NCBI GenBank assembly: GCA_022616475.1
Contig: JAKEEP010000162.1
Span: 1-59,488 of the forward strand
DNA: 59,488 nt
Direction: 5' to 3'
DNA from: Phycisphaerales bacterium
GTDB taxonomy: Bacteria > Planctomycetota > Phycisphaerae > Phycisphaerales > SM1A02
Shown here: in pieces, positions 1 through 59,488 of the stretch
Layout of the letters: each line of letters opens with the position of its first letter
How positions within the stretch are numbered: the stretch's first letter is position 1
Notes under the pieces: model-generated
Told to the model about the DNA's origin: nothing
Databases searched by the model: none
What the model saw: only the letters and a program-made list of their open reading frames with translations
Translations under genes and position numbers: made by a program

Positions 1-1
1 C

Positions 2-820
2 CGGATGAAGCAGATCGGGACGTGGATGACGCTGTACTCAGGCGATAATCGCGACCACATCGTGCCCAGCCAGTTCAACTATCAGGATCCCGCGAATCCC
101 TCCTTGCCCTTGGCGAACTATCCAATCAAGGTCCGATCCAATTCCAACCACCTCGGCGGCTTCTCACCACCGAGGACGTACAAAGGAACGTGGACCGACA
201 TCCTGTGGACCTACGCGGACCTGGGCAAGACATTCGCGGCCGAGTATGCGATGACGGCCGCCGACGACTCCTATCGCTTCGATTCGCCCGATGTCGACGT
301 CTACGAATCGAATCCTGACTACGAAGAGAACCCGTTCCGCGCTGGAGCGCCGAATACCCACAACTTCATCAATGCCGATGGCAGCGGACCCACGCCGTTC
401 TGCAACGCTGGCGCCGGTGCACGGGAGAAGGGTTTGCCAGGCTACTTTGCCGCGAACAACTTCTTCAACGCTGATCGCGATGCCGATCCTCTAGCCAATC
501 CTGGGGGTACGCCCGACCCAATCCCAACGCCAGCAAACGGTCGCTGGTATACGAACGGTCAGATCAAAGCGCCCGATCGCTCGATGTACCTGGTCGACTC
601 ACTGGCGGGGGAGACGATCAATCCCGAAGTCGAGCCTTACGACAACATCACCGTGAATGCCGAGGGCTTCCCGCTACACCTGGAAGTTGACTTCCGCTAC
701 AGCGGGGTCTGCCTAATGATGTTTCTGGACGGGCACACTTCGCCAGAAGGCCCCTGGACCGACATGGCCGATCTGCAGGACAACCGGCACATCAAAGTGC
801 AGAATCTGCACAAAAACTAG
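2..820 (+). CDS. Pseudopilin-like protein with H-X9-DG-type C-terminus (5' truncated)
   Basis: The frame is open from the first bases, so the gene begins outside the window. The Met at position 5 lies in 'MKQIGTWMTLYSGDNRDH', which in this family follows the processed N-terminal helix, so it is probably internal. The C-terminal 'VCLMMFLDGHTSPEG' matches the 'xxxxFxDGHV' end of the planctomycete prepilin-type 'processing-associated H-X9-DG' proteins. Those proteins resemble type II secretion pseudopilins and are expanded in planctomycetes. Role in the cell: probably a surface or secreted pseudopilin-like protein; substrate unknown. A stem-loop terminator follows at 942. Confidence 0.7.
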   Translation, partial: RMKQIGTWMTLYSGDNRDHIVPSQFNYQDPANPSLPLANYPIKVRSNSNHLGGFSPPRTYKGTWTDILWTYADLGKTFAAEYAMTAADDSYRFDSPDVDVYESNPDYEENPFRAGAPNTHNFINADGSGPTPFCNAGAGAREKGLPGYFAANNFFNADRDADPLANPGGTPDPIPTPANGRWYTNGQIKAPDRSMYLVDSLAGETINPEVEPYDNITVNAEGFPLHLEVDFRYSGVCLMMFLDGHTSPEGPWTDMADLQDNRHIKVQNLHKN

Positions 821-941
821 GCGGCTCAGGCGTCGGGGCGTCGGCGAATAAACCAAGCTAACCAGCGGTTCTTTGAGGGCGGAACATTCTTTCCGCACCC
901 CCTTGTCAGCTATGTTTTGGCCGCTAAACTGTTGGATCAAC

Positions 942-965
942 CCGTCCCACTTGGGACGGTTTTTC
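942..965 (+). terminator. Rho-independent terminator
   Basis: A perfect 7-bp stem CCGTCCC/GGGACGG with an ACTT loop is followed by TTTTTCTT. It separates the pseudopilin-like gene from the tRNA-Thr/tuf block. Confidence 0.75.
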
Positions 966-1027
966 TTCGGCAGCCCGGTTTTTTCGAACGCTGAACCAGC
1001 CGGGCCGGTTGTGGATGCCATCGTCTT

Positions 1028-1099
1028 GCCACCGTAGCTCAGTGGTAGAGCACGCCCTTGGTAAGGGCGAGGTCACGGGTTCAAGTCCCGTTGGTGGCT
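1028..1099 (+). tRNA. tRNA-Thr (anticodon GGT)
   Basis: A full cloverleaf can be drawn. The 7-bp acceptor is GCCACCG/TGGTGGC with one G-U pair, the D arm reads TAGCTCAGTGGTAGAGC, the anticodon stem is CGCCC/GGGCG around loop TTGGTAA (anticodon GGT), and the T arm is CGGGTTCAAGTCCCG. CCA is not encoded. A tRNA-Thr just upstream of tuf is a common bacterial arrangement. Confidence 0.95.
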
Positions 1100-1105
1100 T
1101 CCCCC

Positions 1106-1141
1106 CCGGAATCCGGAACCCCGGAACCCGGAACCCGGAGC
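1106..1141 (+). repeat. 7-bp-periodic tract (CCGGAAC unit)
   Basis: About five tandem copies of CCGGAAC-like units (CCGGAAT, CCGGAACC, CCGGAAC, CCGGAAC, CCGGAGC) fill the spacer between tRNA-Thr and tuf. It is one of several 7-bp-periodic tracts in this locus. Confidence 0.8.
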
Positions 1142-1204
1142 CGAAGAATCCAGGCACGCTGAAGTGTGACACACGTTTTTGTTTCGTAGTTGGAGATAAC
1201 TCAA

Positions 1205-2416
1205 ATGGCTAAGGCAGTCTTTGAACGAACCAAGCCCCACGTAAACGTCGGCACGATCGGCCACGTCGATCACGGCAAGACGACCCTGACCGCGGCGATC
1301 ACCGCGGTGCAGGCCGCCAAGGGTCTTGCCACCTTCAAGGGCTACGACGAAGTCGCCAAGGCGTCGGAATCCGATGGCCGCCGCGACCCCACCAAGATTC
1401 TCACCATCTCCACCGCTCACGTGGAGTATGAATCGGCCAACCGCCACTACGCGCACGTCGATTGCCCCGGCCACGCCGACTATGTGAAGAACATGATCAC
1501 CGGCGCGGCTCAGATGGACGGCGCGATCCTGGTGGTTTCCGCGGCTGACGGTCCCATGCCGCAGACCCGCGAGCACATTCTTCTGGCCCGCCAGGTCGGC
1601 GTGCCGCGCATCGTCGTCTTCCTGAACAAGGTTGACCTGGTCGATGACGCCGAGCTGCTGGACCTGATCGAGCTCGAGGTGCGCGAGCTGCTCAACAAGT
1701 ACGACTTCCCAGGCGATGAGACCCCGATCATCCGCGGCGCGGCGTTCCCGGCTCTTCAGAATCCCAAGGATGCGGCGGTCATCAAGCCCATCCAGGAGCT
1801 CATGGATGCGCTGGACAACTTCGTGCCCATTCCCAAGCGCGAGCAGGACAAGCCCTTCCTCATGTCGGTGGAAGACGTCTTCTCGATCAAGGGCCGCGGC
1901 ACGGTCGTCACTGGCCGTATCGAGCGCGGAATCGTCAAGGTGGGCGATGAAGTCGAGATCGTCGGCATGAGCCCCGAGAAGAAGAAGACCGTCGTCACCG
2001 GCGTCGAGATGTTCAACAAGACCCTCAACGAGGGCCAGGCCGGCGACAACGTCGGAACCCTCCTGCGAGGCATTGAAAAGGACGATGTGCAGCGCGGCCA
2101 GGTGCTCTGCAAGCCGGGCACCATCAACCCGCACACTAAGTTCGAGGCCGAGGTGTACGTCCTCACCAAGGAGGAAGGCGGCCGGCATACGCCGTTCTTC
2201 TCCGGCTACAAGCCCCAGTTCTACTTCCGCACGACCGATGTGACCGGCAAGCTGGACCTGCTAGGCGGAGCCGAGATGTGCATGCCCGGCGACAACATCA
2301 CCATGTCGATCGACCTGGAAGAGAAGCCGGTCGCCATGGAAGAGGGGCTGCGTTTCGCGGTCCGCGAAGGCGGCCGCACCGTCGGCTCGGGCGTTGTGAC
2401 CAAGATTCTCAAGTAA
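1205..2416 (+). CDS. tuf: Elongation factor Tu
   Basis: This GTPase delivers aminoacyl-tRNA to the ribosomal A site in the cytoplasm. The 403-residue product starts [20 protein letters not shown]. It has the G1 loop GHVDHGKT (residues 19-26), DCPGH (G3) and NKVDLVDD (G4), followed by the two beta-barrel domains. It ends with the conserved '[17 protein letters not shown]'. The length is normal for the family. I place the start at the ATG at 1205, shortly after a TTGGAGATAA stretch. An in-frame TTG lies 15 bp upstream, but the family N-terminus fits the ATG. It heads the tuf-rpmG-trnW-secE-nusG block. Confidence 0.97.
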
Positions 2417-2425
2417 GCCGCGAAG

Positions 2426-2451
2426 GCGCGGCTCGCCCCGGCGAGCCGCGC
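2426..2451 (+). other. GC-rich hairpin between tuf and rpmG
   Basis: A perfect 12-bp inverted repeat GCGCGGCTCGCC/GGCGAGCCGCGC is separated by only 2 nt. No T-tract follows, so it may be an mRNA-stabilising or attenuating structure rather than a standard terminator. Confidence 0.5.
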
Positions 2452-2473
2452 CCAGCGCGCCAAAAGGCTCCCA

Positions 2474-2653
2474 ATGGGCAAAAAAGCACTCGATCGCGAA
2501 TACGTCTGGCTCCAATGCTCTGACTGCGGCGACCTGAATTATCGCACCAACGTGCGCGTCAAGGGCGGCATGCCCGAGAAGCTCAAGGACGGCAAGAAGA
2601 AGTACTGCCCGCGCACCCGCAATCACCAGTTGCATAAGATCAAGCGGAAATGA
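2474..2653 (+). CDS. rpmG: 50S ribosomal protein L33
   Basis: This small basic large-subunit ribosomal protein has 59 residues, beginning MGKKALDREYVWLQCSDCGD and ending HQLHKIKRK. It has the zinc-ribbon-type CxxC (C15, C18) and the 'KKYCPRTRNH' segment typical of L33. The start is the ATG after the AAAAGGCTCCCA leader, 57 bp after tuf. L33 between tuf and secE is a widespread arrangement. Confidence 0.93.
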   Translation: MGKKALDREYVWLQCSDCGDLNYRTNVRVKGGMPEKLKDGKKKYCPRTRNHQLHKIKRK

Positions 2654-2660
2654 CGTGACG

Positions 2661-2731
2661 GTGCTGAGTCTTGAGTGCTGAGTGCTGAGCGGCGCCAAGC
2701 GACTCAGCATGCAGAACGCAGCACTCAGAAC
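2661..2731 (+). repeat. Inverted 7-bp-periodic repeats (GTGCTGA / TCAGCAC)
   Basis: Four direct 7-mers (GTGCTGA, GTCTTGA, GTGCTGA, GTGCTGA; 2661-2688) are followed, after about 15 bp, by four related units on the opposite strand (TCAGCAT, GCAGAAC, GCAGCAC, TCAGAAC; 2704-2731). They could fold as a long imperfect hairpin just before tRNA-Trp. Confidence 0.75.
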
Positions 2732-2737
2732 TGCTCT

Positions 2738-2810
2738 ACGCCAGTAGCTCAATTGGTAGAGCAGCGGATTCCAAATCCGCAGGTTGAGTGTTCGAGTCAC
2801 TCCTGGCGTG
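2738..2810 (+). tRNA. tRNA-Trp (anticodon CCA)
   Basis: The acceptor ACGCCAG/CTGGCGT pairs perfectly. The D arm is TAGCTCAATTGGTAGAGCA, the anticodon stem GCGGA/TCCGC encloses TTCCAAA (anticodon CCA), and the T arm contains GTTCGAGTC. The discriminator is G and CCA is not encoded. tRNA-Trp next to secE is a classic arrangement. Confidence 0.95.
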
Positions 2811-2819
2811 CTGGAAATT

Positions 2820-2989
2820 GGTTCGTGGTTCGTGGTTCGTGGTACGTGGTTGGTGGTTGTAAGAAATCACCCCGGCCCCCAACGAATCGACGATCAACGA
2901 TCAACGATCAACGAACGACGAAACAACGAACGACGAACAACGAACAACGAACAACGAACAACGAACAACGAACAACGAACAACGAACGA
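2820..2989 (+). repeat. Long 7-bp-periodic tract (GGTTCGT ... CAACGAA)
   Basis: A left arm of GGTTCGT-type units (x3, then GGTACGT, GGTTGGT; 2820-2854) is followed by about 15 units of CAACGAA/CGACGAA/CAACGAT type (about 2881-2989). The left units are near reverse complements of the right units (6 of 7 positions), so the tract could form a long imperfect hairpin. It runs almost into the secE start codon and probably makes up most of the secE leader. Confidence 0.85.
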
Positions 2990-2995
2990 TAACTC

Positions 2996-3400
2996 ATGGC
3001 AGCAATTTACAAACCGAATCAAGGATATTGGACGCGGCTGATGTCGGCGCTGGGGCTCGCGCTGATTGTGCTCATGGGCGTGGCGTGGCTGTGGAGGCTT
3101 CTGGCGACAGTGCGGCTGTTCGGTCAGGAACCAGTCATCGGCCAGGCCAGTGCCGCGCTGCTGGTAACGGTCGTCTTCGGCGTGCTTGGGTATTACCTGA
3201 TTGCGCGAAGCCCGAGATTCGTGGACTTCCTGATCTCGGTCGAGAGCGAGATGAAGAAGGTGAACTGGTCAACCAAGCGCGAGGTCATCGGCTCGACGTG
3301 GGTCGTGATCGGGCTGACGACCTTCATCGGCGTGCTGTGCTGGGTCTTCGACATGTTCTTCCAGATCGCCTTCACATGGATGGGCGTGCTGGAGACCTGA
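2996..3400 (+). CDS. secE: Preprotein translocase subunit SecE
   Basis: SecE is the small clamp subunit of the SecYEG channel in the cytoplasmic membrane. The 134-residue product has two predicted N-terminal membrane helices (about 15-38 and 52-70), the conserved amphipathic segment 'FLISVESEMKKVNWSTKREVI' (split here: FLISVESEMKKVNWS, then TKREVI), and a C-terminal helix. This three-helix form is longer than the one-helix SecE of most Gram-positive bacteria. It starts immediately after a 7-bp repeat tract and has no clear Shine-Dalgarno sequence. nusG follows 67 bp downstream. Confidence 0.92.
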   Translation: MAAIYKPNQGYWTRLMSALGLALIVLMGVAWLWRLLATVRLFGQEPVIGQASAALLVTVVFGVLGYYLIARSPRFVDFLISVESEMKKVNWSTKREVIGSTWVVIGLTTFIGVLCWVFDMFFQIAFTWMGVLET

Positions 3401-3403
3401 GGG

Positions 3404-3445
3404 GAAGCGACGAAGCGACAAGCGACGCCCCGGAAGCGACGAAGG
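3404..3445 (+). repeat. 7-8 bp periodic tract (GAAGCGAC unit)
   Basis: GAAGCGAC, GAAGCGAC, AAGCGAC, a GCCCCG interruption, then GAAGCGAC and GAAGG fill most of the secE-nusG spacer. This is the same style of tract as the neighbouring spacers, with a different unit sequence. Confidence 0.65.
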
Positions 3446-3467
3446 GGCAAATTTTTTGGAGCCGTGT

Positions 3468-4133
3468 ATGGCTGCACAAGAGACGAAAACCAAGGGGCCA
3501 GGGAGAGGGCCGGCGGGCGAGGGCGACGAGGCGGTTGAGAAGCCGTTTGACCCGGCGATCGACATGCCGGCCTACCGTGAGGGGTTCAACTGGTTCGTGC
3601 TGCGGGTAGCCTCCAACAAGGAGAGCTACGTTCGCGAGACGCTCCTGCGCAAGGTGCAGATCGAGAATCTGCAGGACTGGGTGGGACGGATCATGGTGCC
3701 AACCGAGAAGACCAAGACGCTCAAGGGCGGCAAGCAGAAGATCTCTGAAACCAAGCTGTATCCGGGATATGTGTTTGTGGAGATGAAGTTGGAGCCCGAC
3801 GGGCGAATTCAGCAGGATGTGTTCTTCTTGATCAAGGAGACGACCGGGGTGGGGGATTTCGTGGGCACCGCCGGGCGGCCGACGCCGATGGCGGCTCACG
3901 AGGTGGAGAAGATGCTGTTCGACAGCCGCAAGCCCGAGGAAACGCCGACGGTGAAGATGGAGTTCGCCAAGGGCGACCACGTGACGATCAAGGAAGGCCC
4001 GTTCGAGAGCTACGAGGGGACGGTGGACGAAGTGCTGCCGGACAAGGGGCTGGTGCGCGTGCTGGTGACGATCTTCGGGCGTCAGGCGCCGATCGAGCTG
4101 GAGTATTGGCAGATCGGCAAGCAGGGGGAGTAG
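3468..4133 (+). CDS. nusG: Transcription termination/antitermination factor NusG
   Basis: NusG binds RNA polymerase and links it to the leading ribosome or to Rho. The 221-residue product has an extra charged N-terminus of about 35 residues (MAAQETKTKGPGRG...), then the NGN domain from 'FNWFVLRVASNKESYV' through 'LYPGYVFVEM', and a C-terminal KOW domain beginning 'FAKGDHVTIKEGPFESYEG'. I chose the ATG at 3468; an in-frame TTG 12 bp upstream is a weaker option. A terminator follows at 4171. Confidence 0.95.
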   Translation: MAAQETKTKGPGRGPAGEGDEAVEKPFDPAIDMPAYREGFNWFVLRVASNKESYVRETLLRKVQIENLQDWVGRIMVPTEKTKTLKGGKQKISETKLYPGYVFVEMKLEPDGRIQQDVFFLIKETTGVGDFVGTAGRPTPMAAHEVEKMLFDSRKPEETPTVKMEFAKGDHVTIKEGPFESYEGTVDEVLPDKGLVRVLVTIFGRQAPIELEYWQIGKQGE

Positions 4134-4138
4134 GGATT

Positions 4139-4170
4139 CGATTTACGATTTACGATTGTCGATTCACGAG
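4139..4170 (+). repeat. 7-bp-periodic tract (CGATTTA unit)
   Basis: CGATTTA, CGATTTA, CGATTGT, CGATTCA, CGAG: four and a half 7-bp units directly after the nusG stop codon and before its terminator. Confidence 0.75.
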
Positions 4171-4201
4171 CCGCGAGCATGAGCTCGCGGTTTGGTTTTT
4201 T
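4171..4201 (+). terminator. Rho-independent terminator after nusG
   Basis: An 8-bp stem CCGCGAGC/GCTCGCGG with loop ATGA is followed by TTTGGTTTTTT. It closes the tuf-nusG block. Confidence 0.85.
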
Positions 4202-4284
4202 GAAGCGGGCGTCAAGAGCGGTTACAGATGAACGCAGCGCTGCTGGTAACACCGAGCCAGCTTCGTTGTCCCGGTGAATAACAC

Positions 4285-5103
4285 TCAAAAATCGAACGTT
4301 TTTTGTCCGCTCGCCTTCTTGCGAGTGACGTTCCTCCAGATTTCTGCGCCGCGCTCGTGCTGGCAACAGAAGATCAGCAGATACAGCGGCTTGCCGCCGC
4401 GGAAGGTTATCCGTTCATAGTCGACAAATTCATATCCGAGGTTGCGGATTTGCTCCTCGTAAATATTGCGGAGTATTGCTGGCCATGAATCTCGAGGGCT
4501 TGACATGAACGCCTCATGCCAATCAGGCGTGCCAAGAACTTGATTCAAATTGGAATCTGGTTTGCCAGCGTAGACGTTTCGCCAATTGCGTAGCGCATCG
4601 AGGTGATCTGGAAAGAAGATAATCCAATCAGTTCGGCGGAGTGCCAGTCGCTTGAGCGTTTCGAGATTGAGATGCAAGCCGTAAGGGTCCAGAAAGGCCA
4701 GCGACAGCGATCCGATCGGCAATGCTTGAACGATCTCATCGATGTGGCGATTTGCATCGCCTCTTATCAGCTGCGGCGGAGCTGGTTGGGGATAGCGACG
4801 AAGACGCGCCTGAAGTGCGTCAAACGCCTTTTGCCTGATCTCGCAACAATGTATTTGGGCGAATTTGAACCGAGCTTGTGCCGCGATAAGTGGCGAGCCC
4901 CAATCAAGTCCATCGCCCCGCAATCGTTCAATCCCTGCGCTAGCGAACAAATCGATGTAGTGCAATCCCTTCCATTTTTTCTCGCGCATTGAAGTCGTAA
5001 AGGCATCAATGTATCGACGCAGAAAATGGTGCTTGTCTGCGGACCATGGACCCACGGCGGGCATGAAGAGCCCATCGTCCTCAGGCGGATCCAACTGAAG
5101 CAT
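4285..5103 (-). CDS. tcmP: TcmP-like three-Cys-motif partner protein
   Basis: The 272-residue protein matches the 'three-Cys-motif partner' family (TcmP). It has 'WSADKHHFLRRYIDAF' near the N-terminus, 'GLHYIDLFASAG' (a Rossmann/methyltransferase-like first strand), and 'LAFLDPYGLHLNLETLKRLA' in the middle. The family's biochemical function is unknown; the DPYG motif and fold hint at a nucleotide- or SAM-binding enzyme, which is inference. The start ATG at 5103 has GGGAG 7 nt upstream; an in-frame GTG at 5124 is also possible. It overlaps the upstream DUF5131 gene by 23 bp, so the two are probably translationally coupled. Confidence 0.8.
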   Translation of the reverse strand: MLQLDPPEDDGLFMPAVGPWSADKHHFLRRYIDAFTTSMREKKWKGLHYIDLFASAGIERLRGDGLDWGSPLIAAQARFKFAQIHCCEIRQKAFDALQARLRRYPQPAPPQLIRGDANRHIDEIVQALPIGSLSLAFLDPYGLHLNLETLKRLALRRTDWIIFFPDHLDALRNWRNVYAGKPDSNLNQVLGTPDWHEAFMSSPRDSWPAILRNIYEEQIRNLGYEFVDYERITFRGGKPLYLLIFCCQHERGAEIWRNVTRKKASGQKTFDF

Positions 5104-5869
5104 ATGAGCGCTCCCGGACTTCACTGCCGACTGGCATTTCGTTCCAGATCCGACTGCCTATTCTCCGTCCCGCCTTCTTCTTATTCACGCCGCCCCATTG
5201 CTTGAAGAAGAAGGGCACGCTGTGGGCGATGCAGCGGTCGCGGATTTGGGTGACCCATTCTTTTTGCATGGGTCGCGCGCCGGGGCCGGATTCGCCGCCG
5301 ACGATGACCCAGTGGATGTTGCGCAGGGGGAGCTTGGGGAGGGGGCCGAGGAGGGGTTCGAGTGAAAGGAAGCGGATGTGGGCATCGATGCGCAGAAGAT
5401 CGTGAATGCGGTGCATCATCATCACGTTCTCGATGCTGGTGCCCATCCAGATGTTGGGCGTCCAGTTCAGGTACGGCGCGAACTCGGCGGCGATCTCGGG
5501 GCGCTTGGTGAGAATCTGAAACGTGTGCCGGCGACATTCGTTCATCACTTTGAAGACGCGCTGGATGAACTTGAGCGGCACATCGCGATGAAAGAGATCG
5601 CTCATGGAGTTGACGAAGACGAGACGCGGCGCGCTCCATGAGTGCGGGATGTCGAGACGGTCATCGTGGCAGCGGATGACGCCGTTGAAGTGGCGGGCGC
5701 CGCGGCGATTGCAGGAGGTGAGGCCGGCGTATTCATCGCAGCCGATGAGTTCGAGGCGGCGCGACATGCGGACGGCGTAACAGTTGTCGCAGCCGGGCGA
5801 AACGCGTGTGCAGCCGGTGGTAGGGTTCCAGGTCGCGTTGGTCCATTCGATGCGGGATCCGGCGGCCAT
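5081..5869 (-). CDS. DUF5131 (phage Gp37/Gp68) family protein with three-Cys motif
   Basis: The 262-residue protein begins MAAGSRIEWTNATWNPTTGC. It has the three-cysteine signature C-x5-C-x2-C ('GCTRVSPGCDNCYA'), which resembles a radical-SAM cluster site but is not the classic CxxxCxxC. Other landmarks are 'VFVNSMSDLFH', 'FQILTKRP', 'WMGTSIEN' and 'VIVGGESGPGARPM', all typical of DUF5131. An AAGGAG ribosome site lies 7 nt upstream of the ATG. It forms a two-gene unit with the TcmP-like gene. Families of this pair are spread among phages, prophages and genomic islands; function is unknown. Confidence 0.85.
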   Translation of the reverse strand: MAAGSRIEWTNATWNPTTGCTRVSPGCDNCYAVRMSRRLELIGCDEYAGLTSCNRRGARHFNGVIRCHDDRLDIPHSWSAPRLVFVNSMSDLFHRDVPLKFIQRVFKVMNECRRHTFQILTKRPEIAAEFAPYLNWTPNIWMGTSIENVMMMHRIHDLLRIDAHIRFLSLEPLLGPLPKLPLRNIHWVIVGGESGPGARPMQKEWVTQIRDRCIAHSVPFFFKQWGGVNKKKAGRRIGSRIWNEMPVGSEVRERSYASVGSA

Positions 5870-5958
5870 TTTGACACTCCTTGCGGCAATGATGCCAGAC
5901 AGAACCCAAACCGTCAAGTTATCCACAATGGGGTTGGATTGTCTCCCCGGAATCGGGG

Positions 5959-6597
5959 TCAGGTCCAAGGTAGGCGTGCCTTGGATTTGCGTTTGTCGTG
6001 GAGCGCGTGAAGGAGTTGCTCAAAGGCTGATCGTGCATCGTGAGGGGAAGGCAAGTTCTCGCGAGAGCAATTGGCGCGGCGAGCCCAATGGGACCATGTG
6101 AGGAGACGCCTGGTGTGGTAGCCGTCCTCGGTATGGAACTGCTCGGAGTAAACGAGCAGGCGGCGTTCAAGCTCGCGGGCGGCGTCGCCGGGTTTGGGGA
6201 TGAGGCGGGCCAGAGCGGGGGGAAAGTGATCGCAGCGAACCTCGGCCTGGTCGTCGACCAGCTGCAGGAGGCGTCGAGCGGGGTTGGAAAGCTTGTTGAG
6301 TTGCCAGGGCTCGCGAGCGGTGGCGATGGCGAGCAGTGGGGGCCAGAGATCGCGATGGACGTAGGTGGTTTTGCCTGAGATCAACTTCACGATTGCGATG
6401 TCGCTGTGCTGGGCGAGGCGGCCAAGGAGTTCGTGAATCTCGTGGCCGCGCGGGTGGCCCCACCAGGAAGCGCGAACCGGCTTACCGATGATGGCGCTGA
6501 CGACGCTGGGGAGCGCGGGGTCGGATTCCAGGAGAATTCCGCGGCTGGCGATTTCGCTGAGGACTTTTTGAAACGGATTGGGAGTTGTGGCCGGCAT
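5959..6597 (-). CDS. Conserved hypothetical protein
   Basis: About 212 residues from the ATG at 6597 ('MPATTPNPFQKVLSEIASRG'); an in-frame ATG at 6642 would add 15 residues, and neither start has a strong Shine-Dalgarno. Recognisable stretches are 'ASWWGHPRGHEIHELLGRL' and 'LISGKTTYVHRDLWPPLLAI', which I remember only from uncharacterised proteins. It has no membrane segment and no signal peptide, so it is probably cytoplasmic. It ends 90 bp upstream of the DUF5131 gene on the same strand. No function can be assigned. Confidence 0.6.
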   Translation of the reverse strand: MPATTPNPFQKVLSEIASRGILLESDPALPSVVSAIIGKPVRASWWGHPRGHEIHELLGRLAQHSDIAIVKLISGKTTYVHRDLWPPLLAIATAREPWQLNKLSNPARRLLQLVDDQAEVRCDHFPPALARLIPKPGDAARELERRLLVYSEQFHTEDGYHTRRLLTWSHWARRANCSRENLPSPHDARSAFEQLLHALHDKRKSKARLPWT

Positions 6598-6739
6598 CGC
6601 TTGAGCCGCTGTGGCGGCGCATCGTAGCACCAGCCGGGGCATCGATGGAAAGCGATATTTCTGTCGAGTTAGGAGTTGCTAGCAACGGTACAGCAATTGG
6701 GCAATCGATGTGAGCGCCGCCACCTCTTGATGATCGTGG

Positions 6740-7318
6740 TCATGGATCCCACCTCAACTGGTGGAGGTCGTTGGGGCGGACGATCCTGACATTGCGGTCG
6801 ACGAACATGACGAGGAAGCCGTCGGTGCGGGGGCGCGGCGTTTGGGGGAACATGTCCGGTCCACCGGCATCGGGGCTGCCGGCCGCAGCTTCGAACAGGA
6901 ACACGGTCTGTTCGGGCGATCGCACATCGATCACATTTGCTTGATCGAGCTTTCCATTCATGGCTAGGACACGGTTGTCGCCCGGATCAAAAACTGAACT
7001 GATCGCTTGAGCGATGTAGGGCGAGAAAGCAGCGAGCTCTTTCTTCCATGAACGAGCAGGCGGGAATTGTCCTTTGTTCTTCGACATGTACATGCCCATC
7101 GTCGTGTTGATCGAGGTCAGCTCCGCCATGGGCTTGTAGTTCTCAACGGGCGGCGGCCTGGAGCACGCAGGCGTCAGAAGACCGATGATCGCGCAAGAGA
7201 TCAGGAGGATCGGAGGTTTGATGCAGATGGCGGCGATGGCGAGGCCCGAAGTCTTGGCGGGGACGATTTGCAGCGATGGTGGCGTCGCGGTGGAGGGTGG
7301 GGGCGTGTCATGGGTCAT
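6740..7318 (-). CDS. Membrane-anchored protein, degenerate paralogue of the next gene
   Basis: The 192-residue protein opens with a Pro/Thr-rich stretch and 'KTSGLAIAAICI', then a hydrophobic segment with 'GLLTPACS'. The C-terminal half ('RVLAMNGKLDQANVIDVRSPEQT', 'GFLVMFVDRNVRIV') aligns with the C-terminal half of the gene at 7367-8080. The paralogue's DUF4190-like two-helix region is largely lost here. The C-terminal part resembles pseudopilin-associated planctomycete proteins that end in 'FADGxVRxV'. Function unknown. Confidence 0.55.
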   Translation of the reverse strand: MTHDTPPPSTATPPSLQIVPAKTSGLAIAAICIKPPILLISCAIIGLLTPACSRPPPVENYKPMAELTSINTTMGMYMSKNKGQFPPARSWKKELAAFSPYIAQAISSVFDPGDNRVLAMNGKLDQANVIDVRSPEQTVFLFEAAAGSPDAGGPDMFPQTPRPRTDGFLVMFVDRNVRIVRPNDLHQLRWDP

Positions 7319-7366
7319 CTGGAAGGTCCAATGCTTGCGGGGCCAGACGCGGAGAACGGAAGCGGG

Positions 7367-8080
7367 TCAGGGTTCCCAGTTGAGCAGTTCGACGTCTTCC
7401 TTGGGAACGGGTCTGACGGAACCGTCGGCAAAGAGCACGAGAAAGCCGGCGCTGCGGTTGCGCGGCTGCTCGGGGAGGAGCTCGGGGCCGCCGGCGAGCG
7501 GACTGCCTGGTGCGCATTCGAAGACGAGCACGGTGGAGCCGGGCTGTTTGAGCTGGTCGATTCGGAGGCCGTTGAGCTTGGCGTTCATGGCGAAGGCGCG
7601 GCCAGCCTGCGGATCGGATGGATGTGCAAGGGTCTGATCGATCTGGGGAATGGAGCTGGCGAGCACGATGTCCCATGAATCGGCGGGCGGCAGCTGTTGA
7701 TTGTTGCTGAGGGTGTACATGTCGAAGGCGTTGCCGACTTGCTGAAGCGAAGAGGAGGCTTTCAGGTGCTGTACGTTCATCCTGGCTTGGACGAGCGCCG
7801 GTAGGATCATTCCGACTTGAAGGGGGAGGCAGAGCATTGAACAGGCGCCGACGATGATGCCGGTGATGGCGAGGCCGGAGCCGGTGATGCGGCCGGCGCT
7901 CTTGTTGATGCCCGAGAGGGCGACGATGCCGAGGATGAGACCGACCAGGCCGGTGAGACCTGCGGTGCAGAAGCCGAGGATGGCCAGGACGAGGCTAGCA
8001 ACGGCGAGGCCGGAGGTCTTGGACAAGGGGGCGGTGAACTGCGGGGGCGTGTCGATTGGTGGGGGCATGTATTGCGTCAT
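7367..8080 (-). CDS. DUF4190-domain membrane protein with pseudopilin-like C-terminus
   Basis: The 237-residue protein has a Pro-rich N-terminus, then 'TSGLAVASLVLAILGF' and 'GLVGLILGIVALSGI', the standard DUF4190 pair of membrane helices, plus a third helix 'GLAITGIIVGACSMLCL'. The extracytoplasmic part ends 'GFLVLFADGSVRPVPKED', the planctomycete 'FADGSV' motif. The ATG at 8080 follows AAGGGAAAG. It is the intact paralogue of the 6740-7318 gene, 48 bp away on the same strand. Role unknown; probably a surface protein. Confidence 0.65.
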   Translation of the reverse strand: MTQYMPPPIDTPPQFTAPLSKTSGLAVASLVLAILGFCTAGLTGLVGLILGIVALSGINKSAGRITGSGLAITGIIVGACSMLCLPLQVGMILPALVQARMNVQHLKASSSLQQVGNAFDMYTLSNNQQLPPADSWDIVLASSIPQIDQTLAHPSDPQAGRAFAMNAKLNGLRIDQLKQPGSTVLVFECAPGSPLAGGPELLPEQPRNRSAGFLVLFADGSVRPVPKEDVELLNWEP

Positions 8081-8308
8081 GGTGGAACTTTCCCTTACGC
8101 GCCGGCACGAGCAGGTCCGGCACGGGGCGGAACTGCTGGTCTATCTGTTGCGAACCCGGCAATCCGTGCCGCAGTTCCGACCCGTGGCACCCCCGGGCGC
8201 TGATGGCATCATAACCGCGGGGAAGACGTTGCATCTGGGAGCGGTGGGAGAACGAACGGACATGAAGAACGCTACGATAGAATCAGATTCGATGAGGAGT
8301 TTTGCTTT

Positions 8309-9334
<1,026 letters not shown>

Positions 9335-9365
9335 AGCAGCGAAGCGCCGCACCCTCGCGCACCCG

Positions 9366-9393
9366 AGCGAGCCGCCGCGTCCTCGCGAGCGGC
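9366..9393 (+). repeat. REP-like palindrome, left copy
   Basis: This 28-bp copy is the exact reverse complement of 10000-10027 and contains a hairpin GCCGC-CGCG/TCCT/CGCG-A-GCGGC (single A bulge). It flanks the RAYT gene, as REP elements do. Confidence 0.75.
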
Positions 9394-9416
9394 CGCGCCG
9401 GATCAACTTGCACCGT

Positions 9417-9956
9417 TCAGTCCATCGGTGCGCGTTGATCGCGCACATAAGGGAAGACGCGAGTCAGATACGCGACGGTCGTTACGGGCTTGTTCGAACC
9501 CTGGCGCGCCCACCAGCCGCCCGCAGCGGGTTTTTGCCAATGCTCTTCGAGCCCTTGCGTGACCCAACGTTTCAGCAGCCGGCGCACTTCTTCACCGTGA
9601 ATTGCCGGATCGATGTCGAGGAGCACGTGCACATGATCGTGTCCAGCAGCACAGGTGCGCAGCAGCCATCTTCCACGCCCGCAGAGTGTGGGAATAACAG
9701 ATTGGATGAATCGCCGCTGTTGCAACGTGAGGAATACGGGTCCACCGTGCATGAGGTTACTTTCGAAATTGGAGCGGGCGGCGTTGTCGTGAACGAAAGC
9801 TTCGCCGCGCTGATTGTGATCCGTGTCAACTGTTGCGCGCTCGCCGCCGTGCAAACGTGAGCCGCGCGTACCCCAAGTGATGTGCCAGGTGCGAAAGTGA
9901 GGGTGAAGTGATTGACGAGCGATCGACGCCGGGGGTGGCTGAGTATCGGCCATCAT
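9417..9956 (-). mobile_element. REP-associated tyrosine transposase (RAYT) gene
   Basis: About 179 residues from the ATG at 9956 (an in-frame GTG at 9965 also exists). 'RTWHITWGTRGSRLHGG' is the usual start of IS200-like Y1 transposase domains. 'AGHDHVHVLLDI' carries the HUH metal-binding motif (HxH), and 'VAYLTRVFPYVRD' supplies the expected C-terminal tyrosines. Such proteins nick and join single-stranded REP hairpins. Two exact 28-bp inverted REP-like copies flank the gene at 9366 and 10000, supporting a RAYT domesticated within its own REP unit rather than a free insertion sequence. Confidence 0.8.
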
Positions 9957-9999
9957 TGTGTCCACTTGTGTGAAGGGAGTTTACCGTGGTTCGAGCGCC

Positions 10000-10027
10000 G
10001 CCGCTCGCGAGGACGCGGCGGCTCGCT
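10000..10027 (-). repeat. REP-like palindrome, right copy
   Basis: Exact inverted copy of 9366-9393 (28 of 28 bases), located 44 bp upstream of the RAYT start codon. Confidence 0.75.
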
Positions 10028-10043
10028 GCGTGTTCAATGAATG

Positions 10044-10075
10044 CACAAACAAGAAGCCCCGGTTGTTGCCGGGGC
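10044..10075 (-). terminator. Terminator of the lipoprotein gene (minus strand)
   Basis: Stem GCCCCGG/CCGGGGC (10056-10062 with 10069-10075) is followed on the minus strand by TTCTTGTTTGTG. It is placed 60 bp after the stop codon of the 10136-10609 gene. Confidence 0.6.
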
Positions 10076-10135
10076 GATGAGTTAAAACTGAAACTTTCAA
10101 AATGACGCTCAGGCGAGACGCCTGTGCCACTGATT

Positions 10136-10609
10136 TCAGAACGAGCGCGAGTCGGATGCGCCGGCGATGGCGGCGGGTTCCTTCATCATGACCTGGCGCT
10201 GCATGAGGACCCAGAGTTGATCGATCGCTGCCTTGTCGGAGCGAGGCTCGCCGTTGACCGAGGTCTTGACGCGGACCGAGCAGCGGCGGGGGCCGTTTTC
10301 CTGGATCTGGATCGAGATGGCGAAGTGGTCATCTTCGATGTTCTGATTCTTGAGCCAAAAGCGCTCTGCGCGGCGATTGTTGGACTTGTTGCCGCTGAGC
10401 AGGCCGCCATCGCGGTCAGACATCGAGATGGTGTACCCGGCGTCGAAAAGGGCGCTGGAGGCGGCGTTGAAGGTTTCGCTGAATGTGGCATCAACCTCGC
10501 GCGTCTCAAGGGCGTTCATTTGGGCTTGCGTGAGCTTGGTTCCGCCGAAGGAGCAGCCGAGGGTCAGACACGAGAGCAGAGCGAGGAGTCCGAGCGTGAG
10601 AGTGCGCAT
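10136..10609 (-). CDS. Putative lipoprotein of unknown function
   Basis: The 157-residue protein has a 19-residue signal peptide MRTLTLGLLALLSCLTLGC with lipobox LTLGC, so Cys19 should be lipidated and the protein anchored in the periplasm or outer membrane. The remainder is a mixed alpha/beta domain ('FNAASSALFDAGYTISMSDR', 'AERFWLKNQNIEDDHFAISI') of a type seen in small lipoproteins that act near the envelope; I recognise no specific family. It is monocistronic, with a terminator at 10044. Confidence 0.7.
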   Translation of the reverse strand: MRTLTLGLLALLSCLTLGCSFGGTKLTQAQMNALETREVDATFSETFNAASSALFDAGYTISMSDRDGGLLSGNKSNNRRAERFWLKNQNIEDDHFAISIQIQENGPRRCSVRVKTSVNGEPRSDKAAIDQLWVLMQRQVMMKEPAAIAGASDSRSF

Positions 10610-10750
10610 TGGAGTGTTTTTCCTTGTGTGATCTATTTCGGTTTTTAGCTAAAAACCGAAGTATTGAGAATCCATGTCAGTTGTAGGAATCCGGGTCTTC
10701 CTCCCTGTGGTCGTCAGACGCGGCGTCGGTCGTATGAAGTCAGAACGGAA

Positions 10751-11131
10751 TCAGAACTTCGCAACGCTCATGCGATAGTCCTGGACGATGTCGTTGTCGT
10801 CGAAGTAGATGATGAGCATGGTTGAGCGAGAGCGGACGCTGGAGCTTTCGCCACCGACACCGGCCAAACCGATCGTGAGGAACCCGCCAGACGATTGGAC
10901 CTGCTGGCTGATCTTGTCGTAGGTCCAGACCTGCATGTTGTCTTTATGCGTGACCAGGTCGGGCGGGCCGAAGATTTCCATGACTTCGACTTGGCGGGTC
11001 TGGCCCCTGACGATGGTGGCCTTGGCCATGCCGGCCGTGACGTTGGATTCGGTGGCGGTGTCGTAGGAGCAGCCGGCGCCAAGGGCCAAAGCGGCTGTCG
11101 CAACGATGGCGGTTAGAGCAGCGAACTTCAT
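10751..11131 (-). CDS. Small lipoprotein with SmpA/BamE-like domain
   Basis: The 126-residue protein has signal peptide MKFAALTAIVATAALALGAGC and lipobox LGAGC. The mature part contains 'VMEIFGPPDLVTHKDNMQVWTYD', the 'G-x-P ... W-x-Y' pattern of the SmpA/OmlA (BamE-like) fold, and a C-terminal strand 'MLIIYFDDNDIVQDY'. The ATG at 11131 has GGGGAGG 8 nt upstream; a longer upstream reading is unsupported. Probably an outer-membrane-associated lipoprotein; whether it belongs to a BAM complex is unknown. Confidence 0.7.
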   Translation of the reverse strand: MKFAALTAIVATAALALGAGCSYDTATESNVTAGMAKATIVRGQTRQVEVMEIFGPPDLVTHKDNMQVWTYDKISQQVQSSGGFLTIGLAGVGGESSSVRSRSTMLIIYFDDNDIVQDYRMSVAKF

Positions 11132-11320
11132 GAGCGGTACCTCCCCAGCCGCCTGACCTGTACAGGACGGCGAATGTGTGCGGCGCCCGCGCTTGGAATG
11201 ACGCGAAGCCACTGGGAATCGGCAGGAAGCGCGCACCACCTGAGAATGCGTGGGTGAAAACCGGATGAACCCAGAGCAAGTATGCGCTTGGCAACGACCG
11301 GACTAGACTTTCGCAGTCGT

Positions 11321-11914
11321 ATGCACAAGTCCGATAGCCGGAAATCTCGATGGCTTTGGCTGGCGACGGGGTTTGTGGCGCTGCTGAACGGCTGCGCCAC
11401 GTATGAATACGTGCTGGTTGAGCCGGTGGAGTTTGCCCGCACGATCGGGCGCGAGGACGTGGCGATCGAGCGCGAGCCGTTGACATATCGGTTCACGGAT
11501 CTCAAATCGCGTCTGGGCGTGAAGGTCGTCAATCCGAACGACGAACCGGTCACTCTGGTGGGTGAGAAGAGCTACGTGGTCGATCCGGCCGGTCAGAGTT
11601 ATCCGATGAGGGGAGGAACGATCGCGCCGGATAGTTTTGTGGCATTCACAATTCCGCCGGCGGCGCGTATGTACGATGCCGGACCCAGGTTTGGCGTTGG
11701 CGTGGGATTTGGGAGCTACTCCGACGGCGGGTTTTACGGTGGTTCGGTCGGACACACGTTTTACGATGATGGCGGCTGGTATCCGGCGTCGTACGAAGTG
11801 GTGAACGTCTGGCAATGGAAGGAGGGCCGGGTCACGCTTCGGCTGATGGTCGAGCGAACGGGCCAGATGATCGAGCACGAGTTTGTGTTTCTGCGGCGGA
11901 AGGTGGAAGAGTAG
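11321..11914 (+). CDS. Putative lipoprotein
   Basis: About 197 residues from the ATG at 11321 (MHKSDSRKSRWLWLATGF). A signal peptide ends at lipobox LLNGC. The body has a beta-rich segment ('RLGVKVVNPNDEPVTLVGEK', 'DSFVAFTIPPAAR'), a Gly/Tyr/Phe-rich stretch ('FGVGVGFGSYSDGGFYGG') and a C-terminal strand 'GRVTLRLMVERTGQM'. Possibly a surface lipoprotein; no family recognised. The following BatA-like gene starts about 80 bp after its stop, so the two may be cotranscribed. Confidence 0.7.
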   Translation: MHKSDSRKSRWLWLATGFVALLNGCATYEYVLVEPVEFARTIGREDVAIEREPLTYRFTDLKSRLGVKVVNPNDEPVTLVGEKSYVVDPAGQSYPMRGGTIAPDSFVAFTIPPAARMYDAGPRFGVGVGFGSYSDGGFYGGSVGHTFYDDGGWYPASYEVVNVWQWKEGRVTLRLMVERTGQMIEHEFVFLRRKVEE

Positions 11915-11996
11915 CAAGCTTCCGGGATTGCGGTCGCGCCGGTGGTTGGGAGGCATCTGGGTTCGGCATGGCGACGGCCTGCCCTACACTTTGGAC

Positions 11997-14042
11997 GTGA
12001 GTTTTCTTTCGCCATGGTCGGCCTTGGTTGCGGCGGCGGCAACGGTGCCATTGCTGTTGTTGCTCTATTTTCTCAAGCTGCGCCGGCAGCGGATTCGGAT
12101 CGCCAGCACGCTGCTGTGGCGACAGGCGTTTGAGGATCTTGCGGCCAACGCGCCGTTTCAGCGGCTGCGGTGGTCGGTGCTGCTGCTGCTGCAACTGCTG
12201 ATTCTGCTTGCTCTGGTGGCGGCGATGGGTGAGCCGATGATCCGCGGCAGTGGGGGAAGCGCATCGCGCGTGGTGCTTCTTGTCGATCGAAGCGCATCGA
12301 TGAACGCTGTCGTGGACGGCGAGGGAGCGGCGAGGGCGCCGCTCGCTCAACCTGTGGGCGCGGGGGCGCCGCCCGCCAAACTGCCGCGCACGCGATTGGA
12401 TGAAGCCAAAGATGCCGCGACGGCGATCATTGAGCGTCTGGGCGAGCGGGGTCAGCCATCGCAGATGATGGTGATCGCCTTTGGGTTATCAGCCCAGGTG
12501 ATCAGCCCGTTCGAGGCCAACAAGGACGCACTCGTTGAGGCGGTGAACGCAATTTCGCCGACCGACGAGCAGGCCCATCTGTCTGCAGCATTGGATTTGG
12601 CTGGAGCGTTTGCAGGGACGAGCGAAGAGACGGATGAACAGCCGCCGCTGGTGGTCTTGCTATCCGACGGAGGTGTTGAGGAGCGCGGCGACCAATCAAG
12701 CCACGTGCTGAAGGCAGGGGCTTTCGAGTTCATCGAAGTCGGCGTCGGGGCGGAGCAGGAACAGGGCGGTCGTGGAGCTGGATTCAACAATGTCGGGATC
12801 GCTTCGATGGCGGCGCGACGCGACTACGAGGATCCGTCGCAAACGCTGATCTTTGCGAGGTTGGTGAACGCTGGCCCCGAGCCGGTGGAAGCCGTCGCCA
12901 CCTTGACGGTGGACGGCGAGCCGGTCAAGGCGATTCGAAGAACCATTCCACCAGCAAAAGACGAAGGCCTTGGAGAGCAGACCATCAGCGAAGCGATCCG
13001 TATCGGCGCTGGGGCGGTGCTGGGCATCAGGCACAATCACGTCGATCAGCTCGGCGCCGACGATGCTGCGGCGGTGGTCTTGCCGGCCCCGCTGCGACCG
13101 CGAGTTTGCGTGGTCTATCCGGGGGGCAGCGAACCCGAGAGCCGCTTGCGCGAACTGCTGACGGCCATGGAACCCGCGAGCCTGCAGTTCATGACCGAGC
13201 CGGCGTATCAGAGCGTCGAATGGCAGCGAATTGACTCGGGTGAGGTGTGCGATCTGATCGTGTTCGATCGCGTGAACGCGTCGCGGTTGCCGGCCATCGG
13301 ATCGCTGACGATTGGGGGCGCCCCGGCCGGCGTCCGGACGCGGACGAGCACATCAGAATCGGAGCAGGGCGCGCGACCGCAAGGCAAACAGATCCTCAGC
13401 TGGGAGCGTCAGCATCCGCTTATGCGCGAGGTGTCGCTCGACACAGTCGTCTACACTGGGGCAGCATATGAGCTGCCGGCCGGAGCCACGGCGCTGGCGC
13501 TGGGCAGCGATGGGCCGGCAATCGCGGCGATGCGCGAGCGCGGGGCTCAACATGTCATGGTGGCATTCGATTTGAGGCACAGCAACTGGCACCTGCACGT
13601 GGGCAGCGTGGTGTTCATTCAGAATGTCATCGACGCCGCGGCGCTGGGAGGATCGGGTCAGAACGGGTTGGTGAGCAGGCCGGGCGAGGCGGTCACGGTG
13701 CGCGCGAACAACGAGGCGCGGGAACTCGTGGTCGATGGGCCGACGAGCTCAACGATTGCAGTGGAGCCGGGCGGCATGGTGAGCTTTCCGATTCGGCGCG
13801 CGGGCTTGTATCGCGTGCGCGGGGCAGTCGCACCGCATGACCAATTGGCGGTCAGCATGCTGAGCGATGTTGAATCGGACATTCGGCCGCGGCCGCGCTT
13901 GAAGGTCAGCGCCGAAACGTCGGAGGCGCGACAGGCGTCTTCGCTCACGGGCAAACCGCTTTGGCCGTGGCTGGTGGCGGGCGCCCTGGGCTTGCTGGTG
14001 GTGGAGTGGATCGCGTATTGCTGGCGGGTCAGGGGCTGGTAG
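11997..14042 (+). CDS. BatA-type membrane protein with von Willebrand factor A domain
   Basis: About 681 residues from the GTG at 11997, giving the family N-terminus 'SFLSPWSALVAAAATVPLLLLLYF' and the basic 'LKLRRQRIRIASTLLW' loop of the aerotolerance (BatA/N-terminal) domain. A second helix follows at about 55-80. The VWA domain starts 'VVLLVDRSASMN' (MIDAS DxSxS) and is interrupted by a Pro/Ala-rich insert. A C-terminal membrane helix 'WPWLVAGALGLLVVEWIAY' anchors the extracytoplasmic part. The family works with MoxR ATPases, and one is encoded 2.7 kb upstream. Confidence 0.85.
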   Translation: MSFLSPWSALVAAAATVPLLLLLYFLKLRRQRIRIASTLLWRQAFEDLAANAPFQRLRWSVLLLLQLLILLALVAAMGEPMIRGSGGSASRVVLLVDRSASMNAVVDGEGAARAPLAQPVGAGAPPAKLPRTRLDEAKDAATAIIERLGERGQPSQMMVIAFGLSAQVISPFEANKDALVEAVNAISPTDEQAHLSAALDLAGAFAGTSEETDEQPPLVVLLSDGGVEERGDQSSHVLKAGAFEFIEVGVGAEQEQGGRGAGFNNVGIASMAARRDYEDPSQTLIFARLVNAGPEPVEAVATLTVDGEPVKAIRRTIPPAKDEGLGEQTISEAIRIGAGAVLGIRHNHVDQLGADDAAAVVLPAPLRPRVCVVYPGGSEPESRLRELLTAMEPASLQFMTEPAYQSVEWQRIDSGEVCDLIVFDRVNASRLPAIGSLTIGGAPAGVRTRTSTSESEQGARPQGKQILSWERQHPLMREVSLDTVVYTGAAYELPAGATALALGSDGPAIAAMRERGAQHVMVAFDLRHSNWHLHVGSVVFIQNVIDAAALGGSGQNGLVSRPGEAVTVRANNEARELVVDGPTSSTIAVEPGGMVSFPIRRAGLYRVRGAVAPHDQLAVSMLSDVESDIRPRPRLKVSAETSEARQASSLTGKPLWPWLVAGALGLLVVEWIAYCWRVRGW

Positions 14043-14134
14043 CGTGTGGCATGGGAATCTGGCGAGCCGTTTGCTCTTGGGCCGATAGTGTTTAGGCTGG
14101 TGGCGGCCGAGCAAGCCAAGGGAGGAATTCGAAC

Positions 14135-15124
14135 GTGCCAATTGAGAAGACCAGTGTGCTGGCAATGGTTGTAGCTGGATCAATGTGCGGTGCGCGTATT
14201 GCTCCGGGCCAAGAATCAGGTGAACCAATCGAGAAGGAAGCAGGTACGGCTGCAAAAACCGAACAGGGGCGCGAGGTTCACTTCTCAGCGGGGATCGGCA
14301 CGATCTATCAATTTGAAGCCGACACCGAGCAGGGGGGTGAGTTCAGCGTCAGCCGGTACAACGCCAGCCTTATCCTTCAGACCGATCTCTCGGATGACTT
14401 GAACATGTCTCTGCGGTTCATCTACGGGGTTGACGCCTACGACTTCGAGGGGGCGGGCGGGCTGGGCGCTCCACCGGTGATTGGGCTGCCGCTGAACACG
14501 GTCGAGCCGTGGGAAGACATCCACATCTTGAGTCTGGGGGCCGTGTTCACGTGGAGTGCGACTGATCGCGCCAGGATCTTTGCCGGGCCGGTGGCTCAGA
14601 TCTCGCGCGAGTTCGAAGCCGATTGGGACGACGGGCTGATCGGCGGCGGCGTCATCGGTGGCAGCTACACGTTCGACAATGGACTAACGCTGGGCGGCGG
14701 ACTGGTGATCACGACGCAAATAGAGGACGATGTGCGAGTCGATCCAATTCTGATCCTGAATTATCAGGTCACTGACGAGTTGCGATTGGTCAGCCAGACA
14801 ACCAACGCGCTTCGCTTGACCGGCGTGGAGCTGGTGTACCAATCGACCAAGGGGCTTGAATTCGCATTGGGCGTGGCCAATCAGTTCTCGCGATTCAGAT
14901 TGGACGATGACGGGGTGGCGCCAGACGGGGTGGGGCAGGACGAAAGCCTGCCGTTCTGGTTCCGAGCGACCTACGACCTCAGCAGCACCGCCAAGATCGA
15001 CGGTATCGTCGGATTCAACACGTTGGGCGAAGTGCGCCTTGAAGACGCCAACGGCAATTTCATCGATGAGCGTGAGTACGATGCGACACCGTTTCTCGGG
15101 GTGTTCGTGAACTTTACGTTCTGA
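14135..15124 (+). CDS. Outer-membrane beta-barrel-like protein
   Basis: The 329-residue protein starts at a GTG (14135) with GGAGG 9 nt upstream. A signal peptide runs to about residue 26 ('ARIAPGQ'). The rest alternates aromatic and polar residues in repeated strands ('VHFSAGIGTIYQFEAD', 'YNASLILQTDLSDDLNMSLRF', 'GLTLGGGLVITTQIEDD') and ends in an aromatic residue ('FLGVFVNFTF'), the usual sign of an outer-membrane barrel. No specific family assigned. It converges on the 15132-16910 gene with only 7 bp between stops. Confidence 0.65.
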   Translation: MPIEKTSVLAMVVAGSMCGARIAPGQESGEPIEKEAGTAAKTEQGREVHFSAGIGTIYQFEADTEQGGEFSVSRYNASLILQTDLSDDLNMSLRFIYGVDAYDFEGAGGLGAPPVIGLPLNTVEPWEDIHILSLGAVFTWSATDRARIFAGPVAQISREFEADWDDGLIGGGVIGGSYTFDNGLTLGGGLVITTQIEDDVRVDPILILNYQVTDELRLVSQTTNALRLTGVELVYQSTKGLEFALGVANQFSRFRLDDDGVAPDGVGQDESLPFWFRATYDLSSTAKIDGIVGFNTLGEVRLEDANGNFIDEREYDATPFLGVFVNFTF

Positions 15125-15131
15125 GGGTCGA

Positions 15132-16910
15132 TCAGCGATTGAACTGATCGTCGGGTTGTGGAAGGTCATCCCATGGCTGAAGGTCGAGCGTGGCTCGCGA
15201 TGGCTCGGGCCGCCATGGAAGCGATGCTCGCGGGCCGGTTTCGAGCTGAACGCTATCGTCGTGGCTGCGGATCGCTCCGATCAGCGCTGGGTTGGTTTGC
15301 TCGGCCGAGAACCAGGACTCGGGAAGAACAATGCGGCAATACCAACGATCGGGGTGCGATGCCTTGTGGATCTGCAGCGTTCCATCATTTGAACCTTTGA
15401 TCACCCGGTGGAATCCATTTTCTGGAATCGTGAGCCATACCTGAGGGCTGGACGTGGATGTTTCATCGACGCCGGCCGCTGCGTCGGCGGGCCCCAACAG
15501 AATGGTGATGGCCTCGTGCCCGCGGAGGTCATGGTACGATCGAAGCTCGTGCGGAAGCGATTGTTGCGAAGGCGCCGAATCGGGATCAGCTCGCGGAGGA
15601 CGGCGGCAGTCAACAAAAACCTCCCACCGGCCGCCCAGGCGGCGCACACTCAGAAAAGAAGCCTGGTTGGCCGGCAGCGGGCTCTGTTGGACGCCCTGAA
15701 CCTGCGCCAGGGTGAGCGGGGGCGACAGAGGGTGGAAGAACACGCCGGGCGGCCTGGCAACCAGCGCGCGCGGTCCAATCGGAACGTAATACGCGCGGCC
15801 ACGCGCATCGACTTGCAGCACCTGACGAGTGGGCTCGGCCGGCGCCGCCAATCCAATGGCCGGCGGCTTGGGACGAGGTGGACGCTCGATGCTGATCGAG
15901 GTAAGCACGCCCGGCTCGAGCTGAACGGTGGTGTCGCGAGTGTCGGCGCCGGGCCATGTGAAGCGGGCAACCAACGGCTCATCGTGAGGCACGATGGCGT
16001 TGAGCCCGACCGCATCGGCGGCTTCAGATTCCTTCCAGATGAACATGGCAGGCTGGCGATCGAGCCATTCAACCGCGTTGGTGAGCGCGGTGGTGTCGGG
16101 CGTTGAGAAATCCAGAAGACGCGACAGCAGCGATCCGGTTTGCTCAGGATCGGCAATCCACGCGGCCAGGGGTTGACGCCGATCGATGCAGGTCTTGGTC
16201 AGCGTGAGACGGCATTCCTGCGCGATCCCCTGGCTCTGGGCTTTGAGTCGATCAAGCCCGATACGCCACAGTGCGGCATAGCCCTCAGCGACGAGTCGCT
16301 CGACGTCGCCGCCAAAGGGTCGGGGTGGACGCATCTCCAATCGATCAGCCAGGAGCGTCCAGCGCCAATACTCGAACGGCGATACGGGGTCGGGGCGATC
16401 TGGAGACGGAATCAGTGGGAGCTGGGGTTCGTCGGACCACGTGGACGCCTCCTCGCCGAACAACAATGACGGCAAATCCGGCACATCGTGCCAGGTCGGC
16501 GTCAGCGTTTGCTCGTTGAGCGTGATCGCGCCGGCGCCGTCAATCGGAAGGCGAGCCAGCAAGTAAGGACCCAGCGGGCCGGCAGGGTCGATTTTCGACG
16601 AGTCATCGTCTGGAAGCACGGCGCGAACAGCCAAGTCTCGCGGGTCGTCAGTCCAATTGCGGAGGAAGGTCGGCGAGGCCGGTTCGATCCAGGCGACGGT
16701 TCCGGTCAAATTTTGACCGGATTCAAGCTCAAGATTGAGTGTTGGCGGCCAGTGATCGCCGGGTCGTTTGGCGGTCAGAGGCAACAGCAGCACGGAACCC
16801 CTGGGGGCAATTGGCTGGCCGATGCGCGAGTGAATGCCTCGCACCGGTTCGGCCGACGCGGTCGATAGCAAACCAAGGGCGATGAGCAGGCACAGCGCGT
16901 GTTTCAGCAT
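15132..16910 (-). CDS. Secreted protein of unknown function, coupled to gmk
   Basis: The 592-residue protein has a clear signal peptide (MLKHALCLLIALGLLSTASA). No known domain is visible. It is Pro/Arg/Trp-rich, with 'PFEYWRWTLLADRLEMRPPRPFGG' (split: PFEYWRWTLLADRL, EMRPPRPF) and several strand-like stretches, and no C-terminal anchor. Its ATG overlaps the gmk stop codon (ATGCTGA), so it is very likely translationally coupled to gmk. I have seen this kind of protein only as 'hypothetical' in planctomycetes. Confidence 0.65.
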   Translation of the reverse strand: MLKHALCLLIALGLLSTASAEPVRGIHSRIGQPIAPRGSVLLLPLTAKRPGDHWPPTLNLELESGQNLTGTVAWIEPASPTFLRNWTDDPRDLAVRAVLPDDDSSKIDPAGPLGPYLLARLPIDGAGAITLNEQTLTPTWHDVPDLPSLLFGEEASTWSDEPQLPLIPSPDRPDPVSPFEYWRWTLLADRLEMRPPRPFGGDVERLVAEGYAALWRIGLDRLKAQSQGIAQECRLTLTKTCIDRRQPLAAWIADPEQTGSLLSRLLDFSTPDTTALTNAVEWLDRQPAMFIWKESEAADAVGLNAIVPHDEPLVARFTWPGADTRDTTVQLEPGVLTSISIERPPRPKPPAIGLAAPAEPTRQVLQVDARGRAYYVPIGPRALVARPPGVFFHPLSPPLTLAQVQGVQQSPLPANQASFLSVRRLGGRWEVFVDCRRPPRADPDSAPSQQSLPHELRSYHDLRGHEAITILLGPADAAAGVDETSTSSPQVWLTIPENGFHRVIKGSNDGTLQIHKASHPDRWYCRIVLPESWFSAEQTNPALIGAIRSHDDSVQLETGPRASLPWRPEPSRATLDLQPWDDLPQPDDQFNR

Positions 16911-17506
16911 GTTTTGGCGCCGATTCGCCGTTGTCGAACCAGGTCGCAGGCGTGCTTGACGGCTTTGTCAAGGTCGTCGTTGACGATGAAATGGTCATAC
17001 GCACCGCTGCGTCGAGCAGTTTCGATCTCGGCCTTTGCTGCGGCGTATCGGCGCTGAATCGCCTCTTCATTGTCGCGGCCGCGGCGACGCAGGCGCCGCA
17101 GGAGCTCCTGGTCATTTGGCGGCAGAACAAAAATCATGAAGGCGTCGGGCATTTTCTCTTTGACCTGGAGGGCGCCCTGCACATCGATTTCGAGAATGAC
17201 CAGGTTGCCCTTGCGGAGCTGCTCTTCGACCGGTCGGCGCGGCGTGCCGTAGTTGTATTTGCCGAAGACCTGGGCGAACTCGAGCAAATCGCCGGCATCG
17301 CGACGGCGGGCAAATTCCTGCTCGCTGATGAAGTAATAATCCCGCCCCTCGACATCGCCGGCAGCTTTGGGCCGGGTTGTGACCGAGACGCTGAACGTTC
17401 CGCCCAGACATCGTTCGACTTCATGGGTGATGGTGGTCTTGCCAACGCCGGACGGACCGGAGATGACCAGTAGCAAGCCATCGGATTTTGGCGCGGATTC
17501 GCTCAT
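16904..17506 (-). CDS. gmk: Guanylate kinase
   Basis: It phosphorylates GMP to GDP with ATP in the cytoplasm. The 200-residue product begins MSESAPKSDGLLLVISGPSG; P-loop 'GPSGVGKTT', GMP-binding 'VSVTTRPKAAGDVEGRDYYF' and 'LEFAQVFGKYNYGTP', and 'ILEIDVQGALQV' are all present. The length is normal. I chose the ATG at 17506, which matches the family start; a longer reading to 17620 lacks support. Its last codons overlap the start of the downstream secreted protein. Confidence 0.95.
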   Translation of the reverse strand: MSESAPKSDGLLLVISGPSGVGKTTITHEVERCLGGTFSVSVTTRPKAAGDVEGRDYYFISEQEFARRRDAGDLLEFAQVFGKYNYGTPRRPVEEQLRKGNLVILEIDVQGALQVKEKMPDAFMIFVLPPNDQELLRRLRRRGRDNEEAIQRRYAAAKAEIETARRSGAYDHFIVNDDLDKAVKHACDLVRQRRIGAKTC

Positions 17507-17601
17507 CGGCGAATAGTGTAAACGGAGGCGGGGGGTTTGCGGCGCGGGCAAGCCTGCCAGGAGGGTCTCAACATAGCGCTGGCGGCTACACTCACTGTTG
17601 C

Positions 17602-18780
17602 ATGAACGGGAAGGAGACACTTCAAGCGCCGGGCGAGCAAGGCGAGGGCGCCGTGATCGATGCCGAAGCGCTGAAGGCCCGCGTCGCGCAGCTCGAGCGC
17701 GAGCGCGAGTTCTGGCGCCGATCGGAGGAGGAGATTCGGCGCAGCGAGCAAAGCCATCGGTCGTTCATCGAACAGAGCACCGAGGGGATCTGGCGAGTCG
17801 AGCTGGAAGAGCCGATGCCGCTGAACTGGCGCGAGGAACGCCAAGTTGACCATGTGTATCGCACTTCGTACCTGGCCGAGTGCAACGACGCGATGGCCCA
17901 GATGTACGGGTATTCAAAGGCCGAGGAACTCATTGGGGCGCGGCTGGGCGACCTCCTGGTGCGCTCCGACCCGCAGAACCTCATATTCATGCGCGATTTC
18001 GTTCGATCGGGCTTCCGGCTGGTGGACGCCGAAACGCACGAGATGGATCGGGCCGGCCGGCCCAAGTACTTCCTAAACAACATGGTGGGAATCGTCGAAG
18101 AGGGCAAGCTGCTGAGGGCCTGGGGCACCCAGCGCGACATCACCGAGCGCAAGCGAGCTCAGGATGCGCTGCTCGAAAGCACTGAGCTTCAGCGGATGAT
18201 GCTGAGCGAGCTGGATCACCGCGTGCGAAATAATCTGGCGGCGCTGGCGGCGTTGATCGACATTTCCAAGCGCGACAAGAAGGATGTGACCGAGTTTGCC
18301 GAGTCGATCAAAGGACGGGTGCAGGCGATGTCAGCCGTGCACAGTCTGCTCTCGCGCGCCCATTGGCAGGCCGTGAGTTTTCGAAGCCTGATCGAATCCC
18401 TCACGCCGTTCGATTTGCGTGGATCGGTGATTCTGGATGGATCCGACGTCTTGATTACGCCGCGGCAGGTGACGGCACTGGGAATGATCGTGCAGGAGTT
18501 GATGGCCAACAGCTTGAAATATGGGGGCCTGAAGAGTCGTGGTGGGCAGGTTGCCTTGCAGTGGACGGTGCAGGACGAACCGTCAAAGCGAAGCCGGCGG
18601 CTCGATTTGACCTGGCAGGAAAGCGGCGGGCCCACGATCGACGGTATTCCAAAATCCGGACAGGGTACCGGCTTGATTGAGGGCTTTGTGCGCACCGAAT
18701 TGCGGGGCGAGGTCAAGATGACCTACCCGCCGACAGGCGCGGCGCACCGCTTCATCCTGAATCTTGACCGGCGCAGCTGA
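17602..18780 (+). CDS. PAS-domain sensor histidine kinase (HisKA_2/HWE type)
   Basis: The 392-residue protein has a short N-terminal coiled coil ('LKARVAQLEREREFWRRSEE'), a PAS domain (about 45-190, with 'FIEQSTEGIWRVEL' and 'QRDITERKRAQDAL'), and a HisKA_2 phosphoacceptor 'ELDHRVRNNLAALAALID'. A truncated HATPase follows with N-box 'IVQELMANSLKYGG' and a C-terminal 'GTGLIEGFVRTEL'. It has no membrane segment, so it is a soluble sensor. Such kinases often signal through anti-anti-sigma-type regulators; no partner lies next to it. The ATG at 17602 is preferred over an upstream reading. Confidence 0.85.
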   Translation: MNGKETLQAPGEQGEGAVIDAEALKARVAQLEREREFWRRSEEEIRRSEQSHRSFIEQSTEGIWRVELEEPMPLNWREERQVDHVYRTSYLAECNDAMAQMYGYSKAEELIGARLGDLLVRSDPQNLIFMRDFVRSGFRLVDAETHEMDRAGRPKYFLNNMVGIVEEGKLLRAWGTQRDITERKRAQDALLESTELQRMMLSELDHRVRNNLAALAALIDISKRDKKDVTEFAESIKGRVQAMSAVHSLLSRAHWQAVSFRSLIESLTPFDLRGSVILDGSDVLITPRQVTALGMIVQELMANSLKYGGLKSRGGQVALQWTVQDEPSKRSRRLDLTWQESGGPTIDGIPKSGQGTGLIEGFVRTELRGEVKMTYPPTGAAHRFILNLDRRS

Positions 18781-19079
18781 GTCATTGGGTGGGCATACTT
18801 GCAATGGTTGCCGCTTCAAGCTGGCGTCGATTCCAAGATCTCATCCCGCCCATGCGGTCCGAAGCCGATGAACAGATTGCCAGCTTCGTCATTAACGCCA
18901 AGGCCGACTTTTATGGCAGGCAGGTCGCGGTCCGGCGGCGCGGCGTACGGAAGCCCTTGAACGACAGGACATCACCACCAAGGGCTCCCTCAAGCCGGCG
19001 TCAATCCTCACGATCGCGGCCCAAGTCAACGTGGCCGCGATCCCTCACATGGGTTTGAGGCATTGCACTCCTTCAGCCA
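18781..19079. other. Spacer without a convincing gene
   Basis: About 300 bp between the kinase gene and the DUF1269 gene. An 89-codon plus frame (18789-19058) has no recognisable domain, a low-complexity Arg/Ser-rich tail and no ribosome site, so I do not call it. No repeat or terminator is clear. Confidence 0.5.
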
Positions 19080-19601
19080 TTACACGTGGATCGCGTCGAT
19101 CTCCCTCTTGAGGGCGTCGGTGTCCGATTGGAGCTGGGCCTTGGCGCGCTTCTTGGCCCGGGTGGTGGCCGCATTCACTTTTGCTTCGACGTCAGTGGCC
19201 GCCACGACCAGGAGCCCGCTCGTGCCCCGGTCAAGCAACTCTCCCAGATCCTTCAGATCCGACCGCCTCATTCCTCCCACCACATGCCCGGCGACGGCGC
19301 CGACACCAGCTCCGATGGCGCCACCGCCAAGCAGACCAGCGGCCAGACCGACCGCCGGAAAGAGGGCGGTTGCCACCCCGACTGCCAGCCCAACCATCAG
19401 TCCCGCTGCCGCACCGTGACGTGTCGGCTCCTCCACCCGCTCGACGATCTCAACCTTCCCATCGGGCCGGCGCGTCAGCACCGCTGCGTCATAGGTGTCG
19501 ATGATCCCAAGGTCGGTGTAAAGCTTGCGGACCGCGTCGTAATCGGCCAGCGCTGCAGCTTCTGTGTCATACTGGCTAGCAAGAACTACATATGTGTCCA
19601 T
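19080..19601 (-). CDS. DUF1269-family membrane protein
   Basis: The 173-residue protein starts 'MDTYVVLASQYDTEAAALADYDAV', the ferredoxin-like N-terminal domain of DUF1269. A glycine-rich membrane hairpin ('GLMVGLAVGVATALFPAVGL' and 'GAIGAGVGAVAGHVVGGMRR') follows, then 'DLKDLGELLDRGTSGLLVVAATDVE' (split: DLKDLGELLDRGTSG, LLVVAATDVE) and a coiled-coil tail. This family occurs in stress-protein clusters of many bacteria, which fits the region it opens. Molecular function unknown. Confidence 0.85.
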   Translation of the reverse strand: MDTYVVLASQYDTEAAALADYDAVRKLYTDLGIIDTYDAAVLTRRPDGKVEIVERVEEPTRHGAAAGLMVGLAVGVATALFPAVGLAAGLLGGGAIGAGVGAVAGHVVGGMRRSDLKDLGELLDRGTSGLLVVAATDVEAKVNAATTRAKKRAKAQLQSDTDALKREIDAIHV

Positions 19602-19654
19602 GGTCGAATCCTTTCGCTTCGGTTAACTTGCACTGGACGAGCAGCCGGCTGCTG

Positions 19655-20191
19655 CTATCGGCCCGGCGCTTGACTCACTGCCGTTTGCGTTAGCGGCCGC
19701 AGATCGACCGTCGCAATCGTGAACTGCTTGATCTTGCGCTGGTCGTTGAACTCCAGGTAGACGGCCATGGGGATCGGCTGCGCCTGTTTCTGCTTATGGC
19801 TGACGTTCAGGTCGCCCACGAACACGGCCTCGTTGCCGCTGATGACTTCATCTTCGATGGTGAAGTTCTTCTTCAGCTCGCCGTAGACCTTCTTGAGCGC
19901 CTTCTTGGCGTCCTCGCGGCCGTTGTACTCGGTTTCCATACCCAGCGCCGCCAGCTCGCCGTTCTGATCTGGCATCACAGTGCCGAGCTTGAGCGTCAAC
20001 GTCACATCGTCTGCCAGCAACTGGTCCCAGGTCTTCCAATCCCAACGATCGAGCACCTCCTGGACCATCTGCCGTGCCTGGGCCTGATGCTGCTGTGAAG
20101 TTTGCGGATCCTGTCCGGCGACGTTGATCGGCATCGTCAGGAAAAGAAGGCCGCAACAGATGGCCATCGCCATGTTGAGAGTTTTGCTCAT
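19655..20191 (-). CDS. Secreted SnoaL-like/NTF2-fold protein
   Basis: The 178-residue protein starts at the ATG at 20191 (AAAGGAG 8 nt upstream). Its signal peptide is MSKTLNMAMAICCGLLFLTM..INVAG. The mature part ('VQEVLDRWDWKTWDQLLADD', 'GELAALGMETEYNGREDAKK', 'EVISGNEAVFVGDLNV') has the cone-shaped SnoaL/NTF2-like layout often used for small-molecule binding. A second gene-like frame lies just upstream (20224-20574). Substrate unknown. Confidence 0.65.
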   Translation of the reverse strand: MSKTLNMAMAICCGLLFLTMPINVAGQDPQTSQQHQAQARQMVQEVLDRWDWKTWDQLLADDVTLTLKLGTVMPDQNGELAALGMETEYNGREDAKKALKKVYGELKKNFTIEDEVISGNEAVFVGDLNVSHKQKQAQPIPMAVYLEFNDQRKIKQFTIATVDLRPLTQTAVSQAPGR

Positions 20192-20223
20192 GAGTCGCTC
20201 TCCTTTTGGTGCGAGATTGAGAT

Positions 20224-20574
20224 TCATCTTGCCCGCCGCATGCGACGCGATCCATAGGCGATCCACCCGAACCGATGGATGAGCTTGCACGCCCGCCAGC
20301 GATCTCTTCGCTCTTCGGGCGCGATGGCACAAACTGATCCGTCGAGTTCAAGTGACGCGCGGCCGATCCGCGCCTGTTCGCGCTGCGGCACCAGCACACC
20401 AAGGGCCGTCTTGCCGAGGGCCGCCAGAACTTCGTTGTCGTCGAAGTCGATGTGGAAGCCATTGACTGGCTCTAGGTCGCTGAGACCGGCCAGCGACGTG
20501 CCTTGCTGCGAGCCGAATCCGACTGGATTCCCCAGCCGCTGATGCCCTGAGGCACCACGATGCCGGCAGAATCA
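20224..20574 (-). pseudogene. Possible frameshifted gene remnant
   Basis: One minus-strand frame is open for about 115 codons with strongly GC3-biased, coding-like codon use ('GLSDLEPVNGFHIDFDDNEV', 'LAALGKTALGVLVPQREQAR'). It lacks a usable start, and its first part seems to continue in another frame ('PESDSAGIVVPQGISGWGIQ'). No family recognised. This is inferred from codon pattern only. Confidence 0.25.
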
Positions 20575-20629
20575 GACTCGGGGAAATAGTTGGAGCACGA
20601 AGCACGTTGGATCGGAAGAAGAGACTCTT

Positions 20630-20998
20630 ATGGCGACTCGCGCGATCTTGGTCCTGTGCCTGCTGACGCAGCAGATGCTTGCAGGGCCATGCGTCGCCGC
20701 ACTCTTGGACTCCGATACCGCTGTCGCGGCCTGTCAGCCGCTCGACGATGACGACGCCTGCTGCTGTAGCTCGGATGCCACTGCGACGTGCGGGTGCGCC
20801 GCTGATCGTTCTCCTTCCCAGCCGCAGCCGGCATCCTCGCGGCTCGACCCCCGCAACTCTCTCGCAATCGCGATTTCATGCGTCGCGCTCATTTCAGACC
20901 TTGAAGCAGCAGGGCGATGTGCCCGTCTCGAGCGCACCTGGCAACCGGCGCTCCCGGCTCATCAGCGATGCGCTCTGCTGTGCCGGTGGGTGACGTAA
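20630..20998 (+). CDS. Secreted cysteine-rich small protein
   Basis: The 122-residue product has a signal peptide (MATRAILVLCLLTQQMLAGPCVAA) and a short Cys/Asp cluster 'LDDDDACCCSSDATATCGC', followed by a Pro/Ser-rich stretch. It resembles small periplasmic metal-handling proteins in layout only. The next gene (21142) also has a CCC cluster, so the two may share a role. No family recognised. Confidence 0.45.
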   Translation: MATRAILVLCLLTQQMLAGPCVAALLDSDTAVAACQPLDDDDACCCSSDATATCGCAADRSPSQPQPASSRLDPRNSLAIAISCVALISDLEAAGRCARLERTWQPALPAHQRCALLCRWVT

Positions 20999-21141
20999 AC
21001 CTGAACTCTCTGCGCAGGAGCATTGCGCGCTGCGATCGCTCCCTGATTTTATTTTCGCCGAATTTCGAGGCTCGATTCGGCCGCGATCGTTGCGAGCCTC
21101 ATCATGTGAACGCTGGCACTGTGCCAGGTGGAGAGTATGTC

Positions 21142-21465
21142 ATGAACAAGTCACTGTTTGCTTCGATCGCTTCGCTGCTGGTGGCTGCGGCAGCCTCAAT
21201 CGGGGCCATCAACCTCATGGGTAAGCCCGAACCAGCGACTTCCTGCTGCTGCGGGTCGTGTCCCGAGGGTTGCAATTGCGCCTGCGATGGCTCGTGCAAA
21301 GCTGCGCCGGCTGCGCGTGCCGCGCCGGCGAGTCGGCGTAACGCGATAGATCATTCACCTCTGGAGCGGGCCCGCGAAAGCGGGCCCGCTTTGCTTGGGC
21401 CGCAGCCTGGCCGCGGTAGGTTCCTTCAGCGTGCTTGCGCTTTTCTCGCTGCGAGCTGGCCTTGA
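21142..21465 (+). CDS. Membrane-anchored cysteine-rich small protein
   Basis: Begins MNKSLFASIASLLVAAAASIGAIN (a membrane anchor or signal), then 'TSCCCGSCPEGCNCACDGSC', nine Cys in about 19 residues with CxC and CxxC spacing, metallothionein-like. An Ala/Arg-rich tail follows. A strong hairpin (21365-21395) lies inside the tail-coding part, and the end overlaps the 3' end of the minus-strand gene at 21426. The functional protein may therefore be shorter than the 107 codons. Metal binding is inferred. Confidence 0.5.
   Translation: MNKSLFASIASLLVAAAASIGAINLMGKPEPATSCCCGSCPEGCNCACDGSCKAAPAARAAPASRRNAIDHSPLERARESGPALLGPQPGRGRFLQRACAFLAASWP
21365..21395. terminator. Strong stem-loop between convergent genes
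   Basis: An 11-bp perfect stem AGCGGGCCCGC/GCGGGCCCGCT with a GAAA tetraloop is followed by TTGCTT on the plus strand. Likely a terminator between the plus-strand Cys-rich gene and the minus-strand NrfA-like fragment, although it sits inside the annotated 3' coding part of the former. Confidence 0.5.
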
Positions 21466-21716
21466 CGCGCAAAGTCGATCGCCTCTGCGAGAGTGCGCGC
21501 GGTTTCGTGATCGGAGTGGAAGCCCATCCGGATGTAACCGTCATATTGGCGCGGAACGTGGGCCGGGTCGATGGTGTTCTCATCGAGCTCGACGAGTCTG
21601 AAGACGACTTGCTCGGCCTCGCGCTGGCGCGCGAAGATATTCTGCAACAGCAGCAGCACGCCAACGGTGGCCAGCGCGATGACGACTACGATGGCGACGT
21701 AGATCAGCTTGCGCAT
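21426..21716 (-). pseudogene. NrfA-like (cytochrome c552) N-terminal remnant
   Basis: The 96-codon product starts with a membrane anchor 'MRKLIYVAIVVVIALATVGV' and has 'FRLVELDENTIDPAHVPRQYDGYIR', which resembles the 'VELDExTIDPAxWGxNFPRQYDxYxRT' start of ammonia-forming nitrite reductase NrfA (written from memory, not from a search). The haem-binding body of about 450 residues is absent, so this would be a truncated remnant. A motif like the regulon palindrome lies 44 bp upstream. A decayed nrfH is at 27622-28098. It could also be an unrelated small membrane protein. Confidence 0.4.
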
Positions 21717-21759
21717 GATGGGCGCAGGATACAGCGCGTATCAAAAACACAGGCGCAGG

Positions 21760-21779
21760 GACAGGAAAACCGCCGTGTT
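21760..21779 (-). promoter_or_regulatory. Weak copy of the regulon palindrome
   Basis: On the minus strand AACACGGCGGTTTTCCTGTC, about four mismatches to the consensus AACGGGGNNNTTTCCCYGTK, 43 bp upstream of the NrfA-like fragment start. Confidence 0.4.
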
Positions 21780-21812
21780 TTCGGGTGACCCAGTGGGGCA
21801 TTGCCGCACTCG

Positions 21813-21832
21813 AACGGGGAAGTTTCCCTGTG
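21813..21832 (+). promoter_or_regulatory. Regulon palindrome, perfect copy
   Basis: AACGGGGAAGTTTCCCTGTG matches the consensus at every defined position. It points to the plus strand, towards the decayed frame and membrane-protein operon at about 21980-23047. Confidence 0.65.
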
Positions 21833-21983
21833 CCGTTGAGACAGCCGGTCGCCTCCACTGTGGTGATGATGCAGGAACTTTCAGCAACCACACTTGCGAT
21901 TATCCAGTTGTTCGCCAGCCGGCTCGATGGCGATCCCCATTCGCCCATCGTGCGCTACGGCGAAGGCGCGCATCGACAACATC

Positions 21984-22167
21984 CGTTGCCAAGGCGGCCA
22001 ACGTCGATCTCATTGTTGAAGCGCGCGCCTACGCCAGCGATCGCGTGGAAAAAGTCGATCTCACCGATGCAATCGTCGCCGAAATGAAAGTCGATCAGAA
22101 AACGCGGGACATGATCAAGCGCATGCGCGAAGAGCGCGAGCGAGCAAACACGAAGAACACCCAATGA
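21984..22167 (+). pseudogene. C-terminal fragment of an OmpH/Skp-like protein
   Basis: About 60 codons ('KAANVDLIVEARAYASDRVE', 'KVDLTDAIVAEMKVDQKTRD') read like the 3' end of an OmpH/Skp-type coiled-coil periplasmic chaperone ('DxVDLTDxV'). No in-frame start exists nearby and the upstream DNA reads in other frames, so it looks truncated or frameshifted. Its stop overlaps the start of the next gene (ATGA), which suggests the original gene headed this operon. Confidence 0.35.
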
Positions 22168-22694
22168 CACTTACATCACACGAAACTTGGGCGCTTGTTC
22201 ATGGTCTGGTGCTCGGTGCGATTTTCTTGCTTGCCTTTGGCGGTGCCTTGGCGGACCTCTGGAGTCTCGATGCCCGGACTTGCACACCCGATGGCATTGT
22301 CCATCGGTTGCGCCGACTCAGAATCGGGACCTGCACCATGACCGTGATTGTGTGGTTGACGAACCTGACCGGCACGCATCTGGTGTACCACTGGTACCGA
22401 GCAAAGCCGCCGGAGGGCGCCGAGCTCTCGGGCTTTCCGCGATCCTTCCTGCTGGCAAATCCTGCACTTGCCGGATGGCACACCTTCGGCATGGAATGGA
22501 AGGAGCATGTCGCGTGGCTTGCCTCGTTCCTGATGCCCGCCATCGCGTTCATCATCATGCGGCATGGGAGTGTCCTTGCAACTGACGGATCGCTTCGAAG
22601 ACGGCTCATTGCTTTGCTCATCATCACTTTCTCGATCGCAGCGGTTGCCGGCATATTCGGCACCCTGATCACCAAAGCGGCCCCAATCATCTGA
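22164..22694 (+). CDS. Polytopic membrane protein of unknown function
   Basis: The 176-residue protein has about four to five hydrophobic helices ('WALVHGLVLGAIFLLAFGGA', 'TCTMTVIVWLTNLTGTHLVY', 'HVAWLASFLMPAIAFIIM', 'LIALLIITFSIAAVAGIFGT'). Conserved-looking His residues sit in or near the helices (H13, H74, H77 region), reminiscent of haem-binding or DUF2231-like membrane proteins, but no family is firmly recognised. The ATG overlaps the stop of the upstream fragment and its stop overlaps the next start (TGATG), so it is part of a tightly coupled unit. Confidence 0.6.
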   Translation: MTLTSHETWALVHGLVLGAIFLLAFGGALADLWSLDARTCTPDGIVHRLRRLRIGTCTMTVIVWLTNLTGTHLVYHWYRAKPPEGAELSGFPRSFLLANPALAGWHTFGMEWKEHVAWLASFLMPAIAFIIMRHGSVLATDGSLRRRLIALLIITFSIAAVAGIFGTLITKAAPII

Positions 22695-23047
22695 TGAAGG
22701 AAGCAATCACAAGAATGACAACCGAGAGCGTCCACAGCGAGAGTGCAGCCGCCGCGGCAGTTCTGGCGGCTGGGATCGGGTGCGCGGCGATGGGATTCGT
22801 GACGACGCTGGCCGCGGCCTCGACGACGATCAAGTCATGGCTCGATTGGGGCGACCCGGCAGGGTCGCTGACCGGAAAGACCACCCTTGCAGTCGCAGTG
22901 TGGCTTGTTTCATGGGTGGTCCTGCAAGGGGCCTGGAGATCGCGGGCGGTCCGGATCAACTCAATCTGGTTCTTTGCGATGTTCCTTGTAGTGGCGGGTC
23001 TGATCGGTACATTCCCGCCATTCTTCGAATTCTTCGCTCACGACTAA
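22694..23047 (+). CDS. Small membrane protein, coupled to the preceding gene
   Basis: The 117-residue protein has three predicted helices ('AAVLAAGIGCAAMGFVTTLA', 'TTLAVAVWLVSWVVLQGAW', 'IWFFAMFLVVAGLIGTFPPF'). The start overlaps the upstream stop codon by one base, so both membrane proteins are probably made together. This two-gene pair near decayed nitrite-reductase genes may have served a respiratory complex, which is inference. Confidence 0.6.
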   Translation: MKEAITRMTTESVHSESAAAAAVLAAGIGCAAMGFVTTLAAASTTIKSWLDWGDPAGSLTGKTTLAVAVWLVSWVVLQGAWRSRAVRINSIWFFAMFLVVAGLIGTFPPFFEFFAHD

Positions 23048-23320
23048 CTAATCAACATACCTGAATATCCCATGCAGTCACCACCACCATTGAACTAGAA
23101 GGTGATTGCAAGCGCCCGAGCACCGCGAAGAGCTTGGACCGATCGTTTGGCCCATCGAACTCGTTCCAATGACGCGATCAAGCACGAAGCGCTCGGTGAT
23201 TACATCATCTTCACCGTCGATGTGTGCTTCTTCAACGAACAGGTCGGCGAACCGACTATGGGCACGCCCAGGCGCTGATTACCGCCATCAGATGAAGTCG
23301 AATTCGCACAAGCAGGATGG
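23048..23320 (+). other. Region without intact gene; probable gene debris
   Basis: A plus-strand stretch (about 23170-23278) reads 'NDAIKHEALGDYIIFTVDVC', then 'FFNEQVGEPTMGTPRR' to a stop, with coding-like composition but no start. It seems to continue a different upstream frame. I see no complete gene, repeat or RNA here. Confidence 0.3.
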
Positions 23321-23929
23321 CTACGGCATTACCGGCTCAACCTTCCATCCGGTCTCAGCACGAAGCACGGCGCGCCGTTGTCCCGCATGTGCGATCTGAA
23401 GCCAGTCAATCACGTTGACAGCAACTTCAATCACAGTGAAGTTATACCAGCCAGTTTCAGACTGCCCCGATCTGAATTGCTGACTCATGAGCTGTGCTCG
23501 CGGATCTGCCTGCTCCACGGGATCACCTGGGCCTTGCGACAAGCCGTAGGCGCCTCGGACTGCCAGGCTCACTTGCTCCCAGTGACGTTGTGCAAATGAA
23601 TCTGCTTGGTGCAGTGTCACTTCGCCATCCAGCCGAATCTGCACACGATCGTATGGATCGTAAGCCAGGGCGCTCACATATGGATTCGCCTTCAGGTGTA
23701 CGAGCTTGGGCGAGCGCCGATCCGTGTGAAACCAAATGAGGCCCAAGTCTCGATCCGCTCCCCGCAGCACCAGCGTTCGATTGCAAGGCCGACCGTCGCT
23801 GTTGGACGTGGCCACCGACATAAGGTGAAACGGTGAGGAGGGGTCGTCAGCCGCGCGCTTCAACCGAGTCCACACTCCGTCAAGCAAGGCCTCGTACCCG
23901 GTCAGCTCAGCACTCTGCTGCAGAATCAT
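23321..23929 (-). CDS. Pyridoxamine 5'-phosphate oxidase-family FMN-binding protein
   Basis: The 202-residue product starts at the ATG at 23929. It has the split-barrel flavoprotein pattern of the PPOX family: 'SPFHLMSVATSNSDGRPCNR', 'TLVLRGADRDLGLIWFHTDR', 'SPKLVHLKANPYVSALAYDP' and, near the C-terminus, 'GWYNFTVIEVAVNVIDWLQI'. This subgroup (Alr4036-like) is usually annotated as FMN-binding oxidoreductase; it lacks evidence for a role in vitamin B6 synthesis. It lies within the stress/redox region. Confidence 0.85.
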   Translation of the reverse strand: MILQQSAELTGYEALLDGVWTRLKRAADDPSSPFHLMSVATSNSDGRPCNRTLVLRGADRDLGLIWFHTDRRSPKLVHLKANPYVSALAYDPYDRVQIRLDGEVTLHQADSFAQRHWEQVSLAVRGAYGLSQGPGDPVEQADPRAQLMSQQFRSGQSETGWYNFTVIEVAVNVIDWLQIAHAGQRRAVLRAETGWKVEPVMP

Positions 23930-24201
23930 GGCGCACCAGCACAAATTCCTCAAGGAAGCATAGCGCCGGCTGCAAGGGTCGGACCGTCATAATCCAAGCG
24001 GCCTCTGCGCTGGTCCGTTGCGGCGGCGTTGCGTCTGCCCGCGGGCACCGGCACTGGCACAAGTCACGACCATTCCCACCGCGGCGATCGTAGTCCACAA
24101 GGGCGAGCGGTGGTTCGTGGTAAGGTGGATTCCGCAATCAGCACCCGACAGACCCCACTGTTTATCGATGCTGCATCAGGCTTGGGCCAATGGCACTGAC
24201 C

Positions 24202-24351
24202 TCATCCCGTGGCTGGGGTATCGCGCCTGCCGAAGAAGCCAAAGAAACCGTAGAAGCCGAAGAAGCCATAGTAACCGGGATTATCCAGCGCCAGACCGAG
24301 CAATCCCAGGAGGCCGAGCAAACCGAGATATCCGAGTTTTCGCGTGTTCAT
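24202..24351 (-). CDS. 49-residue Leu/Gly-Phe/Gly periodic small protein
   Basis: The ATG at 24351 has a good AAAGGAG about 8 nt upstream. The sequence starts MNTRKLGYLGLLGLLGLLGL, runs through LALDNPG, and continues YYGFFGFYGFFGFFG before RRDTPATG. Gly occurs at nearly every third position in both halves, first with Leu and then with Phe/Tyr. It resembles small hydrophobic 'GFLGFLG' proteins (DUF3796-like) from memory. Probably membrane-associated; function unknown. Two copies of the regional palindrome lie upstream (24367-24388 and 24425-24444). Confidence 0.6.
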   Translation of the reverse strand: MNTRKLGYLGLLGLLGLLGLALDNPGYYGFFGFYGFFGFFGRRDTPATG

Positions 24352-24424
24352 GTGCGGGTCTCCTTTGTAGGGCGATTCTCCCTGCGTTGTCTTTGTGCAT
24401 TAGAACAGGAACCTTCGCTTTGGC

Positions 24425-24444
24425 CAGCGGGAAATGTCGGTGTT
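24425..24444 (-). promoter_or_regulatory. Weak copy of the regulon palindrome
   Basis: Reads AACACCGACATTTCCCGCTG on the minus strand, 73 bp from the small-protein start, the usual distance for this motif, but with several mismatches. A second imperfect GGGN7CCC palindrome is at 24367-24388. Confidence 0.3.
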
Positions 24445-24520
24445 GTGTGCCGTCCTGGAACTTGAAGCCCACGGGGTGCAACCCGATTGCCCGGTTGCAA
24501 GCACGGCGAACGGGGGTGGA

Positions 24521-27427
24521 CTAGGGGCAAGCACCCCAACCGCTGATGAGGGTCAATAGATCGTCAACGTTGACCAGATTGTCGTGGTTGATATCTGCAA
24601 GACAGTCCAAACATGCGCCCCATGCCGAGATGAGCGCCAGCAGATCCTCGACGTTCACGGCGTCGTTCACATTGCCCGCGGGGGCGATGTCGGCCGAACA
24701 CGCCGGGCGCACCTCGAACTGTCGCATCATCTCGTGATCCTCATGGTCGATGATGTGGCAGTGATACGGATACAAGCCCTCGTAGCCGTCAAAGCGAGTG
24801 ATCACCCGAGTTACGAATCCCGGCGGCGACTGCACCGTGTCCTTCCAGCCAATTTCGTTCGCGGCAGGCGGATACAGCGGACCGAAGGGGATTCCGGTCA
24901 CCGTGTCGAACTCCTGGCGATCGAGCACCTGCACCGACACCAGGTGCATGTGCATCGGGTGCGTCATCGATGAGCGGTTCTTCCATCCCCAGATCTCCGT
25001 TGCGCCCAGGCGCGGGAACTCGGTGATGTCATCCCACATGAGCCCATCAAGCGTCCACATGCCGTGCGGGTTGTCCTGGCACTGCGTGTCGGCGATCACC
25101 CGCAGTTCCTGGGTGCGCTCTTTCACCGACAACGCCGATGGAATCGGCTCTACAGGCGCCAGGTTCGCAGGAAGCCGGTCGGTGTCGCCCACCTGGTCCT
25201 GCACGATGAACTTCATCACGTTGGGTATCACGCCAACCCCCGGACTGCCCGGATACGGCGCGGGTGCATCGTTGGTCAGGATGATCTCAGTGCCCGCTGC
25301 ATAAGGCGCAAAATCCATCACCAGATCTAAGCGCTCACCGGGAGTGACCAGCACCTGGGTCATCGCCACCGGCGCAGGCAACAAGCCAGTGTCGCTGCCG
25401 ATCTGCCAAAACGTCGCGCCGTTGCTCAGCGAGAGGCGATACGCCCGCGAGGTACTGCCATCCACGATGCGGAAGCGGTATTTCCCCTGTTTGACGTTCA
25501 GGTACGGCCAGACCTTGCCGTTCACCAGAAGCACATCGCCGAAGACATGATCCATCATTATCTCCGGGTACTTCAGCGAGCCATCGGCGTTGAAACTGCG
25601 GTCCTGAATCGCCATCGCAATCTCGTACTCGCCGCGCGGGATGTTCAGTGCATCCTCCAGGTCATCGCGGATCAGGTAGAACCCCGCCAGACCCATTACC
25701 ACGTTCAATCGAGTGATGCCCAGCGCGTGATCGTGATACCAGATCGTCGCAGCGGGCTGGTTGTTGGGATACTCGTACACCGGCGAGGATTGGCCTGGCG
25801 GGAACGCCCACTCCGGGTAGCCATCGCTCTGCTGCGTGACCAGTCCACCATGCAAGTGCGTCACCGTCATCGGAACCAATCCCCAGATGTCCGGGCCGTG
25901 CATGCATGTGTGCACCGGCAGCACATGCTCGGTGCGAAGCTGCTGGGTCTCGAACACGCGGATGTCATTGGTCCAAGTCACCGTCACCGGCAACCCGTGA
26001 CGGGCCTCGATCGTTGGCCCCGGGTAGCTCCCGGCATATCCCCACACCCGCGTGGGCGGCAACTGGCTATGCAACTGCTGAAAGAGTTCAAGGATAGTGA
26101 TGTCGTAGTGGGCCTCACCGCCCGGGATGCCCGTGGTTGGCTGCGCCACCGCCGGCAGCGGCAGCGCATCGAGATACGGCGTCAGTTGAATGGGACACGA
26201 GACCATCGAGCACATCGTGTTCGCGCCCTGCCATATGCCGCCTTGAGCCGTGCATTGCGAACTGGTCCCCTCGACGCATGTGCCGTCGTTCAGGCAGCAC
26301 GCGCCCATGACGCCCACCGGCAGGTAAGTGATTTCCAGTTGCGGCCAATTGGCGCTGGTGCCCGACTGGCGGCTGTCGAATCGCTTGGTGTTGTTGGGGC
26401 TTGCTTCATCGCCGCGCACGATCCACCCGAAGTTCGAACCAGGGAGGTCCACCCATCCCTGCACATCGGCGACGAGGGCAGCGCTGGTCCATTCGTGGAA
26501 CACCAACGGCGCGCCCACCGCCTGCGTGGCGCTGGGCGTTGTGGCGAAGTCACCGCCAGGCGTGGTCCAGAGCACAGTGTTGTAGAAGCGGTGAAACCAA
26601 GTGGCGTCATTGGTCGCGGCCGCCGTGCCATCGCCTTCATTGCCCGAATCGTCCGAGGTGCCCTCGCCCCAGTCCGCGTTCAGGCGATGCGCGGTCACAT
26701 TAAATGCGACCCCGTTGTTCTGATTGCAGTACAGGCGCAGCAAGGCGCTCTGGATGGTCGCGCCGGCGGGAATCGCGCTCACATCGAAGTGCACGACTAT
26801 GCGCCTCCGTAGCCCGTTGCTCTGGTTGCCCGCGTACAACTGCTGCCCAGCGCCATTGGCCACGTCGCCTGCCCCACTTTCGTACAGGATGCCATCGGCG
26901 TCGGCAATGAGGGTGACCGTCACCGGCTGATTGGCGCAGGGGTTAGGCGTGCACGTCGAGTTGTCGCCCTGGTAGTCGCCACCTTGCTGGAGGCAGTTGG
27001 CTGGCGATGTCTCAACGCAGGTGCCGTTTGAGAGGCAGCATGCGCCGGTGCCGGGCGCGAGCACCGTGACCGTGCCCGCCATGCCGCCGGAGGTGCCGTC
27101 GCCATTGTCGAAGCCGTGGGGAATGCAGTAGTACCAAAACGTCCCCGTATTAGTGAAGGTATGCTGGAATGTCGGCGAGCCGGAGTCGATATCAGCATTC
27201 CACTGCTCGATGCTGCCGACCACCGATGTGGTCGTGTGGTTGCCCTCCTGCCAGATCCACTGGATCGTGTCGCCCACCGTGATGACCGGATCAACCACCG
27301 GCTGACCCTCGGGATTGATGCTGAACTCGAAGCTGTACACGTAGACGTCGATGACGGCGGCCTGCGCGCGGCTGTTCGGCACAACCGCGAAGACGGCCAA
27401 GACCAGGCAAAGTAGTGAGCGGCTCAC
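24521..27427 (-). CDS. Large secreted multicopper oxidase with cupredoxin, DNRLRE-like and dockerin-like modules
   Basis: The 968-residue protein has a signal peptide (MSRSLLCLVLAVFAVVPNSRA), an N-terminal plastocyanin-like domain ('WQEGNHTTTSV', 'FWYYCIPHG') and two Cys-rich linkers ('ACCLSNGTCVET...', 'ACCLNDGTCVEG...'). Between them is a DNRLRE-type beta domain ('ATIQSALLRLYCNQN'). A CotA/bilirubin-oxidase-type multicopper oxidase follows with copper motifs THLHGG, WYHDHALG, HPMHMHLVSVQ and YPYHCHIIDHEDHEMM. The C-terminus carries a dockerin-like 'VNVEDLLALISAWG...VNVDDLLTLISGWG' repeat. The start is GTG (27427) with AAAGGAGG close upstream, and a perfect regulon palindrome is 71 bp upstream. 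Substrate unknown; extracellular metal or phenol oxidation is plausible. Confidence 0.85.
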   Translation of the reverse strand: MSRSLLCLVLAVFAVVPNSRAQAAVIDVYVYSFEFSINPEGQPVVDPVITVGDTIQWIWQEGNHTTTSVVGSIEQWNADIDSGSPTFQHTFTNTGTFWYYCIPHGFDNGDGTSGGMAGTVTVLAPGTGACCLSNGTCVETSPANCLQQGGDYQGDNSTCTPNPCANQPVTVTLIADADGILYESGAGDVANGAGQQLYAGNQSNGLRRRIVVHFDVSAIPAGATIQSALLRLYCNQNNGVAFNVTAHRLNADWGEGTSDDSGNEGDGTAAATNDATWFHRFYNTVLWTTPGGDFATTPSATQAVGAPLVFHEWTSAALVADVQGWVDLPGSNFGWIVRGDEASPNNTKRFDSRQSGTSANWPQLEITYLPVGVMGACCLNDGTCVEGTSSQCTAQGGIWQGANTMCSMVSCPIQLTPYLDALPLPAVAQPTTGIPGGEAHYDITILELFQQLHSQLPPTRVWGYAGSYPGPTIEARHGLPVTVTWTNDIRVFETQQLRTEHVLPVHTCMHGPDIWGLVPMTVTHLHGGLVTQQSDGYPEWAFPPGQSSPVYEYPNNQPAATIWYHDHALGITRLNVVMGLAGFYLIRDDLEDALNIPRGEYEIAMAIQDRSFNADGSLKYPEIMMDHVFGDVLLVNGKVWPYLNVKQGKYRFRIVDGSTSRAYRLSLSNGATFWQIGSDTGLLPAPVAMTQVLVTPGERLDLVMDFAPYAAGTEIILTNDAPAPYPGSPGVGVIPNVMKFIVQDQVGDTDRLPANLAPVEPIPSALSVKERTQELRVIADTQCQDNPHGMWTLDGLMWDDITEFPRLGATEIWGWKNRSSMTHPMHMHLVSVQVLDRQEFDTVTGIPFGPLYPPAANEIGWKDTVQSPPGFVTRVITRFDGYEGLYPYHCHIIDHEDHEMMRQFEVRPACSADIAPAGNVNDAVNVEDLLALISAWGACLDCLADINHDNLVNVDDLLTLISGWGACP

Positions 27428-27498
27428 GGTTCCTCCTTTTTCAGCACTTCGTCAGATTCAACCTGTGCAGCAGGATGACAAGCTCAAGCTGCGGCGCG

Positions 27499-27518
27499 AA
27501 CAGGGAAACAACCCCGTT
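27499..27518 (-). promoter_or_regulatory. Regulon palindrome, perfect copy (upstream of multicopper oxidase)
   Basis: On the minus strand AACGGGGTTGTTTCCCTGTT fits the consensus at all defined positions. It lies 71 bp upstream of the multicopper-oxidase start. Confidence 0.7.
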
Positions 27519-27621
27519 CACGGAAGTTGATTCGTTCGCGTGCGATCCCCTCGCGACCCGCCGCGTCCATATTCGGTTGATCCTGGCCGGCGTAACGCAG
27601 CAACCCACCCACCCGAGGGCG

Positions 27622-28098
27622 TTACCGATGTCCTTTGTGCCCCACTTGGGAATGGCATCGCATGCAATTCGCGAGGTCGTCGTCAAGTCGGCTGTGCCCA
27701 ACGATCTCGCTCACGAACCTACTATGGCATCGCAGACAATTACCCTGGATGATCGGCGGCGTGCGCGGGTGCAACTGAATCGGCTCGTGGAAGTCCTGGA
27801 ACGTGAAGCCCCACGCGTGCCGGTAGCCGTTCTCCATCTTCGTCAGGTACTTGCCGACCAGGTCGTGCGGCACGTGGCAGTCGTTGCAGGTGGCGAAGGC
27901 GTGGTGGGCTGGAGTGCTGCCAAGATTCGTACTGCTCGCGCATGATGTGGCAGTTGACGCACGAGGTCGGGTCATTGGAGAGGTACGACCATCCGCTGGC
28001 GGCGTGGAACGTGAAGCCGCTGACGCCGGTGAAGATGCCGATGAGCAGAGGATGATCGCCGCGACGGTAATCCTGCGACGTCTTGGAGGCATCGCCAT
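27622..28098 (-). pseudogene. nrfH: NrfH-like tetrahaem cytochrome c, two frameshifts
   Basis: NrfH is the membrane-anchored small subunit that passes quinol electrons to nitrite reductase NrfA. Pieced together across frames, the region encodes 'LIGIFTGVSGFTFHAASGWS', 'NDPTSCVNCHIMREQYESWQ', 'HHAFATCNDCHVPHDLVGKY', 'MENGYRHAWGFTFQDFHEPI' and 'QGNCLRCH...NCMRCH', giving all four CxxCH haem motifs. One base is missing near 28043 (after 'AAIIL') and one extra C occurs in the CCC at about 27909, so the frame is restored after two indels. Either a decaying gene or sequencing error. It follows the CBS gene by 40 bp. Confidence 0.75.
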
Positions 28099-28137
28099 GA
28101 GGGTGCTGATCATCGCTGTCGATTGTACGGCTTGGCG

Positions 28138-28608
28138 CTACGCCGCGGCGGGGAACACGCGCAGGAGATCCATGCTGGTGATAATGCCCTGCAACCGGCC
28201 CACCTCGTCGATGACGATCAGGCGATGAACCTGATACTCAGCCATGCGTCGCGCGACAACGCTGAGAGGTTCATCAGGCTCGGCGGTCAGCGGCGTCTCG
28301 GTCATGAAATCGGCGACGATGCCAAGGTCGATCGCCTCCAGCCGCGCGCCGGTTCCACCATCGGCGAGGCTCGAAAGCAGATCGCTGGCGCCGAATCCCA
28401 AGCCGCCTCGAACACACCATTGCAGCAGGTCGGTCTTGGAAACTACGCCAATGACCTCGCCATCGTCATCCACAACCGGCACTCCGGAAATGCCGTGATC
28501 GATCAACGCGCGAGCGAGCTCGCGCGGCGAAGCCGAAGCCACAATGGAGATCGGCTTGGCGATCATGGCGTCCTTGACGAGCATTGACGACGAAGGCTTG
28601 GCGGTCAT
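28138..28608 (-). CDS. CBS-domain pair protein
   Basis: The 156-residue protein is two tandem CBS domains: 'VKDAMIAKPISIVASASPRE ... GISGVPVVDDDGEVIGVVSK' and 'VADFMTETPLTAEPDEPLSV ... VHRLIVIDEVGRLQGIITSM'. Such stand-alone pairs bind adenine nucleotides and often act as energy or stress sensors. ATG at 28608. A perfect regulon palindrome lies 81 bp upstream, and nrfH follows closely on the same strand, so the two may be cotranscribed. CBS plus universal stress proteins is typical of hypoxia or dormancy clusters. Confidence 0.9.
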   Translation of the reverse strand: MTAKPSSSMLVKDAMIAKPISIVASASPRELARALIDHGISGVPVVDDDGEVIGVVSKTDLLQWCVRGGLGFGASDLLSSLADGGTGARLEAIDLGIVADFMTETPLTAEPDEPLSVVARRMAEYQVHRLIVIDEVGRLQGIITSMDLLRVFPAAA

Positions 28609-28689
28609 GACGAACCCTCGCTCGGCTGCCGTACTGATCTGCGGCGTTTGTGCCTCCGTTGTAATGGTGGTCGTTCAGGCTCGGCAAGC

Positions 28690-28709
28690 CACGGGGAAAC
28701 CGCCCCGTT
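28690..28709 (-). promoter_or_regulatory. Regulon palindrome, perfect copy (upstream of CBS gene)
   Basis: On the minus strand AACGGGGCGGTTTCCCCGTG fits the consensus at all defined positions, 81 bp upstream of the CBS gene. The divergent transporter gene starts 177 bp on the other side. Confidence 0.7.
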
Positions 28710-28716
28710 TGCAGCC

Positions 28717-28736
28717 GAGGCGACCTGTGTCGCCTC
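28717..28736. other. Perfect 8-bp inverted repeat
   Basis: GAGGCGAC-CTGT-GTCGCCTC lies next to the palindrome in the intergenic region between divergent genes. No T-tract follows; possibly a second protein-binding or RNA structure. Confidence 0.35.
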
Positions 28737-28886
28737 AAACTAGGAGGACGAGTTCTGGACGATTCTTCGGGGCCGCTACGATCGCGCTCCTGCTCGTGTC
28801 GAACTGCAGGTGTGCAAGGTGACATGCATCGGATCGTGAGTGCCATTTGAGCCCAATCTATTGCTGGCTACCGGAGATCTCCGTCC

Positions 28887-29657
28887 ATGGAAAGCAACAG
28901 CTTCGAGAACCCCGACGACGCCATCCGCCGCGAGCACACGGTCGAAGCGATCCGCGAAAGACTCTCGCGCGGTCCCCAGCACAGCTATCTGCGTGATTTC
29001 ATCTACGGTGCGATCGACGGAACGGTGACGACGTTTGCCGTGGTCTGCGGATCGGCGGGGGCGGGGCTTCCGGGCGCCGTTGTGATCATCCTTGGCGTCG
29101 CCAACCTCGTCGCAGACGGCTTCAGCATGGCCGCCAGCAACTTTCTGGCGATTCGCGCTGAGCGTCAGCAGCGGCACCTGACCCGCCGAACCGAGCTTGA
29201 GCACATCCACCGCTATCCCGAGGGCGAGCGCGAGGAGATTCGCCAGATCTTCGCGAAGAAAGGATTCCAGGGGCCGGAACTCGACAATGCCGTGAACGTA
29301 ATCACGGCCAGCGTCGATCGTTGGGCCGACACAATGATGCATGAAGAACACGGCGTTTCGGGACCTGGACCGTCGCCATGGCGGGCAGCGCTCGCGACGT
29401 TCGTTGCGTTCGTTGCGGTCGGATTTGTCCCGCTCGTGCCGTTCGCGCTTCAAGCGGCTGCCGGTCTGGGTCCACGCACGTTTCTCTGGAGCGCGCTTCT
29501 GACCGGAGCGGCGTTCTTCGGGACCGGCGTCATGAAGGCGCGATTTGTTCAGCAACGCGTGCTGAATTCAGGAATCGAAACGTTGATCGTCGGAGGCAGC
29601 GCTGCCATGCTCGCATACCTCATTGGTGTCTTGCTCAAAGCGGTGACTGGGACCTGA
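28887..29657 (+). CDS. Ccc1/VIT1-family membrane transporter
   Basis: The 256-residue protein has the VIT1/Ccc1 pattern: '[20 protein letters not shown]' with '[20 protein letters not shown]' in the first two helices, a charged cytoplasmic metal-binding segment ('[16 protein letters not shown]', 'MMHEEHGVS'), then three more helices. The family moves Fe2+/Mn2+ out of the cytoplasm. It is divergent from the CBS gene. In stress clusters such transporters probably detoxify ferrous iron. Confidence 0.85.
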
Positions 29658-29710
29658 CGAGCGGTATTCCGTCCAGAGTCCCTTCACGAGCGCTGTCAGA
29701 GGGGCCATAT

Positions 29711-30373
29711 TCAGGCTTCCACCAGACCCTCGCGGATGGCGAAGCGGACAAGCTCGCCCCGGTCATGGATGTCGAGTTTCTTCATGATCAACTCGCGGTG
29801 GCCGTCGATGGTCTTGGGGCTTCGGCTGAGCTGCTTGGCGATGTCGATGCGCGACATGCCTCGTCCGATCAGTCGCAGAACTTCCTGCTCCCGAGCCGTG
29901 AGCAGTTCTAGCCTGGACTTTGGGGCCTTATCTTGGCCGGGTTTGCGGCCTCGTGCGGGCTGAACGCGCTCCTGGACCTTGGGCCCAAGCGCGAACTCGC
30001 CGCCGACCACCTTGCGAATACCCTCGACGATCGCGTTCATCTCATCGCTCTTGCAGAAATAGCCCCAGGCGCCGGCCTTGTACGCCGCTTCGATGTAATG
30101 GTCGCGAATATAGGCGCTGAGCATGATCACGCGAACGTCTTCGTTCTGGCGGCGAAGCTCGGAAATCGCGTCGAATGGATCAGGCCCGGGCATCTCGATG
30201 TCCAAGAGCACGATCTGGGCTCTTGTGCGCTTCACTTCCTCAACCAGGGTCGCGGCGGTGGCAAGCCGGCCCACAAGCTCGAAGTCGCGCTCCAGCGCGA
30301 ACCTTGCATTCAGCCCTTCCACAAGGAAGGCGTGGTCATCGACGCAAAGGATTCGAATGGTTCGATTGGTCAT
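29711..30373 (-). CDS. FixJ/NarL-family response regulator
   Basis: The 220-residue protein has a receiver ('IRILCVDDHAFLVEGL', phospho-Asp in 'IVLLDIEMPGPDPFDAI') and a C-terminal LuxR-type HTH ('LTAREQEVLRLIGRGMSRID', 'IAKQLSRSPKTIDGHRELI'). A basic linker ('PARGRKPGQDKAPKS') joins them. Its ATG overlaps the kinase stop by 4 bp (ATGA), so the pair is coupled. It is the obvious candidate to bind the palindromic motif found upstream of the surrounding genes. Confidence 0.93.
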   Translation of the reverse strand: MTNRTIRILCVDDHAFLVEGLNARFALERDFELVGRLATAATLVEEVKRTRAQIVLLDIEMPGPDPFDAISELRRQNEDVRVIMLSAYIRDHYIEAAYKAGAWGYFCKSDEMNAIVEGIRKVVGGEFALGPKVQERVQPARGRKPGQDKAPKSRLELLTAREQEVLRLIGRGMSRIDIAKQLSRSPKTIDGHRELIMKKLDIHDRGELVRFAIREGLVEA

Positions 30374-31935
30374 TGTGATGCACTAACAACCTTTGCCAGA
30401 GCTTCTCCCAATGTCGTTCTGATCATGTCGAAGTTGGTGGGGTCGTCAATGACCAACGCGCCCAAAGCCAACCAATCATCCGCAGCGGGGCCGAAAACAA
30501 CGATTCGGCGCTTGTGGTCGGCCCGCAGGTACCGCTTGGCTGCGGCGATTGTCACGACATCCGGGTCGATGACCCACAGACGGCTCGACCCAGGGTCTTG
30601 GCCATCTGCAATTCTCGCGGTGAATTGGCCGGCCGTGATGATCGCCGCGACGAAGCTTGCGCTGCGTCGATCTCCAAGCGACACAACGGCTGTGCGATCC
30701 GGTGTGGCTTGGGCAATCGCATCGGCCCGACGAGTCGCGATCGGGACGTTCATGATGACCGTCGTCCCTTTGCCCAATTCTGATTCGATCTCGACCGATC
30801 CGCCGGCCGATTGAGCGACGCCTTGCACCAGCGACAATCCCAAGCCAGTTCCCAAGCCGCGCTTCTTGGTGGTGAAGAACGGATCAAGAGCATGCTTCTT
30901 CACTTCCGGAGCCATGCCTTCACCGGTGTCAGAGACTCCCACCTGCACGATGCCTCGGCGCTTCGTCGCACGAGCCCAAATGCGGATTTGTCCATCGCCG
31001 CGAATTGCCTCGCCGGCATTCACCACGAGATTGAGCATGGCCTGGGTAAGGCGATGCGGCGCTACCGCTAACTCGGGAAGCTCTGAGGCGAACTCGATCT
31101 CCACAGTCACGCGCTTGGGAGCAGCCTTCGCCAGCAGCGGTCCGACTTGCTTCCACCATTCCATGAGGTTGGTAACGCCCATGGATGCCTCAGCATCGTC
31201 GGGATCAAGCGCGAGCAGGTGCAGTCCATCGGAGAGCTGCTGCAGGTATGCGATGGAGCGACGCACGGCTAAGAATTGCTCCTTGGCCTTCGGTGGCAGC
31301 TCCGCGGCGTCAAGCGCATCAAGTCGAGCCCTGATCGGCAAGAGCACGTTGTTCATGTCGTGACCAAGACCGGCCGCGAGAGTTCCAATCGAAGCGAGGC
31401 GATCGGCCTGCCGGAGTTGCTCGTTGGTTGCCTGAAGTTGAGCGGTGCGCTCGTTCACCATGTCCTGAAGATGGGCACGGTGTCGCGCCAGCTCATCTTC
31501 GACTCGTTTTCGCTCGGTGATGTCATGGATGATCCCCATGAACCACGGTTCCGGCGCTCCGGGAACATCTACTCTGGAAACCGACAATTCCATGGGAAAG
31601 CGCGTTCCATCTTTCCGAACGGCGAAGAATTCCCGGGTGCGTCCAAGGATGTTGGTTTGATGCGTCTTGCGGTAGCTAGCCAGGTAGCCGTCGTGGGCCG
31701 AGTGGTGCGGTTCGGGCATGAGCACGCGGACGTTTTGCCCAACAACCTCTTCAGGCTTCCAGCCGAAAACGCGTTCAATCGAGTCGCTGGCCGACTGAAT
31801 AATTCCATTGGCATCGATGGTGACGATGGGGTCGAGCGCAGCCGCCAGCACGGCGCGATACTGCGCGATCGCCTGCTCGAGCGTTTCGTTGGATGAACTG
31901 CGTTGTTGTGTCCTGGTTGGCACTGGTGCTTTCAA
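30370..31935 (-). CDS. Sensor histidine kinase with FixL-like (probably haem) PAS domain
   Basis: About 521 residues from a TTG at 31935 (weak ribosome site; start uncertain). The PAS domain (about 25-140) contains 'MPEPHHSAHDGYLASYRKT', matching the FixL helix whose His binds haem (here H81), followed by 'ILGRTREFFAVRKDGTRFPM', where FixL has its Arg oxygen-sensing loop. A coiled coil, the HisKA phosphoacceptor 'GLGHDMNNVLLPIRA' (H192), and a HATPase ('LNLVVNAGEA', 'VSDTGEGMAPE', 'GLGTGLGLSL') follow. The C-terminus ends in a degenerate receiver-like domain. No transmembrane helices. A palindromic motif copy lies 64 bp upstream. Confidence 0.88.
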   Translation of the reverse strand: MKAPVPTRTQQRSSSNETLEQAIAQYRAVLAAALDPIVTIDANGIIQSASDSIERVFGWKPEEVVGQNVRVLMPEPHHSAHDGYLASYRKTHQTNILGRTREFFAVRKDGTRFPMELSVSRVDVPGAPEPWFMGIIHDITERKRVEDELARHRAHLQDMVNERTAQLQATNEQLRQADRLASIGTLAAGLGHDMNNVLLPIRARLDALDAAELPPKAKEQFLAVRRSIAYLQQLSDGLHLLALDPDDAEASMGVTNLMEWWKQVGPLLAKAAPKRVTVEIEFASELPELAVAPHRLTQAMLNLVVNAGEAIRGDGQIRIWARATKRRGIVQVGVSDTGEGMAPEVKKHALDPFFTTKKRGLGTGLGLSLVQGVAQSAGGSVEIESELGKGTTVIMNVPIATRRADAIAQATPDRTAVVSLGDRRSASFVAAIITAGQFTARIADGQDPGSSRLWVIDPDVVTIAAAKRYLRADHKRRIVVFGPAADDWLALGALVIDDPTNFDMIRTTLGEALAKVVSASQ

Positions 31936-31999
31936 GAGGCGGGGCCACTGACCGCATTCTAAGCAGATGAACTCAGTCGCTTGCCGAGCACCCGACCCA

Positions 32000-32019
32000 A
32001 ACGGGGTGAATTCCCCGTG
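32000..32019 (+). promoter_or_regulatory. Regulon palindrome in the divergent kinase/USP spacer
   Basis: AACGGGGTGAATTCCCCGTG has one mismatch (A for T at position 11) and is close to perfectly symmetric. It is 64 bp from the kinase start (minus) and 86 bp from the universal stress protein start (plus), so it could control both. Confidence 0.7.
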
Positions 32020-32105
32020 GTGCGAAGGGTCCGGTCATCCAAAATAGAGTACGTGTCGTCACCTCGTGATACCACCCGGCAACTCCAACAAATGCAACCC
32101 ACGTC

Positions 32106-33026
32106 ATGACAACTCTCTCCACCGCAACAAGAAATCCTCAAATCACACTCCAAGCTTTCGAAACCATCTTGGTGGCCACAGACTTCTCGGGCAATGCACG
32201 TCAAGCCTTGAATTGGGCAGTTGAGTTGGCAAGAACTCACGGCGCCAAGATCACGCTCGTTCATGCGATCGATCCGAGTCGCTCGGGCGAGCGCGAACAG
32301 CCGACGGGCGAGCAGATTCAAAAGAATTTGGCAAGCACTGCGAAGATCGTGCGCGGCTGGCAAGTGAATGCAGTCGTTGAGCACGAGATTGGCAAGCCCT
32401 GGAAGGTCATTGCCGATGCGGCCGCCAAGTTCGAAGCGGATCTCATTGTGATGGGCAAGCGCGGCGACAACACGATGCGAAGGAAGCTTCTGGGCGGCAC
32501 CGCCGACCGCGTCATTCGCACCGCGACGGTCCCGGTTCTGGTTGTTCATCCGGATGATGATCGAATTGGTCGCGGCTTCCGAAGAATATTGGCCGCAATT
32601 GACTTTTCCGAGGAGTCGCTACAGGCGCTGGAAGCGGCGCTGCGCATGGTCGCTAGCAAGAAGGACTCGACGGAGGTCGTGTTGCTTACTGTGTGCGAGC
32701 TCGGCCTGCCATACCCCGGCTTCGAGTTCGCGGCGACTCACCCCAATTACTGGGACAACATGGAGCGCGATGCGCGCCGCGACCTGGAAAAGCTCGCTGA
32801 TCCGATTCGTCGAAACGGGTTCAATGTTGAAACCAGGACAACGCGGGGCTTCGCCGGATCAGCAATCCTCGAGCAAGCCGCAATTCTCGAAGCCGATCTG
32901 ATCGCAGTTGGAACCCAGGGCCGCGGCGGCCTGAATCGCTTTCTCATGGGCAGCGTCGCCGAGCACGTGCTCGAGGAAGCGCGGTGTCCGGTGTTGACTG
33001 TTCGCAATGCAAACGCAGGAAGTTGA
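32106..33026 (+). CDS. Universal stress protein (tandem Usp domains)
   Basis: The 306-residue protein has two Usp domains: first 'ILVATDFSGNARQALNWAVE' with ATP loop 'GKRGDNTMRRKLLGGTADRV', second 'ILAAIDFSEESLQALEAALR' with 'GTQGRGGLNRFLMGSVAEHV'. Both keep the G-x2-G-x9-G-S/T ATP-binding pattern. Cytoplasmic. It shares the upstream palindrome with the kinase gene and is closely followed by the alcohol dehydrogenase gene (9 bp). Confidence 0.93.
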   Translation: MTTLSTATRNPQITLQAFETILVATDFSGNARQALNWAVELARTHGAKITLVHAIDPSRSGEREQPTGEQIQKNLASTAKIVRGWQVNAVVEHEIGKPWKVIADAAAKFEADLIVMGKRGDNTMRRKLLGGTADRVIRTATVPVLVVHPDDDRIGRGFRRILAAIDFSEESLQALEAALRMVASKKDSTEVVLLTVCELGLPYPGFEFAATHPNYWDNMERDARRDLEKLADPIRRNGFNVETRTTRGFAGSAILEQAAILEADLIAVGTQGRGGLNRFLMGSVAEHVLEEARCPVLTVRNANAGS

Positions 33027-33035
33027 GACAGTGTC

Positions 33036-34157
33036 ATGAGCCATGTCAAAGTGAAGGAGGCGAAACCCACCCATCGCGCCGGCAAGTCGTCTCGACCGGC
33101 CGCAACCATGCGTGCCTTTGTCATGCGCCGCATCGGCGAAGTGGGCGTGATGAACAAACCCATCCCCGAGCCTGGCCCGAACGACGCGATCATCCGCACC
33201 ACCGCCGCGCTCATCTGCACCTCGGATACGCACACCGTCGCCGGCGCCATTGGCGAACGGCTGAACATCACGCTTGGCCACGAAGCCGTCGGCGTCATCC
33301 ACCAGCTCGGCAGCGAAGTGGTGGGGTTCCAGATCGGCCAGCGCGTCGCGGTCAACGCCATCACGCCCTGCTATCAATGCAGTTATTGCCAGCGCGGCTA
33401 CTCATCACAATGCGGCGGCATGCTCGGCGGTTGGAAGTTCGCCAACACTAAAGACGGCAGCATGGCCGAGTACTTCCACGTCAACAACGCCCAGGCCAAT
33501 CTCGCGCCCATTCCCGACACCCTCACCGATGAGCAAGCGGTGTACTGCGCCGACATGCTCTCGACCGGCTTCGTCGCCGCTGAGTACGCCAACATCCCCA
33601 TCGGCGGCACCGTTGCGGTCTTCGCGCAGGGACCTGTCGGCCTCATGGCCACCGTCGGCGCGCGCCTGCTCGGCGCCGGTCTGGTCATCGGCGTTGAAAG
33701 CATGCCCAATCGGCAGGCGATGGCGAAACGCTTCGGGGCTGATGTGATCATCGATCACACCAAGACCGATCCGGTCGCCGAGATTCTCAAGCTTACCGGC
33801 GGCCAGGGCGTTGATGCGGCCATCGAGGCCCTCGGCTCGCACGCGACCTTCCAGGCGTGCATCAAGGCCACCAGGCCCGGCGGCACGATCTCAAACGTCG
33901 GCTACCACGGCGACGGCGACTCGGTCCCCATTCCGCGCCTCGAGTGGGGCGTGGGCATGAGCGACAAGACGATCCGAACCGCGCTGTGCCCGGGCGGGTC
34001 GGAGCGCATGAGCCGCCTCATGCGCCTCATCGAGCACGGCCGCGTTAATCCCCTGCCCATGACCACGCACCGCTTCCGCTTCCAGGACATCGAGCGAGCC
34101 TTCCGCATGATGCAGACCAAGGAAGATGGCATCATCAAACCGTTGATAACGTTTTGA
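33036..34157 (+). CDS. Zinc-dependent alcohol dehydrogenase
   Basis: The 373-residue medium-chain dehydrogenase has the catalytic zinc site around 'LICTSDTHTVAGAI ... LGHEAVGVIHQLG' (C, H, E) and an NAD(P)-binding stretch 'VAVFAQGPVGLMATVGARLL' (GxGxxG-like variant). It ends with the usual family segment. A 24-residue basic N-terminal extension (MSHVKVKEAKPTHRAGKSSR) precedes the family start 'MRAFVMRRIG' at 33108, which might be the true start. It resembles isopropanol/secondary-alcohol dehydrogenases; fermentative redox balancing in low oxygen is plausible. Downstream of the USP gene in one operon. Confidence 0.88.
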   Translation: MSHVKVKEAKPTHRAGKSSRPAATMRAFVMRRIGEVGVMNKPIPEPGPNDAIIRTTAALICTSDTHTVAGAIGERLNITLGHEAVGVIHQLGSEVVGFQIGQRVAVNAITPCYQCSYCQRGYSSQCGGMLGGWKFANTKDGSMAEYFHVNNAQANLAPIPDTLTDEQAVYCADMLSTGFVAAEYANIPIGGTVAVFAQGPVGLMATVGARLLGAGLVIGVESMPNRQAMAKRFGADVIIDHTKTDPVAEILKLTGGQGVDAAIEALGSHATFQACIKATRPGGTISNVGYHGDGDSVPIPRLEWGVGMSDKTIRTALCPGGSERMSRLMRLIEHGRVNPLPMTTHRFRFQDIERAFRMMQTKEDGIIKPLITF

Positions 34158-34235
34158 GGCCACCAGAACATCCACGTCCGCACAAATAGATGAGCGTGTG
34201 CGCCAAGGATGGCACGGACACCGCGAGCTTGGGCA

Positions 34236-35792
34236 TTATCCCACGAGCGCAGGCTGGATCAGCAAGAACGTCCAGACGGTGATCAGCGCGATCGCGACAA
34301 CGTTCAGCCAGAATCCGGCCTTGAGCATCTGGCGCATCGTGACCATGCCGGTGCCGAGGGCCATGGCGTTGGGCGGCGTGCCGACGGGCATCATGAACGC
34401 CAGGCTTGCCGCGACTGTCGCGGGAAAGATCAGCAGGTATGAGTGCACGCCCAGGCCAGGCGCGATCGCGGCGAGGATCGGCACCAGCGTCGTCGCCGTC
34501 GCTGTGTTGCTGGCGATCTCGGTGAACATCACGACGCCGGCTACAACCAGGACCACGAGGGCGATGGTGGGGATGCCGACGACGCCTGCATGATGCGCCA
34601 GGCTGCCCAGGAACTCGGCGACCCCGTTGCGCTCGATCGCAGCAGCCAGGCTCAAGCCGCCTCCAAAGAGAATGAGAATGCCCCATGGCAAGCGCGCTGC
34701 GGTGGGCCAATCCATGACGCCCCACCCGCCCGCTCCGGCTGCCTTTCGGCCAGCAGGGATGATGAACAGAGCCAGCGCACCGAGGATCGCTATCCCCGAA
34801 TCCGTCAACCCCATCAACGGATGAATGGCACTCTGGCCGGAACCAATCTGCATTTTCACTAGAAGAGGCCGAAACACCCAGGCGAGAGCCGTCATGGTGA
34901 ACACGATGAACGTCGCCCATTGAGGGCGGGTCATCGGGCCCAGTTCCGCGAAAGACTTCACGATGTGCTCGCCGCCGCCCTCGACTGGCTTCATCCGGAT
35001 CGGGAAGAGCAAGCGCGTGAGCAGCAGCCACGCGATCGGCAGGAACACAGCTGCCAGAGGCACGCCGATCACCAGCCACTGCATGAAGCTGATTTCGCGC
35101 CGATACGGCTGTTCGATCTCATCGCGAATGAAGGCTGCAAGGAACGTGTTGGGCGGCGTGCCGATCAGCGTCGCCACGCCGCTGATCGACGATGCGTAGG
35201 CGATGCCCAGCACGACGCAGGCGGCAAAGTTGGACTGCTCGACGGTTGAATCGGCGCTTGATTCGCTGCGCTGGCGCACGAGCGCAATGACGCTGAGGCC
35301 GATTGGAAGCATCATGGCGGCCTTGGCGGTGTTGGAAACGAAGCCGCCCATCATCGCGGTCGCGAGCATGCACCCGCCGACCATATTGATTGGTTTAGTC
35401 CCGACGAGTCGCAGCGTGATCAGCGCGATGCGCTGGTCGAGCCCGCACCTTTGCATCGACAGCGCCAGGATGAACCCGCCCATGAACAGGAAGATCAGAT
35501 CAGAGGCGTACGGCGCCGCGGCATCACGAATACTCCCGGCTCCAAGCATGGGCAGCATCGCCACCGGCAAGAGCGCGGTGACCGCGAGATCGACCGCTTC
35601 GGTGATCCACCACACAGCCATCCACATCAGGAGCGCCGCGGTGGCGCGGCCGGCGTGCGAGAACATCGCCCAGTCGCCGGACATGTCCTGGTACTGCGCT
35701 GGGAGCAGGAGATAGGCGAGAAGGCCGAGCACCGGACCGCTCACAAGGTCGATGCGCTTGATGGAGGGAATGGCGGCCGTTCTCAATCGCAT
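34236..35792 (-). CDS. DASS-family sodium/dicarboxylate or sulfate symporter
   Basis: The 518-residue integral membrane protein has about 12 helices. 'LLMWMAVWWITEAVDLAVTA' and 'LIFLFMGGFILALSMQRCG' (family start), 'GGFVSNTAKAAMMLPIGLSV' (SNT motif) and, in the C-terminal half, 'FTEIASNTATATTLVPILAA' (second SNT motif) define the DASS/SLC13 fold. It imports C4-dicarboxylates or related anions with Na+. Its start is 20 bp after the preceding minus-strand gene, so it is probably cotranscribed with the 35813-36169 gene. Confidence 0.9.
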   Translation of the reverse strand: MRLRTAAIPSIKRIDLVSGPVLGLLAYLLLPAQYQDMSGDWAMFSHAGRATAALLMWMAVWWITEAVDLAVTALLPVAMLPMLGAGSIRDAAAPYASDLIFLFMGGFILALSMQRCGLDQRIALITLRLVGTKPINMVGGCMLATAMMGGFVSNTAKAAMMLPIGLSVIALVRQRSESSADSTVEQSNFAACVVLGIAYASSISGVATLIGTPPNTFLAAFIRDEIEQPYRREISFMQWLVIGVPLAAVFLPIAWLLLTRLLFPIRMKPVEGGGEHIVKSFAELGPMTRPQWATFIVFTMTALAWVFRPLLVKMQIGSGQSAIHPLMGLTDSGIAILGALALFIIPAGRKAAGAGGWGVMDWPTAARLPWGILILFGGGLSLAAAIERNGVAEFLGSLAHHAGVVGIPTIALVVLVVAGVVMFTEIASNTATATTLVPILAAIAPGLGVHSYLLIFPATVAASLAFMMPVGTPPNAMALGTGMVTMRQMLKAGFWLNVVAIALITVWTFLLIQPALVG

Positions 35793-35812
35793 CTGCCAGC
35801 GATGATCGTGCT

Positions 35813-36169
35813 TTAGTGGGCTTCTTCCAAATCAGCAATCGCCGCCAGAATGAGCGGCATGCCAATGAATGTCATCATGCTAAGCGCCACGCAGAAGCCC
35901 AGAAGGACCAGACCGGCCTCAAGCACCGCAATGGAGACAATCGCTGACCCGATGGCCATGACCCCAATGATGCCCAGCGCGAGCTTGAATGCACCCCACG
36001 CCGATCTTGATGGGGACGGTGAGGGCACTTCTTCCGCAGCGACACCTTCCTGTTCTTCGACCTGAGCGGCTGGGGGCAGCGCTTCTGGATTGCGTTGTAT
36101 TGGCGGGAGAGTCCACCGTGATGCAAACGGCGCGGGTTGCGGTATCAAGGTTGGCGCACATGCGGACAT
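35813..36169 (-). CDS. Small two-helix membrane protein
   Basis: The 118-residue protein starts at the ATG at 36169 (GGAG upstream). A Pro/Glu/Ser-rich N-terminal half (MSACAPTLIPQPAPF...) is followed by two helices ('LALGIIGVMAIGSAIVSIAV', 'GLVLLGFCVALSMMTFIGMP'). No family recognised. Motif 36236-36255 lies 66 bp upstream and the transporter gene follows, so it may be the first gene of a regulon operon. Confidence 0.55.
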   Translation of the reverse strand: MSACAPTLIPQPAPFASRWTLPPIQRNPEALPPAAQVEEQEGVAAEEVPSPSPSRSAWGAFKLALGIIGVMAIGSAIVSIAVLEAGLVLLGFCVALSMMTFIGMPLILAAIADLEEAH

Positions 36170-36235
36170 GGCATTAGCTCCTTCAAGCAGATGCGATCTG
36201 TCTGATTCAAAGTACGACCTGCTCGACGGGTTGGA

Positions 36236-36255
36236 CACCCGGAAACCACCCCGTT
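36236..36255 (-). promoter_or_regulatory. Regulon palindrome (two mismatches)
   Basis: On the minus strand AACGGGGTGGTTTCCGGGTG, two mismatches to consensus, 66 bp from the small membrane-protein start. Confidence 0.6.
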
Positions 36256-36290
36256 GACGGCTGCAGCGTGCGCATCGTGAATGTGCGCTG

Positions 36291-36310
36291 GACAAGGTGA
36301 TTTCCCTGTG
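36291..36310 (+). promoter_or_regulatory. Regulon palindrome (three mismatches)
   Basis: GACAAGGTGATTTCCCTGTG, three mismatches, 85 bp upstream of the ECF sigma gene; it is back-to-back with the previous site. Confidence 0.5.
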
Positions 36311-36395
36311 TTGCGCGGCCCTTCTTTGACGTTTACTCATCGCAACGTTCGTGCGATGAACGTTCGAAGGAAGGATCGTTCGCAAGGAGCTTGCC

Positions 36396-37022
36396 ATGGT
36401 CACTGCTGCCAGACAACTGAACGACCTGACCACGCATGAGCTGATTGAGCACTGCAAACATGGGGAATCAGAAGCCTGGAGCGCGCTGATTACGCGATTC
36501 GGTTGCTTGGTCCATTCGATTCCACACCGATACGGGATGTGTGAAGCCGATGCCGATGATGTCTTTCAGAGCGTCATCGCCAAGCTGTTTCGGTGCCTGG
36601 CACAAGTAAAAGATCCGCGGAAACTTCCTTCATGGCTAATCACTGTCACGCGCCGGGAGTGCTGGCGTCTGCAAGCGGGGCGATGGGAGACAGGGGACCT
36701 TGCGGATCGCTCTCCTATTTCAGATGAGTCGGTGGAGGACCAGGCCACGCGGCGGGAGCAACAGCGCATCGTACATGAGGCTCTGGGACGCCTGTCGGAG
36801 CCGGAGCGACAGCTCATCACGGCGTTCTTTCTGGATTCGACTTCGCCTAGCTACGCCGCGGTTGCTGCCCGGCTTGACCGCAAGATCGGCAGCATCGGGC
36901 CCACGCGTGCCCGCATCTTCAGGAAGCTCGAAAGGACTCTCATCGAACTTGGTCTCCATACAGAACTTGATCTCGACTCTTCGATGGCATTGGCCCGACG
37001 CCAGAACCGAAACGCAGCCTAG
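36396..37022 (+). CDS. ECF-type RNA polymerase sigma factor
   Basis: The 208-residue protein has the sigma70 region 2 stretch 'GESEAWSALITRFGCLVHSI' with 'ADDVFQSVIAKLFRCLAQV' and region 4 'ALGRLSEPERQLITAFFLDS ... SYAAVAARLDRKIGSIGPTR'. Such ECF41-like/planctomycete sigma factors recruit polymerase to stress genes. ATG at 36396. A regulon motif copy is 85 bp upstream, and a universal stress protein gene follows after 42 bp, so it could be both controlled by the motif and a further regulator of the region. Confidence 0.88.
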   Translation: MVTAARQLNDLTTHELIEHCKHGESEAWSALITRFGCLVHSIPHRYGMCEADADDVFQSVIAKLFRCLAQVKDPRKLPSWLITVTRRECWRLQAGRWETGDLADRSPISDESVEDQATRREQQRIVHEALGRLSEPERQLITAFFLDSTSPSYAAVAARLDRKIGSIGPTRARIFRKLERTLIELGLHTELDLDSSMALARRQNRNAA

Positions 37023-37064
37023 GCGGCCTTGTGCCCGCGAAATCCAAGAGACAGGAACATTGCT

Positions 37065-38024
37065 ATGACAACCATGAAACCGCAGTTCGAGTTGAAGCAA
37101 ACAGCGGCGCCACGCCAGCAAGTTCGCAAGATTCTTGTCGGCGCAGATTTCTCAGATAACACCAGCAACGCCCTGAAATGGGCGACAGAACTTGCTGCGT
37201 CGCTTCATGCAGAGATCATCCTCGTGCACGCCATCGATAGCGACCTCCCCGCCATCGCGCATGCTCGCGAACAGTTGAGCCAACGGTTTCGCGACAAGCT
37301 CGACGCCCTGGGCGCGCAATTGAAGGTCCGCGGCGTCAAGGCGAGCAGCGAATGCCGCATCGGAAAGGCCTGGCAAGTGATCCCGCTTTCCGCTCAGGAA
37401 CACCACGTCGATCTCATCGTCCTTGGAGCTCATGGGCGGTCATCGATGGCTGAGCGTTTCCTGGGCAGCACGGCGGCGCGAGTCATAAAGACCACTTCGA
37501 TCCCTGTGCTCACCATCCACCGTGGAATGTCCTCCAAAGTTGGACAGAATCCCATCCGGACGATTCTCGTGACAACCGACTTCTCCGAGGAAGCCTCGTT
37601 GGCAACGAGCATGGCGGCACGCCTGCTGAAGGCTTCGGGCAAGCCGTCGAGGCTGATCCTGCTTCACACGGTGGCGCTGTTAGTCGATCACGGCATTCCT
37701 GATATTCCCATGCCTATTCCGCACTATTGGGATGAGGCTGAGCGAACCGCCGCGAAACAGTTAGAGACAATGGCGGCCGGCCTGAAGTCTGACTTGCTGC
37801 AGGTTGAAGTAAAGACGTTCCGCGGGTACCCGGCGGAGTCCATTCTCCACGAGGCGCAAGCTCTGAAGGCCGACTTGATTGCCATGGGCACGCAGGGGCG
37901 CACCGGCATCAATCGCTTTTTCATGGGCAGCGTCGCCGAGCGCGTCTTGCATCATGCGCCGTGCCCCGTGCTCACCGTGCGCAAGCCTGACGCGGACGAA
38001 CCGATCAGGCTGTCGGCGGATTGA
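37065..38024 (+). CDS. Universal stress protein (tandem Usp domains)
   Basis: About 319 residues from the ATG at 37065 (CAGGAA upstream; an earlier in-frame start would add 12 residues). Two Usp domains: 'ILVGADFSDNTSNALKWATE' with 'GAHGRSSMAERFLGSTAARV', and 'ILVTTDFSEEASLATSMAAR' with 'GTQGRTGINRFFMGSVAERV'. Both keep the ATP-binding G-x2-G-x9-G-S pattern. It is paralogous to the 32106 protein. Downstream of the sigma-factor gene in the same orientation. Confidence 0.92.
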   Translation: MTTMKPQFELKQTAAPRQQVRKILVGADFSDNTSNALKWATELAASLHAEIILVHAIDSDLPAIAHAREQLSQRFRDKLDALGAQLKVRGVKASSECRIGKAWQVIPLSAQEHHVDLIVLGAHGRSSMAERFLGSTAARVIKTTSIPVLTIHRGMSSKVGQNPIRTILVTTDFSEEASLATSMAARLLKASGKPSRLILLHTVALLVDHGIPDIPMPIPHYWDEAERTAAKQLETMAAGLKSDLLQVEVKTFRGYPAESILHEAQALKADLIAMGTQGRTGINRFFMGSVAERVLHHAPCPVLTVRKPDADEPIRLSAD

Positions 38025-38056
38025 CTGCGCCCCTCGAATTCAATCAGGAGAACTCC

Positions 38057-38563
38057 ATGGCAAGGTTTCTTCACGTCTGTTTCACAACCGCAGCGGCAGT
38101 AATGCTGATTTCATGCGCGCAGAATCGCAATCAAACTGCGGGCGCTGGCGACACCCAGCGTCCGGTCGAACCGATGGATGACCAGTACGAGGTCCCGCCG
38201 CCGCGCGACACTGTGCCCGAGGTCATGCAGGCCAAGCTCGCCAACGCCCAAGCGGTGCTCGAAGGACTGGCCCTGGCCGACTACGCCCAGATCGAAACCA
38301 ATGCGCTGGCGCTGAAGCGCATCAGCCAGGGCGGCGACTGGCTGGTGCAGGATTCCGCAACGTATTTCGATTTCAGCTCAGAGTTCCGCGACATCTGCAA
38401 TGACCTTGCGAATCACTCCCGCGCTCAGAACATGCAGGCTCTCACAAGCGACTACGCCAACCTCGTCAACTCCTGCGTCGCCTGCCACGACTACCTACGC
38501 AAGGAGCGGCAGACCAAGGACATGCCCGGCCGGATCTCAATGGGCCTTCCGCCAAGACGCTGA
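38057..38563 (+). CDS. Monohaem c-type cytochrome lipoprotein
   Basis: The 168-residue protein starts at the ATG at 38057 (AGGAG upstream). A signal peptide has lipobox 'AVMLISCAQN', so it should be lipid-anchored outside the cytoplasm. A C-terminal 'YANLVNSCVACHDYLRKERQ' carries a single CxxCH haem-binding motif in a helical, cytochrome c'-like arrangement ('FSSEFRDICNDLANHSRAQN'). Probably an electron carrier or redox sensor in the periplasm; it belongs to the USP/sigma operon side of the region. Confidence 0.75.
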   Translation: MARFLHVCFTTAAAVMLISCAQNRNQTAGAGDTQRPVEPMDDQYEVPPPRDTVPEVMQAKLANAQAVLEGLALADYAQIETNALALKRISQGGDWLVQDSATYFDFSSEFRDICNDLANHSRAQNMQALTSDYANLVNSCVACHDYLRKERQTKDMPGRISMGLPPRR

Positions 38564-38647
38564 TTCAGGCACGCTCGCGCCTTGAATCAAGCCACCGGAG
38601 GATTGGCACATGTGGTTGCGTGCGCCGTCACCCTCCCGAGGGCTGCG

Positions 38648-38667
38648 AACAGGGCGGTTTTATCGTA
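38648..38667 (+). promoter_or_regulatory. Weak regulon palindrome upstream of HAF protein
   Basis: AACAGGGCGGTTTTATCGTA, about four mismatches, 58 bp from the HAF-repeat protein start. Confidence 0.4.
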
Positions 38668-38725
38668 TCGAAAAACGCGGCAGCGGGTTCTTCTGATGTG
38701 TGGGGTTCACGAAGGAGACATCGCC

Positions 38726-39964
38726 ATGCTATCTCGCACACAACCCATCCAAGTCATTGCCGCCATCGCGCTCATGATCAGCTCGGGCGCCCTCGCCGAT
38801 ATGCAGTACGAGTTCACGCTTGTTGACGCGTTCACGCCTAACTACGCCCTACGCGAAACGTACATTTACGACATCAACGATCAAAACCTGGCGGTTGGGA
38901 CCACGACAATCACGATCCAGCTTCCGAATGGGTCATCGACGACGACGTACACCGGCTTTTACTGGACGCCGGAGACGGAGAAGGCAGCCGTCGAACTCTC
39001 GTGGCCCAAGGGCGTGAACAATGGCGGCCTGATGGCGGGCTCGTTGCAAACATATGACATTCCGACTGATCAGTTCACCAACATGCCGCTGTTGCCTTCA
39101 ACCTTTCCGCCGCTGGTGCTGCTTGGGGTGAACGACGGCGGCGTCGCAGTAGGTTACGTGCAGATCTGTAACTGCTCCAACAGCCAAGGAACACTTCAGA
39201 TTCCGTATGTGTGGGATGCCGCAAACGGCGCGCGTTCGCTCAGCGTTCCCAACGCCAAGGGCGCCGCGCGGATCAACAGCAATGGTTTGATCGTCGGTTG
39301 GACCGGCAGTTGGAGCATGCCCGACAGCTACATGTACAACCTCAACGCCAACACGTACACGATCATGAGCACACAGTTCGCAGAGCCCAACGCCCAGACC
39401 ACTGCCGTCGATGTGAACGACAACAACGTTGTCGTGGGTTGGCGGAAAAACAGCACCGGCTCGATCAGCTGGGGCTACACGTGGACGCCGGGCGAGAGTC
39501 CCACGCTGCTACCGCTGCCGCCTGAGGGCTTCCAACCGCACCTGCGTCCGACGAGCATCAACAATGATGGCGTGATCGTCGGTTCGATCTACACTCCCAT
39601 CGCCACGCAGCTCGCCTTCGTATACGACGCCGAGCATGGTGTGCGCGAACTGAGCACGCTCACCAATGAACCAGCCGGGTTCACGCTCATGACCGCAACG
39701 GCGATCAACGACAACGGCTGGATCGTCGGCTACGGCTACGGTGGCGGCGGAATGTACAAGTCGTTTGTGCTTCAGCCGATCGTGCCCGTGATGGGAGATG
39801 CAACCGGTGATGGCCTCGTGAATGTTAACGACCTTCTTGCGGTGATCAGCGCTTGGGGTACGTGCCCTCTCCCCCCAGCCACATGCCCTGCCGACCTCAA
39901 TGGCAACGGCGCGGTCGGTATCGACGATCTGCTGATCGTGATCAACAACTGGACGGGGATTTGA
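38726..39964 (+). CDS. Secreted HAF-repeat protein with dockerin-like C-terminus
   Basis: About 412 residues from the ATG at 38726 (GAAGGAG upstream). A signal peptide (MLSRTQPIQVIAAIALMISS) precedes a set of Kelch-like/HAF repeats ('INDQNLAVGTTT', 'VNDNNVVVGWRKN', 'INNDGVIVGSIY', 'INDNGWIVGYGYG'). The C-terminus is the dockerin-like module 'GLVNVNDLLAVISAWG ... AVGIDDLLIVINNW'. Probably a surface or extracellular protein; molecular function unknown. An in-frame upstream start exists but lacks a signal peptide. Confidence 0.75.
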   Translation: MLSRTQPIQVIAAIALMISSGALADMQYEFTLVDAFTPNYALRETYIYDINDQNLAVGTTTITIQLPNGSSTTTYTGFYWTPETEKAAVELSWPKGVNNGGLMAGSLQTYDIPTDQFTNMPLLPSTFPPLVLLGVNDGGVAVGYVQICNCSNSQGTLQIPYVWDAANGARSLSVPNAKGAARINSNGLIVGWTGSWSMPDSYMYNLNANTYTIMSTQFAEPNAQTTAVDVNDNNVVVGWRKNSTGSISWGYTWTPGESPTLLPLPPEGFQPHLRPTSINNDGVIVGSIYTPIATQLAFVYDAEHGVRELSTLTNEPAGFTLMTATAINDNGWIVGYGYGGGGMYKSFVLQPIVPVMGDATGDGLVNVNDLLAVISAWGTCPLPPATCPADLNGNGAVGIDDLLIVINNWTGI

Positions 39965-40039
39965 ACACATGAATGATCAATGAATGAATGCATGAAGGCA
40001 TAGCTACGAATTTCGCCAACCGACTTGAAGGAGTTGAAA

Positions 40040-42559
40040 ATGAAGATTTACGCGCTCACCATTTACACCGGCCTGATTCTCGTGCCAGCCACTGGCGCCC
40101 CGCTCATTGCCGAGCACACCCCCGGGGTCTTCGATGCACCGTGGCTTGGCTTTGACCTGGGCGAATACGAACAGGCTGGTTATCCGCACGGCGGGACAGT
40201 CAACGATTTCGATGGCGATGGCGATCTCGACGTGGCTGTGCCAACGACCACATCCTTTCCTGAAGTGTCGGTGCTGCTCAATAGCGGAGACGGCACGCTT
40301 GGCCAGCCAACGCACTACGCCTTGGCCAAGGCTTCGCACTACATCGTTTCCGCCGACTTCGATGGCGATAAGGACATCGATCTCGTGGTCAGCAACATGG
40401 GTGTGAACTGGGAAGGCAACACCATCTCTCTCTACCGCAACAACGGCGACGGGACTTTTCAAGGCCAGCAGCAGTTCTCGGTTGGCGCTGGGCAATTCGT
40501 TGGTCCCGCGGGGATAGCGTTTGCAGATTTCAACCTCGATGGCGATCTTGACTTGGCTGTGACCAAGTACGGATTCTTGGGCCAAGGGACGACGGTCGCG
40601 CTCCTGAACAACGACGGCGATGGAACATTTGCAGCACCCTTGAGCTTCCCAGCGGGTAATTCGCCGTTGGCGATCGTCGCTGCGCACCTCGACGGCGATG
40701 CGTACCCCGACCTTGCGATCACTGGTCAGGCCTCGCCTAGTCTTGGCCGCGTTTCCATTCTGTTCAACAATGGCCCCCCCGGCGGGGGATTCGCTGCGCC
40801 GGTTCACTACAACGCGATCTTCAGCAGCGGCGCCTCCGAAAGTGACGTCGCAGCCTCCGATGTTGATCTCGACGGCGACATCGATCTGGTCTACGGCGAT
40901 GGCGGGATGCACTCGGGCAATGGATTTGAGTTTCCCTTTGCAGTCGCGGTCTTCCGCAATCAGGGCAACGGCACGTTCGCCGCTCCACAGCCGCTCCCTC
41001 TTGGAGACTTCACAGGCGGAATGTTTGAACTCGCTGTCGCCGATCTGACCCAAGACGGATGGCCCGACGTCTTCGGCTCGCACCATTCCAATGGCGGGTG
41101 GTCCGTCATTCACTCGACTGGGAACGGCCAATTCGGGCCGTATCAGAAGCACTCGTCGGGCCAATATCCGCGCGACGTCCTGGCCGCCGATATGGACAAT
41201 GATGGCGATGTCGATCCCGTCATCGTGAACACGAACTCGATCAACGTCAACGTGCACTTCAACCCCGGCAATGGCGATTTCTCAGCCCAGCACTACTCCA
41301 TCGCTTCCGTGTTTTCCGAAATTGATCTGGCCGATGTTGACGCGGATGGGGACGTCGACATCGGAGTGGCGTATTTCAACCTGCTCGATGGCGGCGGCGT
41401 GCAGATCGTCAAGAACGATGGCTCAGGAGTATTCGCGCCGGCGTTCACCTATCCGAATCCGACCATCGAATTCTTCGATCCGCACTTCGCCGATCTCACT
41501 TCCGATGGTTTGCCGGACTTGATCTACGCTCATTGGGATACCGCGCCCCCTTACACCTTCAGGTGGCGCATTAACCAGGGCAACGGGTCGCTCGGCCCGG
41601 AGTCGATCGGTCCGGTTGCAACCTGTGGGACCAGCGACATACAACCCGCTGACTTGGACAACGACGGCGATATCGACCTGGTCATGACGGAGTGGCTTGC
41701 CTGCATCAACATTCCGAATTCAGCACGGCGAGTGTTCATCGTTGAGAACATCGGCACGCCGCAGAGCCCCGCCTTCGCCCTCGATGAAATCATCCTCGTC
41801 GACCCGGGTCCCGGAGGCGTGACGATCGGCGATTTCAATCATGATGACATCCCGGATCTGGCGGTCACCTCGCAGCCGATCAATCTTCTGGTCGGCTTGG
41901 GCAATCTCAATTACAGCATCGTGCAATTGTCACAGGCGCCTTCGATTCCCATCGTGCACGCCGATTTCAATGGCGATACGCATTTGGATTTGGCCGTGGG
42001 CATCGTCGAGAACACCAGTTTCAGTCCCGGCCTAGGCATCCTTCTTGGACACGGCGACGGAACGTTCCAGCCGCTCGTGCAGTACCCCGGCTCGTACTCG
42101 CCCGATCTGGGCCAAATCCAGGAGATTGCGGCCTTCGATGCGGATGCCGACGGCGATACCGATATGCTGGCGGCGAACTACGCATCCAACGACATCTCGC
42201 TCTGGGCCAACAACGGCGATGGCACGTTCGCGCCTCAGGCGCGCTATGGCGTCGGGCTCGATTCTCCCGGCGATCTTGGGTTCGCAGATTTGAACGGCGA
42301 CGCCATCGACGACCTCGCCGTCCCGGTCGGAATCATTCCAGGTTTTCTCGGGAGGGTGGCAATCCTTGCTGGTCAAGCCTCCTCACCAATTGTTGGAGAT
42401 GTCACTGGCGACGGCTCGGTGAACGTGAATGATCTATTGGCAGTAATCAATGTATGGGGGCCGTGTCCAGCGCCGCCGGCAAGTTGCCCTGCTGACTTGA
42501 ACAACGATGGAATTGTCAACATCGAAGACCTATTGCTCGTGATCTCGAATTGGAGCTAA
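40040..42559 (+). CDS. Secreted FG-GAP/VCBS beta-propeller repeat protein with dockerin-like C-terminus
   Basis: About 839 residues from the ATG at 40040 (GAAGGAG upstream). A signal peptide (MKIYALTIYTGLILVPATGA) is followed by many FG-GAP/VCBS-type calcium-binding repeats ('DFDGDGDLDVAVPT', 'DFNLDGDLDLAVTK', 'DVDLDGDIDLVYGD', 'DFNGDTHLDLAVGI'). The C-terminus carries 'GSVNVNDLLAVINVWG ... GIVNIEDLLLVISNWS'. An extracellular adhesion-like role is likely. It shares the C-terminal module with its two neighbours. Confidence 0.88.
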   Translation: MKIYALTIYTGLILVPATGAPLIAEHTPGVFDAPWLGFDLGEYEQAGYPHGGTVNDFDGDGDLDVAVPTTTSFPEVSVLLNSGDGTLGQPTHYALAKASHYIVSADFDGDKDIDLVVSNMGVNWEGNTISLYRNNGDGTFQGQQQFSVGAGQFVGPAGIAFADFNLDGDLDLAVTKYGFLGQGTTVALLNNDGDGTFAAPLSFPAGNSPLAIVAAHLDGDAYPDLAITGQASPSLGRVSILFNNGPPGGGFAAPVHYNAIFSSGASESDVAASDVDLDGDIDLVYGDGGMHSGNGFEFPFAVAVFRNQGNGTFAAPQPLPLGDFTGGMFELAVADLTQDGWPDVFGSHHSNGGWSVIHSTGNGQFGPYQKHSSGQYPRDVLAADMDNDGDVDPVIVNTNSINVNVHFNPGNGDFSAQHYSIASVFSEIDLADVDADGDVDIGVAYFNLLDGGGVQIVKNDGSGVFAPAFTYPNPTIEFFDPHFADLTSDGLPDLIYAHWDTAPPYTFRWRINQGNGSLGPESIGPVATCGTSDIQPADLDNDGDIDLVMTEWLACINIPNSARRVFIVENIGTPQSPAFALDEIILVDPGPGGVTIGDFNHDDIPDLAVTSQPINLLVGLGNLNYSIVQLSQAPSIPIVHADFNGDTHLDLAVGIVENTSFSPGLGILLGHGDGTFQPLVQYPGSYSPDLGQIQEIAAFDADADGDTDMLAANYASNDISLWANNGDGTFAPQARYGVGLDSPGDLGFADLNGDAIDDLAVPVGIIPGFLGRVAILAGQASSPIVGDVTGDGSVNVNDLLAVINVWGPCPAPPASCPADLNNDGIVNIEDLLLVISNWS

Positions 42560-42759
42560 GCAGATTTTGGAAGATGTACGTATTCAGCGGCTGTGGCATA
42601 GGCCTCTACTGCAATGACCAGCCGGTAATCCCCACTCGCCCGACCGAATTGCTATCAACGGCAATGCGACGACTCTTAGATGACATGATCTGATGTCGGC
42701 CAAAGGCAGGTTGAAATGACCCGTTTCCATCCCCCGCCGGCGTCAAGAGGAGAAAAACC

Positions 42760-44802
42760 ATGAGTATGAAGAAACACTCGTATGCAGATGGGTACGGTTT
42801 TGGCCGGATCATCCTACTTGTTTGCGTTGGAATCGCTGTCGGAAATGTCGCCCGGGCTGATTCCGTCGATCTCATGCATCTGTCGGACGAACCGGGAAAC
42901 TGGTTCCGAAGCGAGGCGACGGGCACGCCCGTGTCAATCATCAATGCAGGCGAGCGCATCGATTTCAAGATCAACAACTGCTGCACGAACACCCGGCACA
43001 CCGTCACCTTGCTCGTCAGGCCCGATGGCTCGAACGTGACCATGGACCAAGACAGCTCCCAGATGGGAACGTTGTCGCTTGACTTCGACGTTCCAGGGGT
43101 GTACGTGCTGGTGTGCAAGATTCATCCGTATATGACGGCGGTCGTGGCGGTGCGTGATGCGGCAGGCAACATTCCGCCCGTGACCGCGACCTCGCTGCCG
43201 TTCATCGGGCACCTTGGCGCGCCGTCGCTGCCCGCCGACGTCGTCTTGTCGGTGATGACGACGGTCGCGCCGGATGACGCGGCCAAGCTGGCGAAATGGG
43301 ACATCCTGGCTGCGAAGGATCAGGTCATCCCGCCTGTTCCGGGGGTCGGTGAGGTGTGGATCGACACCCAGTTCGAGCGGGTGCCCGGCCAGACCGATGA
43401 CGGCGGAGTGCTCAAGCCGGGGACGATCACGGTGGTCGATGCCGCCACGTTCACGGTTGAGCGTGAAATCAATGGGCTTGACGCCCAGGGAATGTGGAAC
43501 AACCCGCACAACATGTGGGCGAACTTCGCGCTCGACACGATCTACAACGGCAACTGGTTCGGCAAATGGATCAACAAGATCGATCGCACCAGCGGCCAGA
43601 TTCTCACCAGCATCACCGTTGGCGAGGCGCCGACGCACATCATCACGATTCCGACGCCCGGTCCGCAGTTTGGGCACCTGACGATTCCGATCAGCGCCGA
43701 TAATGACTTGGTCAAGGTGGCTGATGTGGGCGGTGAATTAGACATCGTTGAAAGCGCGGTAACAGGCGAGAATCGCACACACCCCCACGCTCATTGGCTG
43801 ACCTGCGGAACAGGTGAGCGCACCATTGTGCCGAACGTCTTCAAAGGCCTCGGCCTGGCTGGTTCGGTGAGCGTGATGGACACAATCAGCGGCCAAGTGC
43901 TGCAAGAGTTCCTGCACGATCCCAATGATCCGTTGCGCTCGGCGCTGCTGATGCCGGTGGCGGTTGGAGAATGCCACGTCGATGGAGTCTCGACGGCGTA
44001 CGTTGCCAACATCGCTTCCGGCATGGTGACGGTGATCGATGTCGACAAGTTATGCATCGTGAAGAATATCCCAGTGACCCTGACGCCCGATGGCCAGTCG
44101 GGCTTCGATCTATTGCACACGCTGCAGGCGCCCATTCAGACGCCGGTGAGCCCGGATGAGAAATGGGTTGCCACGGCGGTGCTGTCGTTGACGACTGTGC
44201 CGCGTCCTCCTGCGGGTTCAGCCGATCATGTCGCGATCATCGACACCTCGACGAATGAAATCGTCAAGTACGTCGCTACTCCCGCAGGCACTCACGGCGT
44301 GAACTGGGGCGCCAAGCTCGGCGGCGGCTACTACGCCTACGTCTCCAATCAGCACGCCAACGTGCTCACGGTTATTGATCCAGATCCCAACGGCGACAGC
44401 AGCGGCGATGATGCGGCAGCGGTGGGCACGATCCTGCTCGCCAATGCCAGTGAGGGCGCAGGTGCAACCGACGGGACTGGCGGACAAGGCATCGAGCCGA
44501 TTCCGATGACGCACGACGGCTGGATTCAGCGCACAGTCGATTTGTCCGGCACCGGTGCGCTCTCAGCGGAGGTCGAAAGCTGGATCGCCGCGCTCACGCC
44601 TGAACAGAAGGATCCTCACGGCTTTCACAGCGATGTCCCGGGGGACACGACGGGCGATGGGTTGGTCAACGTGCATGATCTTCTGGCGGTGATCAACCAA
44701 TGGGGACCGTGTGAGTGCCTGGAGCCGTGTCACACCGATCTTGATGACTCAGGCAACGTCGATGTGCATGACTTGTTGCTGGTGATCACCAACTGGAGCT
44801 GA
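42760..44802 (+). CDS. Secreted cupredoxin plus beta-propeller protein with dockerin-like C-terminus
   Basis: About 680 residues from the ATG at 42760 (AGAGGAG upstream). After a signal peptide comes a cupredoxin-like domain (about 35-130) with 'NTRHTVTLLVRPDG' and 'VYVLVCKIHPYM', matching type-1 copper ligands H, C, H, M. A YVTN-type beta-propeller with 'VAIIDTSTNEIVKYVATPAG' and 'GGYYAYVSNQHANVLTVIDP' follows, then 'GLVNVHDLLAVINQWG ... NVDVHDLLLVITNWS'. The layout inverts nitrous oxide reductase (propeller then cupredoxin). Likely an extracellular copper redox protein. Confidence 0.8.
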   Translation: MSMKKHSYADGYGFGRIILLVCVGIAVGNVARADSVDLMHLSDEPGNWFRSEATGTPVSIINAGERIDFKINNCCTNTRHTVTLLVRPDGSNVTMDQDSSQMGTLSLDFDVPGVYVLVCKIHPYMTAVVAVRDAAGNIPPVTATSLPFIGHLGAPSLPADVVLSVMTTVAPDDAAKLAKWDILAAKDQVIPPVPGVGEVWIDTQFERVPGQTDDGGVLKPGTITVVDAATFTVEREINGLDAQGMWNNPHNMWANFALDTIYNGNWFGKWINKIDRTSGQILTSITVGEAPTHIITIPTPGPQFGHLTIPISADNDLVKVADVGGELDIVESAVTGENRTHPHAHWLTCGTGERTIVPNVFKGLGLAGSVSVMDTISGQVLQEFLHDPNDPLRSALLMPVAVGECHVDGVSTAYVANIASGMVTVIDVDKLCIVKNIPVTLTPDGQSGFDLLHTLQAPIQTPVSPDEKWVATAVLSLTTVPRPPAGSADHVAIIDTSTNEIVKYVATPAGTHGVNWGAKLGGGYYAYVSNQHANVLTVIDPDPNGDSSGDDAAAVGTILLANASEGAGATDGTGGQGIEPIPMTHDGWIQRTVDLSGTGALSAEVESWIAALTPEQKDPHGFHSDVPGDTTGDGLVNVHDLLAVINQWGPCECLEPCHTDLDDSGNVDVHDLLLVITNWS

Positions 44803-44857
44803 TAGGCCGCAAATCGGAAGGATGGTTCGCACGTTTGAGTAATCGCGCGACAAGGGC

Positions 44858-45079
44858 CTAGGGTTCAACCGCCAAAAATGGGGAAATTCTCCAACTCGCG
44901 AGTACGATGCCGCGCGGATTGCGAATAATCAAGCTGGCTGGCGATCCGACTTTGCCTGCGCCGTCGCGTTTATGTGAGACCGGTGGGGGATCGAACGCTT
45001 CCAACATCACCAGAGCCCGAACCTGAGGGTCTGACAGCTTGTTGATTCGCGCAACCAGATCAAGGTGCAGCGCGCGCAT
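44858..45079 (-). CDS. Small hypothetical ORF downstream of tmRNA
   Basis: A 73-codon frame (MRALHLDLVARINKLSDPQV...) with coding-like composition, starting 17 bp after the tmRNA 3' end. No domain, signal or clear ribosome site can be seen. It may be chance; reported with low confidence. Confidence 0.25.
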   Translation of the reverse strand: MRALHLDLVARINKLSDPQVRALVMLEAFDPPPVSHKRDGAGKVGSPASLIIRNPRGIVLASWRISPFLAVEP

Positions 45080-45095
45080 TCACCTATTTTTGTAG

Positions 45096-45442
45096 TGGAG
45101 CCGGGGGGATTTGAACCCCCGTGCCGATACAGTCAGCCAGCCGCATCTACGACGCGTAGTCGTTTCTTTGATCTCGGCTCGGTGGACCGCCAACGACAGC
45201 GTTCCAATTTGCCATGACAAACTTGATCTCGCCCCTGCATCGCTTGTCAGTGTGCAGAAGCCAGCCCGATGTCGTCAGTTCCGCCCCTATCGGGCGTTGA
45301 GGTGGAACCGCGCGAACCTAATTAGGCCGCGAGAGCATACTGCGGAGTAGCAGTTATTGTTTTGCATCCTTTTTACGTGGCACGGATGCTCCACGGCGCG
45401 CAGCGTCAGACCTACCCTGTCCGGTCGATGCCATTCGGCCCC
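45096..45442 (-). ncRNA. ssrA: tmRNA
   Basis: On the minus strand the 347-nt RNA begins GGGGCCG and ends CGGCTCCA; these 7-bp ends pair with one G-U, as in the tRNA-like acceptor. The 3' part has a T arm ('GGGGGTTCAAATCCCCC'). The tag frame ends GCT-CTC-GCG-GCC-TAA (45324 region), giving ...ATPQYALAA, the classic ALAA degradation tag. The resume codon is unclear, because GCA-AAA-CAA-TAA is out of frame. CCA is not encoded. tmRNA plus SmpB rescues stalled ribosomes. Confidence 0.9.
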
Positions 45443-45832
45443 AATTGTCAAAGAGCAAGCGAGATTAGGAAGCCCGCGAATGAAGTATAGGGCACCTTGA
45501 TGGGCGGCCCCGTTTGTGCCCATAGGAAATGGGATACCCGGCTCAGCGGGCCTCGCGGCCCTCAAAGGCATCGCTTCTTTTCGCTTCCGCCACGGTTCGA
45601 ACTGCCACAGCAGGTGGCCCGATCACTCCGGGCCTGGCTTGTTGACCACAGAAAGGGACTCGCTGCTACAGGTCGAATGCTCAACCCGTCTTGTGAATTC
45701 AGCCAGGTCGCCGTGTTGGGCATAAGCGAACAATTGGCGAGTTGTATGAAGCGGTGCACTTCGAAATCGCCGCACTTTTTCGTACGTTTAAGGTGGCTCG
45801 CCACGCGCTGAGCCCAAAAGGGGAAAAGCACG
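45443..45832. other. Spacer between tmRNA and fibro-slime gene
   Basis: About 390 bp; I see no gene, strong hairpin or known riboswitch. The tmRNA promoter should lie at its left end (minus strand). Confidence 0.4.
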
Positions 45833-47332
45833 ATGCGCTCGAACAGAATAACCACACTGACAACCATAACCCTGCTGGCAGTCGCCGGCACGGCGCCGTT
45901 TCTCATGCCCGATGGGATTATCGCCCAAGCCCAGGGGTCGCCGAACACCTTCCCACTGAAGGGCGTTTTGCGAGACTTCCGGCGCACGAACACCAACTTT
46001 AACGTCGTGCCGAGCGGCGGCAACGGCCACTACGCAGGCAACGTCATGGAGGACCTGTCCAGCAGCGGCCGGCCGCTGTATGAGGGCGACGGCTTCAAGG
46101 TCGCCTCGCAGTGGCAGGACAATGAGGCGCACCCGATCGCGCCGCACATGTACATCGACCCGGACAATGCACTCTCAACCAAGGTCCGCGTTTCGACCGT
46201 CCCCTCCGCTCCCAAGATGGGCGTTGTGGACACCTATGACTCCACGATGGGTGCCTACGGCGGCGCCAACATTGGCCCAGCTCCAGAGTATGAAGTCGGC
46301 GCCATGCCCGACGTCATCGTCCCAGCCGCGCTCAGCAACATGCCCAATCAGGGAGATTTGAACTATAGCGGCGTCACGACCATCACCAGCGACATTCACT
46401 GCAACAAGCTGAATGCCTCCGGCATGCTCGAAATCGATGGCCAAATCAGCATTCTGTGCGAAGGCCCCATGATGCTGGAAACCCACACCATCATCATCAT
46501 GAAGCCGGGCTCGAATCTCAAGGTGTATCTGATGAACGGCGGCGCCAGCTGGAATCACACCATGATCGGCGACCCCGCCAAGCCCGGACGCGTGAAGATC
46601 TTCAGCATGAGCGATGCGATGTTCATGATCCACAATCACGCCGAGGTCTACGCACACATCACTTGTCCAAATGCCTCGATGGAGCTCAGCAACCACGGCA
46701 CGCTATTCGGGCGCTTCGTTGGCAAGGCGATCGCGTACAGGAACCACGGCAACTTCCACTTTGACATGGCCGGCGCGGTCGCGGAAATCTGCGGCGTGCC
46801 AGCCGCCGACGTCAAGGGAACTCAAGGCGTCAACAGCAACGGCGGCCTGGTCTCGGCCGCTCGATTCGCCGACTGGTACCAGGATGTGCCGGGCACCAAC
46901 CTTTCGATGCCCTTCACCGTCACGCTGTTGAAGAACGGCTCGGGCGTGTGGGAGTTCACCAGCAACGCGTTCTTCCCACTTGACAACAAGCTCTTCGGCA
47001 ACCAGGGCCAGTCGCACAACTTCTACTTCACCTATGCGGCAACCTGCGAGTTCACGCACCATGCGTGCACGGATACGTTCTTCCAATTCGAAGGCGCCGA
47101 CGATACCTGGTTGTTCATCGATGGCAAGCTGGTCATGGATCGCGGCGGCGTGATCCCCGCAACAGCGCAGTATGTAGACATCGATCGCCTGGAGCTGAAC
47201 GATGGAGAGGTGTACCAGCTGCACTTCTTCTATGCCCAGCGAAATGCGTCGGTCTCGCAATTCAAGCTCAAGACGAACCTGGATCTGATTGAAAACGACA
47301 ACCCGATGCAATTCAGCATGGGCGCTGACTGA
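45833..47332 (+). CDS. Secreted fibro-slime domain protein
   Basis: The 499-residue protein has a signal peptide (MRSNRITTLTTITLLAVAGT) and two parts: 'FPLKGVLRDFRRTNTNFNVV' (fibro-slime N-terminal pattern) and, from about residue 350, 'WEFTSNAFFPLDNKLFGNQG ... FQFEGADDTWLFIDGKLVMD', the PA14-like carbohydrate-binding end of the fibro-slime domain. A beta-helix-like segment lies between ('IHNHAEVYAHITCPNASMEL'). Extracellular, probably polysaccharide-associated. A terminator follows at 47356. Confidence 0.85.
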   Translation: MRSNRITTLTTITLLAVAGTAPFLMPDGIIAQAQGSPNTFPLKGVLRDFRRTNTNFNVVPSGGNGHYAGNVMEDLSSSGRPLYEGDGFKVASQWQDNEAHPIAPHMYIDPDNALSTKVRVSTVPSAPKMGVVDTYDSTMGAYGGANIGPAPEYEVGAMPDVIVPAALSNMPNQGDLNYSGVTTITSDIHCNKLNASGMLEIDGQISILCEGPMMLETHTIIIMKPGSNLKVYLMNGGASWNHTMIGDPAKPGRVKIFSMSDAMFMIHNHAEVYAHITCPNASMELSNHGTLFGRFVGKAIAYRNHGNFHFDMAGAVAEICGVPAADVKGTQGVNSNGGLVSAARFADWYQDVPGTNLSMPFTVTLLKNGSGVWEFTSNAFFPLDNKLFGNQGQSHNFYFTYAATCEFTHHACTDTFFQFEGADDTWLFIDGKLVMDRGGVIPATAQYVDIDRLELNDGEVYQLHFFYAQRNASVSQFKLKTNLDLIENDNPMQFSMGAD

Positions 47333-47355
47333 GCATCTGAATCAAACGATTGATC

Positions 47356-47391
47356 AACCCGGTCAGCTGATGCTGGCCGGGTTTTCTTTTT
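47356..47391 (+). terminator. Rho-independent terminator
   Basis: A 12-bp stem AACCCGGTCAGC/GCTGGCCGGGTT (one G-U wobble) with a TGAT loop is followed by TTCTTTTT, 24 bp after the fibro-slime stop. Confidence 0.85.
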
Positions 47392-47484
47392 GAGCCCCGA
47401 TTCGGCGCTGGCATTCGACAAGCGAACAACTGCGATTGAAGATAATGTGTGGCAAGTAAAGGCAAGCCATGGGACGAGACGAAA

Positions 47485-47695
47485 ATGTTGGAAATACTGT
47501 TGGGTGTTGCTGTAGTGGTGATGATGGCAAAGGTCGCCAGCGCCGATGACCAATCTCCCGTCACCTGGGGGTGTGACTTTCTTGTTGTGTCTGGCGACCA
47601 TCTTCGTGGTGCCGCTGCCGTTCCTTCGGATGCTCCTGGCCGCGGCCGTGGCCTTCGTGCTGATGATCGGCTACAAAATGGTGGCCGAGCGTTAA
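47485..47695 (+). pseudogene. Two-helix small membrane protein with apparent frameshift
   Basis: Frame 1 from the ATG at 47485 gives 'MLEILLGVAVVVMMAKVASA DDQSPVTWG'. Frame 2 from an internal ATG (47546) to the TAA at 47693 gives 'TNLPSPGGVTFLLCLATIFV', then 'VPLPFLRMLLAAAVAFVLMI', ending GYKMVAER. Adding one G in the run GGGGG (47567-47571) joins them as 'DDQSPVTWGGVTFLLCLATI', a natural 70-residue protein with two helices. So this is one gene with a homopolymer deletion or two overlapping small genes. Function unknown. Confidence 0.6.
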
Positions 47696-47747
47696 CAATG
47701 GCGCAAGGCGTGCAAGGCCGCTGCGCTCGGCAAATCGGGGCCCTCCC

Positions 47748-49094
47748 TCACACCGCTTCCCAACGGCGCGCGAATTGGCGCGCCAGGGCCAGGCACACGA
47801 TGGCCATCGCCGCCAGCACTGCCAACTGCGGCCAGAGCTGCCAAACGGGTTTGTCGTCCCAGAACACCTTTTGATAGCCGTCCAGGGCCCAGCCATTGAA
47901 GGTGAAGAGGCCGGCGACATCCATGAGTGGATTCTGCTTGAGAAGAAAACGCGGGATCATGCTCCCGCCCACCGCCGACATGCAGAGAATGACCACCGTG
48001 GAGATCCCCTGGACCTGGCCCGCCGAGCGGCATGCCGTGCCGAGCATGAGGCCGAACGCAGCCGCCGCTGCGGCCGAAACGGCCGTCATCGCGATGAACC
48101 CCGTGACGTGCGTGGTCGTCCATAGCTCCAGGCCGAACACCAGCCAGCCCCATAGAAACATGACCGTGAGCTGCGCGAAGCCGGCCAGCGCGGCATACAT
48201 CCAGTTGCCCAGCAAGAGGCGCGTCATCCCCAAGCGCGAAGACAGCACGCGCTCCAGCGTGCCGGACGACGCTTCCTGAAGCAGCGCGCCCATGGCGCCT
48301 GCCATCGAAAAGAGCAAGAACATCACGCCGATGCCAGCGGCTTGATACGAAATGCCGGCTTTGCGTTCCCGCTCGTTTCCGCTTTGCACGTTCTCGACGC
48401 GAACCTGCACCGGGCTCATGAAGTTCTGCGGCGGGCCATCGTCATCAGCGCCATTGGCCGCGTTGGTCGCCGGTGCGGTCGCGGGCCTCGACTCCCCACT
48501 CCCGCCCTCGCTGGTGAGAGTCCGAAGCTCCGGCAGGAACTGATCCATCGCAGCCCGCTGCTGCGGCGTCAGCGCGCCGGCATACTTCTCAAACATGCCG
48601 ATGCCTCGCTCGATCGCCAGATCGGGCGTTGCCGTCATCGCGATTTTTTGGAGCAGGCCGGTGACGATCTGGTGCGCCACCGGATTGGCAACATCGTCGG
48701 CATAAAGCGTGATCGGCGGGGCGTTGGGATCGAAGCTGCCGAACGATTCACCGAAACCCTTGGGAATCACGAGGGCGGCATCAATCTCGCGCTCTTTCAC
48801 AAGGTTGCGCGCTTCCTCAGCTGAATCCACCGTCGTCGCGTGACGGTCCTTTCGCTCCGGCCCCTTGAATCCATCCTCGTTTTGAATCGCGCGCACGAAG
48901 CGGCGGCTGGCGTCGGTTTGATCTTCATCGACAACGACCAGCTCAACCTTGGGCATGCTATCGCCGCCCGAAAGGCCGCCAAAAATGACCGCGAAGATCG
49001 AGAAAAATACGATCGGCAGCACGAACGTGAGCACCAGCGCCACGCGATCGCGCTTCAGGTTCAGCCATCCGATGCGAAGGACGGTGCCGATCAT
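47748..49094 (-). CDS. ABC-2 type exporter permease
   Basis: The 448-residue membrane protein has one N-terminal helix ('LVLTFVLPIVFFSIFAVIFG'), a large extracytoplasmic region ('SEGGSGESRPATAPATNAAN' linker), and a C-terminal set of five or more helices ('GIGVMFLLFSMAGAMGALLQ', 'LLGNWMYAALAGFAQLTVMF', 'VVILCMSAVGGSMIPRFLLK'), the ABC-2/NatB-like plan. It overlaps the ATPase gene by 4 bp. Probably exports a drug, lipid or peptide; substrate unknown. Confidence 0.85.
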   Translation of the reverse strand: MIGTVLRIGWLNLKRDRVALVLTFVLPIVFFSIFAVIFGGLSGGDSMPKVELVVVDEDQTDASRRFVRAIQNEDGFKGPERKDRHATTVDSAEEARNLVKEREIDAALVIPKGFGESFGSFDPNAPPITLYADDVANPVAHQIVTGLLQKIAMTATPDLAIERGIGMFEKYAGALTPQQRAAMDQFLPELRTLTSEGGSGESRPATAPATNAANGADDDGPPQNFMSPVQVRVENVQSGNERERKAGISYQAAGIGVMFLLFSMAGAMGALLQEASSGTLERVLSSRLGMTRLLLGNWMYAALAGFAQLTVMFLWGWLVFGLELWTTTHVTGFIAMTAVSAAAAAAFGLMLGTACRSAGQVQGISTVVILCMSAVGGSMIPRFLLKQNPLMDVAGLFTFNGWALDGYQKVFWDDKPVWQLWPQLAVLAAMAIVCLALARQFARRWEAV

Positions 49095-50026
49095 TCTCTC
49101 AGCTCTCTTCCGGTCAAGTGAATAAACACGGCTTGCAGGCTTGGGGCTTCGATTTTGAGGTCGTTGACGCGGGCGCCGGCGGCCCGGACGCGATCAAGCA
49201 TGGCAGGCAAATCGGAGGCGACGTCGATGACCTCGCCGGACGCGGTGGTGGGGCCAACCATGGTCAGTCCGTTGTGCAATTGGCCCGACAGCGGGCGATC
49301 GAGCGTGAGCGTGATTCGCCGCTGCCTGCCGATGGTTTGCGCAATCAACTCGGCGAGACTGCCGTCAGCAATCGTCTTGCCATGATCAATGATGGTGATC
49401 CGGTCACACACCTGCTGGGCCTCATCGAGTTGGTGCGTGGTGAGCAAGAGCGAAGCACCGGCATCGCGCAGCTGGCCCAGCATTTCCCAGATGCGCTGGC
49501 GGCTTTGGGGATCGACGCCGACCGTCGGCTCATCGAGCAGCACGACTTGGGGCCGATGAAGCACGCCGCAGGCGATGTTGAGCCGGCGCTTCATGCCCCC
49601 GGAAAACGTCTTGGTGAGCGTGTCGGCGCGATCGGCCAGGCCGGTCCAATCAAGAGCCCAGGCGATTCGCTGCTCGAGCAGCGGTCCGGAGACGTCGTGA
49701 AGCTCGCCGAAGGCGCGCAGATTCTCACGAGCCGTCAACAGCGGGTACAGCCCGATGTCCTGCGGAACCACTCCCAGCTGCTTTCGGGCATCATTCGTGA
49801 TCGGATCAATCGAATGCCCGTTGAGCGGTTGACCCAGCAACGTGATTGAGCCGGCATCGAGTTTCACCCGCCCGGTTACCGCCCGGATGAGCGTGGTCTT
49901 GCCGGCGCCATTGGGACCCAGCAGAGCCAGCCACTCACCCTTGTTGAGGGTCATGGAGGCGCCATCGAGGGCCTTGGTCTGGCTGAAAGACTTGCGAGCG
50001 TCCGCAACGCTCAGAACGGTCGACAT
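49091..50026 (-). CDS. ABC transporter ATP-binding protein (exporter)
   Basis: The 311-residue ATPase has Walker A '[16 protein letters not shown]', Q-loop '[19 protein letters not shown]', signature '[20 protein letters not shown]' and Walker B '[15 protein letters not shown]', with an extra C-terminal segment as in NatA/DrrA-type exporters. It is coupled by a 4-bp overlap to the permease gene. Cytoplasmic side of the exporter. Confidence 0.93.
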
Positions 50027-50208
50027 CCCGCCATTGTACGGGATTCAGCAAGCTGTCTTGCCGCAAGGGCGGCGTCACGGGGAGCCCCGGGGTGCCGGGT
50101 CAACCGAAGGCAGACCGTGCGGTTTGCATGTGGACTCGGGCACCGGTCTGAGCCGGCGCCCCCGGAATCCGACCAGTACACCCCCAACCGGGGCATCAAA
50201 TCGCAGTT

Positions 50209-50739
50209 TCACAACTGCAGCTTGTAGTCGGGATCGAGCTGTTCGATCAGCCGCTCGATGTAGCGCCAGGCGTTGAGCTGGAGGCGGATTTCGCGAAGCG
50301 ATTGGGAGTCGGGCGGGCCGCCCGCGAATAGCTGAGCGACCAGCGATTTGTAGTGCCCGCGCTGCTGGTGGGCCCATTTCTCGAAGTGCTCGCGCTGTGA
50401 AGGGTCGTTGGACGCCGGCGCCTCTTCGATAGCCTGGCGCACTTCCATGATTTCCACGAGGAAGCCCTCGGGCAGAGACTTGTCCTGTTCCTTGACTGGT
50501 CCGCCGAGCTGTCTGAGCAGCGCGTTGGCGCGCTGCTCGTCGTCGGCCAGCACAGCCTTGGCGCGATTGAGTCTTGCCGCGTCTTGAGCAGCCTGGGCTT
50601 GGCGGATCGGATCGGGAAAGCGGTCCGGGTGAAGAGCGGCAGCGCGTTTGAGATACGCCACCTGCAACTGATCGGATGAAATCTCGAATCGATGCGGCAG
50701 CCCCAGGAGGGCGAAGGGATCATCGACACTATCGGACAT
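50209..50739 (-). CDS. hscB: J-domain co-chaperone HscB-like
   Basis: The 176-residue protein starts at the ATG at 50739: 'MSDSVDDPFALLGLPHRFEI', a J-domain with HPD ('AAALHPDRFPDPIRQAQ') and a C-terminal three-helix HscB domain ('PEGFLVEIMEVRQAIEEA'). It hands IscU-type scaffolds to an HSP70 in Fe-S cluster assembly. No other isc genes are in the window. A longer reading to 50766 is possible but less likely. Confidence 0.85.
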   Translation of the reverse strand: MSDSVDDPFALLGLPHRFEISSDQLQVAYLKRAAALHPDRFPDPIRQAQAAQDAARLNRAKAVLADDEQRANALLRQLGGPVKEQDKSLPEGFLVEIMEVRQAIEEAPASNDPSQREHFEKWAHQQRGHYKSLVAQLFAGGPPDSQSLREIRLQLNAWRYIERLIEQLDPDYKLQL

Positions 50740-50793
50740 GGACGGATTGTATGAACAGGCGGACAAACCTTCGGTGGGCGATTGCCGATAGGG

Positions 50794-50822
50794 TTGGACA
50801 AGCCCGGATTATGATCTATAAT
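50794..50822 (+). promoter_or_regulatory. Sigma70-type promoter of the cold-shock gene
   Basis: TTGGAC (50794-50799) and TATAAT (50817-50822) are separated by 17 bp, close to the ideal. It would give a 5' leader of about 90 nt ahead of the csp start at 50921, as is usual for cold-shock genes. Confidence 0.8.
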
Positions 50823-50920
50823 TCAGGTGCAAGTCAGGGTATGCACGTCACATCTCTGCTCGGTTAGGCTGTGATCGGCCCAATCGGTTGTTTGACGGAT
50901 CGGTAAGGAAAGGGCCAATC

Positions 50921-51124
50921 ATGGCTAGCGGAACAGTTGCGAAGTTTTTTGATGAAAAGGGCTACGGCTTTATCACCCCCGATGGCGGCGGCAAGGACAT
51001 TTTCGTCCACCACACCGACATCAAGATGGACGGGTTCAAGAGCCTCAAGCCCGGTCAGCGCGTGACCTACGATGTGGCGCAAGAGGCCAAGGGGCCCAAG
51101 GCGTCCAACGTGCATCCGGCGTAA
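50921..51124 (+). CDS. Cold-shock protein (CspA family)
   Basis: The 67-residue OB-fold protein begins 'MASGTVAKFFDEKGYGFITP' with RNP1 'KGYGFI' and RNP2-like 'DIFVHHTDI', and ends 'AKGPKASNVHPA'. It binds single-stranded nucleic acid and melts RNA structure. AAGGAAAGG precedes the ATG at 50921. A sigma70-type promoter at 50794 and a terminator at 51162 make it a monocistronic unit with a leader of about 90 nt. Confidence 0.95.
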   Translation: MASGTVAKFFDEKGYGFITPDGGGKDIFVHHTDIKMDGFKSLKPGQRVTYDVAQEAKGPKASNVHPA

Positions 51125-51161
51125 AGCCAGATCAGATCAAATCAATTCAGGCAACAAACGA

Positions 51162-51197
51162 CCGCCGCGGAACAAGTTTCCGCGGCGGTTTTGTTTG
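51162..51197 (+). terminator. Rho-independent terminator of the cold-shock gene
   Basis: A perfect 11-bp stem CCGCCGCGGAA/TTCCGCGGCGG with a 5-nt loop is followed by TTTTGTTT, 38 bp after the stop codon. Confidence 0.9.
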
Positions 51198-51236
51198 GCA
51201 AAGGCCGCGACTGCATGAGGTGAGGGTCGTCGTCGA

Positions 51237-52061
51237 TCAATACGGCTGATTCGCCGCCGCCGTTTGCGGCTGCCTGCGGCGAGCCGAAGGCGACGCGTGG
51301 ACGCGGTTGTTGAGGTACATCAGACGCGCCGCGGCGCGAGCCTGGCGGACCGCGAGCTGGCGCACTTGGTCTTCCACCTTGGCTGTGAACGAAATTGGCG
51401 TGTCGTCGGGCGCGTACGAAAGCGGCGTGCCGTATCGAACCATGGCCAGAGCGGATCGCGGAACGAACGCTCCGTGTGGAAGCAAGTCGTAGCCGCCCGA
51501 GACATGAACGGGAATCACCGGTCGCTGTGTGAATCTTGCCAGCAGGGCGACCCCCGGCTTGAATGAAGCCATCTCGCCGTCGCGGCTGCGCGTGCCTTCG
51601 GGATACAGCAGAAGATTCCACCCATTGCGAATCAGCTGAACGCTGGTGCGCACCGAGCGCAGCGGCGGACCAAAGCGATCGAACGCAAAAGCATGAAAGC
51701 CTGCGGCAACCAGCAATTGAAGAATATCCTTGGAGATTCGACGGCGTGTTCCGCCCGATGAATCGGCCCCAAACACATCGAGCGCCGCCGCCACCGCCGT
51801 GCGGTGTCGAATCGAGCCCGGCAACGTGCCCAAGATCGCCGCGGTGTCGGCATGGCTGCAATGGTTGGCCGCGAGAATCAGCGGCCCGTCCAGTTCCTGA
51901 AGGTCTTCATCGAAACGCCCTTCCCACCCGAAGCGAAGAACCAGCTTCACCGCGCCAAGAGTTCCAAGCACCAGGGGGCGAACCGCGCGCACCGCCGGCG
52001 AGCGGAAACGGCTTTCGATTTCTTCGGCCGTGGGCGCTCTGTCCCGCTCATGTGCGATCAT
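51237..52061 (-). CDS. Lysophospholipid acyltransferase (PlsC family)
   Basis: About 274 residues from the ATG at 52061, which overlaps the upstream aminotransferase stop (ATGA). The plsC motifs are 'NHCSHADTAAIL' (NHxxxxD) and 'LLLYPEGTRSRDGEM' (EGTR). It acylates lysophosphatidic acid in membrane lipid synthesis. A long Arg-rich C-terminal tail follows. Coupled to the DegT gene. Confidence 0.88.
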   Translation of the reverse strand: MIAHERDRAPTAEEIESRFRSPAVRAVRPLVLGTLGAVKLVLRFGWEGRFDEDLQELDGPLILAANHCSHADTAAILGTLPGSIRHRTAVAAALDVFGADSSGGTRRRISKDILQLLVAAGFHAFAFDRFGPPLRSVRTSVQLIRNGWNLLLYPEGTRSRDGEMASFKPGVALLARFTQRPVIPVHVSGGYDLLPHGAFVPRSALAMVRYGTPLSYAPDDTPISFTAKVEDQVRQLAVRQARAAARLMYLNNRVHASPSARRRQPQTAAANQPY

Positions 52062-53386
52062 GTTCCGGACGTTCCTCGAGAGGGGGTAGGGTTGCTGGCG
52101 GTTTCTTTGGGCAGGTCTGCGGCGTGGGAGAGGACTTTCTCGAACGCCAGGGCGTACTGATCCAAGAGAGCACGGTCGGCCTGCGGGAAGCTCGGAAGCT
52201 TCAGCAGGCTGGCATTCCCGGCCGCGGTTCGCGGCAGGGCATTGGCGGAATATATCGGCTCGGAACCGGGGGCTGGTTGAATTCGCGCAAGTTTTGCCCA
52301 AGCGGCCCCCGGCAGCGGTTCCGTGAACATCGGCTGCTGGTGCAGCAGCGGATAGCGCGGCGCGCCGACCTGCGCTCCTTCGGCCTGCAGCGCCTTGGCC
52401 AGATCGCGCACTGGCAATCCGATGCGGCGCTCATCGACCCTGACCAAGTACTCGAAATACACGCGCTGCACATTGGGCGGCGAAAGGAAGGTCTGAATCG
52501 CACCGCCGGAGATCGTCTCCAGCTCTTGCGAGAGATAGATGCAATTCTCGTTTCGCTTCTGGTTGCGCTTGTCCAGGTGGCGAAGCTGCACCCGCGCCAC
52601 CGCTGCACTCAGCGGCGACATGCGGAATTTATAGCCGAAGCCCGTCGCCGCGAAACGCTTGTTCGGCGACTGAAGCGCCAATAGCCGCTCGTAGTGGCCG
52701 AAGCGAATCACTTTCTCCCACAGATCGGCGTCGTTGGTGAGGAACATGCCGCCTTCAGCCGAGGGAACCAGCTTATTGGCCTGCATGCTGAACACCGCCG
52801 CTTCGGTGAGCGTGCCGATTGGCTTGCCGTAATAGCTGGCGCCGTGCGCGTGCGATGCGTCTTCAAGAACCTTCAGCTTGTGCCTCTTGGCGACGGCAAT
52901 CAACTCGTTCATCTTCGACGGCATGCCGAACAAGTGAACAACCACGATCGCCTTGGTGCGCGGCGTGATTTTCTTCTCGACGTCAGCCGGATCCAGTCCG
53001 ATGCACTGCTCTTCGGTCTCGGCGAACACCGGCACGCCACCGCAATGCAGCACCGGCATGACGCTCGCCCACCAGGTTGCCGACGGCACGATGACCTCAT
53101 CGCCGGGCCCGATGTCGAAAGCGTGCAGCGCCGCGTGAATGGCGCTCGTGCCGTTGCAATGGGCGACAGCATGCTTCACACTGAGCCACTTCTTGTAGTC
53201 TTCCTCGAGAGCCGATGTCTCATCGCTGATTGAGATCTGGCCGGTGCGCATGACGCGCAACACGGCTTGCTCGTCTTCGGAGGTGAGAATCGGCCAGCGG
53301 TTGGCCTCGGTTTGATCGAGGGTGACGGCGCGCGGGCCGCCGAGGATCGCAGGGCAGGCTGTCGGTGGTGCGATGGCGGTTGGCAT
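52058..53386 (-). CDS. DegT/DnrJ/EryC1/StrS aminotransferase
   Basis: The 442-residue PLP enzyme (ATG at 53386, GGAGA upstream) has 'CNGTSAIHAALHAFDIGPGDEVIVPSATW' (shown as CNGTSAIHAALHAFD and GDEVIVPSATW), 'LEDASHAHGASYYGKPIG' and the PLP-lysine region 'VFSMQANKLVPSAEGGMFLT' (K in MQANK). It aminates sugar-nucleotide ketones or similar for polysaccharide or secondary metabolites. Followed and overlapped by the PlsC gene. Confidence 0.92.
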   Translation of the reverse strand: MPTAIAPPTACPAILGGPRAVTLDQTEANRWPILTSEDEQAVLRVMRTGQISISDETSALEEDYKKWLSVKHAVAHCNGTSAIHAALHAFDIGPGDEVIVPSATWWASVMPVLHCGGVPVFAETEEQCIGLDPADVEKKITPRTKAIVVVHLFGMPSKMNELIAVAKRHKLKVLEDASHAHGASYYGKPIGTLTEAAVFSMQANKLVPSAEGGMFLTNDADLWEKVIRFGHYERLLALQSPNKRFAATGFGYKFRMSPLSAAVARVQLRHLDKRNQKRNENCIYLSQELETISGGAIQTFLSPPNVQRVYFEYLVRVDERRIGLPVRDLAKALQAEGAQVGAPRYPLLHQQPMFTEPLPGAAWAKLARIQPAPGSEPIYSANALPRTAAGNASLLKLPSFPQADRALLDQYALAFEKVLSHAADLPKETASNPTPSRGTSGT

Positions 53387-53595
53387 CTCTTGTCTCCGAT
53401 GCAGTGTCGGTTTGCGGGTTTCCGGAACGCCAGATGATAAACGAATCCGAACAATCAAGTTTTTTGGGATTTTGCGCTGTTGCCGTGGCACGTGCGTGAC
53501 GGCCTGTTCAGCGAACGAGATTGCCGAAAATTCACGCAAAATCGGCCATGTTATCGATTGATTGGCATCCGCTAACTCCGTTTTGAGGGACCTCC

Positions 53596-53961
53596 ATGAC
53601 CCAAGCGCCGCCACCCGGATACAACATGCAAGGTTCGGTCAGACCGCATCGCGGAGCGATGATTCTGACGTTTGGCATCATCGGAGTCGTCCTGAACCTG
53701 AGCGGGTGCGGGTGCGGACTTCTTGCCATACCGGGATTGATTTTGAGCATTCTCGCGTGGGTATTTAGCAACGGCGATCTGCGAGCGATGGCGGCCGGCG
53801 AGATGGATCGGGCTGGAGAGGGCCTCACAAAGGCCGGCCGTGTCCTGGGCATGATCGGAGTCGGGATTGCGATTCTGGTTGCCTTGCTAGTCATTGCGGC
53901 GATAGTTTTCAGCGTTAGTATGCCCGGCGGATGGCAACCGGTTCCGGGGAATTCGCCGTGA
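53596..53961 (+). CDS. Small DUF4190-like membrane protein
   Basis: The 121-residue protein has a Pro-rich N-terminus, then 'GAMILTFGIIGVVLNLSGCG' and 'GLLAIPGLILSILAWVFSNG' (DUF4190-type helices) and a third helix 'VLGMIGVGIAILVALLVIAA'. The start ATG at 53596 has GAGGGACCTCC upstream. It resembles the N-terminal part of the 7367-8080 protein. Function unknown. Confidence 0.7.
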   Translation: MTQAPPPGYNMQGSVRPHRGAMILTFGIIGVVLNLSGCGCGLLAIPGLILSILAWVFSNGDLRAMAAGEMDRAGEGLTKAGRVLGMIGVGIAILVALLVIAAIVFSVSMPGGWQPVPGNSP

Positions 53962-54027
53962 ACTCATGATCGCAACGGTATGCGATCGCACCAGATGTCA
54001 TGATTCAGCGACGGATTGGTGCGGCAG

Positions 54028-55767
54028 TCAGGCCGGCACGGGGATCTCGTTAGGCTGTTGCGGCGATCGCGGCTTGATAAAGACCAGAACAGCCTCCACC
54101 AACAGCATCAAGGCCAACGCCACCAACACAAGTGCGACCCACGGCACTGGATTGGAGGTCAGGCTGACCGCTCGGGTTGTCTCGTCGACAAATCCATCGC
54201 GAATGAACCGCAACAGCGCCCACGCGCTCATGATGTACATGAACGCCGTGCCCGGCAGCATGACCATCCACACCCACGCCGCTCGGTAGGTTCGCCACAA
54301 CCAGACAGTGATGCCGATCAGGGCCAATGCCGCCAGCAGTTGATTGCTCGCGCCGAACAGCGGCCAGAACACCTTCCACGCCGGCTGCGCCTTGCCCATC
54401 GCATCGACGGGCGTGTTGATCAGGAAGTATGCGGGCACGGTTGCCGTGATCGCCGTGCCGAACCATCGCCCGGCTGCACCAGAAAGTCCTGTCAACTCCT
54501 GCACGATGAACCGTCCCAAGCGCGTGCACACATCAAGCGTGTCGTACACAAAAGTCGTGAACGCCAGCAGACCGAAGCAGATTCCGGCCGCAACCGGCAC
54601 TCCAAGCACCTCCAGAAACTTCCCAAGCCCGGCGGCGTAGATGTAGTTGGGCTGCTGGCCCTTGGCCGCCTCCTTGGTGATGATCATCACGCAGCAGAGC
54701 GAAATCACCGCAACCATGCCTTCCAACAGCATCGCGCCGTAGCCGATCGCCTTGGCATCCGACTCACGAGCAAGCTGCTTTGACGTCGTGCCGGAAGCGA
54801 TCAAGCAGTGGAAGCCCGAACACGCGCCGCATGCGATGGTGATGAACAGAATCGGCACAAGTGGTTCCCCATTTTCGGCTCGCCAGCCAATGAACGAGTC
54901 GTATTGAATCGGATAGCCGCCCAGAAGGATGCCAATCATTCCCGCAGCCAAGGCCGCATAGAGGAAGTAGCCGCCAAGGTGCCCGCGCGGCTGGAGCAAG
55001 AGCCACAGCGGCACGAGCGATGCGACAAAGCAGTAGGCAAGCAACAGCACCGACCAAAGCTTGACGGCCTGCACTTCGCTCAAACCGAACATCGACTGCA
55101 GGTCCAGCGGAAATTCCTGGCCGATCCAAATTGACACGCCCACCAGCGGCAGAAAGATCAGCGTCGCCCAGCCGACCGTGAGCCGGGTGTATCGCAGCAG
55201 CAATCCCATAACGACCGGCAGCGCCAGGTACAGCATTGAGCTGGTGGCAATGCCGGCCCCGGTCACTTCCGTCTGTCCGTCCTCCAGCTTCCGGACGCCG
55301 ACGAATGACCCGGCGACCAGGTCGGTGAACGCGACGATGATGTAGACCAGCGCGATCCATACAAAGAGCAGGAACAGCACGTACGAGCGCCGGCTCATGT
55401 GCTCGCGAACCACTTCGGCGATCGATCGCGCCCCGTGGCGAATCGAGGCGACCAGGGCTGTAAAGTCATGCACACCGCCGATGACGATGCTTCCGACAAT
55501 GATCCAGATCAAGGCCGGCAGCCAACCGAACCACAGGCCGGCGATGATCGGCCCGGCGATCGGTCCGGCGGCGGCGATCGCCGAAAAATGCTGGCTCATC
55601 AGAAATTTCGGCTCGATCGGCTGGTAGTCCAAGTCATCGCGCATCTCGACGGCGGGAGTGACCTGGCTGTCATCCAACTTCAGCAGCCGAGCCAGGATCG
55701 AGCCATACACTCGATACGCGATGACCAAGCACACGGCTGAAATCAGCACGATCGCCAACAAACTCAT
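54028..55767 (-). CDS. cstA: Carbon starvation protein CstA-family peptide/pyruvate transporter
   Basis: The 579-residue multi-helix protein carries the family landmarks 'PIEPKFLMSQHFSAIAAAGP', 'GSIVIGGVHDFTALVASIRH', 'CGACSGFHCLIASGTTSKQL' and 'LAFTTFVYDTLDVCTRLGRF'. CstA/BtsT proteins import peptides or pyruvate. It is somewhat shorter than the ~700-residue E. coli protein at the C-terminus. A hairpin (55784-55801) lies just upstream of its start. Confidence 0.93.
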   Translation of the reverse strand: MSLLAIVLISAVCLVIAYRVYGSILARLLKLDDSQVTPAVEMRDDLDYQPIEPKFLMSQHFSAIAAAGPIAGPIIAGLWFGWLPALIWIIVGSIVIGGVHDFTALVASIRHGARSIAEVVREHMSRRSYVLFLLFVWIALVYIIVAFTDLVAGSFVGVRKLEDGQTEVTGAGIATSSMLYLALPVVMGLLLRYTRLTVGWATLIFLPLVGVSIWIGQEFPLDLQSMFGLSEVQAVKLWSVLLLAYCFVASLVPLWLLLQPRGHLGGYFLYAALAAGMIGILLGGYPIQYDSFIGWRAENGEPLVPILFITIACGACSGFHCLIASGTTSKQLARESDAKAIGYGAMLLEGMVAVISLCCVMIITKEAAKGQQPNYIYAAGLGKFLEVLGVPVAAGICFGLLAFTTFVYDTLDVCTRLGRFIVQELTGLSGAAGRWFGTAITATVPAYFLINTPVDAMGKAQPAWKVFWPLFGASNQLLAALALIGITVWLWRTYRAAWVWMVMLPGTAFMYIMSAWALLRFIRDGFVDETTRAVSLTSNPVPWVALVLVALALMLLVEAVLVFIKPRSPQQPNEIPVPA

Positions 55768-55783
55768 GACAAAAAGTATATAG

Positions 55784-55801
55784 CCCGGCGTTTACGCCGG
55801 G
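55784..55801 (-). other. Stem-loop upstream of cstA
   Basis: CCCGGCG-loop-CGCCGGG is a 7-bp perfect stem 17 nt upstream of the cstA ATG. On the minus strand it is followed by CTATATACTTTTTG. It may terminate the asparaginase-family gene or form a cstA leader structure; I cannot tell which. Confidence 0.4.
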
Positions 55802-55845
55802 TGACTCCTCCAACACGGGACGATCCCAACTGGAAACGCCCAACT

Positions 55846-56946
55846 CTAGGTGCTGAACAGCGCCGTGCAGTTTTCCAACCGCGCTTGCATGCCATCGTGC
55901 ACCGCAAACCGCTCCGAGTTGGGCCGATCCTTCTGCACGCGCATCGTCGCGCTCCCGTACGCGCCGTCCTTCCGTAGGGCATAGAACGTGACGCCGAAGT
56001 TGGGACGGCCCTCTTCATCCAGCAGAAAACTCTGTTTGGTGTGGTCCGCGATCCATTGAAGCACGCGCAGGCAGGCCTCGGTCGGCTCGACCCCATTGCC
56101 CATGTGTTGTACGACCTGAAATGCACCGCACGATTGGATAACGGCTTCGCCGCGCCCAGTCGCGCCCGCCGAGCCAACCTCATTGTCGCAAAACATGCCC
56201 GCGCCGATGATTGGCGAATCCCCAACGCGACCCGCAAGTTTCCAGCTCAGACCGGAGGTTGAGGTGCAGGCGGACATGTTGCCCAACGTATCCACCGCCG
56301 AGCAATGGATCGTGCCAGTCGTATATGGAATGCCCAATTGTTTGGCTCGCGATTGCTTGCGGTTGAAATCGCCGGGTTTGATTTGCTGGTCGGCATTCAA
56401 CCAATCATCACCCGGATTGAGATTCGCCTTCCACCTCAGCCAGGCTTCTCGCGATTTCTCGGTCAGCAGGTTCTCTTCCTTGAAGCCCAGCGCCTTGGCG
56501 AATTTCAGCGCGCCCTCGCCAACCAGCATGACGTGATCGGTTCGCCGAAGCACCTGCAGCGCCACCGATGAGGGGTTCTTGATGTTCTGAAGCGCGGCGA
56601 CCGAGCCTGCTTTGTGCGATGGACCGTGCAGCACCGAAGCATCCAGCTCAACCACGCCGTCTTCGTTGGGCAAGCCGCCATAGCCGACTGATTGATCATT
56701 GGGATCGTCTTCAACAATGTTGATGCCCGCGACGATCGAGTCGAGCGGGTCGCTTCCGCTGCGCATCAACTCCATAGCCTTGGTCACCGCGGGAATACTG
56801 TTGCCCGAACCGATCAACATCGGCCGGAACGATTGTGCCGCTTGCGGCTTCGCGCGCCCTTGATCCTGCGCCGAGGCGATGCTCGACAGCAGCGGCACCG
56901 AAGCCGCCGAGGCCGCAAGAAACGACCGCCGATCCAGGGGCGTCAT
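55846..56946 (-). CDS. Tat-exported N4-glycosylasparaginase family protein
   Basis: About 366 residues from the ATG at 56946. A twin-arginine signal 'MTPLDRRSFLAASAASVPLL' directs folded export. The Ntn-hydrolase aspartylglucosaminidase pattern is present: 'SVGYGGLPNEDGVVELDASV' and, around the autocatalytic threonine, 'TTGTIHCSAVDTLGNMSACT'. Its enzyme removes N-glycan-linked or isoaspartyl residues outside the cytoplasm. A longer start at 57027 is possible but lacks the Tat signal at the N-terminus. Confidence 0.88.
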   Translation of the reverse strand: MTPLDRRSFLAASAASVPLLSSIASAQDQGRAKPQAAQSFRPMLIGSGNSIPAVTKAMELMRSGSDPLDSIVAGINIVEDDPNDQSVGYGGLPNEDGVVELDASVLHGPSHKAGSVAALQNIKNPSSVALQVLRRTDHVMLVGEGALKFAKALGFKEENLLTEKSREAWLRWKANLNPGDDWLNADQQIKPGDFNRKQSRAKQLGIPYTTGTIHCSAVDTLGNMSACTSTSGLSWKLAGRVGDSPIIGAGMFCDNEVGSAGATGRGEAVIQSCGAFQVVQHMGNGVEPTEACLRVLQWIADHTKQSFLLDEEGRPNFGVTFYALRKDGAYGSATMRVQKDRPNSERFAVHDGMQARLENCTALFST

Positions 56947-56969
56947 GCCGCATAGCTTACGCGAGAAAT

Positions 56970-57932
56970 CTACGATTGCGGTGACGAATCGGCGCGCGGC
57001 GATTGCAAAAGCCTTCGCCGCAGCCACACGAGCAGCACCGCGCCCGCCGGAATGAACACCAGCGCCTCACCAGCCGATTCAATAAGCGCCAATTGGTCCC
57101 ACGTTCCCTGGTTCGCCGCATCCACATTCAGCCTCGCCCCCAGCGCGGCCACGCAATACTCGCGAAATCCCACCTTGCCGATCGGCATCAAGCTCGCTGC
57201 CAGGGCAACCAGCGCGAGCAAAACAGCCTGCGACAGTGGAAGACTGATCTCCAAAATCGCCAGCGCCGCCGCCATCCGGCCCGCGTACGCCGCCAGATCG
57301 AGCAATCGAAAAGTGACGGCTCCCCACAACCCGGGCGGATTGAGCAGCAGCTTGTCGACGCCTTGCGCGTGGCGTGAAATCAGCGAAATGCCCACCAACG
57401 AGCGTGCCACCACCGCCCCAACGATCATTTGCGCAAGCACGATCGCCAGCCAGAGCCAATCGAGCTGGTTGTGCACCAGGGTGGCCAGCAGACAGGCGCC
57501 CATCCCCAGCCCCAGGATCAAACCGATCATGCCAAACCACCCGCCGATCTGAACGAGCGTCAGCCGGTCCACTCGCATGTGATAGATCACGCGCGCGATC
57601 GCGCCCAGTCTGACCGGCGCGTAGTTCAGCATGTTGGCGACAACGTTGAGACATTGCATGTCGCGCCAACGAACGCGACGCAGCGGCTGAATCGTAATCC
57701 AAAACGTCGAGCCGTTCAGAAGGGTGCTGACAATCGTGCATCCGAGCAGCGCGGCAATCAGCCGCGGATCGGCATCGCGGAGTTTCTGCCAATCGCCTTG
57801 CTTGATCGCCCCCTTGATGATGAGCACAAGCAACGACACGCCGATCAGCCATCCCAGCACCTGCACCACGATCTGGCGCGGCGTGAGCAGGGGCCTGGCG
57901 CGGCGATCCGGTTCGACTTCATCATCGGTCAT
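56970..57932 (-). CDS. Lysylphosphatidylglycerol synthase-like (UPF0104) membrane protein
   Basis: The 320-residue protein has about eight helices ('QVLGWLIGVSLLVLIIKGAI', 'LIAALLGCTIVSTLLNGSTF', 'LALVALAASLMPIGKVGFRE'). The layout is that of the UPF0104/AglD flippase-like family, often beside GT2 genes. It overlaps the GT2 gene by 11 bp, so the pair probably makes or moves a lipid-linked sugar. Confidence 0.75.
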   Translation of the reverse strand: MTDDEVEPDRRARPLLTPRQIVVQVLGWLIGVSLLVLIIKGAIKQGDWQKLRDADPRLIAALLGCTIVSTLLNGSTFWITIQPLRRVRWRDMQCLNVVANMLNYAPVRLGAIARVIYHMRVDRLTLVQIGGWFGMIGLILGLGMGACLLATLVHNQLDWLWLAIVLAQMIVGAVVARSLVGISLISRHAQGVDKLLLNPPGLWGAVTFRLLDLAAYAGRMAAALAILEISLPLSQAVLLALVALAASLMPIGKVGFREYCVAALGARLNVDAANQGTWDQLALIESAGEALVFIPAGAVLLVWLRRRLLQSPRADSSPQS

Positions 57933-58794
57933 GGCGCACGTTCCGTGGCCGGAGTTTTTCCCGCGAGATCACAATCAGCGCCCGAAAGCCGTCTTTCACC
58001 CCGATTTTCTTGCCCGCGCTCATGCTGCGGGGATCGTACGAAACGGGAACCTCCGCAACCCTCGCTCCAATCCGCGAAAGCGCAGCAACCATCTGCGGCT
58101 CGATCCCGAATCGCTGCTCGGTCAGCATCGGCCGCAGCCTCCTCAGCAGCCCGACGCTGACCAGCTTGTAGCAGCATTCCATGTCGTGCACCGCGTAGCC
58201 GGTCATCAGGTTGCTCAAGCCGGTCAACGCGCGGTTTCCCAAGGCGTGAAGCCGATGCTTCAGACTCTTGTAGTGGTAGTGATCGCCCCAGCGCGTACCC
58301 ACCACCGCCTGAGCCTCTCCCGCGATCAGCGGCTGCATGAGCATCGCGTAATCGTTTGGATCGTACTCCAGATCGGCATCCTGAATGATCACCAGATCGC
58401 CATCCGCAGCAGGCGGATTGGCGCTCAAGACCAAGTCAAATCCGGTTTGCAGCGCGGCTCCTTTGCCACGGTTCACGGGGTGACGATGAAACACCAGCCC
58501 AAAGCCCTCTGCCTTGACGCGGTCCACCAACGCGGCGACCGCCGGAAAGTGCTCGTCGTCGGAATGATCGTCGATCAAGGTCACATCGAGCCGCCAGCCA
58601 GCCGGCAGCGCCGCAGCCATGACCCGGCGCAGGCACGGCTCCAGCGTGCCGCGTTCGTTGTAAACCGGAATGATCACGTGCAACGTTGGCAAGAGAGAAC
58701 CGGGAGTTCTGGGATTCGGGCCGAGCTCAGCCCTTGGAGTCGGTTCCGCCGGTGCCGGCGATCGAATCTCGCATGTGCGTATCGGCGACGACAT
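57922..58794 (-). CDS. Glycosyltransferase family 2 (DPM1-like)
   Basis: About 290 residues if started at the ATG at 58794; the first 33 residues overlap the floA stop region and the real start may be internal. GT-A fold motifs are '[20 protein letters not shown]', '[17 protein letters not shown]' and '[20 protein letters not shown]' (D-x-D), with '[16 protein letters not shown]'. It lacks the C-terminal membrane domain of some family members. It transfers sugar to a polyprenol lipid or envelope polymer; paired with the UPF0104 gene. Confidence 0.87.
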
Positions 58795-59488
58795 TCTTCA
58801 TCCGGTAGTAATCCATGATGCCGAGATTCCCCTTGCGGAACGCCTCGGCCATGGCTTTGGGCACCTCCGCCTCCGCCAGGATGACCAAGGCGCGGTTCTT
58901 CTGAGCTTCGGCGACGAACTCGGTCTCCTGCGCCACGGCCATGGCACGCCGCTTCTCGGCCTCGGCTTGGAATCGCTTCTTATCCGCCTCGGCCTGGTGA
59001 GCCTGCAGGTTCGCGCCGATGTTGTCGCCCACATCGATATCAGCGATGTCGATCGACAGAATCTCGAACGCCGTGCCCGCGTCCAGTCCCTTGGCCAACA
59101 CGGTCTTGGAAATGCGATCGGGAGTCTCGAGCACCGCCAGGTGGCTCGCTGAGGAGCCGATCGTGGAGATGATGCCTTCGCCCACTCGCGCGATGATCGT
59201 TTCTTCAGTCGCGCCGCCGACCAGCCGCGCGATATTGGTGCGCACCGTCACCCGAGCCTTGGCCTTGAGCTGGATGCCATCCTTGGCGATGGCGTCGATC
59301 GTTCCCTTGCCGGATGTCGCGCTCGGGCAATCGATCACCTTTGGGTCAACCGAAGTCTTCACCGCATCCACGATGTCGCGCCCGGCCAGGTCGATCGCGG
59401 TCGCGCGGTCCCATGGCAGATCGATCTTCGCCTTGTCGGCGGCGATCATCGCCCGCACCACGTTGGTCACGCGCCCGCCCGCCAGATA
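58727..59488 (-). CDS. floA: Flotillin-like protein FloA (5' part cut by window end)
   Basis: The visible part encodes the SPFH domain end ('[20 protein letters not shown]', '[20 protein letters not shown]'), a charged coiled coil ('[20 protein letters not shown]') and a C-terminus ending '[15 protein letters not shown]'. FloA proteins organise membrane microdomains. The start codon and membrane anchor lie beyond the window. Its stop region overlaps the start of the downstream glycosyltransferase by up to 68 bp. Confidence 0.88.

Follow-up and report, generated by a model that had tools for sequence, protein, structure and literature searches.

A putative FixL-type haem kinase and its NarL-type partner regulator are linked to a GGGAA-N4-CCC box in Phycisphaerales and may form an oxygen switch without FixK

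A sensor kinase with a FixL-like PAS domain, encoded among stress genes of a planctomycete, raises the question of what it senses and which genes it controls. The stretch of DNA analysed here (the window; 59,488 nt) belongs to a 3.66-Mb genome bin that is 88% complete, and the closest named homologs come from Phycisphaerales, Planctomycetota. The kinase ORF begins with a TTG start codon and encodes one PAS domain, after which come a HisKA-type H-box, the HATPase domain and a further domain at the C-terminus. The gene for the partner regulator shares 4 nt (ATGA) with the stop of the kinase gene. The features of the pair are as follows.

30370-31935, minus strand: sensor kinase of PAS - DHp/HATPase architecture with a C-terminal receiver-like domain, 521 aa
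31519-31863, minus strand: FixL-type PAS domain of the kinase, residues 25-139 (PF00989, FixL 1dp6, superposition on BjFixL)
31693-31695, minus strand: codon of His81, aligned with the BjFixL haem ligand His200
31633-31635, minus strand: codon of Arg101, aligned with BjFixL Arg220
31348-31365, minus strand: H-box GHDMNN of the kinase, residues 191-196, with the predicted phospho-acceptor His192
30382-30696, minus strand: C-terminal receiver-fold domain of the kinase, approximately residues 414-518, undetected by Pfam
29711-30373, minus strand: NarL/VraR-type response regulator (receiver-GerE), 220 aa

The C-terminal domain of the kinase has a receiver fold by structure comparison (Z 12-14), with either Asp or Glu at the phospho-acceptor position, varying among relatives; our guess is that it might act as an internal phosphate sink or be a pseudo-receiver. 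The window also encodes a second PAS kinase, which is of the HWE type and unrelated to the FixL-like one (17488-18780, plus strand).

Residues 25-139 of the kinase match the Pfam PAS family PF00989 (3e-15), and the best matches among solved structures are all FixL haem domains (1dp6 at E 4e-27), with DosP and its relatives ranking below them (6e-10 to 1e-9), a similarity that chance does not explain. Identity to BjFixL is 43-46%. The initial annotation had placed the candidate haem ligand at residue 81, and this is its position in the translated ORF, where the segment SAHDGYLASYRKTHQTNILGRTREFFAVRKDG spans residues 79-110. In the alignment, the distal triad I96/L117/V119 corresponds to BjFixL I215/L236/I238, and we take V119 to be the residue that S. 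meliloti FixL has at this point, which would give the I/L/V triad of that protein. BjFixL residues R206, H214 and I218 are replaced by S87, N95 and R99. Across the subfamily there is an Arg at position 218, the sequence GRTR is found where FixL reads GIGR, and R206 is often missing. We assume that the counterpart of BjFixL R206 in S. meliloti FixL is R200. The R200A/Q/E/H variants of the S. meliloti protein retain haem and have almost the same spectra, yet they autoxidise (PMC10765370); a missing R206 therefore does not exclude haem in the PAS domain described here.

An AlphaFold model of the kinase (mean pLDDT 85; PAS blocks mostly 86-96) superimposes its PAS on the BjFixL haem domain with an rmsd of 1.4-1.7 Å over 116-119 residues (Z ~18). 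Residues 35-152 of the model match BjFixL 154-269 and, on the basis of the offset of 119 ahead of a two-residue insertion, H81 is equivalent to H200 and R101 to R220. H81 lies in the modelled helix 77-91, and its facing the pocket was judged by superposition on FixL, the AlphaFold model itself containing no haem. That the PAS carries a FixL-type His and Arg loop had been proposed at the outset, with the proviso that an H81 facing away from the pocket would overturn the idea; alignment and model bear out both residues, and the proposal survived the superposition of the haem-free model. The domain displays the FixL PAS fold with its His on the F-alpha helix, in the same place as in cluster 3 of the FixL-like haem PAS domains, which includes DosP and is a wide family of domains as opposed to a system (PMC10468136). 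The positions of the FixL haem ligand His200 and of the O2-responsive Arg220 are filled by H81 and R101 and, from the sequence and the model together, we infer that this PAS binds haem. The His is present in >9,700 bacterial sequences of the FixL/DosP cluster (60%; PMC10468136), so such a PAS is by itself ordinary.

The His81 position is invariant in 25 relatives and the Arg101 position is kept in 22, and three more distant relatives have the His without the Arg. Among 80 loci from many phyla, drawn by search patterns that lay outside the Arg, 78 keep the Arg220 position. A PAS domain without a cofactor, in which His81 is retained for structure or dimerisation and something else is sensed, would fit the three relatives that lack the Arg, as well as the ~40% of the FixL-like PAS cluster that have no His and are otherwise similarly conserved (PMC10468136). 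We consider this very improbable, given that the His, the Arg and the I/L/V triad are kept together in the subfamily, that the fold agrees with FixL to within 1.7 Å and that the gene context points to low oxygen.

Orthology of the kinase to FixL was rejected, because it scores 167.9 bits against a cut-off of 850 (NCBIfam NF041777 sens_FixL_Rhizob). Likewise, in a PAS tree of 130 columns, in which the deeper branching order is not resolved, the Phycisphaerales sequences form one clade of 25 rows (SH-aLRT 100) that is separate from BjFixL. A DosP row serves as the outgroup of this tree. Two loci titled Chloroflexi and Vicinamibacteraceae (L144 and L149) also fall inside the Phycisphaerales clade, and are probably mislabelled bins.

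The partner had been called NarL/FixJ-type, and the first half of this label stands. Like VraR, NarL and MctR, to which it is closest by sequence, the regulator consists of a receiver and a GerE domain, and among solved structures it matches VraR at 1e-25 and FixJ at 4e-9. Identity as FixJ was rejected (62.2 bits versus a cut-off of 255; NCBIfam NF006900). Unlike VraR, NarL and MctR, it falls below every curated NCBIfam equivalog cut-off shown and has a clade-specific recognition-helix region, RSPKTIDGHRELIMKKL, which is almost fixed within the clade. The annotation was also right that FixK is not nearby: the window yielded no gene of the CRP/FNR type, and no clear FixK/FNR gene was found in the 88%-complete genome, which contains two weak partial HTH_Crp_2 matches outside the window. 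Two paralogous regulators in the same genome are 60-61% identical to this one. The paralog on contig C226 belongs to a kinase-regulator pair (locus L234) whose kinase bears a different, non-FixL PAS, and the one on contig C104 (locus L310) is a regulator.

The genes around the pair share a DNA box with the consensus ACRGGGAA-N4-CCCCGT, present in six copies in the 21.8-36.3 kb cluster of the window, with the nearest start codon 63-95 nt from each. The boxes and the genes of this island are listed in order of position.

21426-21740, minus strand: ORF of 104 aa that has a membrane segment at its N-terminus and matches no family
21812-21833: box 4, 95 nt ahead of this membrane-anchored ORF
24521-27427, minus strand: multicopper oxidase with a dockerin-type C-terminus
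27498-27519: box 3, 70 nt ahead of the multicopper oxidase gene
27622-28113 (27622-28237 for both frames together), minus strand: NapC/NrfH-like cytochrome c, broken frame (PF03264)
28138-28608, minus strand: CBS-domain protein (PF00571)
28689-28710: box 2, between the CBS gene (80 nt) and the VIT1 gene (176 nt)
28887-29657, plus strand: VIT1-family transporter (PF01988)
31999-32020: box 1, CCACGGGGAATTCACCCCGTTT (minus strand), between the kinase gene (63 nt) and the USP-ADH operon (85 nt)
32106-33026, plus strand: tandem universal stress protein USP1 (PF00582)
33036-34157, plus strand: zinc alcohol dehydrogenase, colinear with USP1 (PF00107/PF08240)
34236-35792, minus strand: DASS (Na/sulfate) transporter (PF00939)
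36235-36256: box 5, 65 nt ahead of the pair formed by ORF 35813-36169 and the DASS transporter gene
36290-36311: box 6, 84 nt ahead of the ECF sigma factor and USP2 genes
36396-37022, plus strand: ECF sigma factor
37029-38024, plus strand: second tandem universal stress protein, USP2 (PF00582)

The NapC/NrfH-like cytochrome gene sits behind the CBS gene, and its N-terminal part (GWSYLSNDPTSCVNCHIM) and C-terminal part are in two different frames, owing to a frameshift or an assembly error near 27.94 kb. The multicopper oxidase is fused to a cupredoxin-like N-terminal portion, a region similar to DNRLRE/CBM96 and, at its end, a dockerin of the GC type. Assignment of the 104-aa ORF downstream of box 4 to the start of NrfA was not supported, and a search of the genome for NrfA found none above the cut-off.

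Inverted repeats of the form ACGGGG-N6-CCCCGT occur in the kinase/USP and CBS/VIT promoters. This symmetric pattern was dropped as too strict, since it missed most orthologous promoters, and was replaced by an asymmetric GGGAA-N4-CCC box, the wider consensus being derived from the promoters of orthologous kinases. Two crossed matrix tests link the box to the kinase-regulator pair, and on this basis the palindrome regulon of the initial annotation can be regarded as real. A matrix made from 12 sites in relatives' kinase promoters only (matrix A) was run on the window and returned the same six sites, at 19.0-25.2 bits, while other window sites (opposite-strand readings aside) and a reversed control scored <=11.7 bits, the control peaking at 11.6. 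Conversely, a matrix made from the six window sites only (matrix B) was run on 25 orthologous kinase promoters and found the box in 13 of them above the 95% null level, against 1.25 expected; the null was taken from random windows of the same loci, which include true sites and so make the count conservative, and the 25 loci are related, so that the matches are not all independent. The genome contains four exact matches to CRGGGAAN4CCCCGTT, every one of them in the window at 21.8-32.0 kb. When two mismatches are allowed, the numbers are little higher than in the control; these genome-wide counts were made by pattern searches as opposed to matrix scans. Exact boxes elsewhere in the relatives were not counted as regulon, because they lie mostly inside predicted ORFs or near genes unlike those of the cluster.

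We examined 100 relatives and one phylum-wide sample for the distribution of the pair, which is patchy: it is common within the family and order but seldom seen outside them. A kinase match at 1e-60 was found in 5 of 246 genomes drawn from the phylum, one of them being the window's own. In relatives the regulator is mostly 47-68% identical and adjoins the kinase in nearly all loci, and the sensor parts vary, with a FixL-type PAS in most. Alcohol dehydrogenase homologs (77-79% identical) are encoded near the kinase in three loci (L145, L148 and L162), in some of which CBS proteins or USPs are also close by. In G299, a planctomycete of another family, two loci each contain the box more than once. 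This genome has a second copy of the kinase-regulator pair (locus L230, G299:C3) with several box-like sites around it.

These data also bear on the identity of the protein that binds the box. The two close paralogs could bind the same sequence, and the box also stands ahead of ECF sigma and transporter genes, as might be expected if its binder were one of the NarL-type paralogs, or a factor of another kind, with the kinase and regulator genes as just one target. This is quite unlikely in our view, given that the box accompanies the pair in different genera and also in a second family of the phylum, and that neither the surroundings of the C226 pair nor the short sequence examined next to the C104 regulator contained it. 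Moreover, its GGG...CCC half-sites fit those of NarL-family sites such as OsdR/DevR (PMC5069765).

A further link is to the cbb3 oxidase. In G299, a single strand carries, in order, a box, a FixG-like ferredoxin (ccoG), a CcoI-type ATPase (ccoI), DsbD_2/SafE, a second box, a cbb3 subunit III-like cytochrome (ccoP), COX1 (CcoN), FixO (ccoO), a FixS-like protein (ccoS), the FixL-like kinase (its PAS 69% identical to that of the window), the regulator and a CBS protein. In the single-contig genome G008, a boxed ccoNO gene lies ~4 kb from the pair. We took the best score of the window matrix within 4.2 kb upstream of each FixO match, with a threshold of 14 or more, which was reached at 9 of the 17 cbb3 loci in kinase-bearing genomes and at none of the 18 in relatives from the order that lack the kinase. 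Two matches inside the ccoN coding sequence (G025 and G058) were not counted as promoter sites, leaving 7/17 versus 0/18 (Fisher p 0.003); three of the seven come from one genus, so there are fewer events than counts, and one (G044) is ~680 nt ahead of ccoN. A convincing box is absent from the other 10 of the 17 loci. No cbb3 FixO gene was found in the window's own genome, at 88% completeness.

Use of the cbb3 oxidase is tied to low O2 and, together with the almost invariant O2-responsive Arg220, this linkage argues against a haem PAS that reports NO, CO or the haem redox state as a switch for nitrosative or redox stress. Such a role could be accommodated by the NrfH-like cytochrome in the cluster, by the autoxidation of the SmFixL R200 variants (PMC10765370) and by a possible effect of the Arg at position 218 and the frequent loss of R206 on ligand preference or autoxidation; overall we regard it as unlikely.

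We consider it likely that the kinase and regulator constitute a hypoxia switch that resembles DevR, does without FixK and senses through a haem domain of the FixL type. In this soluble, haem-based O2 switch, the PAS would hold haem via His81, with Arg101 taking the O2-responsive part of FixL Arg220. Kinase activity would change when O2 is lost, and the kinase is predicted to phosphorylate the regulator encoded by the overlapping gene. The regulator would most likely be an activator that binds ACRGGGAA-N4-CCCCGT boxes 60-100 nt ahead of start codons. In its own genome it may act on its own operon and on a microaerobic/stress island, the putative targets being the USPs, alcohol dehydrogenase, CBS protein, NrfH-like cytochrome, multicopper oxidase, transporters and ECF sigma factor, and in several relatives it may also act on the cbb3 oxidase genes. 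One step here would then achieve what rhizobia do via FixLJ and then FixK.

The resemblance to the rhizobial FixL-FixJ(-FixK) system lies in the PAS, where the ligand His, the O2-responsive Arg and the hydrophobic distal residues all have counterparts, in the HisKA-type kinase that comes after it and in the link to cbb3 (fixNOP/GHIS) genes. In contrast to that system, the kinase is non-orthologous, has a single PAS and a receiver-like C-terminus, and has R206 and H214 replaced, whereas the regulator is of the NarL/VraR type, with a box directly at putative target genes and no clear FixK found in the 88%-complete genome. In pairing a putative haem-type O2 sensor kinase with a NarL-family regulator, the system is similar to DevS/DosT-DevR (DosR) and OsdK-OsdR. 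The DevS/DosT and OsdK sensors use haem-GAF domains; the window's kinase gives no Pfam match to GAF, only to PAS, which is of the FixL type, and the sequence and spacing of the box differ, as does the phylum. The USP and zinc alcohol dehydrogenase genes that surround the OsdR locus bear a GGG...CCC palindrome recognised by OsdR, and here too a palindrome is found at USP and ADH genes clustered around the pair (PMC5069765).

A bolder reading, which we hold to be somewhat more likely than not, is a Phycisphaerales-centred oxygen-signalling system. A haem kinase of the FixL type, working with a NarL-type regulator, would directly control the cbb3 oxidase and dormancy-like stress genes through the GGGAA-N4-CCC box without FixK, and different sensor heads would be swapped while the kinase-regulator core stays constant. 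Few studies seem to have dealt with oxygen control in Planctomycetota, and we found no description of a planctomycete FixLJ or oxygen-sensing two-component system of this kind in the non-subscription literature. What is new is the regulon, meaning the box and its putative targets, and not the FixL-like PAS. The analysis yields a named candidate sensor, regulator, DNA box and list of targets. As proposed, the system combines two classic designs, the FixL one of haem-PAS sensing and cbb3 control with the stress regulon known from DevR/OsdR, and it suggests that FixK is a dispensable relay.
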